Source: Granulicella sp. dw_53 (GTDB lineage: Bacteria > Acidobacteriota > Terriglobia > Terriglobales > Acidobacteriaceae). From it: a stretch of DNA of 64,000 nucleotides. Under the pieces are notes generated by a model that was not told the origin of the DNA, made no database searches, and saw only the letters and a program-made list of their open reading frames with translations. Positions 1 through 64,000 of this stretch are shown here, piece after piece. Where the stretch lies: NCBI RefSeq assembly GCF_018449545.1, contig NZ_JAAVUR010000004.1:310001-374000 (forward strand), read 5' to 3'. Within the stretch, counting starts at the first letter, position 1; each line of letters begins with the position of its first letter. The position numbers were made by a program, and so were the translations under genes.

Positions 1-2453
1 ACCTCCGCGACCATTGCCTTGGAAAGTGCTTGCTGAACTCCGAGGCTCCACTCTGTGATGTACGGCGTGCTGTAGTTGGGACTGATGCTCAGACCGGTTA
101 GAATCGCCTGGCAACCTGTGGTGCCTTGGACCGTGCAGGGATTGTAGACCGATGTCCCTAGCCCAGGAAACGGATTGGCAAGGGTAATCGGGGTCGCGGC
201 AGTCGCTGTAAACGTAGGGACTGCGCGGAACGGAAACTGCGTACCATTCGTCAGGAATTGGTTGTACAACAATGGAGTGTTGTAAAACATTCCGCCCGCA
301 CCCTTAACCACTGTCTTCTCACTCCCGAATGGCTGCCATGCAAAGCCAACCCTAGGGGCAAAGTTATTCCAGTCGTAGTTATAGAGGTGTTTGTAATTGC
401 CGTTGCCTGCAGTAATGAACTGCCCTTGGGTCAGGCTGAAGTTCGAGAGCGTGTTCTTCCCGGAGTAGACCGGCTGATCAAGCTCCCAACGCAGTCCAAG
501 ATTCAGGGTAAGATGCGGCGTAACCTTCCAGTCGTCCAATACAAACAAGTGATCGCTCTGGAAGTTCAGGTACACAGTAGGCGCCGTAGTTCCAACGGAC
601 GAGGTATAGGTATAACCGAGCAGAAAGTCGGCCATTGAATCTCCCGTCTTATTGCGGGTCGTAGCGGCTCCCAACGTGCCCGGCAAATTCGCATCCGAGA
701 TACTGAAGGCTCCTCGCCCTGAGCTCGTGATGATGTTAGTAGCACGAGCTAACAAGAAGTCGACGCCAGCTTTGAACGTGTGATTCTTATGATTCCATGT
801 CAGCACATCGACGAGCTGATAGTGGTCATCCCAACGGTCCTGAGGCAGGTTGGTTGCGCCACCAATAGTCGAGTAACCAGCAACGGTAGTGTTGGGGAGA
901 CCGGTGTTATTGGCGTAACCCGCCTGGGTGAAGTATGGCCCTCCTGGCAGCCCGGGGTAAGAGAGTGTCGTCGCATCTTGCTGGATGCGAGGTTGCACAA
1001 GCCGCTGGAAGCCGGCCCGTACCTCATTGATCAGGTTAGGAGTGAAGATCCGGTCATAGACGACGTTCGCAAGGGTCGAGTGTTGATCAGTGAAGCAGCC
1101 AAAGTTCGGAAGGACATAGGACGAGCAAAGAGAGTTGGACGGCTCAAATGCTGGATCACGGAAGTAGTTCCAGGTCCCGTTCAGAGAGTCCTTCTCGGAT
1201 ATCTTGTGGTCGATCTTGAGCGATTCCTCGTTCATGTTTTCGACGCGGGTTTCGCTGAAGTTAAAGTTGTTAGACGGAACGGCACTGGAGCCGGCAATAT
1301 TCGGAGTGGGATAGCCAAGTTTGGCGATGGTCTGTGCCGCGGCGCCCGCTGTTGAAGTCCATTGCGGCAGGCTCGTCAAGTTGTAAACCTTGGTCGTACC
1401 GCTCGTGGAGACAGGCGTCAGAGGGGCGCCGGTGTTCGGATTGTAGAGCGTGGAAGTAGTAGTAAAGAGGCCGTTGTAGACCTGGTCGCGAGTCGGCACC
1501 GTGGCCAATGCCGTTACCGCACGGCCGATGCGCTGCCCTTCATAGCCGAAGAAAAAGAAGGTCTTGTCCTTCCATATCGGCCCACCGATTGTTCCTCCGA
1601 AGGTGTTCTGACGAAAGGCAGGCGTCTTGGCTCCAGCCGGATTGAAATACGGCTTCGCATCCGTGACCTGGTTACGGATAAACTCATACGCCGAGCCGTG
1701 GAAGGTGTTAGTGCCCGACTTCGTGATGATGTTCAACTGGCCGCCAGACATACGGCCGTACTCAGCAGAGTAGACACCCGTCAACAGCTTGAACTCTTGA
1801 ATCACCTCAACTGAGGGACGGAACGAAGGCTGCGCCACACCCATGTCGTTGTCGTAAGTTCCGTTCACCGTGAACTGATTACTGATCTCCGATGCGCCAG
1901 CAATGTTGATACCGCCGCGAAATCCAAGCGTCGAGTTTTGCGCTGGCTGATAGGCGGCTGGAGAGAGCAACGCGAGAGAGTAAAACTGCCGATTCGCCAG
2001 TGGGAGTTCCACCACGGCCTTGTTGTCGATGACCGTGCCATTCGACGATCCCTGCGTATCCACCAGCAATCCCTGCGCCTGCACCTCGACCACGGTAGAG
2101 GCCTCACCGATAGCCAACGCGACATCGAGCTTTACATCCGCTCCAACATTCAGCGTGATGTCTTTCAAGACCTTCTTGCTGAAGCCCGCCAACTCACCCG
2201 TCACTTGATAGGATCCCGGAATCAGGGAATTCACAAAGTAGCGGCCATCTGCGTCCGACTTCGCCTGACGTGAAATGCCCGTGGCGGTGTTCAACACGGT
2301 GACGTCGGCATTAGCGATCGAAGCGCCGGTGACGTCAACTACAGTACCTGAAATGGTCGCGGTCGAACTCTGCGCTAGTCCACCACGCAAACCGGCGACC
2401 AGCAGCAGTATAAGAAAGAACCAGGACCTAAGACGGAATGAGCAGCGTGTCAT
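1..2453 (-). CDS. TonB-dependent receptor with carboxypeptidase-regulatory N-terminal domain (partial, C-terminus off the left edge)
   Basis: Outer-membrane receptor of the Oar-like family common in Acidobacteria. Reading leftward from the ATG at 2453 the frame stays open to the window edge (about 817 codons). A signal peptide (hydrophobic FFLILLLVAGL, cleavage near LAQ) is followed by a carboxypeptidase-regulatory domain (ATISGTVVDVTGASIANADV; DADGRYFVNSLIPGSYQV) at about residues 30-115. A plug domain follows (GLLVDTQGSSNGTVIDNKAV, FRGGINIAGASEISNQFTVN, YSAEYGRMSGGQLNIITKSG), then aromatic-rich beta-barrel strands. A strong GGAGG lies at 2461-2465. Substrate unknown: such receptors are usually tied to uptake of polysaccharide fragments or siderophores. 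The gene stands alone at this end, with an 880-bp gap to the next gene. The family is clear from domain order; the ligand is not. Confidence 0.93.
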   Translation of the reverse strand, partial: MTRCSFRLRSWFFLILLLVAGLRGGLAQSSTATISGTVVDVTGASIANADVTVLNTATGISRQAKSDADGRYFVNSLIPGSYQVTGELAGFSKKVLKDITLNVGADVKLDVALAIGEASTVVEVQAQGLLVDTQGSSNGTVIDNKAVVELPLANRQFYSLALLSPAAYQPAQNSTLGFRGGINIAGASEISNQFTVNGTYDNDMGVAQPSFRPSVEVIQEFKLLTGVYSAEYGRMSGGQLNIITKSGTNTFHGSAYEFIRNQVTDAKPYFNPAGAKTPAFRQNTFGGTIGGPIWKDKTFFFFGYEGQRIGRAVTALATVPTRDQVYNGLFTTTSTLYNPNTGAPLTPVSTSGTTKVYNLTSLPQWTSTAGAAAQTIAKLGYPTPNIAGSSAVPSNNFNFSETRVENMNEESLKIDHKISEKDSLNGTWNYFRDPAFEPSNSLCSSYVLPNFGCFTDQHSTLANVVYDRIFTPNLINEVRAGFQRLVQPRIQQDATTLSYPGLPGGPYFTQAGYANNTGLPNTTVAGYSTIGGATNLPQDRWDDHYQLVDVLTWNHKNHTFKAGVDFLLARATNIITSSGRGAFSISDANLPGTLGAATTRNKTGDSMADFLLGYTYTSSVGTTAPTVYLNFQSDHLFVLDDWKVTPHLTLNLGLRWELDQPVYSGKNTLSNFSLTQGQFITAGNGNYKHLYNYDWNNFAPRVGFAWQPFGSEKTVVKGAGGMFYNTPLLYNQFLTNGTQFPFRAVPTFTATAATPITLANPFPGLGTSVYNPCTVQGTTGCQAILTGLSISPNYSTPYITEWSLGVQQALSKAMVAE

Positions 2454-3336
2454 TTTCCAACCTCCGTAATGCCTCAAATGTCTGAATAACGTGTTGCTGA
2501 TAGGGCGTCTGCTCTTGCAGCGTGCGATGCAACTTCTGTCCCATACCGTGGGATCGAGTTGCACTCAAGCGTTGGCCTGGTACGGCCGTGCCTTCTTCAG
2601 CTCTATATCTCTGACCGCCACAGAGCGTCAGATAGACCCGTACCCTTGTTGCAGGGAGACGAAAGATGCTTCTCCAATGCGCAACACGGCGCTGTCTGAC
2701 GACTCAATAAGGTGTGACTGAAAGTACGAGCGCAATCAAAGCAGGTCGGCGGGTAATACAACCTAATTCAACCCAAACGTCCCATTCGTTCAACGAATAC
2801 ACGAATGCAACTGCTTACCTTCGACCATGAAGGGTGCTTCTATTGGCTCTTCGACAAGGAAGGATCGGTGCGGAACGTGAAAGAAAGATCTTCAACCATG
2901 AAGTCAGTCTTTCAGTTAGAAAAACATTAATATTACGTTTCCCAGATTCTCGGGTCTTTCAAGAGCTATGTCAAGCACTTTTTATCTGCGCACCGCAACA
3001 ACGCTCAATATTCGTAATGCCAAACCACTTACGAGCCGTAATGGACCGCAAGCTCGGGTTATCATCTCTCAATGCGTTATAGAGAATCGTCTCGCAATTT
3101 CACTTCAGCCTCACGCCGTTCCCCGTCTCGAGCAGACGCACTGGTTGCAGACCGCGAAATCTGCAATACTGTGGCCTCATACCTCCGGTTTCGCACTCAA
3201 GGTGAGAGATCTGTCAGACTCGGACTATGATGCATCGCCATCTCTTTGCAACGCAGATCAGCAATGTAGCTGATTCGGCCTCGAAGCCGAACGTTGAGTA
3301 TCTAAATTACTGCGTTACTTCTCCCCGGGGGAATCC
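2454..3336. other. 883-bp intergenic stretch, no supported gene
   Basis: The stretch between the divergent TonB receptor and the secreted Met/His-rich protein has only short frames with no recognisable protein signature and mixed, relatively AT-rich composition. It should contain the receptor promoter on the minus strand just right of 2465, but I could not pick a convincing -35/-10 pair. No tRNA, hairpin terminator or long repeat was seen. Confidence 0.6.
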
Positions 3337-4254
3337 ATGTCCTTGATCCAGTTGCCGAACGCCGTCCACTTACCTAAAACCCGCCAACACTTCCGCGCCA
3401 CCAAGATCACGCGAGCCGCACTCCTCGCCCTACTCGCCCTGTGCCCCTCACTGCACGCCGCGGATACGACACCTCTCACCGGAAAATACTCGCTCCAGGG
3501 TGGAAGTCCAAAGACCGAGGGACACCTCCGCGTCAGCTCCGCAGGCAAAGATCCCCTCACCCAGCATCTCGATCTCTGGATGACCACGCCGCCCTCCGCA
3601 ACCCCCATCCGCAACTACGCCGTCGAGATGACCAAGAAGCTCCACGTCGTCATCGTCAGCTCTGACTTCGCTCGCTTCATGCACATCCATCCCACGCTCA
3701 GCCCCACCGGCCACTTCGTCATCGACCAGCAGTTCCCCGCCCCCGGCCTCTACTACGTCTACGCCGACGGCGAACCCAACAACCTCGATCACCAGGTCTT
3801 CCGCTTTGAGGTCGCGGTCAGCAACAGCGGCAGCCAAAAGCCCATCACACTCTCGCCTACCGGCCGCGAGGTCAACATCGGACCCTACACTGTGGACCTC
3901 AGCCAGGTAAAACTCAACGCCGGAGGCATGGACATGATCGACGTCCATATCCTCAAAGGAGACAAGCCCGCCACGGACCTCCACCCCTACCTCGGAGCCT
4001 CCGCCCACGCCGTCTTCCTCAATGGCAAAGACCTCTCCTACGTCCACGTCCATCCCATGTCGATGGGCGGAGCAGATATGGCGATGAGCGGAATGAACAT
4101 GAAGGCCAGCGCGTATCTACCTGACAACGCCCCCTCCTCGCCCGACATGATGCTCCACATCTCCATCAAAGAGCCGGGCACCTATAAGATGTGGCTGCAG
4201 TTCCGCGGCGGCAGCCAGCTCTACGTAGCTCCGTTCGTCCTCACCGCACAATAA
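3337..4254 (+). CDS. secreted His/Met-rich protein, possible copper-binding
   Basis: A 305-residue protein with an N-terminal signal peptide (hydrophobic AALLALLALCPSLHAA, cleavage near residues 40-43). The middle repeats the pattern of metal-related secreted proteins: LHVVIVSSDFARFMHIHPTL, then a second module ending SYVHVHPMSMGG. A Met-rich stretch follows (ADMAMSGMNMK, about residues 248-258), which resembles Cu(I)-binding sequences of copper-handling proteins. Two HxHP motifs are visible, one per half, suggesting an internal duplication of a beta-sandwich domain. No copper ATPase or multicopper oxidase lies next to it, so the copper link is inference. GGGGGA at 3327-3332 lies just ahead of the chosen ATG; a later start would shorten the signal peptide's positive region. 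Confidence 0.7.
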   Translation: MSLIQLPNAVHLPKTRQHFRATKITRAALLALLALCPSLHAADTTPLTGKYSLQGGSPKTEGHLRVSSAGKDPLTQHLDLWMTTPPSATPIRNYAVEMTKKLHVVIVSSDFARFMHIHPTLSPTGHFVIDQQFPAPGLYYVYADGEPNNLDHQVFRFEVAVSNSGSQKPITLSPTGREVNIGPYTVDLSQVKLNAGGMDMIDVHILKGDKPATDLHPYLGASAHAVFLNGKDLSYVHVHPMSMGGADMAMSGMNMKASAYLPDNAPSSPDMMLHISIKEPGTYKMWLQFRGGSQLYVAPFVLTAQ

Positions 4255-4350
4255 CGTTCGCGTCCACATCTCCTCGGGACTAAAATTGATAGGTGCGCCT
4301 AAGCCGATGCTCGGCCCATCGCCCGGTCCAAAGCAGTTGACAGGAGATCC

Positions 4351-5070
4351 ATGAATATTACGTTTGCAGACAAAGTCGCCCTCATCACAGGCGGTACAGG
4401 CGGACTCGGTAAAGCAGTCGCTCTGGCATTTCTGAACGCGGGCGCCAAGGTCGCCGTAACCTATCGCAACCAGGAAGGCTTCTCCGTTCTCAAGATCGCT
4501 GCTGGAGCGAACGCTTCGTCCCTCACCGGATTTCAGACCGACATAACCGACGCAACTGCCACCCAGCAGCTCATCGGCAAAGTAGTAGCTCAACACGACA
4601 GGCTCGATGTCCTGGTAAACGCTGTCGGCGGCTACGTAGGTGGCGTAAACGTATTGGACCTGACGCCCGAAACCTTCGATCAGATGCTAACGTTGAACCT
4701 GCGCTCAGGGTTTACCTTGGTCCGCGCAGCCCTGCCGCAGATGCTCAAACAAAAACACGGAGCCATCGTGAATGTCTCCGCGAAGGCCGCATTCGACCAC
4801 GCCGCTGGGACCTCGGCGTACTCTGCATCGAAGGCCGCAGCGGTAGCCCTGATGGACTCACTCGCCGAGGAGCTGAAGGGCACCGGCGTTCGTGCCAACT
4901 CGATCCTTCCCAGAATCATCGACACGGCAACGAATCGAAAAGACATGCCGAACGCGACCTACTCCGACTGGCCCAGCCCCGAGGACGTCGCCCGGGTCAT
5001 CCTGTTACTTTGCCACGAAGACGCCAAAGTAATTCACGGCGCGGCAATACCGGTATATGGCGATAGATAG
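4351..5070 (+). CDS. SDR family oxidoreductase
   Basis: A 239-residue classical short-chain dehydrogenase/reductase. The Rossmann nucleotide-binding motif TGGTGGLG is at residues 13-20, the NAVGG motif at 90-94, and the YSASK active-site motif places Tyr157 and Lys161. The catalytic Ser normally lies 13 residues before Tyr; here that position (144) is Ala, with Ser143 next to it. Either the active site is shifted or activity is altered. Cofactor and substrate cannot be told. AGGAGA at 4341-4346 is the ribosome binding site. The gene is separated by about 96 bp from the upstream secreted protein and is probably transcribed on its own. Confidence 0.88.
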   Translation: MNITFADKVALITGGTGGLGKAVALAFLNAGAKVAVTYRNQEGFSVLKIAAGANASSLTGFQTDITDATATQQLIGKVVAQHDRLDVLVNAVGGYVGGVNVLDLTPETFDQMLTLNLRSGFTLVRAALPQMLKQKHGAIVNVSAKAAFDHAAGTSAYSASKAAAVALMDSLAEELKGTGVRANSILPRIIDTATNRKDMPNATYSDWPSPEDVARVILLLCHEDAKVIHGAAIPVYGDR

Positions 5071-5265
5071 ATCAAGGTATCCATAAACAGTAAGAGCCCA
5101 CCCACGAACACTCACGCAATAAAATCTAACTCTCTGACGCTTTGAATGCTCCTTCCCAGTTCAAGCCTCAATGAAAGTGATACCGACCGACCTAGACAGA
5201 GAAACGCTACCAGTTCAATCGAGTTGCATTTACTAAACCAGGCGATCGCGAAATAAGGACATCGG

Positions 5266-6204
5266 ATGAAGAACATCACAGAACGACCGTCCACGGTAGC
5301 TGTTGCATTTTGCTCTGACCCGAACATGGAGCTCGCTCTCCACGTAGCTGCATCCTCCGTCCTACGCCACCTCTCCCCGGGCATCACTCCAAAGTTCTAT
5401 CTCCTGCTCACCGATTTTTCCGCCGTCCAGGTGCGAAAATTGCACCTCACTCTTGACCGCCTCGACAAGCCCTACGAGCTCATCCTGCTTGAAACTCCAA
5501 ACGTGGAGATCTTCCATAAACTTCGCCCATTCCATGGCAGCTTTGCTGCTTACTATCGCCTCTTGCTGCCGGACATGATGCCCGAGAGGCGCTTCCTCTA
5601 TCTCGACCTGGACACCATCACCAACATCGATATCGCCCCACTTTTCTCAATCCACATGCAAGGCCATGCCTTGGGCTTTGTCGCCGACGGCTTTGTGAAA
5701 TACGCACTGGAGCATCAATTCTTCCAATCGCTGGGCATGAATCCCGACGGTCCATCTTTCAACTCCGGCATCATGCTGGTGGATACGGATCAGTGGAAGC
5801 AGGACCATTGCTTCCAAAAAATTCTTGCTTTCTGCAACGCCCACCCGGATGCTCTCGTCGCCGCGGATCAGACTGCATTGAATGCACTCTACTGGGACGA
5901 CTGCTTTCACCTGCATGGAGACTTCAACATCGAGCTCTCGACGGTGAGTCGTCAAAAAGAACTGAGAGCAGGCATATATCACTTCGTCGGTAGCCCCAAG
6001 CCATGGGATCTATTCGGCGGCCTGTTTCATCCCTATCACTCCCTGTGGAAAGAAGCGATGCGAAGAGTCGCCTTGAACGTATGGAAGAAGAACTCATACC
6101 TCAATCTAAGAAACTGGTGGCGACTGCCAAAAATATTAGGCGGCTACCGTCGAATTCTTAGACAGCGAAGCGAAATACGACGCACATTAGCCGCAGATAA
6201 ATAA
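5266..6204 (+). CDS. glycosyltransferase family 8 protein
   Basis: A 312-residue retaining glycosyltransferase of the GT8 (LgtC/GatL-like) type. The start VAVAFCSDPNMELALHVAAS is the typical nucleotide-sugar binding strand with clustered polar residues. The metal-binding DxD motif is DLD at 114-116 (LYLDLDTI). FNSGIMLVD, DQTALNALYW and the C-terminal HFVGSPKPWD match conserved GT8 blocks. No signal peptide or membrane segment, so it is cytoplasmic or peripheral. It probably transfers glucose or galactose to a lipopolysaccharide or other surface glycan; the acceptor is unknown and there is no surrounding glycan cluster. Confidence 0.9.
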   Translation: MKNITERPSTVAVAFCSDPNMELALHVAASSVLRHLSPGITPKFYLLLTDFSAVQVRKLHLTLDRLDKPYELILLETPNVEIFHKLRPFHGSFAAYYRLLLPDMMPERRFLYLDLDTITNIDIAPLFSIHMQGHALGFVADGFVKYALEHQFFQSLGMNPDGPSFNSGIMLVDTDQWKQDHCFQKILAFCNAHPDALVAADQTALNALYWDDCFHLHGDFNIELSTVSRQKELRAGIYHFVGSPKPWDLFGGLFHPYHSLWKEAMRRVALNVWKKNSYLNLRNWWRLPKILGGYRRILRQRSEIRRTLAADK

Positions 6205-6213
6205 TTCTCGTAC

Positions 6214-6672
6214 TTACCCCGTCATGACGGAAAGAGCCTGGAGATTCCTTCGGAGACTTTCCGGTCTTCCCTCGGCGAGGAGTGCTTCCACGTCCGCGTG
6301 AGTCCTCTCCCAGACCGGCATGGCTGATGCAAGCAAAGTCTTCCCTTCCGACGTTAGTTCCAAGTTCCTGCCGCGCCGGTCCGATACGTCTGATGTGATC
6401 TTGACCAGACCACGGCGCACCAACCGCTTCAGCGCAGCGGTCAGTGTGGTGCGGTCCATCGCCAGCAGCTTGGCCACACCCGCCATGGGCGCCGGTTTGG
6501 GGCGATTGAGCGACATCAGGAGGGAGAATTGGCCGTTCGTCAGTTCCAGCGGCCGCAGTGCATCATCGAATCGCCGCGCCAGCGCTCTTGCTGCACGCTG
6601 CACATGCAGACAGAGGCAGCAGTCGCGAACCATCAAAGTCGTTTCAAAAGGAACGGTCTCAGCCCTTGACAT
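6214..6672 (-). CDS. MarR family transcriptional regulator
   Basis: A 152-residue winged-helix regulator. LTNGQFSLLMSLNRPKPAPMAGVAKLLAMDRTTLTAALKRLVRRGLVK is the helix-turn-helix and DVSDRRGRNLELTSEG the wing, the standard MarR pattern. It is divergent from the ADOP permease gene at 6753, and a perfect 18-bp palindrome lies between them, overlapping the likely promoters of both. The likely role is a ligand-responsive repressor of itself and of the permease. The candidate -10 ends only about 7 bases from the ATG, so the message may be leaderless; there is no strong Shine-Dalgarno sequence. Confidence 0.9.
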   Translation of the reverse strand: MSRAETVPFETTLMVRDCCLCLHVQRAARALARRFDDALRPLELTNGQFSLLMSLNRPKPAPMAGVAKLLAMDRTTLTAALKRLVRRGLVKITSDVSDRRGRNLELTSEGKTLLASAMPVWERTHADVEALLAEGRPESLRRNLQALSVMTG

Positions 6673-6708
6673 CTCTTACAATATGTTGATATCAACATAA
6701 AAAGTCAA
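6666..6708. promoter_or_regulatory. divergent promoter pair with 18-bp MarR-type operator
   Basis: TATGTTGATATCAACATA at 6682-6699 is a perfect palindrome. On the plus strand TTGACA (6666-6671) and TATCAA (6690-6695) are 18 bp apart. On the minus strand TTGACT (6703-6708) and CATATT (6680-6685) are 17 bp apart. The palindrome therefore covers the spacer and/or -10 of both face-to-face promoters, as expected for an autoregulating MarR repressor that also controls the divergent permease. The palindrome is seen directly; the promoter elements are by similarity only. Confidence 0.65.
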
Positions 6709-6752
6709 GACCGCCCATCGGGCCAAATCAGGGCATCGGCTGGAGGACTCTT

Positions 6753-9215
6753 ATGTCGTTCGTTCCCGATTTGAGCATTGCAGTGCGCTCTCTGGCGAAA
6801 GCTCGCGCGCTGTGGATCACCGTTGCGATCACGTTGGCTCTGGGCATCGGCGCCAATGCGGCCATCTTCAGCGTAGTAAGGGCTGTGCTCCTCCGGCCTC
6901 TGGCGAATCGCGACGAAGACCGTTTGCTCTACCTGCGGCAGAGCGCTCCAGGCATAGGAGAAGCCAATACGACCTTCTCTGTCCCGGAGATTCAGGACCT
7001 CGGACGTGGGCTCAAGACCATTCAAGATCTCGGTACCTTCTCCGGGATAGATTTCAGCGTCGTAGGCCTTGGAACGCCGCGCGAGATTCACGCCGGTGTG
7101 GTGGATGGAAACTACTTTGAGGTAATGGGTCTGCGACCGGTCGTCGGCCGCCTCTTGACCCCTGCGGACGACGGTCCGAACGCATCTGGCGCGGTCGTGC
7201 TGACCTATCGCTTCTGGACCACGTCCCTGCACTCCGACCCCGCCGTGATCGGCAAGACCGTGCGGCTTGAGAGTGGCATGGGTGCACGGTCTGCGGTGAT
7301 TGTCGGCGTTCTGGAACCGTCTGTTCCTTATCCAGTCGAGACGGAGCTGATCGCCAACCTCGTGACCAGCCCGCACCATATCTCGGCCACGATGATCACC
7401 GGCCGCGAACACCGGATGACGGAGGTGTTCGCACGGCTCGCGCCGGGCGCCACCTTGGACTCCGCACGCGCCGAGGTGCGCACGACCCACGCGGCCATGG
7501 TCTCTGCGCATCCAGAGATCTATAAATCCGCGAACCGCTTCAAGATCGACGTGACACGCATCCACGATCAGATCAACTCTCGCGCCCATACCATCTTGTG
7601 GGTTCTCTTCGCGGCTGCAGGTCTCCTGTTCGTCATCTCATGCTCGAACGTCGCCAATCTTGTGCTGGCGCGCAGCGTGCGCCGGGAATCGGAGCTGGCC
7701 ATACGCTCAGCATTGGGCGCAAGCACAGCCGTGCTTCGCCGTTTGTTGCTGGCGGAGAGCCTGGTGCTCTGCGGAAGCGGCGCTTTGGCATCGCTGCTCA
7801 TCGCCGCCCCTATGGTGTCTGTGTTGGCCCGCTATGCTTCGCGTTTCTCTGCCCGTACGGATGGCCTGAGGCTGGACTTCAGCCTCGTCTGGTTTGGAAT
7901 CGCGCTGGCGTTGGTCGCCGCAGTAAGCCTGGCGTTTATCCCGAAGCTCCCCTCCGCGGATGCATCGAAGAGCTTCGCACGCGGCAGTGGCGGCCAGAGG
8001 GCTGTGAGTGGAAGCAGCCGGCGTCTTCGCCTCTTCGCCGTCACACAGATCACGGCGTCTTTTCTTCTGCTCATCGGGGCCGGTGCGTTGATGCGAGTTC
8101 TGTTCGTGCTCGAGAAAACTCCCCCGCCCTTCGATACGGCTAACGTTCTAGCTCTGAACCTACCCGTAATGATGTACGGACGTACGCCACAGCAGACGAA
8201 CGATTTTTATCGCGAGGTACAGCGCCGCATCAGTACCTTGCCGGGAGTACAGCAGGTATCCGCAAGCTTCGCCGTGCCGTGGCGCGATGCACGGTCACTC
8301 GATATCAACTTCATGTTCGCTGTAGACGGAGCGAAGCGCAAGAACGGTCAGGACGACGTGCGCGGACGATTCCGCCCCATATCCCCTGGCTTCTTCGAGA
8401 CGATTGGGATGCCCTTGCTTGAAGGACGTAACTTCAAGGACTCCGACCGGAGCAGTTCCGAGCGCGTAGTCATCATCAGCCAGAGCGTGGCAAAGACGCT
8501 CTTTCCAGAACAATCAGCGCTCAACCGGGACCTGCGATGGACGGACGGGGTGATTAAGTTTGTCGGCATCAGCGGCGAGCCGCGGCGAATCATCGGCGTC
8601 GTGCCGGACTTCGACGATGAAAACATCATTCCATCGCCCGCAATGGCGATCTATCAGCCAATCGAGCAGGATGGATGGAACGGCCGTCTCTTCGTACGTA
8701 CGAATCATGATCCATACGCACTCGTTCCCCTGATCACCCGCACCATCCACGAGCTGGATGCAGATCAACCCGTCGAGCGGGCCAGCACACTCGCGGACAT
8801 TCGCGCGGAGGTTTTAATACCCGACCGTCTGAACGCCATTGTCTTCGGCGGATTCGCTGGAGTGGCGCTGTTGATCTCGGTGGTCGGCGTGGCTGGCGTC
8901 CTCGCGTTCTCGGTGAGCGGGCGCACCCGCGAGTTCGGAATCCGCCTGGCTCTTGGGGCTCCGCCTCGCAGCATCCTCACCGATGTACTGCGGGAAGGGC
9001 TGGTGATGGCGAGCATCGGAGTAGGAACCGGCATCCTGCTTGCGGTCGTCCTCCCACGCGTAATCGGTACCTACATCGCCGAGGTGCAAACCCCAGGCGC
9101 ACTGGCTTTCATCGCATCCGCCGCCGTCATCCTATCCGCGGCGGTGATCGCTTCCGCTGTGCCGGCGGCGCGCGCCTCCAGGGTAAATGCGGTCGAAGCG
9201 CTGCGCGCGGAGTAA
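6753..9215 (+). CDS. ADOP-type ABC transporter permease (MacB/FtsX-like)
   Basis: An 820-residue membrane protein with the MacB-FtsX duplicated permease layout: an N-terminal membrane helix (ALWITVAITLALGIGANAAIF), a MacB-like periplasmic domain, a three-helix FtsX core at about residues 280-405 (SCSNVANLVLARSVRRESELAIRSALGAS), a second periplasmic domain, and a second FtsX core at the C-terminus (ISVVGVAGVLAFSVSGRTREFGIRLALGA) ending PAARASRVNAVEALRAE. This is the acidobacterial duplicated orphan permease type, which has no ATPase encoded alongside. GGAGGA at 6742-6747 is a good ribosome binding site. Unlike the permease at 9700 it lacks the N-terminal cytoplasmic prefix. Probably under the divergent MarR regulator; substrate unknown, with efflux or envelope work plausible. 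Confidence 0.92.
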   Translation: MSFVPDLSIAVRSLAKARALWITVAITLALGIGANAAIFSVVRAVLLRPLANRDEDRLLYLRQSAPGIGEANTTFSVPEIQDLGRGLKTIQDLGTFSGIDFSVVGLGTPREIHAGVVDGNYFEVMGLRPVVGRLLTPADDGPNASGAVVLTYRFWTTSLHSDPAVIGKTVRLESGMGARSAVIVGVLEPSVPYPVETELIANLVTSPHHISATMITGREHRMTEVFARLAPGATLDSARAEVRTTHAAMVSAHPEIYKSANRFKIDVTRIHDQINSRAHTILWVLFAAAGLLFVISCSNVANLVLARSVRRESELAIRSALGASTAVLRRLLLAESLVLCGSGALASLLIAAPMVSVLARYASRFSARTDGLRLDFSLVWFGIALALVAAVSLAFIPKLPSADASKSFARGSGGQRAVSGSSRRLRLFAVTQITASFLLLIGAGALMRVLFVLEKTPPPFDTANVLALNLPVMMYGRTPQQTNDFYREVQRRISTLPGVQQVSASFAVPWRDARSLDINFMFAVDGAKRKNGQDDVRGRFRPISPGFFETIGMPLLEGRNFKDSDRSSSERVVIISQSVAKTLFPEQSALNRDLRWTDGVIKFVGISGEPRRIIGVVPDFDDENIIPSPAMAIYQPIEQDGWNGRLFVRTNHDPYALVPLITRTIHELDADQPVERASTLADIRAEVLIPDRLNAIVFGGFAGVALLISVVGVAGVLAFSVSGRTREFGIRLALGAPPRSILTDVLREGLVMASIGVGTGILLAVVLPRVIGTYIAEVQTPGALAFIASAAVILSAAVIASAVPAARASRVNAVEALRAE

Positions 9216-9290
9216 TCCGCCGCTCTGCGCCTTGGATTGTGGTCCGACAATCAGCCAAGTTCCGCGACAGCCAAAGCTTTTCTACTCGTG

Positions 9291-9331
9291 TTGACATCCG
9301 ACCCAACGAGTGGCATTCTTTAGGTCGGATG
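9291..9331 (+). promoter_or_regulatory. inverted repeat over padR promoter and start codon
   Basis: CATCCGACC (9295-9303) and GGTCGGATG (9323-9331) form a perfect 9-bp inverted repeat with a 19-bp spacer. The left arm overlaps TTGACA (9291-9296) and the right arm ends in the ATG of padR. With a 17-bp spacer the -10 would be CATTCT (9314-9319, weak), putting the transcript start about 3 bases before the ATG. The message would then be leaderless, which fits the absence of a Shine-Dalgarno sequence. A self-binding PadR operator is the simplest reading. Confidence 0.45.
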
Positions 9332-9697
9332 CCTTCCCAAGCAAATCCCGACGACCGTATCGCTCTATTGCAGGGCACTCTGGACCTGCTCATCCTCAAA
9401 ACTCTTGTGCTTGGGTCGTGTCATGGCCAGGGCGTGGCGCGGTCGATACAGCGCCAGTCGGAAGAGGTCTTCTTCGTCGACCACGGCTCGCTCTACCTGG
9501 CCCTGCAGCGCCTCGAGGACAAGAAATGGATCAGCGCCAAATGGGGCGTGAGCGAGAACAATCGCAAGGCACGCTTTTATTCGCTAACCGCCAAAGGCAG
9601 CGAGCAGCTTGTGCAGAAGACCAGCGAGTGGGAGCGGCTGACCAGGGCGATGGGATTGATTCTGGGCAGCACGAGAGCGAATAGCGAGGAGGCTTAG
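9329..9697 (+). CDS. PadR family transcriptional regulator
   Basis: A 122-residue PadR winged-helix protein: LLQGTLDLLILKTLVLGSCHGQGVARSIQRQSEE, then VDHGSLYLALQRLEDKKWISAKWG and RKARFYSLTAKGSEQL. PadR regulators directly ahead of ADOP permeases are a recurrent acidobacterial arrangement. The frame is open upstream to an ATG at 9239, but that would add 30 residues with no family resemblance; the ATG at 9329 gives the normal PadR length. Only 2 bases separate it from the following permease, so the two are cotranscribed. It probably represses this operon through the inverted repeat at 9295-9331. Confidence 0.9.
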   Translation: MPSQANPDDRIALLQGTLDLLILKTLVLGSCHGQGVARSIQRQSEEVFFVDHGSLYLALQRLEDKKWISAKWGVSENNRKARFYSLTAKGSEQLVQKTSEWERLTRAMGLILGSTRANSEEA

Positions 9698-9699
9698 AC

Positions 9700-12309
9700 A
9701 TGTTCAAGCGCACGCGGAGCACAGATGATTTCGCTGAAGAGATCAAGGCGCATCTGGAACTCGAAGCTGAGGAGCTTCGGCGTGAGGGCTTGAGCGATGA
9801 CGAAGCGCGCCGCAGGGCATATATCGCCTTCGGCAATGTAGGTGCGGCGCAGGAACGCTTCTATCTGAGAGACCGTATGGTGTGGTTCGACAATCGGATG
9901 CGCGACATCCGGTTCGCCATTCGTCAGCTTATAAAAAATCCTGGCTTCACCACCACGGCGATCCTTGTACTGGCTCTCGGCATAGGTGCCAGCGTGGCCA
10001 CCTTTGGATTCGTGGATGCGGCTCTCCTCGAGACTCTCCCGTATACGAATCCCAGCCAGTTGATGTCAGTGAATGAAAGCAGCGATGAGTCGCCGCGCTG
10101 GCCGCTCTCCTACCCTGACTATCTTGACTGGCAGCGGATGAATCATTCCTTCAGCTCGCTCGATGTCTACAACAACACCGGCTACATCCTGAACACCTCC
10201 TCCGGCGCAGAACCTGTGCAAGCCGAACGCGTGAGCGGCGGCTTCTTCCAGACTCTCGGTGTCCAACCGATGCTCGGGCGTGACTTCTATCCGGGCGAGA
10301 ACCGGCCGGGTGGCCCCAACGTCCTGCTTCTGAGTTATGGCGCCTGGCTCCATCGTTTTGGCGCGCGGAGCGACGCAGTCGGCCAGACAGTTGACCTCGA
10401 CGATAGAGCCTTCACCGTCATCGGCGTTCTGCCTCGTGGGTTCTCCTTCGCCCCTGCCGGCAGCGCCGAGTTCTGGGTCCCGCTTAACAGCTTCAGCGAT
10501 CACGAGAAGATGCGGGGCTTCTATACGTTCTGGGGGATTGGAAGACTCCGCCCCGGCGTCACCGCCCAGGCGGCGCTGGCTGAAATGAATCCCATCGCAA
10601 AACAACTTCAGCGGCAATATGGCATAACAGGTCTCGATCTGAGCGCGAATGTTGTTCCCCTCACGGAGGTCATCGTTGGCGATGTGCGGCCCATCCTTTT
10701 GACACTCTTAGGCGGCGCCATTCTGCTTTTGCTCATCGCTTATGTCAACGTCGGCAGCCTTGTGTTGGTGCGCTCGGAGAGCCGTCGACGCGAAGTGGCC
10801 ATAAGAGGCGCATTGGGCGCGACACAAGCCCGCTTGGCGGAGCAGTTTGTGACCGAAGGGCTGCTGCTCGGTCTACTAGGCAGTCTGGCAGGCATGATGG
10901 TTGCCGCCGGAATCATGAAGCTCCTCGGCAGCCTCGTTCCGAAGGGCATGGCATCGAAGATGCCCTTCTTGGGAGACGTCGGCCTGAACCCGCACACCGT
11001 CGCATTCGGCGCAGCAGTCGCTACACTGGCAGTCCTGCTGCTGGCCGTCACGCCTACGTTGCGGTTGTCGTCTCTAAAGGTGCGTGAAGAAATGGCCGAT
11101 GGCGACCGCGGCTCCGGCACCCGTCTCTGGCGCAGACTAGGAGCGAACCTGGTGGTGGTCGAACTGGTAATTGCGGTCGTGTTGTTGGCAGGAGCAGGTC
11201 TGCTGGGGCGCAGCCTCTATCGCCTGCTGCACGTACCTCTGGGCTTTGATCCAAACCACCTCGCAACGATGAGCGTCATGGCTCCCGGCACGACTTACAA
11301 AAACGACGAACAGGTCATCGGCCTTTACCGCGAAATTGTGGGTCGTCTCTCCAGCCTGCCGGGCCTGAAGACAGCGGGTTTGACCAGCATGCTTCCGGTT
11401 CAATGCAATTGTGCCACCGACCGGATTCACTTCCCGGGAAGACCGGACCACGGCGAACACAACGAGGTGGACGAGCGCCACGTAAGTCCCGGATACCTGC
11501 CCACGCTCAAGGCAGCGCTCCTGCGAGGACGATACTTCACCGAGGCAGATGATCCCTCTCATCCACGAGTGGCCGTCATCAATCAGGCGCTGGCGCGGAA
11601 GTACTTCCCGAACCAGGATCCGATCGGGCAGAGGATAGCCAACGACGAGTCCGGGCGTCCGTCCGTGTGGGAGATCGTCGGCGTCGTCGACGATGTTCGC
11701 GAGGGCCCCCTCGACGTCGAGAGCTGGCCGGCGGAGTACTTCCCCATCAATCAGACCCGCCAGAATGGTTTCAGTCTTGTAGTGCGCACCTCACAGGACG
11801 CGGGATCCATGCTGCCTGTACTGGTGAATACACTCCATCAAATCGATCCAAACCTCGCCATTTCGAACGAGACGACCATGACCGGGAAGATCGGCGCCAC
11901 ACAGGCGGCGTTGCTTCATCGGTCTTCGGCCTGGCTGGTGGGCGGATTTGCCGCAATCGCCTTGATACTCGGCGTGGTGGGCCTTTACGGTGTGATCGCC
12001 TACTCGGTAAGTCAGCGCACCCGCGAGATAGGCGTGCGCATGGCGCTCGGTGCCCAGCGGAGCTCTGTGTACACACTCGTAATGCGTCAGGCTGGATGGC
12101 TGACAGCAACTGGGCTGACAATCGGTCTTATCTGTTCCGTAGGATCATCGTTGCTCATACGCAGTCTGCTGTTCGGTGTAGAGGCATGGGACGCCCTAAC
12201 CCTGAGCCTTGTGGCCCTCCTACTCGCGGCCGCGTCGATGACAGCCAGCTTCCTGCCCGCGCGTCGCGCAGCATCGGTAAATCCAGTAGAAGCCCTTCGC
12301 GCCGAGTAA
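9700..12309 (+). CDS. ADOP-type ABC transporter permease with N-terminal prefix domain
   Basis: An 869-residue duplicated MacB/FtsX permease. The first ~70 residues (FAEEIKAHLELEAEELRREGLSDDEARRRAYIAFGN) are the cytoplasmic helical prefix usual in PadR-linked ADOPs. The first membrane helix follows (FTTTAILVLALGIGASVATFGF), then a periplasmic domain, the first FtsX core (AYVNVGSLVLVRSESRRREVAIRGALGAT), a second helix/periplasmic unit, and the C-terminal FtsX core (GVVGLYGVIAYSVSQRTREIGVRMALGA), ending RRAASVNPVEALRAE. GAGGAGG just ahead of the ATG lies inside the end of padR. No ATP-binding subunit is nearby. Shares architecture with the permease at 6753. Confidence 0.92.
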   Translation: MFKRTRSTDDFAEEIKAHLELEAEELRREGLSDDEARRRAYIAFGNVGAAQERFYLRDRMVWFDNRMRDIRFAIRQLIKNPGFTTTAILVLALGIGASVATFGFVDAALLETLPYTNPSQLMSVNESSDESPRWPLSYPDYLDWQRMNHSFSSLDVYNNTGYILNTSSGAEPVQAERVSGGFFQTLGVQPMLGRDFYPGENRPGGPNVLLLSYGAWLHRFGARSDAVGQTVDLDDRAFTVIGVLPRGFSFAPAGSAEFWVPLNSFSDHEKMRGFYTFWGIGRLRPGVTAQAALAEMNPIAKQLQRQYGITGLDLSANVVPLTEVIVGDVRPILLTLLGGAILLLLIAYVNVGSLVLVRSESRRREVAIRGALGATQARLAEQFVTEGLLLGLLGSLAGMMVAAGIMKLLGSLVPKGMASKMPFLGDVGLNPHTVAFGAAVATLAVLLLAVTPTLRLSSLKVREEMADGDRGSGTRLWRRLGANLVVVELVIAVVLLAGAGLLGRSLYRLLHVPLGFDPNHLATMSVMAPGTTYKNDEQVIGLYREIVGRLSSLPGLKTAGLTSMLPVQCNCATDRIHFPGRPDHGEHNEVDERHVSPGYLPTLKAALLRGRYFTEADDPSHPRVAVINQALARKYFPNQDPIGQRIANDESGRPSVWEIVGVVDDVREGPLDVESWPAEYFPINQTRQNGFSLVVRTSQDAGSMLPVLVNTLHQIDPNLAISNETTMTGKIGATQAALLHRSSAWLVGGFAAIALILGVVGLYGVIAYSVSQRTREIGVRMALGAQRSSVYTLVMRQAGWLTATGLTIGLICSVGSSLLIRSLLFGVEAWDALTLSLVALLLAAASMTASFLPARRAASVNPVEALRAE

Positions 12310-12514
12310 GCCGGTGATTGAAACTGGGCATTTTCAGCGAGCACAAATCGCCGACTGACTAGCGTGGCTCGATGCGAATACAGCATTGCAGCGGGTAACG
12401 GTGACGGCGGAGTTGTTGAAAGAGGCGAACACATTCATTTCCGCGCTGAAGCGTAGCTAGCGGTATCACCCCACCGGCGATATCAACCAATCTATTGATT
12501 TTATTGGATTTACA

Positions 12515-12534
12515 ATGGTCGGGCGGAGGGATTC
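12515..12534 (-). repeat. left attachment-site copy (tRNA-Pro 3' end)
   Basis: The 20 bases starting ATGGTCGGG and ending GGGATTC match 28349-28369 (the CCA end, acceptor strand and 3' T-stem strand of tRNA-Pro) except for one missing G in the G run. A copy of a tRNA 3' end at the far side from the integrase is the hallmark of site-specific integration. The single deletion is in the copy that no longer forms part of a functional tRNA. Confidence 0.8.
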
Positions 12535-12592
12535 ACAATTAGCACAAATACCGGCTTTAATGAAGGGTTCTGCGGACATCACGATCCCGAGC

Positions 12593-12611
12593 TACCACGT
12601 TTCTTACCACG
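12593..12611 (+). repeat. TACCACG repeat pair, probable integrase arm sites (left end)
   Basis: TACCACG occurs at 12593-12599 and 12605-12611, 12 bp start to start. The same pair with the same 12-bp step is found at the other end of the island (28217-28223 and 28229-28235). Their place just inside each attachment core fits arm-type binding sites of a tyrosine integrase or sites of its excision factor. Confidence 0.55.
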
Positions 12612-13000
12612 GTTTTAGCTTCAATACCCTTCGCCCAGAATTGAGCCTGGAGTACTTGTCTAATAAGAAGCCATAGGTTGCCGATACCAGATCAAAAATC
12701 GGAATACTTCGCGTTCTCATCATTTCTCCAAATCCGCGCACTATTGCGTCTTTCCGGCGGGTTCACCGGTGGCAGTAAAGCCAAGAGCGCGTAATTCAGG
12801 CCTTGCTTCTCGTTGGGAGCCCGACGCACGACCGACGGTGTCAATTAAATTAGTTGTCCGCCACCCCACCCCGTCCATTTTGGCATTGACGCACTAGCCC
12901 CATTGAAAAAAAATGCAAAAAAATATCTCAACGAATAGGCGCAACAATTTTGTTCAAAGACATAACGGACCGACTGTTGGAAAGTGCGTAGGGAAGGAGG

Positions 13001-15376
13001 CTAGTAGAGATATTGCTGGAACCCCGCGAACATCTCGCGGATCTCTGGTGGAGATCCGAGATCGAGAACGGCGTCGGAGATGGCATGGTATCGGAGAATG
13101 AGGAGGGAAGAGAGTTGGTCCTGGTCTAGTTCTTCAACGCCTTCAGTGATGTAGTGAGAGAGAACAAAATCCAGAAATGCCCGCTGTCTCTCCGGGAATG
13201 AAGCATGGATGGCGGGTCGAGCACGATCGGCACGTTCCTGACGGGTAATGCGGGGCAGTGCAAATGCGATGTACGCGAGCACATCATAGAGATCCGATTG
13301 CTCGGCGACGAGCAATCGTTGGATTTCGCCCAGCTGACTGCGGTCGAAGCCCTTGTCTTGAAGACTTCGGAGAAGCGCGCGACGCGTATCGGGCTTGCAC
13401 CATATGGTCCGTAACCCATCTTCATCTTTGAAGAACTCAGGTAACGTGCCGAAAAGGGATTCAAGGAACTGGTTCGCTGAAATGGGTCTCCCCTCCGCAC
13501 TCCAGAAGCTCGTCGCGGTCATGTGCTGAATCTCACGCGCTTTGCCGTCTGCGAGCCGAATGACCAACCATTCGCGACGTGGTGCCGGATCTTCTTCACC
13601 ATCTCGCCGGTCACCGTCTGGTTGCGGAATTGGCGGCTGAGGTGGTCTCGACTCGGGATCTGGTTCAGGATCAAGCGGCTCACCGTCCCACTCGGGATCG
13701 TTGAACAGATGATGGGCGCGAACAAAGTCGTAGATGGTGAAAAATTCCTTGCCGTCGAAAAGACGAGTACCACGCCCGATGATCTGCTTGAACTCGATCA
13801 TAGAGTTCACGGGGCGGAGCAGAACAATATTCCTGACGTTGCGGGCATCGACGCCGGTGGAGAGCTTTTGCGATGTCGTCAGGATCGTGGGAATGGTCTT
13901 TTCGTTGTCCTGGAACTCGCGTAGATACTGGTCGCCGAGGGCGCCATCGTTGGCTGTCACGCGACAGCAGTACATCGGGTCGGTGCTCGTCTTCTTCTGG
14001 TTGATGAGGTCACGGATCGCGGCGGCGTGGAGCTGCGTAGCGCAGAACACGATGGTCTTTTCCCGCTGGTCGATCCGCTCCATGAGCACAGAGACACGCT
14101 TCTCCTCGCGCTCCTTGATCTCAATGATGCGGTTGAAGTCGGACTCAGTGTAGCGACGGCCTTCCTCTACTTCGCCTTCAACGATGGTGTCATCCGGGGT
14201 GTACATATAGTCGTCGAGAGTGGTGGATACCTGAACGACTTTGAAGGGCGTAAGGAAGCCGTCGTTGATGCCTTCCTTCAGGGAGTAGATGTAGACCGGC
14301 TCTCCGAAGTAGGCGTAGGTGTCTACGTTGTCCCGGCGCTTCGGAGTGGCTGTGAGGCCAAGCTGCACTGCCGGGGCGAAGTAGTCGAGGATGCTGCGCC
14401 AGTTCGACTCGTCATTCGCGCCTCCGCGATGGCATTCGTCGATGATGATGAAGTCGAAGAAGTCGGGTGGATACTGGCCGAAGTAAGGCGCTGGCTGGCC
14501 ATCCGGGCCGGTGCCGGACATGAAGGTCTGAAAGATCGTAAAGAAGATGCTTGCGTTTGTAGGAACTTTGCCAGACTTGCGAATCGAGTCCGGTGCGATA
14601 CGGATGCGGGCATCGTCGGCAAACGAAGAGAATGAGTTGTAGGCCTGGTCGGCAAGGATGTTACGGTCAGCAAGGAAGAGAATGCGGGGCCGACGGGTAG
14701 GCTGGCGCGAGAGATTCCACTTCGCATGAAACAGCTTCCATGCAATTTGGAAGGCGATGGCGGTTTTGCCGGTCCCCGTGGCGAGAGTTAGCAGTATGCG
14801 CTGGCGTTCATCGGCGACTGCCTCAAGGACACGCTGGATGGCGGTGTCCTGATAGTAGCGAACGTCCCATGAGCCGGAGCGATCCTCGAAGGGAATCTGA
14901 GCGAAGCGTTCGCGCCATGCATTCGGCACGGCAAAGGTCGCGGCCCACAGTTCATCCGGCGTGGGGAAGTGGTCTACCAGACCCTCGGAAGTCGAGATGG
15001 CAACCGGGCCGTCGGGTTCATCTATGTTGGCTGGCTCTTGAACTGGCGTACTGCCCAAGTCCATGCGGTAGATCTTGTGGCCGTTCGTCGCGTAAGCGAA
15101 GCGGACTGCCATCTTCCCGGCATAGTGCTTGGCCTGGGCCACTCCCTCGGCTTCTGAGAGGTCTTCGCGCTTGGCCTCGATGACGGCGAGCTTGCGGTTT
15201 TGGTAAACGAGGATGTAGTCGGCTATATCGGGATCGGTGCGCCGTCCGGCTCCGATCAAACGTCCCTGGGTAATCTTGAACTCGCGCAGAATCCGTGAGC
15301 CAGCGATCACGCCCCAGCCGGCAGCGCGGAGTGCGGGATCGATCAACTCGGCTCGGGTTTCGGACTCGTTGCGCAT
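13001..15376 (-). CDS. hsdR: type I restriction enzyme R subunit (EcoEI-like HsdR)
   Basis: A 791-residue translocase/nuclease subunit of a type I restriction-modification complex, which cuts DNA unmodified at the recognition site. The N-terminal nuclease domain has Asp53 and the ExK motif at 67-69 (AVIEAKRED). The helicase core has Walker A TGTGK at 200-204 and the DECH box at 313-316, then GLTATPKR, VFCATQLHAA, and the motif VI-like QIIGRGTR. The C-terminal ~170 residues match the EcoEI R-subunit C-terminal region that contacts the methylase. Shorter than the ~1000-residue EcoKI/EcoR124 type, but normal for this subtype. It is the last gene of the leftward hsd operon, 7 bp after hsdS. Confidence 0.94.
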   Translation of the reverse strand: MRNESETRAELIDPALRAAGWGVIAGSRILREFKITQGRLIGAGRRTDPDIADYILVYQNRKLAVIEAKREDLSEAEGVAQAKHYAGKMAVRFAYATNGHKIYRMDLGSTPVQEPANIDEPDGPVAISTSEGLVDHFPTPDELWAATFAVPNAWRERFAQIPFEDRSGSWDVRYYQDTAIQRVLEAVADERQRILLTLATGTGKTAIAFQIAWKLFHAKWNLSRQPTRRPRILFLADRNILADQAYNSFSSFADDARIRIAPDSIRKSGKVPTNASIFFTIFQTFMSGTGPDGQPAPYFGQYPPDFFDFIIIDECHRGGANDESNWRSILDYFAPAVQLGLTATPKRRDNVDTYAYFGEPVYIYSLKEGINDGFLTPFKVVQVSTTLDDYMYTPDDTIVEGEVEEGRRYTESDFNRIIEIKEREEKRVSVLMERIDQREKTIVFCATQLHAAAIRDLINQKKTSTDPMYCCRVTANDGALGDQYLREFQDNEKTIPTILTTSQKLSTGVDARNVRNIVLLRPVNSMIEFKQIIGRGTRLFDGKEFFTIYDFVRAHHLFNDPEWDGEPLDPEPDPESRPPQPPIPQPDGDRRDGEEDPAPRREWLVIRLADGKAREIQHMTATSFWSAEGRPISANQFLESLFGTLPEFFKDEDGLRTIWCKPDTRRALLRSLQDKGFDRSQLGEIQRLLVAEQSDLYDVLAYIAFALPRITRQERADRARPAIHASFPERQRAFLDFVLSHYITEGVEELDQDQLSSLLILRYHAISDAVLDLGSPPEIREMFAGFQQYLY

Positions 15377-15383
15377 TTGTTGC

Positions 15384-16616
15384 CTAAAGAGTACCGGAGA
15401 AGGCCTGTTGGAGGATTGATTGTTTCAACGCTTCAAGCGATTCAAGCTTCTGTAAATGGACGGCCTCAAGGCGCTGAACTTCCGCTCGGAATTCGTCTAG
15501 CATCGAAACGACCTGTTGCTGTTGTTTAAGGGATGGAACAGGAACTGAAACGCTTTTAGCAGAGCCGATGTTGAAGTGCTTCTGAGCGGAACCGACGAGG
15601 TTACCTAAAACCAAGCGTTTGCCGTGTGCGGAATTGAAGAAATGAGCCATATAAAACGGGTCCAATGCAGGCCCGGGTCGAACGATAACTAGATCGCTGC
15701 AATTAGAAATCGGCAAGTCAGACGGGATAACAGCGGCTGTACCAGGATAGCCGGTTCGGACAATCGCAAGGTCACCAGGACGCAGTTGAGATTTCTTCAG
15801 TGTGGCGTTGAAAGCGGCGTCGATATACACAACATTCTCAAGGGATATGCGAAAGGGCCGGATGTTCTGCGATCTGAGGAACGGTACGCCGTCATCTCGA
15901 TATTCCTTAATCATCGAGCCAACGTGGCCTACTGTGATGTCGCTGCAGACATCATCAAGTCTCTGTTGCTTCCAACCATCGCCCCTCGCTGAAAAGACCT
16001 GTGCAACACGGCTCTCGAACAACGCAATAGAAACTGTCAGAACCCTATTAGCATTAGCCCTGGTTTTAGCAATTCCTTCGAATGTTTCATCGAGGATGGC
16101 GATAATGCGCTCCTGCTCCCTTTTGGATGGCAGAGGGATGGCAAGATTGCCGAGCTTGCTTGCGTTGAATCCGCCCTGAGCGCTTCCGACCGAGCCTTCA
16201 GCAATCACTCGCCAATACGTGGATGTCTGAAAATAATAGTTCACAAACTTGGGCAGGGCATTCTTTTCCAAGAGCCGGAGCCTAATAAGGTATGACGCAA
16301 ATACTGCTTCAGGCGGGTCTAACACAAGGAAGCTTTTTCCCGTTGTTGCTCCGGTCCGAGAGAAGACGATGTCTCCGCTTAGGAGCGTGTAACGAGAGAT
16401 TTTGTCCCTGTCTATGCTGCAATATGGAACCGTGCTCCAATTGACCCTGTCATCTTGAATGTCGGTGATCCTTAGGAAGCGCGGGCCGACAGGCTCCGTG
16501 GTGGCTGAATCGGTATAGCCATAAATGATCGAGCAAATCTCGCTGAGTCTGGCATTGCTCCAGCGATGATTAATAGCGACCCCTGAATGCTGCAGAGTCT
16601 CTTGAAGTTTAGGCAT
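15384..16616 (-). CDS. hsdS: type I restriction enzyme specificity subunit HsdS
   Basis: A 410-residue target-recognition subunit. It has two variable recognition domains, each followed by a helical spacer: the first ends AIPLPSKREQERIIAILDETFEGIAKTRANANRVL, the second VPVPSLKQQQQVVSMLDEFRAEVQRLEAVHLQKLESLEALKQSILQQAF. Phrases such as LRITDIQDD and LRSQNIRPF are typical of each half. The ATG at 16616 was chosen because it overlaps the end of the preceding gene by 8 bp (translational coupling); the frame runs further upstream but only as a shadow of that gene. The two recognition domains imply a bipartite asymmetric DNA target that cannot be predicted from sequence. Confidence 0.92.
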   Translation of the reverse strand: MPKLQETLQHSGVAINHRWSNARLSEICSIIYGYTDSATTEPVGPRFLRITDIQDDRVNWSTVPYCSIDRDKISRYTLLSGDIVFSRTGATTGKSFLVLDPPEAVFASYLIRLRLLEKNALPKFVNYYFQTSTYWRVIAEGSVGSAQGGFNASKLGNLAIPLPSKREQERIIAILDETFEGIAKTRANANRVLTVSIALFESRVAQVFSARGDGWKQQRLDDVCSDITVGHVGSMIKEYRDDGVPFLRSQNIRPFRISLENVVYIDAAFNATLKKSQLRPGDLAIVRTGYPGTAAVIPSDLPISNCSDLVIVRPGPALDPFYMAHFFNSAHGKRLVLGNLVGSAQKHFNIGSAKSVSVPVPSLKQQQQVVSMLDEFRAEVQRLEAVHLQKLESLEALKQSILQQAFSGTL

Positions 16617-17742
16617 CCTGCTCACCGATCCATTCCTCCAGCTTCTGCTGCAACTCTTCTTTGCTCGGCAGATAAAGCTGGTACTCGCGGGCGTGGATGT
16701 TCGCATCCTTCGGAAGAGTGATCTCGACCAAGGCGGTGTTCTTTTTCTTGCAGAGGACGATGCCGATGGTGTGGTTTTCCTCCTTCGTCCTAACAAAGCG
16801 GTCGAAGTAGTTGACGTACATCTGCATCTGGCCGAGGTTCTGGTGGGTCAGCTTACCGATCTTAAGATCGATAAGCACATAGCAGCGCAGGAGCCGGTTA
16901 TAGAGCACAAGGTCTACGAAGAAGTGCTCTTCGTCAAAGGTGAACCGCTTCTGCCGTGCTTCAAAGAGGAAGCCTTTGCCGAGCTCCAGCAGAAAATTCT
17001 CGATGTGGGTGACGATGGCCGATTCCAGCTTGGACTCGGAGTAGCTGGCCTTTTCCTGTAGGCCAAGAAACTCCAGAACGTAGGGCTCTTTGAGCAGGTC
17101 TTGCGGCTTTGCGACGTGCTGGCCCTTGCGTGCAAGCTCCCGGATCGAATCTTTGTCCCGGCTCAGAGCGAGGCGCTCGTAGAGACCGGCATTGAACTGG
17201 CGTTTCAACTCCCGCAGCGTCCATCCCTGCTGGGTAGCCTCAATCTCATAGAAGCTGCGCTCGGCCTCTTTCAGACCCATCAGGAAGACATAGTGCGACC
17301 AGCTCAGTGTAAAGGCGGCCTGCGGTTGAGTGCCGGGATCGAGCGATTGTCCAGACAGCGTCTGGACGATTGGGGATACTGGCAATTCCCCAGACAATGT
17401 CTGGGGAATCGCTCCCACTTTGAATTGTCCAGACGGTGTCTGGACAATTCGTGAAACCCGATCCGGGTAGGCAACGTAAAACTGGCGCATCGACGCAAGG
17501 TTAGTTCGTGAAAAGCCCGCGCCGAACTCCGCCGTCAGGCGGGCAGCAAGCTCGTTGAGAACTTCCTTGCCGTATTCGGCGCGATTAGCGCCTTGCTGCT
17601 CCTGTTCGAAGATTCGGCGCCCAATCTCATAGTTGGTATGAACCTGCAGCAGGTCAACGCCACGGGCGATGGTCTGACGGGCCGACAGGACCAGCGCACG
17701 GATATCCTCATACAGCGGAACTGGCTTTTTGAGTTTGCTCAT
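16609..17742 (-). CDS. DUF1016 family PDDEXK nuclease (YhcG-like) inside the hsd operon
   Basis: A 377-residue protein with the DUF1016 N-terminal helical domain (residues ~10-95: YEDIRALVLSARQTIARGVD... SRTNLASMRQFY) and a C-terminal PD-(D/E)xK nuclease fold. Asp277 in FFVDLVLYN and DLK at 292-294 are the likely catalytic residues. It overlaps hsdM by 4 bp (ATGA) and hsdS by 8 bp, so it is made with the restriction complex. DUF1016 genes are known companions of type I systems, but their job is unclear. Between the two domains (residues 98-137) lie three 13-residue repeats of the form IxQTxSGx, encoded by DNA palindromes. Confidence 0.9.
   Translation of the reverse strand: MSKLKKPVPLYEDIRALVLSARQTIARGVDLLQVHTNYEIGRRIFEQEQQGANRAEYGKEVLNELAARLTAEFGAGFSRTNLASMRQFYVAYPDRVSRIVQTPSGQFKVGAIPQTLSGELPVSPIVQTLSGQSLDPGTQPQAAFTLSWSHYVFLMGLKEAERSFYEIEATQQGWTLRELKRQFNAGLYERLALSRDKDSIRELARKGQHVAKPQDLLKEPYVLEFLGLQEKASYSESKLESAIVTHIENFLLELGKGFLFEARQKRFTFDEEHFFVDLVLYNRLLRCYVLIDLKIGKLTHQNLGQMQMYVNYFDRFVRTKEENHTIGIVLCKKKNTALVEITLPKDANIHAREYQLYLPSKEELQQKLEEWIGEQDA
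17346..17450. repeat. three in-frame palindromes at 39-bp intervals inside the DUF1016 gene
   Basis: The palindromes are at 17346-17370 (GTCCAGAC-AGC-GTCTGGAC core, one mismatch further out), 17385-17409 (11-bp perfect arms) and 17422-17450 (13-bp perfect arms). Each has a 3-nt centre and shares CCAGAC-NNN-GTCTGG. Centres at 17358, 17397 and 17436 are exactly 39 bp (13 codons) apart, and the minus strand encodes IVQTPSG, IPQTLSG and IVQTLSG. Outer arm bases co-vary (GTCC/GGAC versus CCCC/GGGG), so pairing is kept while sequence changes. Confidence 0.85.
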
Positions 17743-19190
17743 AGCAGACCTCGAATGCCCTGGAGGATTTCCGCGCTTTCGAGGTCGAGGGCGGCGATCT
17801 CGTCCAGTATCTCCTGCGGGGAGCGATGGACGATCTCATCATTGCCGTTCGGGTTCTTGACGGAGAGGTCGAAGGTCTTTTTGTCGATGCCGCTTACATC
17901 AATCGACCATGACTGCGCCGAGTCAGCAAACGTCGCCTGTTGCGAGATGAAGTCGGCCAGATCGGCATCGTTTAGCGGATTCGTTTTGCCGAGATTGCGG
18001 CCAGGGTTCAGTTGATAGAACCAAACCTTGCGCGTTGCGGAGCCTTTGGTGAAGAACAGCACAACGGTTTTCACACCCGCGCCCTGGAACGTGCCGCCGG
18101 GACAGTCGAGGATCGTGTGCAGGTCGCACGATTCTAGGAGGAGCTTGCGGAGGGAGACGCTCGCATTATCCGTGTTCGAGAGAAATGTGTTCTTAATGAC
18201 AATGCCAGCGCGTCCACCGGCGCGGAGCTTACGGATGAAGTGCTGAAGGAAGAGAAACGCCGTTTCAGATGTCTTGATGGGGAAGTTCTGCTGAACTTCG
18301 GTGCGCTCGCGACCGCCGAAGGGCGGATTCGCGAGGATGACATCGTGCCGATCCTTCTCCTGGATGTCGTTATTGTTCAGCTCCAGCGTGTTCGTATGGA
18401 TGATGTTGGGAGCCTCGATGCCGTGGAGGATCATGTTCATCAACCCGATTACGTAGGCGAGCGGCTTTTTCTCCTGGCCATAAAAGGTGCTGGTTTGCAG
18501 CTTTTTGCGATTGGCGACGTTCTTAGCTTCCTTGTTGAGCCGCTCGAAGGACTCACAAAGGAACCCGGCAGAACCGAGAGCCCCGTCGTAGATAGTCTCC
18601 CCGATCCGGGGCTGGACGACAGTAAGCATGGCGCGGATGAGCGGACGGGGCGTGTAGTACTCGCCACCGTTGCGTCCGGCGTTGCCCATGGAGCGAATCT
18701 TGGCCTCATAAAGGTCTGAGAGCTCGTGCTTTTCGGTTTGGGAGTTGAAACGCAGGGTATCGACCAGTTCGATGACCTCGCGCAGGTTATAGCCGGACTG
18801 GAACTTGTTCTTGAGTTCGCCGAAGATCTCCCCGGTCTTGTACTCGATGGTGTCGGGACGGTCGGCCCTCTGCTTAAAGCCCCTGAGGTAGGGGAAGAGC
18901 TTCAGATCGACGAAATCACGCAAGTCATCGCCAATGAGGGCGCGGTTGTGGTCCAGGGACCCGCTAGAGGTAAGCGGAGTGGCCCAAGTGTGCCACCGGT
19001 AGGCTTTTTCAAGCAGAAAGGAGTGCGACTGGCCATGCAATTCAGCGATCTGAGCGCGATCCTGCTCCAGGGCGTCCAGGTATTTCAGGAAGAGCAGCCA
19101 TGAGGTCTGCTCGATGTAATCCAATTCGGACGAAACACCAGCGTCTTTGCGTAAGATGTCATCAATCTTCTTAAATGCCTGTTCAAACAT
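17739..19190 (-). CDS. hsdM: type I restriction enzyme methylase subunit HsdM
   Basis: A 483-residue N6-adenine methyltransferase subunit. The N-terminal helical domain begins MFEQAFKKIDDILRKDAG. The AdoMet motif YDGALGSAGFL is near residue 201, a variant of the usual DPACGTGGF. The catalytic NPPF is at 288-291. ATG 19190 was chosen because the family normally begins with this MFEQAF/FKKID sequence; 22 further upstream codons are open but unlike the family. First gene of the hsdM-DUF1016-hsdS-hsdR operon and overlaps the next gene by ATGA. Methylates host DNA so that HsdR ignores it. Confidence 0.93.
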   Translation of the reverse strand: MFEQAFKKIDDILRKDAGVSSELDYIEQTSWLLFLKYLDALEQDRAQIAELHGQSHSFLLEKAYRWHTWATPLTSSGSLDHNRALIGDDLRDFVDLKLFPYLRGFKQRADRPDTIEYKTGEIFGELKNKFQSGYNLREVIELVDTLRFNSQTEKHELSDLYEAKIRSMGNAGRNGGEYYTPRPLIRAMLTVVQPRIGETIYDGALGSAGFLCESFERLNKEAKNVANRKKLQTSTFYGQEKKPLAYVIGLMNMILHGIEAPNIIHTNTLELNNNDIQEKDRHDVILANPPFGGRERTEVQQNFPIKTSETAFLFLQHFIRKLRAGGRAGIVIKNTFLSNTDNASVSLRKLLLESCDLHTILDCPGGTFQGAGVKTVVLFFTKGSATRKVWFYQLNPGRNLGKTNPLNDADLADFISQQATFADSAQSWSIDVSGIDKKTFDLSVKNPNGNDEIVHRSPQEILDEIAALDLESAEILQGIRGLL

Positions 19191-19586
19191 ACTCGTAGCG
19201 GGGCCTTTACTTATGTATCTACCTATAGGATAAGCTGAGTTCCTTCGCAGCCACAAAATCGTAGTGGGATAACGGAGTTTTGCCTATTTATAGAAAATAG
19301 GTGCCCCGGAAAGCCGACTAAACCCAAAGAACGGTCACTCGTATTTGGAAGCCCGAGCGTTGTTGTTTACTGTATAACCGTCCGTCGCTGTGCTAGTGCT
19401 CGTGCCTCTTCTAACGCTAGCCCTCTTTCTTCCCGGGCGGAGTAGCAGTGTCAGTATTCGCACTGAGGTAGCGATTTAAGGTTAATTGGCATCGATGCCA
19501 ATACATTCTCAAAGGCTAAGTTTAGCGGCAGACAGATGGTATCCGATATCCAACTACTAATGTCGCCCATCGGAAGTCAACTTCAA
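19191..19586. promoter_or_regulatory. hsd operon upstream region with two palindromes
   Basis: No gene in this 396-bp gap. Two symmetrical elements lie on the promoter side of hsdM: CCTATAGG at 19222-19229, and a 7-bp inverted repeat CCTATTT/AAATAGG at 19283-19301 (5-bp loop). They share the half-site CCTAT, so they may be a pair of operators or a hairpin. The rest, up to the end of the next gene at 19587, shows nothing recognisable. Confidence 0.35.
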
Positions 19587-22500
19587 TCATTTGGCTGCGA
19601 GCCTCGCTATTATCTGAGGGCTCTTCATGGAAATGCCAATCTTACTCGCCACAGTTAGGGCGGCGGATCTGTCAACATGAAACATTCGGAAATGGTTAGC
19701 CACCAAGTGGCGGAGTAAGATTCGTGCGAACCATTTTTTCTGAAAATCCTCATTTAGGGTCAAGATTTGACTCTTCGGAAAACTTAGACCGTGATCAAGC
19801 CCTATTGACAAGTCGATTAGATTGACAGCGGGGGTATTACCCAGGCCCTCTTTTACTTCATCGTAGGTCGGTTTAAGTTGGGATGATCCTACTGCAGCAG
19901 TAATATTTTTAAATAAGGAAACTACGATAATATCGAGGTATAGGACCACCACCCTATCCACTCGTTTATCTATAGCATCATCTTCGAACTCTCGTTCAGG
20001 AACGCTTCTTAGGCTTCCTCGAATCGCTCGCCGGAGGAACCCACGGAACTCGTCTTCGTTAGCCTCAATGCGGGAGATTATGGAACCAAGCACGCGCAAT
20101 CCCAAACGATAGACCTCTGATGTAATTTCTACTTTGAGCTTACCTGGCATCGAACCAGGAAAATTACGTACAATTTGGCCCAAGATATCAATGCTTTTTA
20201 TTGATCTAATAAATTGCGTATTTGGCCCTCTCTCGGGCTGTTCTTGGGATTCGTCTTCATGTTCCTCTCGGTCTCGTGCCCGGCGCTCTTCGTCTCGATT
20301 TTGTTCGGGCGTTGCATCAACAATTACTGCCTCTTTTGTGAGCATCTGTTGAACTGCCGGTGCAAGAAACGCGACGTGTGCTTCGGCGTCAAACATCGGA
20401 AAACCGGCAAATAAAGCTCGTGCGTCTGAGAGAAGCTTGGCGATTAGATCGGCGTCTCGTGTTAGATAAATGAGAAAGATGACTATGTTTGCATTTTCCT
20501 CATTTTCAATATTGTCCGCAATTTTGAGCATCGACGTTCTACTAGCGGCGGCATACTCCGGAGTTTTCATTTGGTCGGCAAGAAATCTGGCCATGAAGAA
20601 GTAATAAATATATTTATATCTGAAGGAATATTCGCCGTCTTGGTAGACCAATATGCTCGCCCGAAGTAACCGGTTCTTAATGTCAGATGCCTCAAATAGG
20701 GCTTTGTACTCTTGACCATATTGCACGAGAACAGCAGTGAATTCCGTAGCGCTCAAACCTGTTCTCGAATTTCTGTGAAGCTGCCAAGCGAATCTCCCTA
20801 AGACCGTGTAATAGACATCAACTTCGGTTGCTTGTTGACTCACTTCAGCAAGTGCCATGGTGATTAGCGAGTCGTAAAGATAACCGTAAGATCCATTGGC
20901 GTGATTTGACGTTTTTGTACTCTGATCTATCTGCAATAGAGATAGCAGAAAAAAGGGGAACGAGGGAAGAAGGCTACGACCTAATACGGTATTCAAAATA
21001 AGTTCGGCACGATGTACTTCATCATGAAGAGTCTCACTTGAAAGAGTTTTTTCCCTCCCGATCATCAGCCACTTCCTAATTAGCGACGCACGAAGAAGGT
21101 GACCAAACGGGGCGATGCGATAAGCCGCAAATTGCCCCTTATCAGCAAAAGAACCAGTGTAGATTTCCGCTTTATCTAACTTTAGGGTCGCTTCGGTTAG
21201 AAGGAGAATTCTACCGAAGCTACGACTCAGGTGCTCCAAAAGCTCCTTACGACCAACCTCATTCAGTTCGCTACTTTGCCATTTGTCAACTATTACCGCC
21301 CGGAGCGAACGATCTAGTTGGGAAAATTTCGCCAGCGACTTATCATCATATTGGGAACGAAATTCACGTTCCACTAACTTCCATAATTTCGCGATATTGA
21401 GATGAGAAGAATTTACTTCATCGCCTCCGAGAAATATGGGAACGATGCCATCTTTACCCTCGTAAAGTTGGAGAAATGCTCTCTTGGCTAGGGTCGTCTT
21501 CCCAGACCTTCCCTCACCGATGAGAATTGTAAGTTCCAATTCGGTAAGCAGCTCTTCAGGGGCTCTATCAATGTCATCATACGTTCCTAAGTTCTTATTG
21601 TGACTTCCAAAAACGTCTTGTAGTCGTGGAGGGACGTAGATATCTTCCAATCTTAGTTTTTTCTTGCGCGGATGCGTAAAACCAGTGCCCGGATCGTTAA
21701 GACTCTCTCGTGTTTGGTCCGCGAGTACGAATTGACGATGCAGTGCCCGTTGGCTATTTGCCTTTAGCCATACCTTGCGCTCACGTACAGAGTAATGATC
21801 AGTTAGCCAAATCAATTGAATAATTTCTTCTTCGCTCTTTTCAGTATCCGAAACGATGAGATTGAAACCACTCTCAGAGCCAAACTCGCCTTGAAGGGCG
21901 GCAGCTCTTACCTGTAGATATTTTTCTTCTTTCAGAGTTTCTTTGGCTTCGGCGTCCTCTTCGTGCTGATGCCCCAGTAGAACGAGATCAGATGTAGCAG
22001 CTAGAAAATGACGAGTTTCAACCGAATTGTTTGATTCCAGCCAGTTAGTTGGATGGTGCAGTACCGTGATGGAATAAACTTCATCTTCTGATGTGTTGCT
22101 CTCTCGGGTGAGGTGTATTGGTATGAAAAGTTTGCCCTGATCGCTTTCTGCTTTATTCATATGTCGTTGACATGCAATAGCGGTATTAAGGAGGGTCACT
22201 CTGACTGCTGTTTCGCCAAAAAAGAATTTGAACACCTGAACAGCACGATCGCTAAGTTTTCGCTGGGGCTGGTCGTCTGATAATGAGCTATTAAAAATTT
22301 CAAATTCACTTTGAACCGAGAGAAGATGCTCCAATGGTTTCTCTGTTCCGCTTAGTGATTTTATGTTTTGGCGAATAACGGGGAGGAGGATTTCCCTAGT
22401 AACGTTATCGGGATTTGTAAAATCGCAATCATGATTGCCTGGCACTGCAACCATTTTGAGTATGCAATTTGCTTTGCGTCGGTGTATTTCAGCCTTAAGT

Positions 22501-22700
22501 CCCGATGCGAATGCTGCAGCGAGATCGAATTCGGCCTTCTTACCTGAAAATGCAATGTCACCGCTGAACACTACTAACATGTGATCCCAATCTAGATCTG
22601 CCGCCGTGATTGCTTCCACGACTTTGGTTAGTCGATTCATGACGAATTTTTTTGTCGGCTGGAAATGTATGTCGCTGAGTTGCAATACCGCAAGACGCAT
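19587..22700 (-). CDS. metallophosphatase-P-loop NTPase fusion, candidate defence protein
   Basis: A 1037-residue protein. Residues 1-~300 are a calcineurin-like metallophosphatase with all metal motifs: D10-x-H12 (LSDIHF), G47-D48, G88-N89-H90-D91, H215-H216 and GHQH at 243-246. A P-loop NTPase follows: Walker A GEGRSGKTT (395-403), a Walker B-like RAVIVDKW around 467-474, and a sensor-like ILLLTEA. The C-terminal half is helical with no family I recognise, plus a charged low-complexity linker (RRARDREEHEDESQEQPERG). This layout (effector, NTPase, long sensor) resembles STAND/NACHT-type antiphage proteins. TAAGGAG lies ahead of the ATG. Lower GC than the flanks. Defence function is inferred from architecture and location beside a type I system. 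Confidence 0.75.
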   Translation of the reverse strand: MRLAVLQLSDIHFQPTKKFVMNRLTKVVEAITAADLDWDHMLVVFSGDIAFSGKKAEFDLAAAFASGLKAEIHRRKANCILKMVAVPGNHDCDFTNPDNVTREILLPVIRQNIKSLSGTEKPLEHLLSVQSEFEIFNSSLSDDQPQRKLSDRAVQVFKFFFGETAVRVTLLNTAIACQRHMNKAESDQGKLFIPIHLTRESNTSEDEVYSITVLHHPTNWLESNNSVETRHFLAATSDLVLLGHQHEEDAEAKETLKEEKYLQVRAAALQGEFGSESGFNLIVSDTEKSEEEIIQLIWLTDHYSVRERKVWLKANSQRALHRQFVLADQTRESLNDPGTGFTHPRKKKLRLEDIYVPPRLQDVFGSHNKNLGTYDDIDRAPEELLTELELTILIGEGRSGKTTLAKRAFLQLYEGKDGIVPIFLGGDEVNSSHLNIAKLWKLVEREFRSQYDDKSLAKFSQLDRSLRAVIVDKWQSSELNEVGRKELLEHLSRSFGRILLLTEATLKLDKAEIYTGSFADKGQFAAYRIAPFGHLLRASLIRKWLMIGREKTLSSETLHDEVHRAELILNTVLGRSLLPSFPFFLLSLLQIDQSTKTSNHANGSYGYLYDSLITMALAEVSQQATEVDVYYTVLGRFAWQLHRNSRTGLSATEFTAVLVQYGQEYKALFEASDIKNRLLRASILVYQDGEYSFRYKYIYYFFMARFLADQMKTPEYAAASRTSMLKIADNIENEENANIVIFLIYLTRDADLIAKLLSDARALFAGFPMFDAEAHVAFLAPAVQQMLTKEAVIVDATPEQNRDEERRARDREEHEDESQEQPERGPNTQFIRSIKSIDILGQIVRNFPGSMPGKLKVEITSEVYRLGLRVLGSIISRIEANEDEFRGFLRRAIRGSLRSVPEREFEDDAIDKRVDRVVVLYLDIIVVSLFKNITAAVGSSQLKPTYDEVKEGLGNTPAVNLIDLSIGLDHGLSFPKSQILTLNEDFQKKWFARILLRHLVANHFRMFHVDRSAALTVASKIGISMKSPQIIARLAAK

Positions 22701-23439
22701 TAACTTGCTCCTTAGCTACAAATGAGATAACGCTATTTCAGTAATTAATGGAAGTTGACGAACAGCCTTCCCTGTTACGCACACCTGATGCGAGGTCTGG
22801 ACACACAAAACCAGAAGTGAGAAGCAATGACGCAGTCAAATTGAGTGGGAAGTTTGACGATTCAGACTAAATTCAAATGCACGATTGCGCAAGAACGTTT
22901 TGGGCGGTCGTCATTTCGGACCACACTCCCGAATCATAGCTGGACAGAGGACAGATACTTTGGCCAAGCGTGAGCTTCAAACTATTGCTGGTCTTTTTAC
23001 GGATGCGTATCCGGTTCGCCCGCCTCTTTTTCAAGTCGATGAGCGATTTCGCTGTCTACCAAGTCGGCAAGGCATTGAGCACCAAGGAAGCAAGCGAACT
23101 ATTCAGATCAGAGTAAGCGGGCACCCTTCCTTAAGGCCACCGTCGCTATCGCTTGCTCAATGAGTCAATGAGATGGCTTAGACAAAATGTCGATACACCC
23201 TAATGCAAAGAGGGTATCTCATTCAATAGGTTCGGAGTGCTATAGAAGTAAGCATGAAGCGGAATTAACAACGTTGAATACTGATACGAAAACGACATGG
23301 ATGCGCCTGGTTCAGTCAGCACAATCAGGGCCGCACGCCACGTAGTCTGGCAAAGACAAGTGGGTGCGCGTAGTACTTGCGAATGAATGCATTGCAAGAG
23401 ATAGGCGCAAAATTGGCGCAAAACAAATGCTCCGAAGAG
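22701..23439. other. 739-bp gap in the island, no supported gene
   Basis: Lies between the replication module and the metallophosphatase-NTPase gene, and must hold the promoter of the latter. Short frames exist (for example on the plus strand around 22.9-23.2 kb) but none has a ribosome binding site plus a recognisable protein. It may contain decayed remnants of a former cargo gene. No strong repeat was found. Confidence 0.5.
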
Positions 23440-23943
23440 TCATGCGGACGGTAAGGCGCTCTGTTTGGTCGTGAGCATCTGAAGATTCATCTTACGATTG
23501 TCGAGTTGGTTCCCGTTGATACAACGGACCTGCGTATAGCGATGCCCAACGCGCATCACAAGACGCGACATTTGACGTGGTTTGCCATCAATCAATGCGA
23601 CAGCACGAACGTTTAAATATCCACGCCGGGTCCAGGCATGCCAGTCGTAACATGACAACCACTCGTAATCTTCTTCATCCACCATTGCTAAGAAGGCCCT
23701 TCTCACTGAAATCAGAGAAATTAACCTCGCCCCTTCCGGGCAACTTGCTTTACGCAAGGCTTCGGCATACTCCTCTTTTCTCAATTTGCAGTGAGCTGTC
23801 CAGATATCTTCGGCTCTAAGCGCGGGTATAAGAGGCAGGGCAATCGGTTCCACCTGTTGACTCCCCCAAACCCTAAATCGGCCATTCTTTAGGCGAATTA
23901 CGCGTCCGACACATTCGGTATTCCGCGTTGCATGCGTCAGCAT
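23440..23943 (-). CDS. HNH/AP2-type endonuclease-like protein, catalytic His apparently lost
   Basis: A 167-residue protein whose C-terminal half follows the HNH homing-endonuclease pattern: AMVDEEDYEWLSCYDWHAWTRRG, then MSRLVMRV, then VRCINGNQLDNRKMNLQ. In active members the last block reads VDHINGN...DNRxxNL; here the Asp-His pair is Arg-Cys (Cys141), so nuclease activity is doubtful. The N-terminal half (residues 1-80) is not recognised. It overlaps the preceding gene by 7 bp and is last in the replication-gene chain. It could be a DNA-binding accessory protein of the island or a decaying selfish gene. Confidence 0.65.
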   Translation of the reverse strand: MLTHATRNTECVGRVIRLKNGRFRVWGSQQVEPIALPLIPALRAEDIWTAHCKLRKEEYAEALRKASCPEGARLISLISVRRAFLAMVDEEDYEWLSCYDWHAWTRRGYLNVRAVALIDGKPRQMSRLVMRVGHRYTQVRCINGNQLDNRKMNLQMLTTKQSALPSA

Positions 23944-24374
23944 AGAAGGTTCTTGATGTGTTGGTACTTTCCGACGCCTTCAAAATCCTCGCGCAATATT
24001 AAGCCAGAAACCAAATTGTTGATAACGATAAACCCCGAGTCTTGAAGTAAGCGATGGAACGTCTCGCGAGGGCATGGGACGTCTTCGTGCGAAAGCTCCC
24101 AGTCGCAGTATGCTCGGTGGAGGCTGATAACACCACTAAAGCATCGCGGGTGACGCACGCAGGCTGACTCCAACCATTGGACAACGGACTCTCGAAATGC
24201 GGTCGGATCGTGCGGGAAGTCGTGGTCTGATATGGAAATCACTCCCGAACGCCGGAAGCTATCACTGCCAAAACTGCCAGAAAGATGTTTTGGCAGTTTT
24301 GGCAGTGGTGGATCGATATTGTTCTCAATTTTTGAGGGGGCCTTCCAGTCCCGCCAGCGTCTACTTGCCAGCAT
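23937..24374 (-). CDS. small island protein resembling the C-terminus of D5-type primase/helicases
   Basis: A 145-residue protein. Its C-terminal part (VVQWLESACVRHPRCFSGVISLHRAYCDWELSHEDVPCPRETFHRLLQDSGF) resembles the winged-helix tail of phage and satellite D5-type primases. The N-terminal ~50 residues are variable and charged. ATG 24374 is chosen because it overlaps the stop of the DUF3987 gene by 14 bp; the frame is open further upstream but only as a shadow of that gene. The likely role is DNA binding in island replication, a split-off domain acting with the two preceding proteins. Assignment is by local pattern only. Confidence 0.6.
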   Translation of the reverse strand: MLASRRWRDWKAPSKIENNIDPPLPKLPKHLSGSFGSDSFRRSGVISISDHDFPHDPTAFRESVVQWLESACVRHPRCFSGVISLHRAYCDWELSHEDVPCPRETFHRLLQDSGFIVINNLVSGLILREDFEGVGKYQHIKNLLC

Positions 24375-25932
24375 GTGCCACCTCGATTCTCGGGTTCCGC
24401 AAATATACCTCCGAAGGTCGCCCCACTGAGCATGTCTCACCACGATCAAGGGCTCGCACCCAGCCACATTCTTCCAGCACTTGTAACGCTTTCCGAATCG
24501 TAATTGCTGAATCAAGTCCGGTCCATTTGTTCCGGTAGACCTCGCGGAGTGTAAACGAATCTTCCCCTCTCTTCCACCCCTTCGCCAGTTTACGGCTGAG
24601 AGCAATTGCTGCGTGGTGCTCTGGTTTGGCCTGCGACGCGTATACACGGTGGGCGTGGGTCTCTAGATAGTCGCACCAATCACAGGCGCGTTGAGCGTGT
24701 TCAAGAAGAACATTTTTTGTCGCCCCATCAGCTATAGCCAGCAACAAGGCAAGCGAGGGCATCAGACTCCGGTACTTGGCAAGATGGGCTTGCATCGCAG
24801 GAGATAGCTCGTCCCCACGGATGCGTTGCTCCAGTTCAGTAAACCATTGCTCAAATAGGAGTTGTGCTTCTCCATCGAATTGCAACCGGAGCGGATTTCG
24901 CTCATCCAACGCCGCCACACGTCGATAGACTGATTCAGCGCTCTCCATTGCGGCAGAGTCCGGGATGCGATCGATATACTTCCATTCTGGCTGCAGGTCC
25001 GGCCAGACTAACAGTTGAAAGCGTTGCATCAGTCCGTCGTTCGACGGACCATCCTGCAAGGCATCGGCAAGATAGGCGCGCAACCTTGCGGGCTGGATTC
25101 CGCCGAATAGGGAAATACAGGTGTGGGCTACATGTATGCTGCCGCGCCCGATTCGATCAATCGTGAAGGCTGAATCTCCGTTCCAGCACTCCAGATAAAA
25201 TGAACGCTCCCCCTCGCGTCCTTGTCGTTCGAGCCCTGCCAACCATCCAGTCAGCTCATCGCGAAGCACGAAGATTCCAGCAGGATTCTCCGATTGCAGG
25301 TCTTGCAAGCTCTCAAAAGTCGCATCGCTGGTGATGAGACGCCGGAGAGCGGGTGGTTCTAGCATCAGTTCTGGCTTGCTAGGCCGTGGCGTAGCTTTCT
25401 TGATTGCGGTCTGGTTCAATGCCCGCCATGCCTTGACTTCTTCTTCATGTAATTCGTTTGCAACACGATAGCTGCTTTCAGCCATCCGGTGCTCCTCTCG
25501 CCATTCAGCCTCTATCATGCGGGCGGGTCGCGTGATACTAGAGATCACCGGAGACTTCATCATTCCCGGTGGAGCGATGATGCCACCCCACAGATTCGGT
25601 ACTACAGTCCAGGTGTTATCGTCACGTTTAGGTTGTATAATGGCCCGCCGATTCGTTAAGCCTGCCAGAGTTTCAATTGCCACTACGGCGGGGAAATCCA
25701 TAGGTACCTGCATTCGTTCGGCCACATCCTTCACCACCGGACGCAGGGACGTTGGCATCAGATCCAGATCGAATCGTGCAACATCCGGCAACGATTCGGC
25801 CAAACGTTCAGGTTCGGGCCAATCGCTGAATCCCTTGAATATGTGCTGTCCGGCGATGATGCGCTCCGCATCAGCACTGAGCTTCTCTAGAGAGTCCAGC
25901 GTGTACCCATCTGGCAGAAAGGCTTCGCTCAT
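24361..25932 (-). CDS. DUF3987 domain protein (YfjI-like), replication-associated
   Basis: A 523-residue DUF3987 protein of the kind found in satellites and integrative islands. DFPAVVAIETLAGLTNRRAIIQPKRDDNTWTVVPNLWGGIIAPPGMMKSP holds a degenerate Walker A (APPGMMKS). SDATFESLQDLQSENPAGIFVLRDELTGWLAGL is the Walker B-like block, and HTCISLFGGIQPARLRAYL follows. The family is thought to act as a helicase-like partner of primases, though this is not firmly shown. It overlaps the primase zinc-domain gene by ATGA, implying joint translation. Confidence 0.85.
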   Translation of the reverse strand: MSEAFLPDGYTLDSLEKLSADAERIIAGQHIFKGFSDWPEPERLAESLPDVARFDLDLMPTSLRPVVKDVAERMQVPMDFPAVVAIETLAGLTNRRAIIQPKRDDNTWTVVPNLWGGIIAPPGMMKSPVISSITRPARMIEAEWREEHRMAESSYRVANELHEEEVKAWRALNQTAIKKATPRPSKPELMLEPPALRRLITSDATFESLQDLQSENPAGIFVLRDELTGWLAGLERQGREGERSFYLECWNGDSAFTIDRIGRGSIHVAHTCISLFGGIQPARLRAYLADALQDGPSNDGLMQRFQLLVWPDLQPEWKYIDRIPDSAAMESAESVYRRVAALDERNPLRLQFDGEAQLLFEQWFTELEQRIRGDELSPAMQAHLAKYRSLMPSLALLLAIADGATKNVLLEHAQRACDWCDYLETHAHRVYASQAKPEHHAAIALSRKLAKGWKRGEDSFTLREVYRNKWTGLDSAITIRKALQVLEECGWVRALDRGETCSVGRPSEVYLRNPRIEVAHAGK

Positions 25933-26402
25933 CGCAGACCTTCTGAAAGAATGGGTTCAATGGAGCGGAGCTGCTCGACACTTCGGTGAAAGAGTTGGGC
26001 CAATAATTCCATTCCGTGAGCGTCATCCGCCTCGTGAGCAAGCCTTTCTCCGAGGGCATCGCTTGCCTTCCACAGGCGGCGATAGAGATCCGCGAGCTGG
26101 ATCCGTTCGAGGCGAAACGCCGTTGCTTCAATCGCCCGTTGTCCACGTTCCCGAGCGAAGTTGCAAGCTTGCTCTGGCGATGGAGGCGGTCCATCGAACA
26201 AATCCTTCATGCCGAGTCCAGTAGCCTCCAGAACAGCACCTAGAGCGCATCCCGCGAAACAATACACCAGAATGCGCCCTCCCTCTCCTACACCGATGGA
26301 GAGGGACGCAGAATGATCTTCGTGTGCGGGGCATCTTGCCATCCACTTGCCTGCGCCCGTGCGGCGAGCGCGCAGCATATCGGCAAGTGCAGCGGCGGTC
26401 AT
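25929..26402 (-). CDS. primase zinc-binding (CHC2-like) domain protein
   Basis: A 157-residue protein. The zinc ribbon is C24-x2-H27 (MARCPAHEDHSASLSIG) with C48-x3-C52 (VYCFAGC), as in DNA primases of phages and satellites. The rest is helical and there is no polymerase (TOPRIM or AEP) domain, so the catalytic part must come from a partner or is absent. It sits between alpA and the DUF3987 gene, overlapping each by 4 bp. Probably recognises single-stranded template in island replication. Confidence 0.83.
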   Translation of the reverse strand: MTAAALADMLRARRTGAGKWMARCPAHEDHSASLSIGVGEGGRILVYCFAGCALGAVLEATGLGMKDLFDGPPPSPEQACNFARERGQRAIEATAFRLERIQLADLYRRLWKASDALGERLAHEADDAHGMELLAQLFHRSVEQLRSIEPILSEGLR

Positions 26403-26632
26403 CGTGTCACCCCATCTGCACTAGAGCTAATACGAGATGCTTTCACACGATCACTAATCCATTCCTGTACCTCGGCATCGATCCACGCGACAGCACGCGC
26501 ACCGAGATTCACAGGGGCAGGAAATTCACCGAGCGAAATCTTCGCGTAGATAGACGAACGGGAGAGACCAGTTCGTTGTTTGACTTGAGGCAGTCTGAGG
26601 AAAGAGGTGAGATTTTCGGGTATTGCAGACAT
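26399..26632 (-). CDS. AlpA family transcriptional regulator / excisionase
   Basis: A 77-residue MerR-like helix-turn-helix protein: FLRLPQVKQRTGLSRSSIYAKISLGEFPAPVNLGARAVAWIDAEVQEWISDRV matches AlpA closely. In P4-like elements AlpA controls the integrase gene and excision. It is the first gene of the five-gene overlapping chain, with a strong GGAGGG before the ATG. The IR at 26648-26665 just upstream may be its operator. Confidence 0.9.
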   Translation of the reverse strand: MSAIPENLTSFLRLPQVKQRTGLSRSSIYAKISLGEFPAPVNLGARAVAWIDAEVQEWISDRVKASRISSSADGVTR

Positions 26633-26956
26633 GGACCCTCCAACACAGTTCAGTAAATTCTGAACATCTGTTGTCGGGCCCGACCAGTCCTATGGTGGGG
26701 GGGGGCGGGAATCCTACACGTTGAGTTTGCGGTCACTTTCGGAGCCCCGACCAGTCCCAGGTTGATGTGGGAGAGCCTAGCATTCGACGTGCCGGTACAT
26801 CTCAGTGGAGTTTGATGGTTGTCCTTGTATTTGTCAAGATCTTTCCATCGCGGGAAGAATACAAGGCATGTAGGCGGAGATCGTGACACAAGAAGACAGA
26901 TACAGTGATCAGAAGATTGCTCGATTTGGTCTGAACCGACAGACTAAGTAAAACCA
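26633..26956. promoter_or_regulatory. alpA upstream region with inverted and direct repeats
   Basis: This 324-bp gap between alpA and the integrase stop has three features: a 6-bp inverted repeat GTTCAG/CTGAAC (26648-26665) 16 bp from the alpA start; the 12-bp direct repeat CCCGACCAGTCC at 26679-26690 and 26746-26757 (67 bp apart); and a run of nine G at 26697-26705. It must contain the promoter of the replication chain. The direct repeats could be AlpA/Int sites or iterons of an origin. Confidence 0.45.
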
Positions 26957-28186
26957 CTATGCCGCAGTCGCGGACATCGATATTAGCTTCGCTCCTACTG
27001 CGATTGAATCGAGATAGTCCCCCCAATACTGCATCATGCGTTTCCGCTCTGGCAGATATTCGGCGCGGTTGTATGCACCCCTGACCTCATTGCGTTCGCA
27101 GTGGGCGAGCTGGCGTTCGATTACATCCGGCTTGAAGTGGCCAGATTCATTGAGAATTGTTGAGGCCACAGCACGAAAGCCGTGACCTGTCATCTTCCCC
27201 TTGTATCCCAGCCGATAGAGCGCGAACAACATGGTGTTGTTGCTGATCGTCTTATTGCCGTTTCTACCGGGGAAGACATACCGGCTGCCACCGGCGATCG
27301 CCCTGAGTTCGGGCAAGATACTAAGTGCCTGCCCAGAAAGCGGAACCAGATGTTCGGTCTTCATCTTCATGCGACCAGCAGGAATACTCCAGAGCGCCTG
27401 ATCTAGGTCGAACTCGGCCCATTCCGCGCCGATCAACTCATTGGTGCGGACAAAGGTTTGCGCCAACAATTGCAGCGCGAGGCGAGTTTGCTTGCCACCA
27501 ATTTCATCGTACCTGGCAATCGCATTGAGCAAGTCAGGTAGTTCCTCAGTGCGGACGGCTGCTTGATGCTGCTTGACATGCGGAGTCAAAGCGCCGCGAA
27601 GATCGGCGGTGAGATTACGGGTACAACGTCCGGTGGCGATACCGTATCGAAATACCTGTCCGCATACCTGGAGAACCCGGTGGGCCAAATCGTAGGAACC
27701 ACGGTCTTCAATCTTCCGAATAGCCTGCAACAACTCAGGTGCTTCTATCTGGTCGAGCGGACGCTTGCCGAGCAAGGGAAAGATATTTGCTTCGAGACGG
27801 CGCTTGACGTCGATGGCATGGTGCGGGACCCAAATATGCTGTTGTTTGCTAAACCACTCCAGGGCGACGGCCTCAAAAGAGTTCTCTGCGGACAGCTTCT
27901 TACGCAGGTTGGTCGCTTTACGCTCAGCAGATGGGTCTAGATTCGCGTCCAGTTGCTTGCGTAGCTCGTCCCGTCTCTTCCGCGCATCGCTCAGAGATAC
28001 TTTTGGATAGACACCGATGGAGAGGGATTTCTCCTTGGTAGCCTGCCAATAGCGCATCCGCCAGTATTTCCTACCATCAAGATAGACCCAAAGATAGAGA
28101 CCGTCTCCATCATGGAACTTCCGGATTGCCAAACCCTTACTGCTGGCGTTCTTACATTCGACTGCCGATAGCAGATTTGTGGCCAC
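26957..28186 (-). CDS. tyrosine-type site-specific integrase (P4 family)
   Basis: A 409-residue P4-like integrase. The N-terminal DUF4102-type arm-binding domain reads AIRKFHDGDGLYLWVYLDGRKYWRMRYW. A core-binding SAM-like domain follows (FEAVALEWFSKQQHIWVPHHAIDVKRRLEANIFPLLGKRPLDQI). The catalytic domain has Arg in LLAQTFVRTNELIGAEW, H-x-x-R in MTGHGFRAVAS, and the Tyr in the RGAYNRAEYLPERKRMMQYW tail. The frame stays open upstream right through the tRNA gene, but GTG at 28186 has AGGAG 8 bases ahead and gives the family's usual length and beginning. Sits beside the tRNA-Pro attachment site it should recombine. Confidence 0.92.
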   Translation of the reverse strand: MATNLLSAVECKNASSKGLAIRKFHDGDGLYLWVYLDGRKYWRMRYWQATKEKSLSIGVYPKVSLSDARKRRDELRKQLDANLDPSAERKATNLRKKLSAENSFEAVALEWFSKQQHIWVPHHAIDVKRRLEANIFPLLGKRPLDQIEAPELLQAIRKIEDRGSYDLAHRVLQVCGQVFRYGIATGRCTRNLTADLRGALTPHVKQHQAAVRTEELPDLLNAIARYDEIGGKQTRLALQLLAQTFVRTNELIGAEWAEFDLDQALWSIPAGRMKMKTEHLVPLSGQALSILPELRAIAGGSRYVFPGRNGNKTISNNTMLFALYRLGYKGKMTGHGFRAVASTILNESGHFKPDVIERQLAHCERNEVRGAYNRAEYLPERKRMMQYWGDYLDSIAVGAKLISMSATAA

Positions 28187-28235
28187 CGTGGTAACTCCTA
28201 ACCGTGGTAACTTGACTACCACGATTTTTACCACG
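28186..28235. repeat. four-copy CGTGGTA motif cluster over the integrase start
   Basis: CCGTGGTAACT occurs at 28186-28196 and 28202-28212 (16-bp step). TACCACG, the complement of CGTGGTA, occurs at 28217-28223 and 28229-28235 (12-bp step). The first copy abuts the GTG start and covers the ribosome binding site region. The cluster lies between the integrase gene and the tRNA-borne core site, so it may both bind Int or AlpA and control int expression. Confidence 0.6.
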
Positions 28236-28349
28236 AATTGGGGCAGGATGCAATGGGAAGTTACCACATCAATTTGGACGTGATGCGGGGAGAAGCTGAT
28301 AATTTTATTGAGGTTGCTGGATCCCGCTGGACGACTTTGGATCTCTCGA

Positions 28350-28426
<77 letters not shown>

Positions 28427-28462
28427 ACGTAGATTCAGTTTACCCCATCGCATAACCACTCT

Positions 28463-28993
28463 TCAGCGATGACGCGTTCTCAAACCCTCAATATCCCCAA
28501 ATACATGCACCGCAAGCCAAGCCACCAGCAGCGTCGGAAGGATGACCAGCGCCATCAGCAACACGCACAGTCCCGCCAAAAAGAGCCAGCTCTGCCGCCG
28601 CATCTTCCGCGGCTCATAGATGCTTCCCGTCAACAGCGCATAGTTCCGCCGGTTTGCCCGCCATGCGATATCGAATACATCCCCCAGCACCGGCACCGCC
28701 CCCACGACCACCTCGATGGCGACATTCGCGACCATCCGCGCCAGCACCGGCTGCGGCACACCCCGCACCCACGCCGCCACCAGGATCACGCACGACGCAA
28801 TCCCTCCAATCGCGTCCCCCACCCCCGGTATCAGTCCGACGATCCCGTCCAGCCCAAATCGAATCGGCGTCCCCGGAATCCGGATAAAGTCATCCAGCAC
28901 ATGCGACAGTATGTCCAGATGCTCGTCATCGAACATCTTTCCGCCCCGCTTCGTCCGGGGAGATAGAATCTCCGGCTTTGCTGTCGTTTGCAT
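28463..28993 (-). CDS. DUF4112 domain membrane protein
   Basis: A 176-residue protein with the DUF4112 signature: LDDFIRIPGTPIRFGLDGIVGLIPGVGDAIGGIASCVILVAAWVRGVPQPVLARMVANVAIEVVVGAVPVLGDVFDIAWRANRRNY. Two or three hydrophobic segments in that domain and one C-terminal membrane helix (SWLFLAGLCVLLMALVILPTLLVAWLAVHVF) place it in the inner membrane. Function of the family is unknown. It lies 36 bp upstream of tRNA-Pro on the same strand, so the tRNA may be processed from its transcript. GGTGAG just ahead supports ATG 28993. Confidence 0.85.
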   Translation of the reverse strand: MQTTAKPEILSPRTKRGGKMFDDEHLDILSHVLDDFIRIPGTPIRFGLDGIVGLIPGVGDAIGGIASCVILVAAWVRGVPQPVLARMVANVAIEVVVGAVPVLGDVFDIAWRANRRNYALLTGSIYEPRKMRRQSWLFLAGLCVLLMALVILPTLLVAWLAVHVFGDIEGLRTRHR

Positions 28994-29065
28994 CGGCTCA
29001 CCGCTCTTCTAGAGGGAATCCATCTACCCCATAGATGCATCTGATGCTACAATCGAGTTGGATAC

Positions 29066-29141
29066 GGCGGCTATAGTTCAGTGGCAGAACGCCGCTCTGT
29101 GGCAGCGGATGTCGTGGGTTCGAAACCCACTAGCCGCCCCA
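29066..29141 (+). tRNA. tRNA-His (anticodon GTG)
   Basis: Cloverleaf with the extra 5' G(-1) opposite C73 typical of tRNA-His, acceptor GCGGCTA/TAGCCGC, anticodon stem CCGCT/AGCGG with loop CTGTGGC (anticodon GTG), T-loop TTCGAAA, and encoded CCA (29139-29141). Confidence 0.95.
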
Positions 29142-29194
29142 ATCCTCTCCCCTCAAAACTTGGCAGCACATCCTCGTGACTTAGGCCCTCCAAA

Positions 29195-30007
29195 TTGCCT
29201 CGCGTACCGAAACCTTTGCCTCCCACCGCCACGCCTCCCGCGCCTTCTACCCCGACTGCGCTCGGCAATCTCTTCGCCGGAACCTCCGGCTGGGCCTACC
29301 CCACCTGGAAGCCAGGCTTCTACCCCTCCACCGTCCCCCAAAAGAAATTCCTCGAGTACTACGCCTCCCAACTCACCTCCGTCGAGGTCAACTACACCTT
29401 CCGCACCCTCCCCACCACCAAAATGCTCGAAGACTGGCTCGCCGCCACCCCAGCCAGCTTCCGCTTCAGCTTTAAAGCTCCGCAGCGCATCACCCACTTC
29501 AAACGCCTCCGCGAATGCGAGGCCGACGTCGCGCAGTTCATTGAAGCCCTCGCTCCGGTACGTGCAGTCAACCGCCTCGGCCTCCTGCTCTTCCAGCTTC
29601 CCCCCAACTACAAAGCCGACCCGGAGCGCCTGGCCTCATTCCTCGCCCTTCCCACCCTCCGCGCCGCAACTGCTCCCCCCATAGCCTTTGAGTTCCGCCA
29701 CGAGTCCTGCTTCACCGAAGAGACCTACGCCATTCTGCGCGAGCACAACGCCGCCCTCTGCATCGCCGAAAGCGACGACCTCACTACCCCCGAGGTCCAC
29801 ACCGCCACCACCCACACCTGCTTCCGCCTCCGCCGCAACGGCGGCTACACACCGTCTGAGATCGCCGCCTTCGCCAAACGCTTCCGCCTCCTGGCCCAAC
29901 AGCGCGACACCTACATCTACTTCAAGCACGAGGATGAACCCACCGGCGCACTGAACGCCGCAAGCCTCCTCACCGCGCTCCGGACACAACCGGCAGGAAA
30001 GGAATAA
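29195..30007 (+). CDS. DUF72 family protein
   Basis: A 270-residue DUF72 (YecE-like) TIM-barrel protein. It begins FAGTSGWAYPTWKPGFYPSTVPQKKFLEYYASQLTSVEVNYTFRTLPTTKMLEDW, the family hallmark, and contains FRFSFKAPQRITHFKRL and LLLFQLPPNYKAD and ends FKHEDEPTGALNAASLL. The first ~22 residues are Pro-rich and may be a mis-set start. Biochemical role of the family is not established. The stop TAA shares one base with the next ATG (TAATG), so the next gene is translationally coupled. Confidence 0.9.
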   Translation: MPRVPKPLPPTATPPAPSTPTALGNLFAGTSGWAYPTWKPGFYPSTVPQKKFLEYYASQLTSVEVNYTFRTLPTTKMLEDWLAATPASFRFSFKAPQRITHFKRLRECEADVAQFIEALAPVRAVNRLGLLLFQLPPNYKADPERLASFLALPTLRAATAPPIAFEFRHESCFTEETYAILREHNAALCIAESDDLTTPEVHTATTHTCFRLRRNGGYTPSEIAAFAKRFRLLAQQRDTYIYFKHEDEPTGALNAASLLTALRTQPAGKE

Positions 30008-31023
30008 TGGCCCCCGAGAACTTCCCTGCCTTCCGCCCCCGCCGCTTCCTCCAAAACAGCCACCTCCAGACCATCCTCGGCAACTACCTTCCGCGCGAGA
30101 ACCAACTCCCTCCGCCAGAGGCCGTCTTGGTCGAGGTCTCCCCCGCGACCGACAACCAGATCAGCAGCCAGGTCCTCTGCCACTGCCACTGGCAGCCCTT
30201 GGAGGTCCGCGCCAAACGGCCCACCGCCATCCTGCTTCACGGCCTCGAAGGCTCCTCCAACTCCCAATACGTCATCGGCAACTCCAACAAGCTCTGGCTC
30301 GCCGGAGCCAACGCCATCCGCATGAACATGCGCAACTGCGGCGGAACCGAAAACCTCACCCCCACCCTCTATCACTCCGGCCTCTCCAACGACGTCCTCG
30401 CCGTACTGAATCACTTCACCTCCCTCTACAACTTGGAGTCCATCTCCCTCATCGGCTACTCCATGGGCGGAAACCTCGTCCTCAAGCTCGCCGGCGAGCT
30501 CGGCAGCCAGCCCCCGCCACAGCTCAAGTCCGTCATCGGAGTCTCTCCCGCCGCTGACCTCGGCCCCTCCGCCGACGCCCTCCATGAGCCCTTCAACCGC
30601 ATCTACGAGCTCAAATTCCTTCGCGCTCTCCTCAGTCGATTTCGCCGCAAGGTCAGCCTCTTTCCCCGCGCCTACGATCCCAACCAGGCCATCGGCATCC
30701 GCTCCCTGCGCGACTTCGACGACCGCATCACCGCCCTCTACTCCGGCTTCTCCGGCGCGGACGACTACTACTTCCGCGCCGCCGCCGCCCGTGTCCTGGA
30801 CCGCATCACCGTCCCCACTCTCATCCTCCACGCCCTGGATGATCCCTTCATCCGCCTCACCCCGGAGACCCGCGCCACCATCCTCGCCAACCCCAACATC
30901 ACCCTCACCGAGCCTCGTCACGGCGGCCATTGCGCCTTCCTCGCCGACCCCGACGCCGCCACCCAATACGACGGCTACTGGGCCGAACACACCCTCCTGC
31001 GCTTCCTCCAGGCCTACGCCTGA
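30007..31023 (+). CDS. YheT family alpha/beta hydrolase
   Basis: A 338-residue alpha/beta hydrolase of the YheT/EMB8 group. FRPRRFLQNSHLQTILGNYLPR is the characteristic N-terminus. HGLEGSSNSQYVIG forms the oxyanion-hole turn, GYSMGGN the nucleophile elbow (Ser in GYSMG), LHALDDPFI the acidic residue and EPRHGGHCAFL the catalytic His. Family members are esterases of unsettled natural substrate. Coupled to the DUF72 gene by a 1-base overlap. No signal peptide. Confidence 0.9.
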   Translation: MAPENFPAFRPRRFLQNSHLQTILGNYLPRENQLPPPEAVLVEVSPATDNQISSQVLCHCHWQPLEVRAKRPTAILLHGLEGSSNSQYVIGNSNKLWLAGANAIRMNMRNCGGTENLTPTLYHSGLSNDVLAVLNHFTSLYNLESISLIGYSMGGNLVLKLAGELGSQPPPQLKSVIGVSPAADLGPSADALHEPFNRIYELKFLRALLSRFRRKVSLFPRAYDPNQAIGIRSLRDFDDRITALYSGFSGADDYYFRAAAARVLDRITVPTLILHALDDPFIRLTPETRATILANPNITLTEPRHGGHCAFLADPDAATQYDGYWAEHTLLRFLQAYA

Positions 31024-31069
31024 TCGCCTAACCTTAGCAACACCAGAAAAACAGCTAAGATAGACAGAC

Positions 31070-31702
31070 ATGCTAGCCGAATGGTCCGTAGAGTGCGCGC
31101 CCGACGATCCCGTTCTGGTCGTCCCTTGGTCATCTGAACAGCCATCTGAAAAGCCATCTGCGACGCCAACCGCAGCCTCAGCTCCCCACTTCATCGACCT
31201 CCGCGAAAACCCCTACGACCTCGACCACCTCCCCGAAGCCGAGCAGTTTCCACCCCTCATGCACGCCCTCCGCGCCCTCAACGCCTCGCGCTCCCCCGTC
31301 TTTACCGCCAAATGCGACGCCTGGCCCCTCACCCCCGAAGAGCTGTCCCAGCTCCGCACCGACCTCGATCTCGATCTCTACCTCGCCCCCGACGAGACCC
31401 CCTCCGGCTTCGGAAGCTACATCGACCTCCTCCTCCGCGACCGCTCCCTCTTCGCCTCCTTCCACCAGAACGAGCAGCTCCTCCACCGTCTCTCCCGCCG
31501 CGCCGCCCCCCTCGACCACCCCCACGCCATGCTCGACTGCATCATCCGCCCCGCCATGGTCGACCTCACCGGTCCCCAGGAAGGCTTCGCCGTCACCCTC
31601 TACGTCAAAGCCCTCGGCCCCAACCCGCAAGGTGCCTCCGACCACTGGGCCGGCGCACTCGACGCCGTCGTAGCCCTCCTCCGTGGAAAAGACCTGATCT
31701 GA
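31070..31702 (+). CDS. hypothetical protein
   Basis: A 210-residue soluble protein I do not recognise. Residues ~40-210 look like one compact alpha/beta domain (FIDLRENPYDLDHLPEAEQFPPLMHALRALN..., LIDLLLRDRSLFASFHQNEQLLHRLSRRAAPLDHPHAMLDCIIRP). The first ~38 residues are acidic and Ser/Pro-rich linker-like. It follows the hydrolase gene by 46 bp and may be its operon partner. Codon use is as GC-rich as the neighbours, which supports a real gene. No ribosome binding site stands out before the ATG. Confidence 0.65.
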   Translation: MLAEWSVECAPDDPVLVVPWSSEQPSEKPSATPTAASAPHFIDLRENPYDLDHLPEAEQFPPLMHALRALNASRSPVFTAKCDAWPLTPEELSQLRTDLDLDLYLAPDETPSGFGSYIDLLLRDRSLFASFHQNEQLLHRLSRRAAPLDHPHAMLDCIIRPAMVDLTGPQEGFAVTLYVKALGPNPQGASDHWAGALDAVVALLRGKDLI

Positions 31703-31770
31703 ACCCGATACACCAATCCAGATAGTCTGCGCTCCACCTCCATTCGTCTAGAATGAAGGAAGTCCCTCGC

Positions 31771-31847
31771 GGGCGAGTAGCTCAATCGGATAGAGCATCA
31801 GCCTTCTAAGCTGACGGTTGCAGGTTCGAGCCCTGCCTCGCTCACCA
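31771..31847 (+). tRNA. tRNA-Arg (anticodon TCT)
   Basis: Acceptor GGGCGAG/CTCGCTC (one G-T pair), anticodon stem TCAGC/GCTGA with loop CTTCTAA (anticodon TCT), T-loop TTCGAGC, discriminator A and encoded CCA (31845-31847). Reads AGA codons. Confidence 0.96.
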
Positions 31848-31871
31848 CCCACCCCGCGAGCGGTCGCAGTA

Positions 31872-33122
31872 CTAAGCCTCCAGCAACACATCCTCGGCAG
31901 AGCTCTTGCTCTGCGGCATCGCTCCATCGCGAGACCCCATCGCATGCCGCAGCGCCGCCAGCCCGATCAGCCCCAGCGCCAGCAGACACACCCCGTTCCA
32001 CCTCCAGTGAACCCATGCGATCGAAGCCAGCGCCGATCCCGCCGCCGCCCCGCTGAAGTACACCGTCATATAGACCGTATTCAACCGGCTCCGCGCCCCC
32101 GGCACCAACCCGAAGATCCGTGTCTGGTTGGCCACCTGGGTCATCTGCGCCCCCATATCCAACACCACTACACCCACCACCAGCGCCGCAAGATGCAACG
32201 CCGTCGACATCTTCGCCCACTCCTCCAGCCACAGCAGGCAATACGACCCCGCCAGCAGCGTGATCCCCGCCGCCACCACCCACCGCGAACCCCGTTTATC
32301 CGCAAACCGTCCCGCAATCGGAGCCACCATCGCCCCCGCCGCCCCTACGATCCCGAACGTCCCCGCCACCCCGGCCCCCAGCCCATAGTGGCTATCCAGT
32401 AGAAACGCCAGCGTCGTCCAGAAGCAGCTAAACGACGCAAACACCAGCGCCCCCAGCATGGAACTCTCCCGCAACAGCGGCTGCGTCCTCCACAGCGTCC
32501 ACAACGACCGCATCGCCTGACCATAGCCCAGTTCCTGCTTGGGCGGCAGCTTCGGCATCACCCGCCACAGCAGTGGCACAAACGCCGCATTCATAACCGC
32601 CGCTACAACAAACACATACCGCCATCCATGAATCTTGCTTACCCACCCCGCAAAAGTCCGCGCCAGCAAAATCCCCAGCAACAGTCCCGTCATCACAATC
32701 CCGATCGCCCGGCCCCGCTGCTCATGCGACACCAGATCCGGAGCGATCGGCAACGCAATATGCGTCACCGAAGCCAGCAGCCCGATCAGCGCACTCCCCA
32801 CAAACAGCCACGCCAGCGTCGGAGCCACCGCCACCAGCAGCAGCGCCACCGCCACCGCCCCATACATCTTCATCATCAGAGCCCGCCGCTCCAGCACATC
32901 CCCCAGCGGAACGAACAGCAGCATCCCCACCGCATACCCCACCTGGGTCGCCACCGCGACAAACCCCACATGCCCCGTGGTCACACCATAGGTCTGACCC
33001 ATCTCCAGCAGCAGCGGCTGATTGTAATAAATGGTAGAAACTCCCACCGCGCAAGCCAAACCCAAAAAAGGCAATGGAGCGCGTGGCGTCGCAACTGGGG
33101 AGGTCGAAGGCATCAAGGACAC
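31872..33122 (-). CDS. MFS transporter
   Basis: A 416-residue major facilitator protein with about 12 membrane helices. The N-terminus (PLPFLGLACAVGVSTIYYNQPLLLEMGQTYGVTTGHVGFVAVATQVGYAVGMLLFVPLGDVLERRALM) has the YNQP and GD-x-x-ERR loop 2-3 motif of the drug/multi-substrate MFS group. The second half is set off by a central loop (MPKLPPKQELGYGQ). Probably an exporter; substrate unknown. Transcribed towards tRNA-Arg, with a 24-bp gap. No regulator is adjacent. Confidence 0.88.
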   Translation of the reverse strand: MSLMPSTSPVATPRAPLPFLGLACAVGVSTIYYNQPLLLEMGQTYGVTTGHVGFVAVATQVGYAVGMLLFVPLGDVLERRALMMKMYGAVAVALLLVAVAPTLAWLFVGSALIGLLASVTHIALPIAPDLVSHEQRGRAIGIVMTGLLLGILLARTFAGWVSKIHGWRYVFVVAAVMNAAFVPLLWRVMPKLPPKQELGYGQAMRSLWTLWRTQPLLRESSMLGALVFASFSCFWTTLAFLLDSHYGLGAGVAGTFGIVGAAGAMVAPIAGRFADKRGSRWVVAAGITLLAGSYCLLWLEEWAKMSTALHLAALVVGVVVLDMGAQMTQVANQTRIFGLVPGARSRLNTVYMTVYFSGAAAGSALASIAWVHWRWNGVCLLALGLIGLAALRHAMGSRDGAMPQSKSSAEDVLLEA

Positions 33123-33194
33123 AGGCTCTCTACCCCTAGTGTAAAACCTCTTAGACCTCTCCGCCGATCACTGGTCCATCCAATTCTCACCGCA

Positions 33195-33235
33195 TAAAAA
33201 AGAAAAAAGGACCGCCCAAAAAATCAGAGCGGCCC
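33195..33235 (-). terminator. rho-independent terminator
   Basis: On the minus strand GGGCCGC (33229-33235) pairs with GCGGTCC (33209-33215) with one wobble. It is followed by a T-rich tract read from the A run at 33195-33208. It lies about 130 bp after the stop of the leftward gene ending at 33364 and should end its transcript before the MFS gene. Confidence 0.7.
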
Positions 33236-33363
33236 AATCAAACCAAAATCAAAAACATTCAGCACGAACTCAGGAAAGCCTAAGGAAGGCCAAAAACAAA
33301 ATCGGTGCAATCCGTGCAAATCGGTGTTAAGCCTTCCTCACACACAGCAACCCAGCACGAAGC

Positions 33364-34071
33364 TCAATTCCCCTGCGCCTGGCTTAGATGAATCCTGTAA
33401 TCATTCTCGACATCGACCCGCCGAACGACCGTCAGCCCATCGGCTCCCAGCAAAAACGTCGTTCCAGTATCCGAGTTGACCAGCCTGTGATCCACCTGCT
33501 TCACCGTCGTAAGCAGCGTCGGATTGGACGACCTGGACGCGTCGATCACCTGATAGTCGCGGGACGCGTCAACACCTTGTTGGTACGGCTCACTGACAGC
33601 GAGGAAGCCACTCTGCCCGAGCGACTCGAAAGGCCCGGAGTCCACCGCCGCCGTCAGCATTCGCACCGTCGGCTTGCGTGCCTTACGAAGGTCCAGGACG
33701 CCGACACTCTTCTGATCACGGAAGCGAATCAACTCGGCATGATCATTAAGCGGCTGCACGAAATCGAAGGCCCCCGCTGTCGGAAGCGCGGTGCTGGCCG
33801 CCACCCGAATCCGGCTTGGATCCGTTACATCCAGAACAGTGAGGCGCTTTCCCTGTTGCTGCTCCACGTAGAGGTAGGTGCTCCCCTCATCGTCCGAGTG
33901 CAGCAAGAGCGAGCAGCCCGGCAGGCGAGCCTGCTCCGGAAGATCATGCGACTCCATCACGACAAGCTCCTTCGACTTGGAGCGAAGCTCAGCATGACCT
34001 GCAAGCGGAGCAAGAACACCCACAACTCCCAACAGACTAAAAATAAATTGGCGTGAAATACCTTTGTTCAT
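33364..34071 (-). CDS. secreted hypothetical protein, beta-propeller-like
   Basis: A 235-residue protein with a signal peptide (FIFSLLGVVGVLAPLAGHA, cleavage near residue 27). The mature part has short repeats of the form xVLDVTDPSRIR, VGVLDLRKARKP, YQVIDASRSSNP and LTVVRRVDVENDY, resembling LVIVD-type propeller repeats of surface proteins. Too short for a full propeller, so it may be a half-propeller or assemble as a dimer. GGAGACG precedes the ATG. Followed by a terminator at 33195-33235; stands alone. Confidence 0.65.
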   Translation of the reverse strand: MNKGISRQFIFSLLGVVGVLAPLAGHAELRSKSKELVVMESHDLPEQARLPGCSLLLHSDDEGSTYLYVEQQQGKRLTVLDVTDPSRIRVAASTALPTAGAFDFVQPLNDHAELIRFRDQKSVGVLDLRKARKPTVRMLTAAVDSGPFESLGQSGFLAVSEPYQQGVDASRDYQVIDASRSSNPTLLTTVKQVDHRLVNSDTGTTFLLGADGLTVVRRVDVENDYRIHLSQAQGN

Positions 34072-34570
34072 GGTGCGTCTCCTTTACGTGATTCAGTGTT
34101 GATCCATCGAAGCGGCGCGTCCAATAAGTAATCCTGATGCCGCATATCTATTGGCGATGTCGCTCAACGCCGGAATTTGAGAGTGAATTCGAGCTGTTCC
34201 TTCTAGGATCACCAAGAGATCTGTCTAAATATCTAATTACTTTGAGTAACCGACCTCTAAGTCGGACGGAAGTGCGGAATAACACCTCAAGCTACGAGAT
34301 ACCCCGCCACATTAAGCAAGCGAGTTAGCACCATCGTGCCGTACGCTCGACGAATAAAACACAATGCATGCCTGCTTATTCCTGATATCGCGAAGGTAGA
34401 AACACGGCGAACACAAACACTACGAACGATCTAAAAAATGTCGGAAGATGCGCACAAAGAGAGGTCGAATCTATCTCTAGCCGGGAATAATACGAGCCCA
34501 CATTAAATCCCTTATAGGGAATAAGGATTTGTGAATTCCATTTCTTCGTGGAGGCACTTACTGTCAAAGC
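34072..34570. other. 499-bp intergenic stretch, no supported gene
   Basis: Lies between two divergent genes and is more AT-rich than the flanks. Small frames exist but none has a ribosome binding site and a recognisable product. Promoters for both neighbours must be here; I could not single out convincing elements. Confidence 0.5.
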
Positions 34571-35995
34571 ATGACGAGACGAACCACAACTCGGAAGACC
34601 GTCGCCATCATCGGAGGAGGTGTCAGCGGAGCCCTCACCGCCCTTCACCTCACCCAACAGCACGTTCAAGCAAGAATCGTAGTGATCGATCCTCGCGCCG
34701 AGTTGGGCCTCGGCCTTGCCTACTCGACTCCCAGCCTCCGGCACCTGTTGAATGTGCCTGCCGCCAAGATTAGCGCCCTGCCCGACGACCCCAACCACTT
34801 CCTCACCTGGCTGCGCGCCAATCACGATGCCTCGGCAACGCACGAAACCTTTGCTCCGCGCGCGGTCTTTGGCCGTTACATTCAGACACTCTTTGCCGAG
34901 GCGAAGAACGTCGAGCACATCCAGACATCCGCCATAAACCTGCGACTAACTGAAACATCCGGAATAACGGCTGGCATATTAGACCTACAGAACGGCCAGG
35001 AACTCCCATGCGACTTCGCCATCCTGGCAACCGGCAACTTCGATCCCGCACCTCTGCCCGGCATCAACGACCAGCTACGTTCCACCAGCGCATACCATCA
35101 CAACGCATGGCGCCCGGAGACCTACGCCAACCTGGCCCCCGACGCACCCGTAACGCTCATAGGCTCCGGCCTTACCGCCGTGGACGTATTACTCCGCCTG
35201 CGTGAACTCGGACATCGCGGCGCCATCACCGCAGTCTCGCGCCACGGCATCCTTCCCAACCGGCACGCCGGCTACACACCCCTCGCAGATAGCGCCATTC
35301 CCCCAGGCACGCCCGCGACATCCATCGCATACCTCCGAGCTCTCCGCACCACCATACGCAACGGCGCGGAGTGGAGAGCGGCTATCGACAGCCTCCGCGC
35401 CTCTACCAACGACCTGTGGCTCGCACTGCCACTCGCGGAACAAAAGCGCTTTCGCCGCCACCTGCAGCACCGTTGGGATGTAGTGAGACACCGCATGGCG
35501 CCTCCCATCGCCGACACCATCGATCGCGAACTCGCCAACCATACCCTCATCCTTCGCGCAGGAAACCTCAGCAGCGTAGAAATCGCCTCAGAAGGCGCAG
35601 CCGTCACAATCCTCACGCCCCACGGTCCAGAGACATTCAACAGCGCCCGCGTAATCAACTGCACGGGGCCCAGCATGAACTACAAGCGCGTGAACTCGCC
35701 CCTCTTCAACAGCCTCTTTGAGCAAGGTCTCGTAACCCAGGGTCCGCTGGGCAGCGGCTTCAACACAACGCACGACGGAGCCATGATCGGCCGGGACGGC
35801 AACGCCTCAACGATGCTCTTCACCTTAGGCCCAACCCGCCTCGGAACGCTGCTCGAATCCATTGCAGTCCCCGAGATCCGCCAGCAGTCGAACGAACTCG
35901 CAACCCTGCTCAGCAAACGCATCGCAGCCTCGGAGAAATACCTGCAACCCCGCATGCCCCTCATCGCCCCGCGCTCTCCCATGGTGGGACTATGA
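34571..35995 (+). CDS. FAD/NAD(P)-binding oxidoreductase
   Basis: A 474-residue flavoprotein of the FAD-NAD(P)-binding (PF13454-like) group. The dinucleotide-binding VAIIGGGVSGALTALHL is at residues ~10-26; AYSTPSLRHLLNVPAAKISALPDDPNHFLTWLRAN is the family signature. ILATGNFDP marks the end of the FAD domain and VTLIGSGLTAVDVLLRL the NAD(P) Rossmann motif. Relatives include urate- and amine-hydroxylating enzymes, but substrate cannot be assigned. The stop overlaps the ClC gene by 4 bp (ATGA), so the two are cotranslated, an odd pairing with no obvious pathway. Confidence 0.85.
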   Translation: MTRRTTTRKTVAIIGGGVSGALTALHLTQQHVQARIVVIDPRAELGLGLAYSTPSLRHLLNVPAAKISALPDDPNHFLTWLRANHDASATHETFAPRAVFGRYIQTLFAEAKNVEHIQTSAINLRLTETSGITAGILDLQNGQELPCDFAILATGNFDPAPLPGINDQLRSTSAYHHNAWRPETYANLAPDAPVTLIGSGLTAVDVLLRLRELGHRGAITAVSRHGILPNRHAGYTPLADSAIPPGTPATSIAYLRALRTTIRNGAEWRAAIDSLRASTNDLWLALPLAEQKRFRRHLQHRWDVVRHRMAPPIADTIDRELANHTLILRAGNLSSVEIASEGAAVTILTPHGPETFNSARVINCTGPSMNYKRVNSPLFNSLFEQGLVTQGPLGSGFNTTHDGAMIGRDGNASTMLFTLGPTRLGTLLESIAVPEIRQQSNELATLLSKRIAASEKYLQPRMPLIAPRSPMVGL

Positions 35996-37344
35996 CGGCA
36001 ACCTCCACGAGACCCTCCTCCGAGCCAACTCTCATCGGAGCGCAGAATCTTCGTCGGATCTTCATCGTCTCCTCCTGGGCAGCCGCGCTCGGTCTGGTAA
36101 GCGGCCTCGCCTGCGTCGCCGTACGCCTCACATTCCGCGCACTGCAATGGATTCTCGTTCATCATGGAGGCACGCTGCCCGAAGCAGCCGCCTCGCTCTC
36201 GCCCCAGCGTCGTCTGCTCACACCTCTCATCGGTGGAGCACTGGCCACCGCCGTTCTATGGGCAGCAGAGCGCTGGTGCAAAGAAGGATGCCTCGAAGGC
36301 TACGTCGAAGCCGTGCGCTTCCGGCGCGGACATATCCCCTTCGCCTCCACCCTGTGGCGCACCGCCTCGTCCGTCTTCTCCGTAGCATCCGGCGCAGCCA
36401 TCGGACGCGAAGGCTCGATGATCCAGTTCGCCGCGGCGGCAACATCCTGGGTCGGAGAGCGCTCATCCCTCCGCACCATCCCGCTCTCGCGCCAGGTTAG
36501 CTACGGAGTCGCCGCCGCCGTAGCCGCTGCATACCAGGCCCCCCTCGCAGGCGTCTTCTTCGCCTTGGAGATCGTAATCGGCGAGTGGGCCTGGATCGAA
36601 ATCCTCCCCCTTCTTATCGCCTCCCTCACCGGCGCATGGGCCAGTCGAATGATCCTCGGCGGAGGCCCGCTATTCCCGGTCCTCGGAACGCTGACTCTTT
36701 CCAAACAAATCCTCTGGGCCCTACCCTTCGCCATCGCACTCGGCCTCGCAGGCCCAGCCTACCAACTCTTACTGCGCAGCCTCCGCAGCACCAGCCGCTG
36801 GCCTCTCGCGCTCATTTGGAGCGGCCTCGCCGTCGGAGCCCTCAGCCTCCTGCAACCCGCCGTCTGGGGAAACGGAGACTTCGCTCTCCTCCAAACGTTG
36901 CAAGGCTCCCCATCCCTGTCGGCCATCGCGCTCATCCTGGCTCTGCGTCTCGTCGCGACCACCTTCTGCGTCGGAACCGGAACCGTAGGCGGCGTCTTTA
37001 CCCCCACGCTCTTCGCTGGCGCAGCCATCGGTCTCTCCGCCGGACATCTCCTCCACGCCGACCAACCCGTACTGCTCGCGGTCATCGGCCTCAGCGCCTT
37101 CCTCGCCGCCGTCACTCACGCCCCCTTCATGGCCGGCCTCATGGCAGCCGAGCTCACCGGGCAATGGCATCTGCTGCCGCTGCTTCTAATCCTCAATATC
37201 CTCTCCTGGTACGTGGCCAAAAGCCTCTCCCCGCGTTCGCTCTACGCCATCGCATCGGACCTCCCAACCTACGACGTCTCAACCTCCGACGAAGACACCA
37301 GCCCGTCACCTGGTTTACTACCAGCGACTCCCAAATCGTTTTAA
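35992..37344 (+). CDS. ClC family chloride channel/antiporter
   Basis: A 450-residue ClC protein with ~11 membrane helices. SGAAIGREGSMIQ contains the gating glutamate in a GREGS version of the GKEGP motif. AAYQAPLAGVFFALEI and GTVGGVFTPTLFAGAAIG are the other selectivity-filter segments. The N-terminal GSGIP-like filter segment is not obvious (CLEGYVEAVRFRRGHIP occupies that place), as in divergent bacterial ClCs. It exchanges or conducts anions across the inner membrane. Overlaps the FAD protein by ATGA and is followed at 37 bp by a LysR regulator. Confidence 0.9.
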   Translation: MTATSTRPSSEPTLIGAQNLRRIFIVSSWAAALGLVSGLACVAVRLTFRALQWILVHHGGTLPEAAASLSPQRRLLTPLIGGALATAVLWAAERWCKEGCLEGYVEAVRFRRGHIPFASTLWRTASSVFSVASGAAIGREGSMIQFAAAATSWVGERSSLRTIPLSRQVSYGVAAAVAAAYQAPLAGVFFALEIVIGEWAWIEILPLLIASLTGAWASRMILGGGPLFPVLGTLTLSKQILWALPFAIALGLAGPAYQLLLRSLRSTSRWPLALIWSGLAVGALSLLQPAVWGNGDFALLQTLQGSPSLSAIALILALRLVATTFCVGTGTVGGVFTPTLFAGAAIGLSAGHLLHADQPVLLAVIGLSAFLAAVTHAPFMAGLMAAELTGQWHLLPLLLILNILSWYVAKSLSPRSLYAIASDLPTYDVSTSDEDTSPSPGLLPATPKSF

Positions 37345-37381
37345 CGTTGAACGAATACCATTGTGAGATCAATCTAAAGGA

Positions 37382-38326
37382 ATGATCGAGAACTTCCGCA
37401 TCCGTGTCTTCCGCACCGTGGCTCATCATCTCAACTTCAGCCGCGCCGCGGAGGAGCTCCTGCTCACCCAACCCGCCATCACCCAGCAGATCAAAGCCCT
37501 CGAAGATGAGTTCGGCGTACCCCTCTTCGATCGCGGCGGAGGAAGAATCTCCTTGACCCCCGGCGGCATGGCCCTCCTGCCCCTCGCCGACAAGATGAAG
37601 GCCCTCTCCGACGAAGCCATGGAAGCCGTCGCCGGAGCCTACGGTCAGCACGCCGGCGAGCTCTCCATCGGAGCCTCCCAGACCATCGGCCAATACCTCC
37701 TGCCCAACTTCGTCGCCGGCTTCCTCCGCACCCATCCCAAGATCCGCGTCACCGCCCGCAGCGGCAACAGCGACGCCATGCTCGAAGCCCTCGTAGCCCG
37801 CGAGATCCAGCTCGCACTCGTCGAAGGCCCCGAGCAGCGCAAAGACGTCCACATCGAGCCCTTCATGGAAGACCACATGGTCCTCGTCGTGCCAACCAGC
37901 CACGAGTGGGCCGAGCACACCGTCGAGCTCGCCGATATCAAGGAGCAGCCACTCCTCATGCGCGAGTTCGGCTCCGGCTCCCGCCGCGTCGTAGAGCAGG
38001 CGCTCGCCGAGGCCGGCCTGAAAGGCAAAGACCTCAACATCAGCATGGAGCTGGACTCAACCGAAGGCCTGCTCAGCGCCGTCGAAGCCGGACTGGGTGT
38101 AACCTTCGTCTCCAGTTGGGCCGTACGCAATCAACTCACATTGGGAACGCTGAAGCTCGCCCGAGTCCGCGGCCTCAAGCTCTCGCGCAGATTCTCCATG
38201 GCCTACCCCGCCGGCCCCGAACCGTCAGGCAGCGTAGGCGCCTTCCGCAGCTTCCTGCTCTCAAGCTGTCAAAAGCTCTTTCCAAGAACCACCGGCAAGC
38301 AACAGAGCACCGACCGCAAGCCATAA
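37382..38326 (+). CDS. LysR family transcriptional regulator
   Basis: A 314-residue LysR protein. HTH: FRIRVFRTVAHHLNFSRAAEELLLTQPAITQQIKALEDEFGVPLFDRGGGRISLTPGG (residues 4-61). Periplasmic-binding-like effector domain from ~88: GELSIGASQTIGQYLLPNFVAGFLRTHPKIRV. AAAGGA precedes the ATG. It follows the FAD-ClC pair in the same direction, unlike the usual divergent LysR, so its target is unclear. Convergent with the acyl-CoA dehydrogenase, one base between the stops. Confidence 0.92.
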   Translation: MIENFRIRVFRTVAHHLNFSRAAEELLLTQPAITQQIKALEDEFGVPLFDRGGGRISLTPGGMALLPLADKMKALSDEAMEAVAGAYGQHAGELSIGASQTIGQYLLPNFVAGFLRTHPKIRVTARSGNSDAMLEALVAREIQLALVEGPEQRKDVHIEPFMEDHMVLVVPTSHEWAEHTVELADIKEQPLLMREFGSGSRRVVEQALAEAGLKGKDLNISMELDSTEGLLSAVEAGLGVTFVSSWAVRNQLTLGTLKLARVRGLKLSRRFSMAYPAGPEPSGSVGAFRSFLLSSCQKLFPRTTGKQQSTDRKP

Positions 38327-38327
38327 C

Positions 38328-39485
38328 CTACAGCACCAGCTTCGCAATCGTAGCCAACTGCATGAACGAAGTCCCCTCATAGATCTTGCCGATCTTCGCA
38401 TCGCGATACAGCTTCTCCACCGGATAGTCCTTCACAAACCCCGACCCGCCGAACACCTCCACCGCCAAGCTCGCCACCCGCTCCGCCACCTGCGACGCAA
38501 AGTACTTGCACATCGCCGCCTCCTTCAAGAACTCCTCGCCCCGGTCCTTCAACCGCGCCGCGTTGTAGACCATCAATCTCGCCGCCTCGATCTCCGTCGC
38601 CATCTCCGCCAACTGGAATTGCATCGCCTGAAACTCCACAATCGCCTTGCCGAACTGCCTCCGCTCCTTCGCCCACCTCGCCGCATGGCCCCACGCTCCG
38701 CTCGCCAACCCCAGCATTTGCGCCCCAATCCCGATGCGCCCTTCGTTCAGCGTCTCAATGGCGATCTTGTACCCCTTGCCCGGCTCTCCCAACACCTGCG
38801 ACGCCGGCACCACGCAATCCCGAAACACCAGCTCGCACGTACTCGAAGCCCGTATCCCCAGCTTGTCCTCCTTCTTTCCCAGCGTGAACCCCGCCGCCCC
38901 CTTCTCCACCACAAACGCCGTAATCCCCTTGTACCCCGCCGCCGGATCGAGCGTAGCAAACACCAAAAACAGCCCCGCCTCCTTAGCATTCGTAATCCAA
39001 AGCTTCTGCCCATTCAAAACATAGTCATCGCCCCGCCTGGTAGCCCGAGTCTGCAGCGCAAACGCATCCGACCCCGAAGAAGCCTCGCTCAGCGCATAAG
39101 CTCCAACCGTGTCCTTCGCCAACCGCGTCAGATACCGGCGCTTCTGCTCCTCCGTCGCCCAACGCACCAGCGCATTGATGCACAGCGTATTCTGCACATC
39201 CACCAGCACCCCCACCGAAGGGTCCACCCCCGATAGAGCCTCCACCGCCAGAATCGCCTCGAAGAAAGTCCCACCCGCCCCGCCATACTGCTCAGGAATC
39301 TCGATGCCCATCAGACCCAGCCCGAACATCTTCTCGATGAGCTTCGCATCCATCTGCTGCGCCTCATCCATCCCACGCACCAGTGGAGCGATCTGCTCTA
39401 CCGCAAACTGCCGCACCGTATCCCGAAACAGCCGCTCATCCTCACTCAACTGCGTTAAGGCCATCGGCCTCAAACCCTGCTCCAT
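38328..39485 (-). CDS. acyl-CoA dehydrogenase
   Basis: A 385-residue FAD-dependent acyl-CoA dehydrogenase of the short/branched-chain type. Conserved blocks: AYALSEASSGSDAFALQTRA (FAD/substrate signature), LNGQKLWITNAKEAGLFLVFA, QFGKAIVEFQAMQFQLAEMA, and the C-terminal IYEGTSFMQLATIAKLVL with the catalytic base Glu370. It makes the trans-2,3 double bond in acyl-CoA in fatty-acid or branched amino-acid breakdown. Met8 is an alternative start; both have GAGG-type sites. No beta-oxidation neighbours. Confidence 0.93.
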   Translation of the reverse strand: MEQGLRPMALTQLSEDERLFRDTVRQFAVEQIAPLVRGMDEAQQMDAKLIEKMFGLGLMGIEIPEQYGGAGGTFFEAILAVEALSGVDPSVGVLVDVQNTLCINALVRWATEEQKRRYLTRLAKDTVGAYALSEASSGSDAFALQTRATRRGDDYVLNGQKLWITNAKEAGLFLVFATLDPAAGYKGITAFVVEKGAAGFTLGKKEDKLGIRASSTCELVFRDCVVPASQVLGEPGKGYKIAIETLNEGRIGIGAQMLGLASGAWGHAARWAKERRQFGKAIVEFQAMQFQLAEMATEIEAARLMVYNAARLKDRGEEFLKEAAMCKYFASQVAERVASLAVEVFGGSGFVKDYPVEKLYRDAKIGKIYEGTSFMQLATIAKLVL

Positions 39486-39574
39486 CCCTCACCTCAATCC
39501 AAACCCGCGAAAGAGGCGAGTCTAGCATCTTCAACCAAAGATCAAAATGAAAGGGGTCTACCGACAGACAGTCT

Positions 39575-40486
39575 TTAAACCGCCACCGCAACCCGCCGCC
39601 CACGCCGGCTCACGATCGACAGCTTCTCCGTGCTCAGAATCTTCCGTGCCTGCCCCTGCGCATGGCTCGCCCACGGCCCCACCGGATCCAGCCGCACATA
39701 CGTCAGCCAGTGTCGCAGAGCCCGCCGCCGCTGCCCCTGCCGCTCATACGCCAGCGCCAGATTGTAGTGCGCATCCGCATACTGCGGAACCAGCTCCACC
39801 GCCCGCTGATAAGCCGCCGTAGCCTCCGCCAGCCGCTGCATCTCATCCAGCACATTGCCCAGGTCGAAGAACGCCAGCGCATACTCCGGATCCGACAGCG
39901 TCGCCCTCCGGTACATCGTCTCCGCCTGCGCATACTCCCGCCGGTTGTAGTGGATCGTCCCCAGGTTGATCAGCGTCGGAGCATGCTCCGGCCGGATCGT
40001 CAAAATCTCGGCATAGATCTCCATCGCCGCCGGAACCGTCGCCGCATCCTCCTCCAACTGCACCGCCCGCACAAACATCTCCTGCACCGCCGCCGCCTGC
40101 CGCATCGGACTCAAACCGCCCGCCGGAACCACCTGCAACTGCCGCGTCGGAGAGACCTCAAAATCGAACGCCAGTTGCTGCGTCATCGGATCCAGCAGCG
40201 CCCCGCCATGCCGGAACGCCAGATGCGATCCCCGCCGCACCGCCGTGGCTTCCATTAGCGCATTGCGCATCCCCGCCACCCGCTGCATCGCATCCAGCGA
40301 CGCGCGGATGTTCTTCGCCGAGATCCGCGTCGTCGCCCGCAGATCGCGCAGCGTCCGCAGCCGTCCCAGTTGCTCGAAACCATACTCTTCTGTGGGGGAG
40401 ATAAGGCCGGCCCGCTCCCACGCAACAAGCTGGCGCGGGTGCAGGTGAAGGATCCGAATTACATCTTGACGGCTATAGCAGGTCAA
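39575..40486 (-). CDS. MerR-like DNA-binding/TPR fusion protein
   Basis: A 303-residue protein. The N-terminus is a MerR-type helix-turn-helix (YSRQDVIRILHLHPRQLVAWERAGLISPTEEYGFEQLGRLRTLRDLRATTRISAKNIRASL, residues 4-65). About 70 residues of linker follow, then at least three tetratricopeptide repeats from ~150 (APTLINLGTIHYNRREYAQAETMYRRATLSDP; ALAFFDLGNVLDEMQRLAEATAAYQRAVELVP; ADAHYNLALAYERQGQRRRALRHWLTYVRLDP). The usual dimerising coiled coil of MerR is not seen. TPRs suggest a protein partner controls it. Target unknown. Confidence 0.85.
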   Translation of the reverse strand: MTCYSRQDVIRILHLHPRQLVAWERAGLISPTEEYGFEQLGRLRTLRDLRATTRISAKNIRASLDAMQRVAGMRNALMEATAVRRGSHLAFRHGGALLDPMTQQLAFDFEVSPTRQLQVVPAGGLSPMRQAAAVQEMFVRAVQLEEDAATVPAAMEIYAEILTIRPEHAPTLINLGTIHYNRREYAQAETMYRRATLSDPEYALAFFDLGNVLDEMQRLAEATAAYQRAVELVPQYADAHYNLALAYERQGQRRRALRHWLTYVRLDPVGPWASHAQGQARKILSTEKLSIVSRRGRRVAVAV

Positions 40487-40672
40487 TGGTCAGTACTCGA
40501 GATCGGCGACCGTCTTGCAACTCTATCTGCGAGTATGCGACCCAAACCCGCTCCAATCAAGCCCCAACTCACACTCCACCAACAAATAACAGTGGATATC
40601 GTGTACCAAACGTGGTTCGACACGCTCCTGTAACAAAAATCCCTGCCCTTACCCGCAAACCAACGGCGAACT

Positions 40673-41374
40673 TCAGCTCCGCTTGAACCGGAACACCACC
40701 TCGAGCTCGATCTTGTCATCCACGCTCATCAGCCGCGCAATCGTAGGCTTCGTCAGCCCGAACGTCCCGAACGTGAAGCTCGTCTTCGCCCTTCCCGCAA
40801 CCGTCGAATCGCGCCCATACGTAGCAATCCCCTGGAACGTGACCTCCTTCGTCACCCCGTGGATCGTCAGGTTCCCCGTCAACTGAAACCCCGTCTGCCC
40901 CTGCGTCGGAATCATCAGCGGCAGCCCTTGAATCTTCGTCGGCACAAACTCCGCATACGGATACTTCTCCGTCTCCAGCGTCCTGTTCCGCACGTACCCA
41001 TCGCGCTGCTCCTGGTCGCTCTTCAGGTTCCGCAGATCAATCGTCAACTTCGACCCCGCCGTAATCGATCCATCCGCGCCGATCCCCAACGTCCCCGCCA
41101 CCGTCGGCGTAGTCCCCACCGCATCGTTTGGAAAGCTGATCCCCACCAACTGCTCCGTCACCCGGTACGAAGCCGCAGACCCATCCACAATCTCAAGATG
41201 CGCCCCCGCCGTAGGCGGAGTAGGAGGCGGCGGAGGACCCTGCCGCTGCGGCTGCCCCGCCGGAGCCTGGGCCAGAACACCCGTCCCACCCGCCACCAGC
41301 ACCCCAGCCAGAACAACCCCAAGCGCCCCGGCAAACGAAGCCTTGCTCCCACGCACAACCCACTTGAAATCCAT
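40673..41374 (-). CDS. YceI family periplasmic protein
   Basis: A 233-residue protein with signal peptide (ASFAGALGVVLAGVLVAGGTGVLAQ) and a Pro-rich linker (QRQGPPPPPTPPT). A YceI lipocalin-like domain follows: YRVTEQLVGISFPNDAVGTT, GSKLTIDLRNLKSDQEQRDGYVRNRTLETEKYPYAEFVPT, TGNLTIHGVTKEVTF, KTSFTFGTFGLTKP. YceI proteins bind polyisoprenoid lipids in a barrel. ATG 41374 is preferred because GGAGG lies 5 bases ahead; an ATG at 41389 overlaps that site. Stands alone. Confidence 0.9.
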   Translation of the reverse strand: MDFKWVVRGSKASFAGALGVVLAGVLVAGGTGVLAQAPAGQPQRQGPPPPPTPPTAGAHLEIVDGSAASYRVTEQLVGISFPNDAVGTTPTVAGTLGIGADGSITAGSKLTIDLRNLKSDQEQRDGYVRNRTLETEKYPYAEFVPTKIQGLPLMIPTQGQTGFQLTGNLTIHGVTKEVTFQGIATYGRDSTVAGRAKTSFTFGTFGLTKPTIARLMSVDDKIELEVVFRFKRS

Positions 41375-41581
41375 GCATCCTCCAAACACTTCTTTTGCAA
41401 CGTGTATCTAAGACGAACCACCCCCACAAATAGACCCGCCAGACTCAACCTTTATCTCTATGGAGAAGGTGGTAGGAGCCCATGATCTCGTCTGCTTCCC
41501 TTTGCAAGGTCGGAGATACGCTACTACTCGACGCCTTCCCAGGCGACCGAAACTACCTCAGCAGCAGCACATTCGTCTCCC

Positions 41582-43372
41582 TCATGGCGTTTCAGGCGAG
41601 AGAGCGGCCCTTTCAAGGAAGACACCACCTTCGCGAACCATAGTGAGGAGCATGACGCTTTGCAGTACTAACGCAGCATTCGCTTGATTAAAGTCTTTGG
41701 ATTCGGCTATCCCATGCATCACAACATTTCTCAGATTGATACCGCGTTTATCGGTGTACAAGACCTTGAGAAACATCCACAATCGTTCATCGAGTGTGGC
41801 CTGCACTTTCTCGTTATGAAGTACATGGTCCATATTCTTGACCTCGAAGCCACCTTCTTCGTCGGTCTTGGTAATTGGAGCGTCCAGCAGCTTCAGAAGT
41901 TCTCGAAGACTGTTTTCTACCTGAGGGATCAACACATGAATGGCTTTCACATAGTCGGCATTCGCATAGGCGGCGAAGCCCTCTTCAAATAGCGATCGCC
42001 GCGTCTCTGGGATCAGGAGACAATCGAACAATCCCGGCACTTTGTGAAAGTCAGCCCGTCCGAATCTTTTCTTCCATTCTTCAATGCCGAACATAAAGAA
42101 ACTTACATTGAGTTGCATCGCTTGCCTGTACTCCATGACGTGTCTTCCTTTCTGGCTCTTGTCGTAGGTATCAACCGTCGCGACAGGTAGGCCGCCCTGA
42201 CCAATGATGTTCACAGGGAATAGCCGATGAAAAAGCATGCCTTCTGACGCCGCCTCGAAATGAGCAACAATCTCGTCAGGGTGAGGCGTACAACTCCACG
42301 CAAGCCGGAAGAGGGCACAGAATGGATCTTTATGATCGAGCTTTTCGGCAATCGACGTCTCGATATCACTCATATCGAACTTTATTTCGACGCTATGTTC
42401 GTGCATTTCCTTAAACGCGCCTTTGCCTCGTTCCTCAAGCAGGCTCCGCACACGGTCTGCGTCACTCCGCAATCCCATGCGCAAATAGTCGTCTAGGACC
42501 GCGGAGATGTGATGAATGGCGATCATGGGTCTTTGATCAGTCGTCAACTTCAGAACTGCTTCTCCGTACGCCAAGATTATCTTCTTTGATTGGTCGTACT
42601 CGCCGTGCGATTGACGGTAAAGGGCGAGTGCAGGGCCAGCCATCTTTAGCTGATGCAGGTCTTGCCGATCAACCGCTTCCCAAAATCTCCATTCGAGCCC
42701 AGAGACGATTCGCTCGCGCTCTGCAGAACTGAGCCCAGAAAGTGAGATCAGCCGATCGAAGGGCGCAAACCATCGACCCATATGATTTGGCTCAGCGCTG
42801 TCTGCGAATTCCATCATGAATGCGAAACCTTTGGAGAACAGTTCCTTCGATCGAAGCTGGAGAGAGAGTTGAATGCTACGAGTCCCCGCTTGAACAGATT
42901 CGTAGAACGCACGGTCCTTCGCCTCCGAAGCAGCGGTCAGATGGGCTTCCGCAGCCAAGAACCCGAAACGGTGCAGATCCTCGCGCTGGGGCGACAGCTT
43001 TTTGCCTAATTCCCAAACAGCATCGGCAAAGCGCGCTCGCAGTTGCGGCCTCTTTAAGGTTGTGGCGAGTTCAGCCCAATTGTCAACATGCGATGCTGTC
43101 AAATCTGCAAGCTTTGGGTACTCTTCCACGCCTCGCCCAGCATCCGATTCGCTCTTGGGCGAGAAGATCGATCCCCACACATGTCGTTTCTTCCCATGCG
43201 CAAAAAAATCCAGTGGCGCAAGACTGCGCATGACGTCAAAAATAACGGTTTGCTCTGTATTTTGTCTCTGTAGCCTTTCGAAGATCTTGAAGTTGAGAAT
43301 CAGAAGGTTGTGCTGCGCGAGTGTCCCCTCTTCCTCGTCAAGCCATCCTACGACTTCCTTTGAGACAGGCAT
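41582..43372 (-). CDS. DUF4209 domain protein with HEPN-type motif
   Basis: A 596-residue soluble protein, mostly helical. The C-terminal 160 residues match DUF4209 (FEEGFAAYANADYVKAIHVLIPQVENSLRELLKLL... LYTDKRGINLRNVVMHGIAES). They contain Arg548-N-x-x-x-His553, the Rx4H motif of HEPN ribonucleases. Such domains act as RNases in toxin-antitoxin and antiphage systems, so a defence role is plausible but inferred. The N-terminal ~420 residues are unknown and could be a sensor. Composition is less GC-rich than its neighbours, and it stands alone between unrelated housekeeping genes, suggesting acquisition. Alternative: a housekeeping protein of unknown role. Confidence 0.7.
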   Translation of the reverse strand: MPVSKEVVGWLDEEEGTLAQHNLLILNFKIFERLQRQNTEQTVIFDVMRSLAPLDFFAHGKKRHVWGSIFSPKSESDAGRGVEEYPKLADLTASHVDNWAELATTLKRPQLRARFADAVWELGKKLSPQREDLHRFGFLAAEAHLTAASEAKDRAFYESVQAGTRSIQLSLQLRSKELFSKGFAFMMEFADSAEPNHMGRWFAPFDRLISLSGLSSAERERIVSGLEWRFWEAVDRQDLHQLKMAGPALALYRQSHGEYDQSKKIILAYGEAVLKLTTDQRPMIAIHHISAVLDDYLRMGLRSDADRVRSLLEERGKGAFKEMHEHSVEIKFDMSDIETSIAEKLDHKDPFCALFRLAWSCTPHPDEIVAHFEAASEGMLFHRLFPVNIIGQGGLPVATVDTYDKSQKGRHVMEYRQAMQLNVSFFMFGIEEWKKRFGRADFHKVPGLFDCLLIPETRRSLFEEGFAAYANADYVKAIHVLIPQVENSLRELLKLLDAPITKTDEEGGFEVKNMDHVLHNEKVQATLDERLWMFLKVLYTDKRGINLRNVVMHGIAESKDFNQANAALVLQSVMLLTMVREGGVFLERAALSPETP

Positions 43373-43531
43373 GCAGACTCCTTCTTAGGCGTAACCATCA
43401 ATCACTACAGTTTGCCGCGAGAATCCTACCAGTAGTTGCTGCTGATTCTCTGAAGGGCCACAGCCGCACCCGGAAACAATACAAAACTCCCCACCTCTCG
43501 CGTATGCTGGCTCTCTCAGAGGGGAAACAAA

Positions 43532-44053
43532 ATGCATTATTCCAAAACTATCTTCAGCGCCCGCGCATGGACGGGATCAATTTGCATAGCCGCAACTCTG
43601 CTCGCAACAAGCTGCAACCACGCCACCACACCAGACACACACGCAAGCGAACAAACCCTCCGCGCCCTCGATAGCCAATGGTCAAAAGCAGCAGCCGCTC
43701 ACGATCTCGATAGCACGGTAGCCTTCTACGCCGATGACGCCATACTCTTGCCTGCCGATGAACCGCTCGCTACCGGCAAGGCCGCCATTCGAGCCGCATG
43801 GACCAGCGCGCTGCCCGCATTCGAGACCATCTCCTGGGAGACCAGGACCATCGAGGTAGCGAACTCCGGCGAACTCGCCTACATCACAGGAGCCTGGAAA
43901 GCCACCACCAAAGGCCCCGACGGAACCTCCGTTCCATCCACAGGCAAGATAGTGGAGGTCTGGAAGAAGCAGGCCGACGGTCAATGGAAGTGCATCGTCG
44001 ACACCTACAACGCAGACGCTCCAGCGAGCCCGCCACCAACCCCCACCAAATAG
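43532..44053 (+). CDS. DUF4440/SnoaL-like lipoprotein
   Basis: A 173-residue NTF2-like protein: LRALDSQWSKAAAAHDLDSTVAFYADDAILLPADEPLATGKAAIRAAW is the DUF4440 signature, with a C-terminal KIVEVWKKQADGQWKCIVDTYNAD. The N-terminus is a lipoprotein signal with lipobox LATSC (Cys28), so it is membrane-anchored outside the cytoplasm. Ligand or enzymatic role unknown. GAGGGG precedes the ATG. Confidence 0.88.
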   Translation: MHYSKTIFSARAWTGSICIAATLLATSCNHATTPDTHASEQTLRALDSQWSKAAAAHDLDSTVAFYADDAILLPADEPLATGKAAIRAAWTSALPAFETISWETRTIEVANSGELAYITGAWKATTKGPDGTSVPSTGKIVEVWKKQADGQWKCIVDTYNADAPASPPPTPTK

Positions 44054-44148
44054 CAAACCAACCCAGTCGTCTACCATAAACAAGGTATGTTCCCTCCGGT
44101 AACGTACGGCTTCTCCACTGCGCAGTTCCGAAGGGAATCGACCGTTTC

Positions 44149-45366
44149 ATGATTCGTCGCCATCGTGCCCTCACCGTCGCGATCTTTGCTCTATCGCTTA
44201 GCGTCACCGCCCTGGACCGCAACCTTCTCGCCGCCGTGTGGCCGGTCCTTCAAACCCAACTCCATCTCACCAACGCTCAATACGGCGTCATCGTCGCCGG
44301 CTTCTCCATCGCCTACGGCGTCTGCGCCCCCATCTCAGGTCTACTGGTGGACAGGTTCGGATTCACCAGAGTCGCCGCAATCGCCCTGGCGCTCTGGTCG
44401 ATCGCTGGAATCGCCACCGCATTCGCCCCCAACTTCCACACTCTCCTCATCTGCCGAATCCTGCTCGGATGCGCCGAGTCTGCATCCCTGCCAGCAGTAG
44501 CCAAGGCCTACGTCACCTTCCTAAGACCAGCCGAAAGAAGCATGGGAACCGCCGCCACACAGATCGCCCTAACCATCGGTGCCGTCAGCGCGACCCTGCT
44601 CGCCGGCAGCCTCACCGCAAAGTACGGCTGGCAGAGCACCTTCCTGCTCGCAGGTACTCTGGGCCTGCTCTGGATTCCCCTTTGGCTCCGAACCTCCACC
44701 TCCCAGCAGACCGAACTTCAAACTCTCCGCTCCGAAGACACCGCTATAGGAATGAAGCGGCTCCTCCGCGAACCTGGCCTCTGGGCTCTCATCGTCGCCA
44801 CCTTGCTCCTCATGCCGCTCTACAGTCTTTGGACTAACTGGACCACGGTCTATCTGGTCCGCGAGCACGGCCTCTCCGCGTCCGAAGCAAACCTGCACTA
44901 CGCCTGGATCCCTCCCATCCTCGCCATGCTCGGCGGCATCTCAGGCGGCTGGTTCGCCATGCAGAGCGCGCGCCGAGGCACACCCGTACAGAACGCCCGC
45001 TTCAAGGTATGCCTCTGGGCCTCCCTCGCTCTGCTGCTCACCGCGACCATCCCCGTCCTGCCAAACGCAGGCTGGGCCACCGCGGCCATCGGCATGAGCT
45101 TCTTCTGCACCCTCTGCATCAGCGTCAACACCTACGCGATGGCGCTGGATCTCTTCGGCACCTCCCACGCCAGCTTCGTCTTCTCCCTCCTGACCGCCAG
45201 CTACGGCCTCATGCAGACCGTCATCTCCCCCCTGATCGGCTCCTGGGTAGACCACCACAGCTTCAACGCCGTATGCCTCCTCGGCGCGCTATCTCCGCTC
45301 TGCGGAATCACGATCCTGTACGCCACCATCTTCAGAAGCAAATCACCCAGACAAATAGCAATTTGA
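44149..45366 (+). CDS. MFS transporter
   Basis: A 405-residue major facilitator protein with about 12 helices. FALSLSVTALDRNLLAAVWPVLQTQLHLTNAQYGVIVAGFSIAYGVCAPISGLLVDRFGFTRV follows the anion:cation symporter (ExuT/GudP-like) pattern, with the loop 2-3 motif GLLVDRFGFTR. These often carry sugar acids or aromatic acids in. Ends at a bidirectional terminator at 45513. Substrate cannot be set from sequence. Confidence 0.88.
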   Translation: MIRRHRALTVAIFALSLSVTALDRNLLAAVWPVLQTQLHLTNAQYGVIVAGFSIAYGVCAPISGLLVDRFGFTRVAAIALALWSIAGIATAFAPNFHTLLICRILLGCAESASLPAVAKAYVTFLRPAERSMGTAATQIALTIGAVSATLLAGSLTAKYGWQSTFLLAGTLGLLWIPLWLRTSTSQQTELQTLRSEDTAIGMKRLLREPGLWALIVATLLLMPLYSLWTNWTTVYLVREHGLSASEANLHYAWIPPILAMLGGISGGWFAMQSARRGTPVQNARFKVCLWASLALLLTATIPVLPNAGWATAAIGMSFFCTLCISVNTYAMALDLFGTSHASFVFSLLTASYGLMQTVISPLIGSWVDHHSFNAVCLLGALSPLCGITILYATIFRSKSPRQIAI

Positions 45367-45687
45367 AAACCTGGCAAATCACAAAACCTGTCAAGCCCCA
45401 GAAGTCCGCATTAACCCCGCAAACACATAAAAACAAGCAGGATAATAAATAAAACAAAGTGGCATGTTAGTTATCGACCACTTGATAAAATAAAAACAGC
45501 AACAAAAAAGAGAACCCCGGCCATCCGGGGTTTCGCTCTTTAACAAAACAAGGCGTAACCCAAGCCACTGCACGTATTTGGCCGCAAGCCATTTATTCAG
45601 AGGAATTTGGAGCAACCCACCGCCGACATCCCACTGAAAAGACTCGCGTTACGCCCAGGCAACGGGGGGCACCCCCCGGGCAACGGG
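45367..45687. other. 321-bp convergent intergenic region
   Basis: Lies between the stop of the MFS gene (+) and the stop of glcF (-). Apart from the hairpin terminator at 45513-45532 it is A-rich and holds nothing recognisable. Confidence 0.6.
45513..45532. terminator. bidirectional hairpin terminator
   Basis: AACCCCGG and CCGGGGTT form a perfect 8-bp stem around CCAT. On the plus side TTCGCTCTTT follows; on the minus side a TTCTCTTTTTTG tract follows. It can serve both the MFS gene and the glc operon. Confidence 0.75.
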
Positions 45688-47061
45688 CTACGCATCATGC
45701 GCCACGAAGAGATCCTTCTTCCCGCTAAGAAGCGTCCCCACCGAAACCTCGCGGATCGAGGCATCCAGCAACTCGACCATGTGGAACGCAGGCAGCGTCC
45801 TCTCCCCCCTGCGCCGCAGACCACTCATCAGTTGCAGCAGACATCCCGGATTCGCGGAGACAACCGCCTCAGCCCCGGTCGCCAGCAGGTTCCCGACCTT
45901 CCGGTCGCCAAGCTGCTGTGCAGGCTCCGGCTGCAGCAGGTTATAGACGCCAGCAGAACCGCAGCAAAGACTCGGCTCCGCAATCTCCGCCACCTGCAGC
46001 CCGGGAATCCCGGCAAGCAAGTCCCGCGGCTGCTGATAAATCGCCTGCGCATGCCGCAGATGACACGCATCGTGATACGCAATCTTCAACGGAAGCGGAT
46101 GACGCGGAGCGATCGGCGGAAGCTCACACAGGATCTCCGTAATGTCCTTGCACTTCGCGGAGAACGCCCTCGCCCGCTCCGCCCACTGCGGATCGTCGCG
46201 CAGCAGATGGCCATACTCCTTCATCGTCGAGCCGCAACCGGCCGCGTTGATCACCACTGTCTCAACGTTCTCCCGCTCGAAGATCTCGATAATCCTTCGA
46301 GCCATCGCGGCAGCCTGCTCCTCCAGCCCGCTATGCACCATCAGCGCTCCGCAGCAAGGCTGGTCCTGCGGAGTGATCACCTCGCAGCCCTCCGCCGCGA
46401 GCACACGCGCAGTCGCCGCATTCACATGCGAAAAAAACACCTGCTGCACACATCCCGTCAGCATCCCAACGCGCCGCCGAACCGCACCAACCGGAACAGC
46501 GCGCCCCGGCATCTTCCACGCAAACCGCGCTGGAACCGTAGGAAGCAAGGCCTCCATCGCCGCAAATCGCTTCGGAACAAGCTTCAGCAGCCCCGACCCG
46601 CGAACCAGAACCTGCAATCCCGACCTCTGATAGAGGAACAGCGGAGCAGCCATCATCCGCAGTCGCGCCGGATACGGAAACGTCGCAAACAGCATCCGCC
46701 GGAACAGAGAGTCCTCGGTCGAGCGCGGAATATTACGCTCCACCTGCGCCCGCGTATCTTCGATCAGTTTGCTGTACTGAACGCCCGAAGGACACGCTGT
46801 CATACACGCCATGCAGCCCAGGCAGTTGTCCATATGCAGGCGAAAGTTCTGGTCGAGAGGAGCCTTCCCCTCGCTCGCCTTCTGCATCATGTAAATGCGT
46901 CCACGAGGAGAATCCATCTCCTCGCCCCACAGCACGTACGTCGGACACGCAGGCAGGCAGAAGCCGCAGTGCACGCAATCCGCAAGCAGCTCCTTCTCCG
47001 GAGCATGATGCGGATCGAAGCTCGAAGGCAAAGGTGGTTCAATCTGAGTGAGATGAGACAT
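45688..47061 (-). CDS. glcF: glycolate oxidase iron-sulfur subunit GlcF
   Basis: A 457-residue electron-transfer subunit. Two 4Fe-4S ferredoxin motifs are C29-x2-C32-x2-C35-x3-C39-P and C80-x2-C83-x2-C86-x3-C90-P. Two CCG-type cysteine-rich domains follow (LTGCVQQVFF...QPCCGALMVHSG and YHDACHLRHAQ...EPSLCCGSAGVYN). With GlcD and GlcE it oxidises glycolate (or D-lactate) to the 2-oxo acid and passes electrons to the quinone pool. Only 2 bp separate it from glcE. Confidence 0.94.
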   Translation of the reverse strand: MSHLTQIEPPLPSSFDPHHAPEKELLADCVHCGFCLPACPTYVLWGEEMDSPRGRIYMMQKASEGKAPLDQNFRLHMDNCLGCMACMTACPSGVQYSKLIEDTRAQVERNIPRSTEDSLFRRMLFATFPYPARLRMMAAPLFLYQRSGLQVLVRGSGLLKLVPKRFAAMEALLPTVPARFAWKMPGRAVPVGAVRRRVGMLTGCVQQVFFSHVNAATARVLAAEGCEVITPQDQPCCGALMVHSGLEEQAAAMARRIIEIFERENVETVVINAAGCGSTMKEYGHLLRDDPQWAERARAFSAKCKDITEILCELPPIAPRHPLPLKIAYHDACHLRHAQAIYQQPRDLLAGIPGLQVAEIAEPSLCCGSAGVYNLLQPEPAQQLGDRKVGNLLATGAEAVVSANPGCLLQLMSGLRRRGERTLPAFHMVELLDASIREVSVGTLLSGKKDLFVAHDA

Positions 47062-47063
47062 AG

Positions 47064-48275
47064 TTATATTCCACCGACAAAACGGCCTGGATTGAGAATT
47101 CCATTGGGATCGAACCGCCGTTTGATCTCACGCGAAAGCGCAGAGACACCTTCAGCACTCCAAGGCGAAGCCGAAGCATCCAGTCCGCGCAGCACAGTAA
47201 CGGACCCATCGCCGGCAGCAGTCACAGAAGCACGCAGAGCCACCAGAGCCTTCGCCGCAACGCCATCAGGAAACCGCGCGTACATGATCCCAGTCGCCTG
47301 CGTCACTGCAGAGCCACCCAAACGCACCACCTCCGAGGAGACGGAGGCAACAGCAGAAGGCAACATCGTAGCCTTCACAATCAAGCCACCAGCAGGAGCA
47401 AAGAGCTCCTCCCGAGCGCCAAACGGCTGGTCCTGTGAAACGAGAGAAGTCGCAACAACGCTCTCAGCGAGCCGATCGAGCGCCGCGACCTGCAGCGTAA
47501 GAACCTCAGGAAGCGTAGCAAGCTCGACGTCGAGCGCATAGCCTGCGGAACTGGCTCGAAGCTGGATCGCCTGGATACTAAGCTGCGAGTCGAGAACCTT
47601 CAGCATCAGCTCGCCAAGCGGCTCCGCAGCCTCTGACGAGAGAGACCACGAACGCGTCTGAGCCGGAATCGGATGCAGCCGGAAAGTAACCTCCGTGATG
47701 ACGCCCAACGTGCCGAACGCTCCCGTCATCAGCTTGTGCAGATCGTAACCCGCGACGTTCTTCACCACCTTGCCTCCGGACTTCGCGACCGTCCCATCGG
47801 CCAGCACCAGAGTCATGCCGATGATGAGGTCTCGCAAGCTGCCATACCTCAGCCGCAGCGCACCAGAGTCATTCGTGGCGATAATGCCTCCCACGGTCGC
47901 CGTCTCCGGCCACAACGGATCGAGCGCGACCCACTGTCCATGCGCCGCCAGCGTCCGCTGCATCGCAGCCCACGGCGTCCCCACGGCGACAGTCGCCGTA
48001 AGATCCTGCCAGCTATGCCCGCGCATCCCTGTCAGTCGCGCGGTCTCAAGCAAAATATTCGCTTGGACAGGATTGCCCCAGCCACGCTTGGTTCCAGCGC
48101 CGACGATCTCAATCGCCAGCTCTCTCTCGTTGGCATAACTCGTAATCGCCGCAACTTCTTCTGTGCTCTGCGGCGACACGACAATCTTCCCGTCGCGCTC
48201 GACCATCGAGGCAACGTTCAGCGACGCACCAAGCGAGGCACGAAGATCGTCGAAGCTGCTCAGCGCGGCCGTCAC
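47064..48275 (-). CDS. glcE: glycolate oxidase FAD-binding subunit GlcE
   Basis: A 403-residue FAD-linked oxidase. VVSPQSTEEVAAITSYANERELAIEIVGAGTKRGWGNP is the PCMH-type FAD-binding segment; VGTPWAAMQRTLAAHGQWVALDPLWPETATVGGIIATNDSGALRLRYGSLRDLIIG and VVKNVAGYDLHKLMTGAFGTLGVITEVTFRLHP match GlcE. Shorter than GlcD, as usual. Abuts glcD with no gap and glcF with 2 bp. Forms the GlcDEF complex. Confidence 0.94.
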   Translation of the reverse strand: MTAALSSFDDLRASLGASLNVASMVERDGKIVVSPQSTEEVAAITSYANERELAIEIVGAGTKRGWGNPVQANILLETARLTGMRGHSWQDLTATVAVGTPWAAMQRTLAAHGQWVALDPLWPETATVGGIIATNDSGALRLRYGSLRDLIIGMTLVLADGTVAKSGGKVVKNVAGYDLHKLMTGAFGTLGVITEVTFRLHPIPAQTRSWSLSSEAAEPLGELMLKVLDSQLSIQAIQLRASSAGYALDVELATLPEVLTLQVAALDRLAESVVATSLVSQDQPFGAREELFAPAGGLIVKATMLPSAVASVSSEVVRLGGSAVTQATGIMYARFPDGVAAKALVALRASVTAAGDGSVTVLRGLDASASPWSAEGVSALSREIKRRFDPNGILNPGRFVGGI

Positions 48276-49745
48276 TTAGAAGAACTCTGCAACGCCCGCT
48301 GTCTCCAGCGGATGAGGAATGTAAGGTCCGCTCTTCTCGCCACAAAGACGCGTGCGCGGAAAGAGCTTATCGGGATTCGCGATGTTGTGCGGATCGAAGG
48401 CATGTCGAACCAACTGCATGGTATCGAGATCAGGTTCACTGAACATATATCCCATCGCCTGCTGCTTCTCCTTGCCGACGCCATGTTCGCCCGTGATGGA
48501 TCCTCCATGATCGACGCACAGATGCAGAATGCGATACGACAAATCGAGGGCAATCTCCTCCTGTCCCGGAATCGCCTGGTCATACAGCACCATGGGATGA
48601 AGGTTGCCATCGCCAGCATGGAAGACATTCGCCACGCGCAGCTGAACCTCAGTAGCCATGCGGCTGATCGCCTCCAGCACCACTGGCAGAGCAGTCCGTG
48701 GAATCACGCCATCCTGAACGATATAGTTCGGCGAGATGCGTCCCATCGCCGCGAAGGCCGCCTTACGCCCCTTCCAGATCAGTCCTCTCTCCTGCGCCGT
48801 CTGCGCCAGCCGAACCTCCCAAGCTCCATTCTTCTGGCAGAGCGCGGTCGCCTCCGCCATCTGCGCATTCACCTCAGCCTCAGGACCATCCAGCTCAACC
48901 AACAGCAGAGCCTCGCAGACAGGATAGTTAGGATGAACCGCCGCCTCCGAGGCCTTTGCCGAGAGCCTGTCCATCATCTCCAAGGCAGCAGGCAGCATTC
49001 CCGCAGCGATCACATCGGAGACCGCCTGAGCCGCGGCAGACGTCGAGTCGAACGCTGCCAGCAGCACCTGCACCGTCTCGGGCCGCTTCACGATGCGAAG
49101 CGTAATCTTCGTCGCAACACCCAAGGTTCCCTCCGACCCAACAAAGACTCCAGTCAGGTCGTATCCAGGCGCATCTGGAGCACTGGATCCGAACGTGGCG
49201 AGTTCGCCATTCGGCAGCACAACCTCCAGACTCAGGACGTGAGTCGTAGTAAAGCCGTACTTCAGACAGTGCGCTCCGCCGGCGTTCTCCGCCACGTTGC
49301 CGCCAATGGTGCACACAGTCTGCGAGGACGGATCGGGCGCATAGAAGTACCCATAAGCAGCCACGGCGTCCGTCACATGCGTGTTGATCACTCCCGGCTC
49401 AACAATGAGCCTCTGATTCGGGATATCGATCTCGAGGATGCGATTCATGCGAGCGAAGCTGATGACCACTCCACCTTCCGCCGGTAATGCTCCCCCGCTG
49501 AGGCCAGTGCCTGCTCCGCGTGCGACAAAAGGAATTCGAAATTGGTCGCAGATGCGAACGACCGCCTGTACCTGCTCCGTGCTGCGAGGCAGGACGACCG
49601 CGCCGGGAAGGGCGCGCATGTTGGTCAGTCCATCGCACTCGTAGGTCTGGAGCTGGTTCGTCGCGGTGATCAAACCGCTCGGCAACGTAGCGCCTTCCAC
49701 ATCCACGGCAGCGCGTAAAGCATCCAAAATGGCCGAATTCAGCAT
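48276..49745 (-). CDS. glcD: glycolate oxidase subunit GlcD
   Basis: A 489-residue flavoprotein. The FAD-binding VVLPRSTEQVQAVVRICDQFRIPFVARGAGTGLSGGALPAEGGVVISFARMN and TVCTIGGNVAENAGGAHCLKYGFTTTHVLSLEVVLPNG are standard GlcD blocks. The C-terminal FAD-oxidase domain has NVFHAGDGNLHPMVLYD and SITGEHGVGKEKQQAMGYMF. This is the catalytic subunit for glycolate or D-lactate; the two substrates cannot be told apart by eye. First of the glcDEF set, 57 bp downstream of the permease gene. Confidence 0.95.
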   Translation of the reverse strand: MLNSAILDALRAAVDVEGATLPSGLITATNQLQTYECDGLTNMRALPGAVVLPRSTEQVQAVVRICDQFRIPFVARGAGTGLSGGALPAEGGVVISFARMNRILEIDIPNQRLIVEPGVINTHVTDAVAAYGYFYAPDPSSQTVCTIGGNVAENAGGAHCLKYGFTTTHVLSLEVVLPNGELATFGSSAPDAPGYDLTGVFVGSEGTLGVATKITLRIVKRPETVQVLLAAFDSTSAAAQAVSDVIAAGMLPAALEMMDRLSAKASEAAVHPNYPVCEALLLVELDGPEAEVNAQMAEATALCQKNGAWEVRLAQTAQERGLIWKGRKAAFAAMGRISPNYIVQDGVIPRTALPVVLEAISRMATEVQLRVANVFHAGDGNLHPMVLYDQAIPGQEEIALDLSYRILHLCVDHGGSITGEHGVGKEKQQAMGYMFSEPDLDTMQLVRHAFDPHNIANPDKLFPRTRLCGEKSGPYIPHPLETAGVAEFF

Positions 49746-49802
49746 AGGAAATCATAGTACGTCAAAAAGATACCCGCCAATCGGGCGGAAACAGTGGGTC
49801 GG

Positions 49803-51476
49803 CTAGCGCACATGGAAGACGTAGGCATACAACATCACCTCTACTCCGACGGCGACCGCCAGGAAGATGCTGTGCCGCAGGGTGAAGCGGAAGAGCTTCG
49901 ACTGCTCCGCAACCGACATATTCGTAGCAGCAGCTGCTACCGCAATCGTCTGCAGACTGATCATCTTTCCCATCACTCCTCCGACCGAGTTCGCACCAGC
50001 GATCAACACCGGATCGAAGCCAAGGCGCGTCGCACTAACCACCTGCAGATTGCCGAAGAGCGCATTGGACGAGGTGTCCGACCCCGTAAGAAAGACTCCC
50101 AGCCAACCCATAATCGGGCTGAAGAAGGGAAAGACCACGCCGCTGGCCGAAAATGCAAGACCCAGCGTCCCCGTGGCTCCGCTGTAGTTCATCACGAACG
50201 CCATCGCCAGCATGGAGGCCACCGTAATCGTAGGCCGAATCAGCTTTCGAGCCACAGCCAGGATGATGGCGCCTAGTTCCCTGGGCCGCATGCCGCAGCA
50301 GATCGCGGACAACAACGACGCGAACATACAGGAGGTACCAGACGCCGACAGCCAGTTGAAGTTGAACATAGCTACATACTTCGTCGGAGCCTGGACGACC
50401 GGAGGCATACGTACGATCTCATCGTGGAGAGCCGGCCATGCGAACGAAATTGAAGCTTTATTCAAGATCGTCAGGAATGGCTGATACCCCCATGCTAGGA
50501 CGAGCACAACCAGGAAGGCGTAAGGCATCCAGGCGGCCCAGATCTGACGCGCCGTGTAGTGCGGGCCGGTGCTGCCTGGCTCTCTCTCGTAGGGCAGAAT
50601 GTCCGTCGCGGCCATGACATCCTCTTCCGAGGTGCGAACATGCTGCTCCAGATTGCTGGGCTGCCAGAAGCGCAGCAGAATCACCAGCGCGCTCATCGCG
50701 GCGATGGAGCTCAAGATATCCGTCAACTGCGGACCGATGAAGTTCGAAACGCAGAACTGAACGGTCGCAAAGACAGCTCCGCAAGCCAAGACCGCAGGCC
50801 ACACCTCGATCATGGCCGGGAACCCGCTCGTCACCAGGATCAGGTAAGCCGGCAGAAAAAAGGAGATGGGAGCGCTCAGGCGTCCCACCATGCCGCTTAA
50901 TCTCTCCAGCGATAGCCCGGTGATACCGGCCAGCGTGATCACCGGAATGCCGATCGACCCGAACGCCACCGGCGCAGTATTGGCCAGCAGGCAGATCGAC
51001 GAGGCATACAGCGAGGAGAAGCCCAAGCCCACCATCATTGCGGCCGCTACAGCCACCGGCGTCCCAAATCCCGCACAGCCCTCGATGAAGGCCCCGAACG
51101 CGAACGCAATCAACAGCGCCTGCATTCGCTTGTCGGAGGTGATGGAGCCGATCGAGTCTTTAATTACCTCGAACTTCGCCGTGCGCACAGTAATCTCGTA
51201 CAGCACCAGGGCCCAGAATACGATCCACGAGATCGGAAAGACGCCAAAGGACGCTCCATACGCTACGGCGCTGAAGGTATGGCGTACGGACATCCCATAC
51301 GCAAGCATCACCAGCAGCATGGTCGCGCCCAGCCCGGAAAGAGCCGCGACCCACGACGGTTTGCGCTTCACCGCCAGTAGATACAGGAGAAGCAGCGTCG
51401 GAATCATCGCCAGGAAAGCAGAGACGCCAAGTCCCTGACCGAAGAGGTAATAAGGTTGAGGCCAAACCACCGTCAT
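49803..51476 (-). CDS. lactate/glycolate permease (LctP/GlcA family)
   Basis: A 557-residue inner-membrane permease of the L-lactate permease family, with about 13-14 helices. FGAFIEGCAGFGTPVAVAAAMMVGLGF, GATGTLGLAFSASGVVFPFFSPIMGWLGVFLTGSDTSSNALFGNLQ and GVMGKMISLQTIAVAAAATNM are the conserved segments. ATG 51476 has GAGGA 8 bases ahead; upstream in-frame codons lack membrane character and a start signal. It imports the substrate for GlcDEF, and the shared direction supports one operon. The family carries lactate and glycolate, so the name is left open. Confidence 0.92.
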   Translation of the reverse strand: MTVVWPQPYYLFGQGLGVSAFLAMIPTLLLLYLLAVKRKPSWVAALSGLGATMLLVMLAYGMSVRHTFSAVAYGASFGVFPISWIVFWALVLYEITVRTAKFEVIKDSIGSITSDKRMQALLIAFAFGAFIEGCAGFGTPVAVAAAMMVGLGFSSLYASSICLLANTAPVAFGSIGIPVITLAGITGLSLERLSGMVGRLSAPISFFLPAYLILVTSGFPAMIEVWPAVLACGAVFATVQFCVSNFIGPQLTDILSSIAAMSALVILLRFWQPSNLEQHVRTSEEDVMAATDILPYEREPGSTGPHYTARQIWAAWMPYAFLVVLVLAWGYQPFLTILNKASISFAWPALHDEIVRMPPVVQAPTKYVAMFNFNWLSASGTSCMFASLLSAICCGMRPRELGAIILAVARKLIRPTITVASMLAMAFVMNYSGATGTLGLAFSASGVVFPFFSPIMGWLGVFLTGSDTSSNALFGNLQVVSATRLGFDPVLIAGANSVGGVMGKMISLQTIAVAAAATNMSVAEQSKLFRFTLRHSIFLAVAVGVEVMLYAYVFHVR

Positions 51477-51805
51477 GAAGAAGTTCCTCATTGAAGCCTG
51501 GAAGAATCGTTCAGAGTGCTCTTGAGATAAAGGACAAAAGGGACGAAGGAGGTATAGCCAAGCTCGTGAAAAAAGGGCCAGGTCGAAAACCGAACAACCG
51601 TTATTCCTGTTTAAGGACTCCGCTGGCCAGTATAGCGACAGCTTACAGATTTGAATGCAACGACATCGGAAGGAGACTTTCACCACGATCCTTCCCGCCG
51701 ACACCTACCCCTTACCAGATATCCACAAATCTATGTACAATTTCGGCAGGCAAAGGCAGGGACCGCCCCAGCCCATAGACTCAAACCCAACACAGGAGAT
51801 CACCC
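51477..51805. promoter_or_regulatory. divergent control region between the permease/glc and pqq operons
   Basis: No gene. A candidate pqqA promoter is TTACCA (51712-51717), an 18-bp spacer and TACAAT (51736-51741), giving a leader of about 60 bases. The opposite promoter for the permease was not identified. The sharing of one control region by a PQQ operon and a 2-hydroxyacid operon is noted but may be chance. Confidence 0.4.
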
Positions 51806-51892
51806 TTGAAGACGAAGACCTGGACCCGCCCGGATTTCCAAGAAGTTAACCTCGGATGCGAGATCAACTGCTACGCACCTGCAGAACTCTAA
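51806..51892 (+). CDS. pqqA: PQQ precursor peptide PqqA
   Basis: A 28-residue peptide starting with TTG: MKTKTWTRPDFQEVNLGCEI followed by NCYAPAEL. The conserved Glu19-x3-Tyr23 pair is the substrate that PqqE crosslinks to build pyrroloquinoline quinone. AGGAG at 51794-51798 lies 7 bases before the TTG. The Trp-x3-Phe-x-Glu-Val pattern and position 3 bp before pqqB confirm the identity. Too short to be found by ordinary gene length limits. Confidence 0.96.
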   Translation: MKTKTWTRPDFQEVNLGCEINCYAPAEL

Positions 51893-51895
51893 TCG

Positions 51896-52813
51896 GTGTT
51901 TGATTTAAAAATGCTGGGGACTGCCGCCGGTGGTGGCATTCCCCAGTGGAATTGCTCCTGTAATCTCTGCGACCTTTGCAGAAAGCATCCACAGATCGTC
52001 CAACCCCGCCTTCAGCTTCAAGCCACAGTCTCAACCGATGGTCAGAAGTGGTCTCTCTTGAACGCCTCTCCCGATCTCCGCTTTCAGATCGAGGCGAACC
52101 CAGAGCTGCAGCCATCTGCCGTTCACGGCAGACGAAACACTCCCATCCAATCCATCGTCTTGACCAGCGCGGACCTGGATCAAGTGCTAGGCCTGCTTCT
52201 CCTCAGGGAGTTCCAGCCCCTCACCGTCTACGCAACGGCATTGGTTCGCAAGACGCTCGAAGCAAACAGCTTCTTCCGAATGCTGCACCGCGTCCCCAAT
52301 CAGCTCACCTGGATCGAGATCGCCCCAGAAGAGAGTTTCGCGCTCGGCAGCCCGGAGATCGTCTGCACACCAATCCCGCTCCCCGGTTCCCTCCCCTTTT
52401 ACGCGCGCGAGTTGGACAACGGAGAGGAGGGACAGGCCAGCCTGGGCCTTCTGCTGGAGGCCGACGGCGTGCGCGTGGCCTATACGCCCTCTGTTCCGGA
52501 GATAACAGATGACCTGCGCTCCCTCTATGCTTCGTGCAATGTAATTCTGGTCGATGGCACCTTTTGGAGCGATGCGGAGCTCAGCCGGACCCACTCCGGC
52601 ACGCCTCTCGCTCGCGCCATAGGGCACGTCCCCCTCAGCGGAGACGACGGCACCATCGCCCTTCTGGCTGACTTAGACTTTCCACGCAAGGTATTCGTCC
52701 ATATGAACAACACCAATCCCGTACTCGATCCACGCAGCCGGGAGTACAAGACAGCAATCGATGCCGGATGGGAAATAGGATATGACGGATGGCAACTGAA
52801 TCAGCGACCATAG
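51896..52813 (+). CDS. pqqB: PQQ biosynthesis protein PqqB
   Basis: A 305-residue metallo-beta-lactamase-fold protein starting with GTG. MLGTAAGGGIPQWNCSCNLC is the PqqB hallmark, with a Cys cluster (C21, C23, C26, C29 region) that binds zinc. SVLLVDGTFWSD-like VILVDGTFWSDAEL and FVHMNNTNPVLD are the other blocks. It is a probable hydroxylase acting on the crosslinked tyrosine. The standard HxHxDH zinc site of hydrolytic members is absent, as normal for PqqB. Overlaps pqqC by 25 bp. Confidence 0.94.
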   Translation: MFDLKMLGTAAGGGIPQWNCSCNLCDLCRKHPQIVQPRLQLQATVSTDGQKWSLLNASPDLRFQIEANPELQPSAVHGRRNTPIQSIVLTSADLDQVLGLLLLREFQPLTVYATALVRKTLEANSFFRMLHRVPNQLTWIEIAPEESFALGSPEIVCTPIPLPGSLPFYARELDNGEEGQASLGLLLEADGVRVAYTPSVPEITDDLRSLYASCNVILVDGTFWSDAELSRTHSGTPLARAIGHVPLSGDDGTIALLADLDFPRKVFVHMNNTNPVLDPRSREYKTAIDAGWEIGYDGWQLNQRP

Positions 52814-53553
52814 CAGGACTAGAGACGGATCTTCTCTCCCGGAAGGAGCTGCGCGACCGGCTCCAGGCAGTAGGGGACAGCCGTTATCATCATCGGCATC
52901 CCTTCCACCTCCGCATGCACCAGGGCGAGCTGACACGCGGCCAGTTGCAGGCTTGGGCGCTCAATCGCTACTACTACCAAAGCCGCATCCCCATCAAGGA
53001 TTCCTTGCTGCTCGCCAAGAGCGATGACCCTGCCTTCCGCCGCGCCTGGCGCAAGCGCATCCTCGATCACGACGGCGATCAGGACGGATACGGCGGCGTG
53101 GAGAAGTGGATTCAACTCGCTGAAGCCAGCGGCCTCTCCCGCGAGCAGGTCATTCCCTGCAACGGCGTCTTGCCGGGAGTCCGTTATGCCGTGGATGCCT
53201 ACCTCGCACTGGTCCGCGACAGCTCTCTCCTCGTCGCAGTAGCTTCTTCGCTCACCGAGCTCTTCTCCCGCGACCTTATCTCACTTCGCATGGATCAGAT
53301 GCGCATCCACTATCCTTACCTGACTCCGGGGCTGGCCTACTTCGTGGGCCGTCTCACCCAGGCGCCGGAGGATGCGACCTTCGCCTTTGACTACGTAGCC
53401 ACCCACGCCACCACCCGCGCCCAACAAGAACAGGTCATCCAGGCGCTGGAGGCGAAGTGCGCCATTCTGTGGGCGCAGCTCGATGCCATCGACTACGCCT
53501 ATGTGGTGCCCGGCAACATACCGCCCGGCGCCTTCGTTCCCAGCTCCGAGTAA
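52789..53553 (+). CDS. pqqC: pyrroloquinoline-quinone synthase PqqC
   Basis: A 254-residue haem-oxygenase-like helical enzyme that performs the final ring closure and oxidation of PQQ. Conserved blocks: RYHHRHPFHLRMHQGELTRGQLQAWALNRYYYQSRIPIKD, ILDHDGDQDGYGGVEKWIQLAEASGL, SLTELFSRDLISLRMDQMRIHYPYL and CAILWAQLDAIDYAY. The HHxHPFH and YYQ residues line the active site. About normal length. Translationally coupled to pqqB by overlap. Confidence 0.95.
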   Translation: MATESATIAGLETDLLSRKELRDRLQAVGDSRYHHRHPFHLRMHQGELTRGQLQAWALNRYYYQSRIPIKDSLLLAKSDDPAFRRAWRKRILDHDGDQDGYGGVEKWIQLAEASGLSREQVIPCNGVLPGVRYAVDAYLALVRDSSLLVAVASSLTELFSRDLISLRMDQMRIHYPYLTPGLAYFVGRLTQAPEDATFAFDYVATHATTRAQQEQVIQALEAKCAILWAQLDAIDYAYVVPGNIPPGAFVPSSE

Positions 53554-53580
53554 AATTTCACCGATCCAGAAAGCTACGAA

Positions 53581-53841
53581 ATGGACATGAACTCAATCCC
53601 AAGGCTCGCTCCCGGCTGTAGGCTTCATCCGACAGAGAGTGTGCTGCTCGTCCCGGAGGGCACGCTGAACCTCACCGGACCGACGCGCGAGATCTTGACT
53701 CGTTTGGACGGCACGCAAACCGTAACCTCCATCGTCACCGAGCTGCTCAAGCAGTATGAAGGCGCGGATGCCGTTGAGGTCCAAGCCGACGTTCTCGGCC
53801 TGCTCGACCGCATGCAGCAACGCGGCGTCATCCGGATCTGA
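53581..53841 (+). CDS. pqqD: PqqA-binding chaperone PqqD
   Basis: An 86-residue RiPP recognition element. PRLAPGCRLHPTE, SVLLVPEGTLNLTGPTREILTRLDGTQTVTSIVTELLKQYEGADAVEVQADVLGLLDRMQQRGVI matches PqqD. It presents the PqqA peptide to the radical SAM enzyme PqqE. Separate gene here, not fused to pqqC; 2 bp from pqqE. Confidence 0.94.
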   Translation: MDMNSIPRLAPGCRLHPTESVLLVPEGTLNLTGPTREILTRLDGTQTVTSIVTELLKQYEGADAVEVQADVLGLLDRMQQRGVIRI

Positions 53842-53843
53842 GC

Positions 53844-54926
53844 ATGACACAGCCGAGCTCCCCCATCCCCGCCTCTCCCCTCTCCCTCATCGCGGAACTG
53901 ACGCATCGTTGTCCCTTGCACTGCCTCTACTGCTCGAACCCGGTCGAGATGCAACGCGCCGACGCCGAGATCTCTACCGAAGACTGGAGACGCGTCTTCC
54001 AGCAGGCAGCGCAGATGGGAGTGCTGCATCTACACCTCACCGGAGGCGAACCGCTCGCCCGCAAAGATCTGCCCGAACTGATCAAGGCCGGCCGCGAAGC
54101 CGGGCTCTACGTCAACATGATCACCTCCGGCGTGGGCCTCACCGAAGAACGCCTCGCCGGTCTTGTCGAAGCAGGCCTCGAACATCTGCAGCTCAGCTTT
54201 CAGGATCTAGACGAGGTCTCGGCCAACCACATCGCCGGAACCAGAGCGCACGCCATCAAGCTAGCTCTCGTCCCCGTCCTCAAGAAGTTCCACCTGGCCT
54301 TCACCATCAATCTCGTCGTGCACCGCATGAACCTCGACCGTCTCGAAGAGTTCATCGCCCTGGCCGAAGATCTCAACCCCGACCGCCTCGAGATAGCTCA
54401 CGTTCAGTACTACGGCTGGGCTCTGAAGAATCGCTCGTTGCTCATGCCGACCGAAGAGCAGGTCCATCGCTCCCTGCCGATCGTCGAAGCGGCGAAGCAG
54501 AGGCTCAAGGGCAGAATCCATCTCGAAGCCGTCTTCCCTGACTACTTCGGCAGCTTCCCTAAAGCCTGCGTCGGCGGCTGGGGTCGGCAGATGATGCTCA
54601 TCGACCCTGTCGGCCAGGCTCTTCCCTGTCACTCGGCGGCGATTATTCCGGACCTGTCCTTCGACAACGTCCGCGAACACGACCTCGCTTGGATCTGGCA
54701 GTCTTCCCCCGCCTTCCAGCGCTTTCGCGGAGACGCCTGGATGCCCGAGACCTGCCTCGTATGCCCTCGAAAAGAACGCGACTTCGGCGGCTGTCGCTGC
54801 CAGGCCTTCATGCTGACCGGTGACGCCGAAGCCATCGATCCAGTCTGCGGCTACAGCCCCCACCACGGCGTCCTTCAAAGCCTGCGAACATCCGTGCCAG
54901 ACGTCCTCCCCATCTGGCGAGGTTAG
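53844..54926 (+). CDS. pqqE: PqqA peptide cyclase PqqE (radical SAM)
   Basis: A 360-residue radical SAM/SPASM enzyme that forms the Glu-Tyr carbon-carbon bond in PqqA. The AdoMet cluster motif is C23-x3-C27-x2-C30 (THRCPLHCLYC), and LHLTGGEPLARKDL is the GGEP motif. The C-terminal SPASM domain has Cys residues in ACVGGWGRQMMLIDPVGQALPCH and ETCLVCPRKERDFGGCRCQAF for auxiliary clusters. Last gene of the pqqABCDE set; no pqqF protease gene follows. Confidence 0.95.
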   Translation: MTQPSSPIPASPLSLIAELTHRCPLHCLYCSNPVEMQRADAEISTEDWRRVFQQAAQMGVLHLHLTGGEPLARKDLPELIKAGREAGLYVNMITSGVGLTEERLAGLVEAGLEHLQLSFQDLDEVSANHIAGTRAHAIKLALVPVLKKFHLAFTINLVVHRMNLDRLEEFIALAEDLNPDRLEIAHVQYYGWALKNRSLLMPTEEQVHRSLPIVEAAKQRLKGRIHLEAVFPDYFGSFPKACVGGWGRQMMLIDPVGQALPCHSAAIIPDLSFDNVREHDLAWIWQSSPAFQRFRGDAWMPETCLVCPRKERDFGGCRCQAFMLTGDAEAIDPVCGYSPHHGVLQSLRTSVPDVLPIWRG

Positions 54927-54956
54927 TCTCACGCCGTAATCAGCAGTAACAACCGA

Positions 54957-55835
54957 TCAGTGAATCCGAGCGATCTGGCGCTCATAGAGCGTATTTTGCG
55001 GAAACTCCTTCGCCAGACTTTGCAGAATCTCCTTGCCCTGCTGTTTGCGCCCGTCGCGCAGCTCCCCGACCGCGAGCATCAACCGTGCAAAGGGCGCTAG
55101 ATAATGGCCACGCTCCGCAGTGATCCGAAGCAGACGAATGCCCTCTTCCTTGTTGGTCCCTGCCCCAGCCATACCGAGAAACCATCGGATCGGGGCGGCC
55201 TTCAAGCTGAGCATGTAGTTCTCAATTCCGCTGGCGAGGTTCGCGTCATAGAGGTTTGGATCGATCGCCAGGACCTGACGCGCATATTTGCTGGCCTGCG
55301 CGCTCAGCTTATACGCGCCATACTCGTGCCGATCGATAAGCGAAGCCCAATCCGCACGCATACCCGCAACCACCGTCTTGCTGTAGAGTGCATTGGTGTC
55401 CTTCGGATTGCGCTGCAGAGCCGCATCCGCTAGGCGATCGGCCTGGTCAGCCCTCTCGTTAAAGCCCTTCTGCGCGGCAGGGTCGGTAGCTGGACGCTTC
55501 CTGCTCTCGAAGCGAGAATCGTCGGAGAAAAGTTCGATGTCGAGGACACCAAGGCGGTCGAACTCCGAGAACAGATACGCCGCCGCATCCGAAGCCGGTC
55601 CCAAAGGGTCATCCGGATGCTGATTCATCCAGCTCTGAAACTTGGCGTGAGCCGCGGGAAAGGCAAGGTTATAGAGATCGTAATAACCCTCATTCAGCAC
55701 CGTGCCAGTGAGCGGCACGCTACCGCCCCACGCTGCAAAGGACGACATTCCGAAGAAAAGCACCACGCCGAGGATCGTTCGCACTCGAAAGATGCCGAAG
55801 ATCCGACAAAACAACTCCACACGCACAGTACTCAT
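54957..55835 (-). CDS. secreted or anchored TPR-like protein
   Basis: A 292-residue protein with an N-terminal hydrophobic segment (TILGVVLFFGMSSFAAWGG; signal or anchor). Helical repeats follow: YYDLYNLAFPAAHAKFQSWMNQHPDD, DRLADAALQRNPKDTNALYSKTVV, ASKYARQVLAIDPNLYDANLASGIENY, and GKEILQSLAKEFPQNTLYERQIARIH. These are degenerate tetratricopeptide repeats. Probably a periplasmic scaffold; no specific partner. Its stop is 30 bp from the pqqE stop, convergent, so it is unlikely to be part of PQQ synthesis. Confidence 0.7.
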   Translation of the reverse strand: MSTVRVELFCRIFGIFRVRTILGVVLFFGMSSFAAWGGSVPLTGTVLNEGYYDLYNLAFPAAHAKFQSWMNQHPDDPLGPASDAAAYLFSEFDRLGVLDIELFSDDSRFESRKRPATDPAAQKGFNERADQADRLADAALQRNPKDTNALYSKTVVAGMRADWASLIDRHEYGAYKLSAQASKYARQVLAIDPNLYDANLASGIENYMLSLKAAPIRWFLGMAGAGTNKEEGIRLLRITAERGHYLAPFARLMLAVGELRDGRKQQGKEILQSLAKEFPQNTLYERQIARIH

Positions 55836-55954
55836 ATCAATCCGATCGCCCGCTCATGTTCAAGGGAACATTACATCCATCCCTGGTGAAGGAACGGCTC
55901 TTACTCACAATCGAAGCACAATCGGAGAAGTCCGTCCACAAGCTTACCGAAGCG

Positions 55955-58120
55955 CTAGCTCTTTCCCTTTTGCTTCTTGGGCTCCGGAGCGTCGGCCTTT
56001 GGAGCCGGATGATCACAAAAGACCACCATGCTCCGTCCGCCCACAATGACCTTTTCGTTCGCCTCACGAAAATCAAACGGGTCGTTAATGTTCTCTGTAT
56101 TAATCAGATGCGACCACGGCGAACCGTTCGGCGGTGGTGGAAGCGTAAACTCGACCCCTTCATGCGACGCGTTGACGAACAACAGAAAGCTGTCATCCTG
56201 CACCGAAGCGCCTTCGTCGTCCGAGATCTGCAGCGTCTTGCCATTCAGCATCATCCCCATGGATCGCACCCAGCCCGAGTTCCATGCCTCCTCCGGCATC
56301 TCGTTTCCATCGGTCGAGTACCATGCGATATCGCGGATCACCGAGTTGCGCACCGTTCTATCCTGAAAGAACTTTCGGCGATGCAGGTTAGGATGCAAGC
56401 GTCTCATCTGAACCAACCTTGAGGTGAACTCCAAAAGACGAGTACGCCGCTCATCTAGTTTCCAGTCATACCAGGTAAGTTCATTGTCCTGGCAGTAGCC
56501 GTTGTTATTGCCTCGCTGCGATCGGGCGATCTCATCTCCACCCGCGATCATCGGAACACCCTGGCTGAAGAGCAAGGTCGTCAGGAAGTTTCGAGTCTGC
56601 CGCTCGCGCATCTCGTTGATCGCCGGATCGTCCGTCGGACCCTCTGCTCCCATGTTCCAGGAGTCGTTATCGTCCGTGCCATCGCGATTGTCATCGCCAT
56701 TGGCCTCGTTATGCTTTCCGTCGTAACTCACCAGATCGCACAGCGTGAAGCCGTCATGCGCGGTGATGAAGTTGATGCTCGCGTAAGGTTTGCGGCCATC
56801 GTACTGATAGAGATCACTCGAGCCAGTCAAGCGATAGGCGAAATCGGAGAGCTGTCCTCCATCACCCTTCCAGAACCTGCGAACCGTATCCCTATACTTC
56901 CCGTTCCACTCCGCCCATAGAACAGGGAAGTTACCCACCTGATAGCCACCCTCTCCAACATCCCAGGGCTCTGCAATCAGCTTTACATCCGCAAGCGTAG
57001 GATCCTGGTGGATCGTATCGAAGAACCCGCTAAGTCGATCGACGTCGTGTAACTCGCGGGCCAAAGTAGCAGCTAGATCGAAGCGGAATCCATCCACATG
57101 CATCTCGGTGACCCAATACCGCAGACTATCCATCAGCAGCTTCAAGACCTGCGGATTACGCACATTGAGCGTATTGCCGGTCCCGGTGTAGTCCATGTAA
57201 TAGCGGGGATTGTCTTCCACAAGGCGATAGTACGTCGTGTTACAGATCCCTTTGAAGCTCAGCGACGGCCCAAGATGGTTGCCCTCGCAGGTGTGGTTAT
57301 AGACCACATCGAGAATCACCTCGATCCCCGCGGCGTGCAGCGCCTTCACCATCTCTCGGAACTCACCTACCTGCCCGCCACGGTCTCCACAGGAGCTATA
57401 TCGAGCCTCCGGAGCGAAGTAACCCAGCGTGTTATAGCCCCAATAGTTTGTCAGGCCACGGTCCACTAAGTGCCCATCATCCACAAAGTGATGCACCGGC
57501 AGTAACTCGACCGCCGTGATGCCTAACTTCTTTAGATAGTCGATGCTGGCCGGGTGCGCCAATCCCGCATAAGTTCCTCGTAACTCCTCCGGAACATTGG
57601 GATTGGTCTTCGAGAAGCCCCGGACATGCACCTCATAGATCACCGAGTCCGCGAGCGGAGTCTGAGGAGGACAATCGCCTCCCCAGTCGAAATCCTGTGC
57701 CACGACGACGCTCTTCGGCATGCCGTTGGCGCTGTCCTTATCGCAGATCTGCAGATCGTCGCCGGTCTCGACCTTGTAAGCGAAGACCGGAGCCTTCCAA
57801 TCGACCTGTCCCGAGATCGCTTCGGCGTAGGGATCTACAAGTAACTTGGAAGCATTGAAGCGCATCCCCTTCTCCGGCTCCCACGGGCCATCGACGCGAT
57901 AGCCATAAAGCTGGCCGGGTTTGATGTTACGGATAAGTCCATGCCAGGTGAAGGCTGTACGCTCCTTGAGAGCGACACAATCGGTTTGGACTCCCTTCTC
58001 ATCGAAGAAGCAGACAGATACAGCCGTAGCATGCTCTGAATACAAAGCAAAATTAGTGCCTTTGGAGTTAGCCTTCGCGCCCAGTGGGTAAGGTCTTCCA
58101 GGTAACAACGTTCGCTGCAT
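55955..58120 (-). CDS. glgX: glycogen debranching enzyme GlgX (isoamylase type)
   Basis: A 721-residue GH13 enzyme that cleaves alpha-1,6 branches of glycogen. N-terminal CBM48 domain (RPYPLGAKANSKGTNFALYSEHATAVSVCFFD). Catalytic (beta/alpha)8 barrel with DVVYNHT (271-277), nucleophile Asp348 in GFRFD, general acid Glu384 in AEPWD, and the third acid in FITAHDGFTL. QGVPMIAGGDEIARSQRGNNNGYCQDNELTWYDW is typical of GlgX/TreX. No glgA/B/P genes are visible nearby. Confidence 0.95.
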   Translation of the reverse strand: MQRTLLPGRPYPLGAKANSKGTNFALYSEHATAVSVCFFDEKGVQTDCVALKERTAFTWHGLIRNIKPGQLYGYRVDGPWEPEKGMRFNASKLLVDPYAEAISGQVDWKAPVFAYKVETGDDLQICDKDSANGMPKSVVVAQDFDWGGDCPPQTPLADSVIYEVHVRGFSKTNPNVPEELRGTYAGLAHPASIDYLKKLGITAVELLPVHHFVDDGHLVDRGLTNYWGYNTLGYFAPEARYSSCGDRGGQVGEFREMVKALHAAGIEVILDVVYNHTCEGNHLGPSLSFKGICNTTYYRLVEDNPRYYMDYTGTGNTLNVRNPQVLKLLMDSLRYWVTEMHVDGFRFDLAATLARELHDVDRLSGFFDTIHQDPTLADVKLIAEPWDVGEGGYQVGNFPVLWAEWNGKYRDTVRRFWKGDGGQLSDFAYRLTGSSDLYQYDGRKPYASINFITAHDGFTLCDLVSYDGKHNEANGDDNRDGTDDNDSWNMGAEGPTDDPAINEMRERQTRNFLTTLLFSQGVPMIAGGDEIARSQRGNNNGYCQDNELTWYDWKLDERRTRLLEFTSRLVQMRRLHPNLHRRKFFQDRTVRNSVIRDIAWYSTDGNEMPEEAWNSGWVRSMGMMLNGKTLQISDDEGASVQDDSFLLFVNASHEGVEFTLPPPPNGSPWSHLINTENINDPFDFREANEKVIVGGRSMVVFCDHPAPKADAPEPKKQKGKS

Positions 58121-58558
58121 AAGCTCACTTTCGGTAGTCGCAGTTATCTTCTGCGAGTTATTACTTATCTATAGTTGCGATAGATGCAGATGGACCATCT
58201 CCCGATGTCCGGGTCTGAAACTGTACTAATCTGCTCACTCTTACACAGAATTATTAAATAAACGTATGATGGCGCACATATCGTTTCGATAACTATGAAA
58301 GTTAGCAGCTAGAGAAACGTCGCTTTCTTCGGGATACATGGCGCCGACGCACGGGTTGTACTCCCTTCGTGCACTTTCGGTAGCACTTTAGGGTGATCCT
58401 ATCTCTTGTCTTTATTGTTAGTTTTGGGGAGCGAGTAAGACCCACGGACTAAGTATGCAATGACTGAACGAAGGACATTGCATGCTCCGCAGGAGACCCT
58501 CGCTACTGCCTCGGTCAACGTTACTGGGGCAGTTATGTAACAGTAGCGAGGCGTAAGA
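58121..58558. other. 438-bp upstream region of glgX and the giant Ig protein
   Basis: Divergent intergenic region. The only clear structure is the leader hairpin region at 58498-58551 (listed separately). No gene is supported. Confidence 0.55.
58498..58551 (+). promoter_or_regulatory. hairpin leader that could mask the ribosome binding site
   Basis: CCTCGCTACTG (58498-58508) is the exact complement of CAGTAGCGAGG (58541-58551), whose last four bases are the GAGG ribosome binding site ahead of the ATG at 58559. An alternative stem, ACTGCC (505-510) with GGCAGT (528-533), uses some of the same bases and would free the site. GTTAC (520-524)/GTAAC (537-541) is a further helix. This could be an on/off switch; no known riboswitch class was recognised. 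Confidence 0.4.
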
Positions 58559-61500
58559 ATGCAGTTAGGGCCTGTACCACTCGTGTCTTCCGACATCCGC
58601 AGCAACCCCCTTAACCATCTCCCGAACCCTGTTCTCCGAACGGGTTGGAGCTTGAACAAGTTACGAAGACACCTCACGCGCCTCATCGGCGCCACCTGCG
58701 CCGTAGGTCTCCTCGCCGGCACAGCCGGAGCCCAGGTCTTCCACTTCCCCGAACTCCTCGCCGGCACCCCGTCTTCGACACAACTGGTCACGGTAACCGT
58801 AACGGTACCGGGCGCCACGATCGGTTCAATTCAGGTGCTGACTCAAGGCTCCGTAAGCACTGACTTCACGGACGTCGGCGGAGGCTCATGTGCGCTCAGT
58901 CAGGTACTCCTCGGGACCCCGACCTGCACTGTGAACGTAAAGCTTCAGCCGACATACCCAGGCTTCCATACCGGCGCCGTCGTCCTGCTGGATAGTGCTG
59001 GCAACCGTATCGGCGTCGGTTATATGGATGGCCTCAGCCACGCTCCTCTGGGATTGATCATCCCTGGCATCATCAACTCCGTCGCCGGCAATGGACAATG
59101 GACCTATGTAGCAGATGGCGTTGCCGCTACGGATGCTCCCATCTTCCTGCCCATGGGCGTCGCTATCGACGGCGCAGGCAACCTTTTCCTCTCCGATTCG
59201 AGCAATAATCGCGTCCGCCGCATCGACGCTCCTACGCAAACCATCTCCACCTTCGCAGGAAACGGTTCACCGGGCTTCTCCGGCGACACCGGCCCGGCAA
59301 CGAGTGCAATGGTGAGCAATCCTTCTGCTCTCGTCATCGACGGTGCGGGGAACCTCTACTTTGCCGACACCACTAACAACGTCATCCGCATGGTGGACGC
59401 GGTCACACACAATATCTCTACTATCGCCGGTATCGGCACGCAGACCGGGTACTCCGGCGACGGTGCGCTCGCCACGGCTGCGCTCTTGAACCAGCCCTCA
59501 GGGCTCGCCCTGGACTCCGCCCGCAATCTCTATATCGCGGACAAGGGCAACGACGTCATCCGTAAATTAGTGCTCTCCACCGGCATCATCTCCACCGTCG
59601 CCGGAACAGGCGTAGCCGGCTACACCGGAGACGGCGGACAGGGTACCTCCGCAACCCTCCAGACTCCCTGGGGACTCAGCGTCACCCCCGATGGCACCCT
59701 CTACATCGCGGATCTCGATAACAACGTCATCCGCATGCTCGCTCCATCCGGCATCATCACGACGGTCGTTGGTACTGGAACCCAAGGCTTCTCCGGAGAC
59801 GGGTCGAGCGCGCAATCCGCAACTCTCTACAATCCTGCCAGCGTTACGGTCGACGTCGCCGGCAATATCTATATCGGCGACGCTGGAAACGGCCGCATAC
59901 GCAAGGTCAACAGTGTAACGAAGGTCATCAGCACCATCGCAGGAACCGCCGGAGAGGCCGCCATACAAGACGGGATCAACTCCGACGCCGCAGGGCTCTA
60001 CGGTCCCTATGCGCTGCAGCTCGACGGCCCTGGCAACCTTTACATCGCGGACATGTTCCACAACCGCATCCGCAAGATCAGCAGCAACCTCGCAACCCTG
60101 GCCTTCCCGACCATGCGAGTCGGACGAACCTCAGCCCCCTTGCCGGAGTCCTTAGAGAACGACGGCAACGCCGTCATGACTCTGCTGGAGCTCGACCTGG
60201 TCAATGCGGCGACAGATACAGCGACAACAAGTTGCCAGGCCAACCAGCTACTTCCCACAACCGTCGCTTGCAGCATCGGCGTGGAGTTCGCGCCAACCGT
60301 CACAGGCACTCCTGCCAGCGGAACCCTCACGGTCAAGACTGATGCGACCAATTCACCCGGCGTAGTGAGACTCTCAGGCATCGTCCTCGACGTCGATCCC
60401 ACCACCGTAACCGTGACCTCCAGCCTTAACCCCTCCGGCGTCGGCCAGGCTGTCACCTTCACCGCGCATATCACGACGACCGGAACCGCGGCAGTCACTG
60501 GCACAGTCCAGTTCTTCGATGGACCTACCGCGATTAGCGCCGTCCTTCCCGTGGATGTCAGTGCAAGCGCCACCGTCACCACATCGGCTCTTACACGCGG
60601 AACCCACCCCATAACGGCGGTCTATAGCGGCGACGCCTCCAACGCCAATAGCACGTCCGACAAACTCAATCAGCTCGTTAAGCAGATCACCACCTTGGTC
60701 CTGGTGTCGACTCCGAACCCCTCGATCGTGTCGCAAAGCGTAACCTTTACCGCGACCCTCGGCGGCTTCCTCGGCACCCCCACTGGTACGGTCAGATTCT
60801 TTGAAGGAGCGACGACCCTTGGCGCTGTTGCTCTCAGCAACACCGGCACAGCCGTCATGAATCTTACGACCTTATCCCCTGGGGATCACATCATCTTTGC
60901 GGTCTATGCTTCCAGCGATACGAACAACCTGGACAGCACATCCAACACGACCACTCAGCACGTATCGCAGGCCGCCACCGCGACGACCCTCACCACGAGC
61001 GCTGCTACCGTCACCGTCAACACGACCGTCACCTTCACTTCGACCGTCACCAGCAACGGCGGCCCAATCCCCACCGGCTCCGTCAACTTCTACGACAACG
61101 GAACGACGTTAATCGGCAGCGGCGTCCTGACCGCAGGCGCAGGCATGGCCACCGCCTCCTTCTCAACCGGCTCGCTCGCTCCCGCTCCAGCAACACACTC
61201 GATCACCGCCGTCTTCCCGGGGGATACCTCTAACATCACCAGCACCTCGGCACCAGTCATCGAGACCATACAACAGGTCGTAACCACCACAACCATCGCA
61301 TCCAGCGCGAATCCCTCAAACGCCGGAGCGCCCCTGACCCTCACCTCGACCGTCACTGGTGGAACCGGGTCCTCTATCGCTGGAGCAATCACCGGCTCCG
61401 TCACCTTTATGGAAGGCGGCGTCACCCTCGGCACCGGAACAGTGTCGGGGACCGGAGTAGCTACCATAAGCATCAGCACGCTCACCGTCGGCGACCACAA

Positions 61501-64000
61501 TCTACACGCCGTCTACAGCGGCAACACCAACTACGCAACCAGCTCCTCCACTCCTCCGCTTGATCAACACATTCAGCAGTCCACCACCACCACGGCCGTG
61601 ACTTCGAACACGAATCCTGTGATCGCGGGCAAGCAAGTTACATTCACTGCCACCGTCTCGACTGTCGGCGGCACTCCGACCGGCACAGTTAGTTTCAAAG
61701 ATGCAGGCGTAATCATTGGAACGACCACACTCAATGCGGGCGGAGTCGCTATCTTCCCCACCTCAACCCTGTCAGTCGGAACCCACTCCATCTCCGCGAC
61801 CTATAACCACGACGACAACAACGTAGCAAGCGACTCACCGGCCATCAACCAGACCGTCGTGATCGCCACCACTGCCCTCCAGTTCGGCACCTCGGTCAAC
61901 CCAGCCATCGCCGGAGCCAACGTAACACTCACCGCAACCTTGAGTGGCAACGGCGGCCAGGCTACCGGACTCATTCACTTCCTGGATGGAGGTACGGAGA
62001 TTGGAAACGCAGCCATCAACGGTGCAGCCCCAGTCTCCATCACACGCTCCAACCTCACAGTCGGCCAGCACACCTTGACCGCCTTCTACGGTGGCGACGC
62101 GAACGACTCCCCCATCACATCAGTCCCCATCGTCGAAAGCATCCAACTCGCCACGACCACCACCAGCCTCGCCTCCAGCCTGAGTCCTAGCTCCCTGGGC
62201 CAGTCCATCACCTTCACCGCCAACGTCCGTACCAACAGCCCTAGCCTCGCGCCTACCGGCACCATCACCTTCCAGGATGGTGGCGCAACCCTGGCGACCG
62301 TCCCCGTCAGCTCCAACGGCTCCGCAGCCTTCTCCACCTCCACGCTCGTCCTGGGCAACCACACCATCGTCGCCGTCTACTCCGGGGACGCCAACCAAGC
62401 CACCAGTTCCTCGCCCGCCTTCACCCAACAGGTCCTGCAAGCCACAGCTATCTCCATCACTAGCAGCGTCAATCCCTCCATCGCTGGCAAGATCGTCACC
62501 TTCACCGCCGTCCTTCCAGGAGCGACCGGAGTAGTCCCAACCGGAACCGTAACCTTTAGGGACGGAGGAACCGTCCTCGGCAGCAGCACCATCAGCGGCG
62601 GATCAGCCTCCTTCAGCATCTCCACCCTCACCCTCGGCGCACATAACATCACCGCGGCCTACGGCGGAGACACCAACTTCCAGGCCATCACCTCCGCGGC
62701 CCTCACCCAGACCATCCGTATCGCCGACACCAACCTCGTCCTCACCTCCAGCGCTAATCCCGCCATCTCCGGCGCGGCCATCGCCTTTACCGCAACCATC
62801 ACCGGAACCGGCGGAGCCATCACCGGCACCATCACCTACCTCGATGGAACCGCCACCATCGGCCGCGCGACCTTGAACGGCAACGGAGTCGCGGTCTTCT
62901 CCATCAGCACACTCAGCCCTGGAATCCACTCCATCAGCGCCCTCTACTCCGGCGACGCCAACAACTCCCCCAACAGCTCCGGCGTCCTTCAGCAGCAAGT
63001 CCAGCAAGTCACGCGCACCACCTTGGCCTCCAACGCGAATCCCTCCCTCACGCTTGATCCCATCACGCTGACCAGCACAGTCGTCAACGGCGGAACGCAG
63101 CCCGCCACCGGCTTAGTCACCTTCACTGAAGGCTCCCTGGTGCTCGGTGCCGTCGCCCTCAACGGCAACGGCGTCGCGACCCTCACCCTTCCATCCCTCG
63201 CGGCTGGAGCCCACTCGATCATTGCAACCTACGCGGGCGACGTTCCCGATCTCCCCAGCGCCTCAGCCACCCTCGTCCAGACCGTCCAGCTTCGCGCCAC
63301 CACCACCACTCTCACCGCCGTCTCCACCTCGCTCACCGACGGTCAGCAACTCACCCTGATCTCTGCCGTTCGCTGGACCGGCCCCGTCACTCCGACCGGC
63401 ATCGTCACCTTCACCTACGGCGGCACCCTCATCGGAACCAGCGTCGTCGACAAGACCGGCGTGGCGACCCTCACGATCTTGCTCAACCTCAGCAAGTCCA
63501 ACGTAGTCGCTACCTACAGCGGCGATCCCGTCTACTCGACCTCTTCCTCGGTCCCCACCCCCATCGCCCCCGGCCCGGCCACGCAGTTCTCGCTGGATAT
63601 GAGCAAATACGCCGTATCCCTCAAGAGCAAGGAGCACACCACCATCGATCTCACCCTGACCTCGGTCAACGGCTATAACGATACGATGTCGCTCGGCTGC
63701 CTCGGACTTCCCTTCGCCGCCACCTGCACCTTCAGCACCGACCAGGCGAAGCTCGCCGCCAACGGCAAGCAGACCGTTCACCTGGTCATCGACACCGGCT
63801 CACCCCTGACCGCCGGAAGCACGGCCCGCAACGAGACCAAACCCTCCACCACGGCCCTCGCCTTCCTGCCCTTGGGTGCTCTGCTCGGGCTTCTCGTCTT
63901 CCGCTCACGGCGTCGCGTCTCGCTCGGCGGACTGCTCATGGTACTCTGCTTCCTCGGCCTGTCTCTCGGACTCTCCGGCTGCGGCGGTCTCAACATCAAC
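58559..64000 (+). CDS. giant NHL-repeat/Ig-repeat surface protein (partial, C-terminus off the right edge)
   Basis: Open for 1814 codons to the window edge. Signal-like segment near residues 40-55 (GATCAVGLLAGTAGAQ). A lead domain follows, then six NHL repeats at ~59.1-60.1 kb, for example MGVAIDGAGNLFLSDSSNNR, then NPSALVIDGAGNLYFADTTN. From ~60.39 to 63.56 kb come eleven Ig-like (Big_3/5 type) repeats of 90-100 residues with the pattern NPSxxGQxVTFTA...PTGTVTFxDG...VYSGDxN. The end has a membrane helix (FLPLGALLGLLVF), RSRRR and a second hydrophobic segment followed by SGCGG. It is probably an exported adhesin or surface scaffold. A GAGG at 58548-58551 precedes the ATG. Expression may be governed by the hairpin leader. 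Confidence 0.88.
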   Translation, partial: MQLGPVPLVSSDIRSNPLNHLPNPVLRTGWSLNKLRRHLTRLIGATCAVGLLAGTAGAQVFHFPELLAGTPSSTQLVTVTVTVPGATIGSIQVLTQGSVSTDFTDVGGGSCALSQVLLGTPTCTVNVKLQPTYPGFHTGAVVLLDSAGNRIGVGYMDGLSHAPLGLIIPGIINSVAGNGQWTYVADGVAATDAPIFLPMGVAIDGAGNLFLSDSSNNRVRRIDAPTQTISTFAGNGSPGFSGDTGPATSAMVSNPSALVIDGAGNLYFADTTNNVIRMVDAVTHNISTIAGIGTQTGYSGDGALATAALLNQPSGLALDSARNLYIADKGNDVIRKLVLSTGIISTVAGTGVAGYTGDGGQGTSATLQTPWGLSVTPDGTLYIADLDNNVIRMLAPSGIITTVVGTGTQGFSGDGSSAQSATLYNPASVTVDVAGNIYIGDAGNGRIRKVNSVTKVISTIAGTAGEAAIQDGINSDAAGLYGPYALQLDGPGNLYIADMFHNRIRKISSNLATLAFPTMRVGRTSAPLPESLENDGNAVMTLLELDLVNAATDTATTSCQANQLLPTTVACSIGVEFAPTVTGTPASGTLTVKTDATNSPGVVRLSGIVLDVDPTTVTVTSSLNPSGVGQAVTFTAHITTTGTAAVTGTVQFFDGPTAISAVLPVDVSASATVTTSALTRGTHPITAVYSGDASNANSTSDKLNQLVKQITTLVLVSTPNPSIVSQSVTFTATLGGFLGTPTGTVRFFEGATTLGAVALSNTGTAVMNLTTLSPGDHIIFAVYASSDTNNLDSTSNTTTQHVSQAATATTLTTSAATVTVNTTVTFTSTVTSNGGPIPTGSVNFYDNGTTLIGSGVLTAGAGMATASFSTGSLAPAPATHSITAVFPGDTSNITSTSAPVIETIQQVVTTTTIASSANPSNAGAPLTLTSTVTGGTGSSIAGAITGSVTFMEGGVTLGTGTVSGTGVATISISTLTVGDHNLHAVYSGNTNYATSSSTPPLDQHIQQSTTTTAVTSNTNPVIAGKQVTFTATVSTVGGTPTGTVSFKDAGVIIGTTTLNAGGVAIFPTSTLSVGTHSISATYNHDDNNVASDSPAINQTVVIATTALQFGTSVNPAIAGANVTLTATLSGNGGQATGLIHFLDGGTEIGNAAINGAAPVSITRSNLTVGQHTLTAFYGGDANDSPITSVPIVESIQLATTTTSLASSLSPSSLGQSITFTANVRTNSPSLAPTGTITFQDGGATLATVPVSSNGSAAFSTSTLVLGNHTIVAVYSGDANQATSSSPAFTQQVLQATAISITSSVNPSIAGKIVTFTAVLPGATGVVPTGTVTFRDGGTVLGSSTISGGSASFSISTLTLGAHNITAAYGGDTNFQAITSAALTQTIRIADTNLVLTSSANPAISGAAIAFTATITGTGGAITGTITYLDGTATIGRATLNGNGVAVFSISTLSPGIHSISALYSGDANNSPNSSGVLQQQVQQVTRTTLASNANPSLTLDPITLTSTVVNGGTQPATGLVTFTEGSLVLGAVALNGNGVATLTLPSLAAGAHSIIATYAGDVPDLPSASATLVQTVQLRATTTTLTAVSTSLTDGQQLTLISAVRWTGPVTPTGIVTFTYGGTLIGTSVVDKTGVATLTILLNLSKSNVVATYSGDPVYSTSSSVPTPIAPGPATQFSLDMSKYAVSLKSKEHTTIDLTLTSVNGYNDTMSLGCLGLPFAATCTFSTDQAKLAANGKQTVHLVIDTGSPLTAGSTARNETKPSTTALAFLPLGALLGLLVFRSRRRVSLGGLLMVLCFLGLSLGLSGCGGLNIN

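Follow-up and report, generated by a model that had tools for sequence, protein, structure and literature searches.

Palindromes within DUF1016/YhcG nuclease genes as probable DNA recognition sites for the proteins of the same genes

Genes of the DUF1016/YhcG family carry palindromes within their own coding sequences and, judging from the way in which the two vary together, these palindromes are very probably double-stranded DNA recognition sites for the protein of the same gene. A large and little-studied nuclease family thus acquires a definite molecular target, one that can be seen in E. coli K-12, and the family offers a clear case of coding sequence that is kept as a DNA site across phyla by way of a disordered protein loop. 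Because protein and site share one gene, genome sequences directly supply many natural pairs of protein and site, and these yield a residue-to-base recognition code. A study of 2005 predicted a C-terminal PD-(D/E)XK nuclease for the YhcG family and found no match for the N-terminal ~200 residues; its passages on the family mention no site, palindrome or specificity (PMC1189080). The parts of the literature on DUF1016, yhcG or PDC-S02 that were available to us yielded no description of in-gene palindromes.

The window analyzed here is a stretch of 64,000 nucleotides from Granulicella sp. dw_53 (contig NZ_JAAVUR010000004.1, positions 310,001 to 374,000), in which a DUF1016 gene is embedded in a type I restriction operon of the order hsdM, DUF1016, hsdS, hsdR (Table 1). 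The overlap between hsdS and the DUF1016 gene may be only apparent, the true start of hsdS being uncertain. The protein exceeds the Pfam cut-offs for both PF17761 and PF06250 (125.1 and 176.8 bits, compared to 32.8 and 32.5), and PADLOC places it in the candidate defence family PDC-S02. Three palindromes spaced at 39 bp had been noted in the preliminary description of this DNA, and their centres and period proved to be exact. On the coding strand, the first palindrome reads AATTGTCCAGACACCGTCTGGACAATT and the second GATTCCCCAGACATTGTCTGGGGAATT, both perfect over positions +-2 to +-12 from the centre; the third has one broken pair. The repeats do not lie between two DUF1016 domains, as had been thought, but inside the N-terminal DUF1016_N domain, whose Pfam match covers residues 13-190 (onto a 137-position profile) and includes the palindrome-coded loop, residues 100-140, for which the structural model gives a pLDDT below 50. 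Between positions 16500 and 18000 of the window, one intrinsic terminator was found, compared to 1.4 in shuffled sequences. Upstream of the restriction operon (19587-22700, minus strand) lies a gene for a large protein with metallophosphatase and STAND-NTPase matches, a PADLOC candidate of class PDC-S60.

Table 1. Features of the DUF1016 locus in the Granulicella window
Feature	Position	Strand	Remark
DUF1016/YhcG nuclease gene, 377 aa	16609..17742	-	both Pfam domains
Palindrome 1 in gene order, centre 17436	17423..17449	-	11/11 pairs, encodes RIVQTPSGQF
Palindrome 2, centre 17397	17384..17410	-	11/11 pairs, encodes IPQTLSGEL
Palindrome 3, centre 17358	17345..17371	-	10/11 pairs, encodes IVQTLSGQS
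Segment for predicted helix 79-91	17470..17508	-	residues 80, 83, 84 covary with bases -7, -8, -5
Segment for predicted helix 148-154	17281..17301	-	residues 149, 152, 153 covary with bases -2 to -5
Segment for predicted helix 176-184	17191..17217	-	residues 176, 177 covary with bases -3, -2
YhcG_C PD-(D/E)XK nuclease domain, residues 214-368	16639..17103	-	Pfam
Stretch with presumed catalytic D277 and D292-x-K294	16861..16914	-	conservation
hsdM, N6 DNA methylase, upstream neighbour	17739..19256	-	
hsdS, specificity subunit, downstream neighbour	15384..16796	-	start listed is TTG
hsdR-like restriction subunit	13001..15376	-	

Homologues were collected from relatives (38 of 150 genomes, at E<=1e-20), from a genome collection (80 loci representing many phyla and methanogens) and from further genomes, and the removal of duplicate, short and weak entries from 351 HMM hits left 292 distinct genes; the sampling centres on Acidobacteriota, Pseudomonadota and Bacteroidota plus the 80 collection loci and is uneven over life. 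At least 10 of 11 pairs are formed, in the same loop and the same reading frame, in 183 of the 292 genes (62.7%, compared to 0.54% after synonymous resampling) and at least 8 in 265 (14.4% after resampling), counts that are slightly inflated because the loci of 22 genes had been retrieved with the palindrome pattern; all 11 pairs are formed in 103 genes (0.03% after resampling). In the set of the first 160 distinct genes, which contains none of those fetched by pattern, the loop that separates the FYxxY motif from the SWSHY motif harbours a strong palindrome in 123 cases, with 140 palindromes in 16,776 bp of loop as against 25 in the 159,261 bp that make up the remainder of the same ORFs. Five of these 140 loop palindromes are even; among the odd ones, the centre falls on codon position 1 in 134 and in another phase in one. 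The number of sites varies from 0 to 4 per gene, with clustering where there are several, and in genes lacking the insertion the site directly precedes the SWSHY motif. An in-phase loop site of at least 8 pairs is missing from 27 of the 292 genes; in nine of these a site does occur between -300 and +150, though in a different phase or place, and in the remaining 18 none was found. These sequences show that many bacterial phyla, and methanogens too, have retained a 27-bp site in a constant place and reading frame.

The site begins and ends with A/T, mostly as ATT...AAT, and a variable arm connects these ends to an R-n-Y centre whose two sides vary independently. Positions -2 to -9 are variable yet complementary, as illustrated by the pair at +-6, which is C-G in 101, G-C in 48, T-A in 18 and A-T in 5 of 181 distinct 27-mers that were preselected for at least 8 of 11 pairs. 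In an unselected test, 153 short-linker genes were examined with the centre fixed at six codons ahead of the Trp, and the resulting 128 distinct 27-mers had a mean paired fraction of 0.79, compared to 0.44 after column shuffling and 0.18-0.31 when the centre was slid. Compensatory changes in both arms numbered 404 in this set versus 132 +- 9 in column shuffles, which strongly supports the earlier suspicion that the nucleic acid is under selection in addition to the peptide.

The possibility that the QTxSG repeat is selected as protein, with the palindrome as a by-product of codon use, has an almost negligible probability. A loose common peptide pattern does exist, and it persists in some homologues whose palindrome is weak, but the best palindrome score averaged 10.0 in the observed genes compared to 4.4 when synonymous codons were resampled (200 times per gene, 159 genes). 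Together with the resampling of the 292 genes, in which each gene's own codons almost never gave the palindromes, this refutes peptide selection as a full explanation. The loop is, moreover, disordered in the model, and the peptides diverge while the arms remain complementary. Peptides follow the DNA, as in ISETLSRKS versus KSETLSRIS, where the ends are exchanged and the inner arm is the same. Homologues with the peptide repeats and no palindromic coding DNA had been named as a finding that would speak against selection on the nucleic acid; the opposite was mostly encountered, and a QTxS-like peptide with a weak or absent palindrome does occur in four loci (L056, L059, L073 and L102). Very improbable, too, is the suggestion that the palindromes form a ladder of stem-loops in the RNA of the hsd transcript. 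The coding strand folds far more stably than shuffled sequences (z -10.8), but any palindrome would give such a fold. An mRNA hairpin is unlikely because the arms stay complementary without an excess of G-U: mismatches of the G-U/U-G and A-C/C-A kinds number 32 and 51 in the preselected sites and 40 and 41 in the unselected ones. The independent variation of the two sides of the R-n-Y centre, the covariation of the arms with helices resembling those of DNA-binding proteins and the absence of any Rfam match above the gathering score between positions 12500 and 23000 of the window also argue against RNA. Sites are found, in addition, after stop codons, just 5' of an open frame and between convergent genes.

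Protein and site appear to change together during evolution, as indicated by a comparison of arm bases with residues outside the palindrome-coded loop (numbered as in the window protein) in 236 genes with at least 9 of 11 pairs, one best site being taken from each, for an effective number of 64. The strongest residue/base pairs were 80/-7, 176/-3, 149/-3, 177/-2, 149/-2, 162/-2, 83/-8, 152/-4 and 84/-5. At base -7, Arg80 goes with G in 84 of 86 genes, and Ser80 is looser (C in 26, T in 18). At -8, Glu83 goes with C (45/46), Trp83, Met83 and Phe83 go with T (23/23, 12/12 and 9/9), and Lys83 is looser (G in 34, T in 14). Tyr84, Asn84 and Gln84 all go with A at -5 (78/78, 37/38 and 16/16); Arg152 goes with C at -4, which is G on the other strand (40/43); Leu176 and Lys176 go with A and C, respectively, at -3 (57/59 and 19/19); and Arg177 goes with C at -2 in all of 150 genes. 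These tables match familiar base-reading chemistry.

Shared ancestry was taken into account by counting co-changes on the same branch of a tree that was built without the contact columns. These exceeded expectation for 80/-7 (37 versus 11.8), 83/-8 (31 versus 8.4), 84/-5 (16 versus 4.2), 149/-3 (18 versus 3.2), 176/-3 (17 versus 3.3) and 177/-2 (7 versus 0.9); the pair 152/-4 was weaker (p=0.002), and of six deliberately mismatched control pairs four gave p>0.07 and two p=0.03-0.04. When all 277 columns were ranked for each base, the best was R177 for -2, S149 for -3 (followed by L176), F153 for -4, S84 for both -5 and -6, T80 for -7, and A83 for both -8 and -9; columns 153, 151 and 149 rank first for base -4, and the uncorrected covariation test picks up further columns as well, among them 162, 147 and 86. 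Prediction of a base from a single residue, with training restricted to genes less than 50% identical, was correct in 127 of 182 cases at -7 (majority base 0.18), 126 of 171 at -8 (0.54), 171 of 184 at -5 (0.76), 141 of 175 at -4 (0.25) and 154 of 181 at -3 (0.22), and brought no gain over the majority base at -2 (127 of 168, or 0.76 versus 0.77) under the same restriction. In 49 multi-site genes that were left out of training, sites 1 and 2 scored +4.0 and +3.4 bits, respectively, versus -4.3 for random pairing, the training genes for this score being unfiltered for relatedness, unlike those of the single-residue test. Of the three guesses offered in the preliminary description, this covariation favours the first, that the palindromes are bound by the nuclease itself.

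Sequence searches gave no solved homologue at a credible E-value (best 0.47). A model of the N-terminal domain of a short-linker homologue is confident (pLDDT 87, pTM 0.79), and the covarying residues map to three of its helices: 71-84 and 130-138, each at its start, and 102-108. Foldseek returned no match to the N-domain model at E<=0.001, with Spo0J first at E 0.8, and the 12 best rows from VIA-align were all ParB/Noc DNA-binding domains, at Z 7.5-6.3 with the next row at 5.0; the alignment to Noc 7nfu has a Z of 7.5, a value that can reflect a common arrangement, with an rmsd of 3.2 over 95 aligned residues. In ParB, contacts with the palindromic parS are made by alpha4, the recognition helix, together with alpha6 and alpha8, and a few residues determine the specificity of ParB and Noc (PMC7383237). 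As with ParB/Noc at parS and NBS (PMC7383237), a DUF1016 homodimer might read its palindrome through three helices, each subunit reading one arm via a ParB/Noc-like DNA-binding domain, with helix 79-91 reading bases -5 to -9 and helices 148-154 and 176-184 reading -2 to -4; these helices might correspond one to one to alpha4, alpha6 and alpha8. Since the palindromes would encode a tolerant loop, the coding sequence could double as a binding site. DUF1016 proteins differ from ParB/Noc in carrying a PD-(D/E)XK nuclease domain and in having their sites in and around their own genes; no ParB CTPase domain was found in the window protein, whose sole Pfam matches at E<=0.001 are PF06250 and PF17761. 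One parS of Bacillus subtilis does lie within spo0J. The nuclease domain has Foldseek matches at E<=0.001 to NucS and EndoMS, and D277, [DE]292 and K294 are each present in 268 of 269 genes. With this residue pattern, D ... (D/E)xK, we take the DUF1016 proteins to be predicted PD-(D/E)XK nucleases, and from general knowledge of that superfamily D277 and D292-x-K294 are presumably catalytic.

Genome searches for the site were made with a consensus pattern limited to CAGAC/GAGAC arms, which matched 27 of 793 genomes (23 of 395 and 4 of 398, compared to 3 and 2 for a reversed control pattern). In each of the 27, a DUF1016 gene contains a site, always in phase but for one case at a contig end (L217), and only two of these genomes have further sites outside, both beside the DUF1016 gene: one is an intergenic site that adjoins the gene (L222), and the other is an array of 36 copies of a 78-bp unit (L226/L389; genome G560, contig C102, plus strand ~2660-5490), each with a DUF1016-type palindrome. 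This array forms one long open frame that lies 59 bp upstream of the DUF1016 open frame, and most of its palindromes have one or two broken pairs; neighbouring genes were judged by eye to be DNA methylase-like and helicase-like. Among 36 stretches of viral contigs with a site, 5 have it in a DUF1016 gene and 31 elsewhere, and 13 of the latter sites are fully paired. Two viral ORFs without a DUF1016 match contain in-phase palindromes (L256:6866-6890, encoding IQQTLSGKS, and L268:7563-7587, encoding IGQTVSGQS). A protein search of the viral contigs gave no relative, and one of phages gave 13 records. A Cetobacterium strain has near-identical intergenic palindromes outside DUF1016 genes on plasmids p5 (L400:3016) and p2 (L401:3015), and the arms of the DUF1016 gene on its plasmid p7 differ from these.

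The perfect sites outside DUF1016 genes, namely the 13 on viral contigs, that in the gltD-nanQ gap of E. coli strains lacking the gene and those on the two plasmids, weigh against recognition by the protein of the same gene. In the Rickettsia palindromic elements, too, palindromic DNA lies within coding sequence and leaves the frame unbroken (PMC4316617). A mobile in-phase palindrome of this kind would enter a tolerant loop and would need no interaction with the protein, and the variable copy number, the two viral ORFs outside the family and the perfect viral-contig sites all agree with it. We nevertheless consider it very unlikely: it leaves the residue-base covariation unexplained, and in the window genome the 15-bp core is perfect only once outside the gene and there lacks the flanks. 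Rickettsia elements, moreover, are selfish, measure 100-150 nt and occur also in intergenic DNA and RNAs, whereas the DUF1016 sites measure ~27 bp and are almost confined to one gene family in cellular genomes; the one consensus pattern revealed no cellular genome with copies scattered over many unrelated genes. Within the limits of the CAGAC/GAGAC pattern, the earlier idea of a mobile repeat is therefore disfavoured where scattered copies in cellular genomes are concerned, and it keeps some ground in the viral-contig palindromes.

In E. coli K-12, yhcG has three in-phase sites and a fourth that is centred 28 bp past the stop codon, and a further site follows gltD; the yhc island has a palindrome at each end (L388, 632-658 and 8970-8996). 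A query extending into nanQ matches in some part 5029 of 5426 genomes, and at least 80% of it is matched in 3630. Of the alleles read, those of strains 222, HB42 and ST648 differ from that of K-12 by a cassette that replaces Lys/Arg at residues 80/83 by Arg/Trp and changes the arm of site 1 from CgCCAGAC to GTGCAGAC (in K-12 itself the left arm of site 1 is CaCC). This swap agrees with the residue-base tables at -7 and -8; Trp83 also predicts C at -9 (24/24), yet site 1 of strain 222 has G. Site 1 and the one that follows gltD are the only K-12 sites to fit the outer-base rules for the K-12 protein; the others (sites 2 and 3 and the post-stop site) have G at -7, whereas K80 goes with C. Both arms of such secondary sites change between strains, and not all of them fit the resident protein. 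No site follows gltD in strains 222, HB42 and CFSAN061770. Five strains without an intact yhcG island were examined. Three of them (L398, L407 and L409) have one perfect site in the gltD-nanQ gap, a 27-mer identical to site 1 of the K-12-type alleles; a site can therefore exist without the gene and may mark a point of insertion or excision. The other two are altered strains, one with no site at the junction (L406) and one with an IS1 between two sites (L408). No intrinsic terminator was found at the gltD-nanQ palindrome (0.4 in shuffles). Broken copies of yhcG occur in L391, L394, L395, L396 and L408, with the surviving palindromes mostly intact; one form is 80 bp shorter, frame-shifted and without sites 2 and 3, and others show truncation or replacement by IS1 or the loss of the C-terminal part beside a transposase gene.

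The high probability stated at the outset concerns self-recognition and does not extend to the use of the sites. The likeliest use, which we hold tentatively and at somewhat less than an even chance, would be a negative, promoter-independent autoregulation of a potentially harmful nuclease, in which the bound protein would block RNA polymerase on its own gene. There is a precedent in C.Kpn2I, which binds inside its own gene and acts as an elongation roadblock, a promoter-independent autoregulation that its authors regard as suited to horizontal transfer (PMC6237814). Both are proteins of restriction-modification loci, and the DUF1016 protein would, like C.Kpn2I (PMC6237814), have a recognition site inside its own coding sequence. 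C.Kpn2I, however, is a small XRE-related regulator and DUF1016 a nuclease of 377 residues; the DUF1016 palindromes are long, in phase and change with the protein over phyla; and the C.Kpn2I roadblock was demonstrated, whereas binding and repression by the DUF1016 protein are proposed. C.Kpn2I-type logic would suit a nuclease gene that is found in many contexts: autoregulation that is promoter-independent and exerted on the gene itself would form a brake that therefore travels with the gene between operons. The conserved nuclease motif, the site in island-free E. coli and the synthetic lethality of a yhcG deletion with replication mutants (PMC2672614) leave room for other roles.

It is possible but doubtful that the sites are targets instead of operators, at which the protein cuts or recombines in a manner similar to homing, so that an unoccupied locus or an incoming gene copy would be cut while the cell's own copies are protected or the enzyme is held inactive. 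The near-invariant nuclease residues, the K-12 island with its site at each end, the match between the gltD-nanQ site of the three island-free strains and site 1, and the frequent changes of specificity, as in restriction or immunity systems, would agree with cleavage. The same 27-mer, however, lies inside the gene, where cutting would be suicidal unless controlled; insertion destroys a classical homing site; and the E. coli strains do not conform, given the junction that has no site, the IS1 between two sites and the three strains without a site after gltD. Distinctly unlikely is a nucleation process, in which a ParB-like domain would load on its own gene and a local complex would mark or silence the locus, with repression as a by-product. 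The modelled resemblance of the N-domain to ParB/Noc, the 1-4 clustered sites per gene and the 36-copy array beside one gene might all be expected of it. A deletion of yhcG is reported to be synthetic lethal with dnaB, dnaN and parE hypomorphs (PMC2672614), as might befit nucleation, but the lack of a ParB CTPase domain in the Pfam scan and of a significant Foldseek match for the N-domain tells against it. In a broader synthesis, to which we likewise assign a low probability, DUF1016/YhcG proteins would be a class of site-specific nucleases directed, within the cell, mainly at their own genes and the surrounding DNA, with specificity and target drifting as one unit and with sites marking where gene islands come and go; the system would be a self-addressed switch, providing self-repression at rest and cutting or recombination at its own address upon activation or transfer to an empty locus.

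Within a locus, the arms of the resident gene recur more often than foreign arms (17 rows versus 1.9 expected, all with a 3-base gap), and these recurrences represent 13 distinct places, of which 7 are in the same loop and 6 outside (L026, L027, L031, L034, L188 and L200). We do not claim that the arms of paralogues are orthogonal, since arms within a genome differ no more than those between genomes at equal protein identity (4.77 versus 4.72 at 30-39% identity, from 35 and 2102 pairs; 4.47 versus 4.15 at 40-49%, from 15 and 759 pairs). Extra palindromes were also seen inside DUF1016 genes, at ~23 codons before the F of FYxxY (L026, L033, L115 and L154; also L228) and at ~55 codons after the W (L031, L034 and L188), and in several cases they have the same arms as the loop site.
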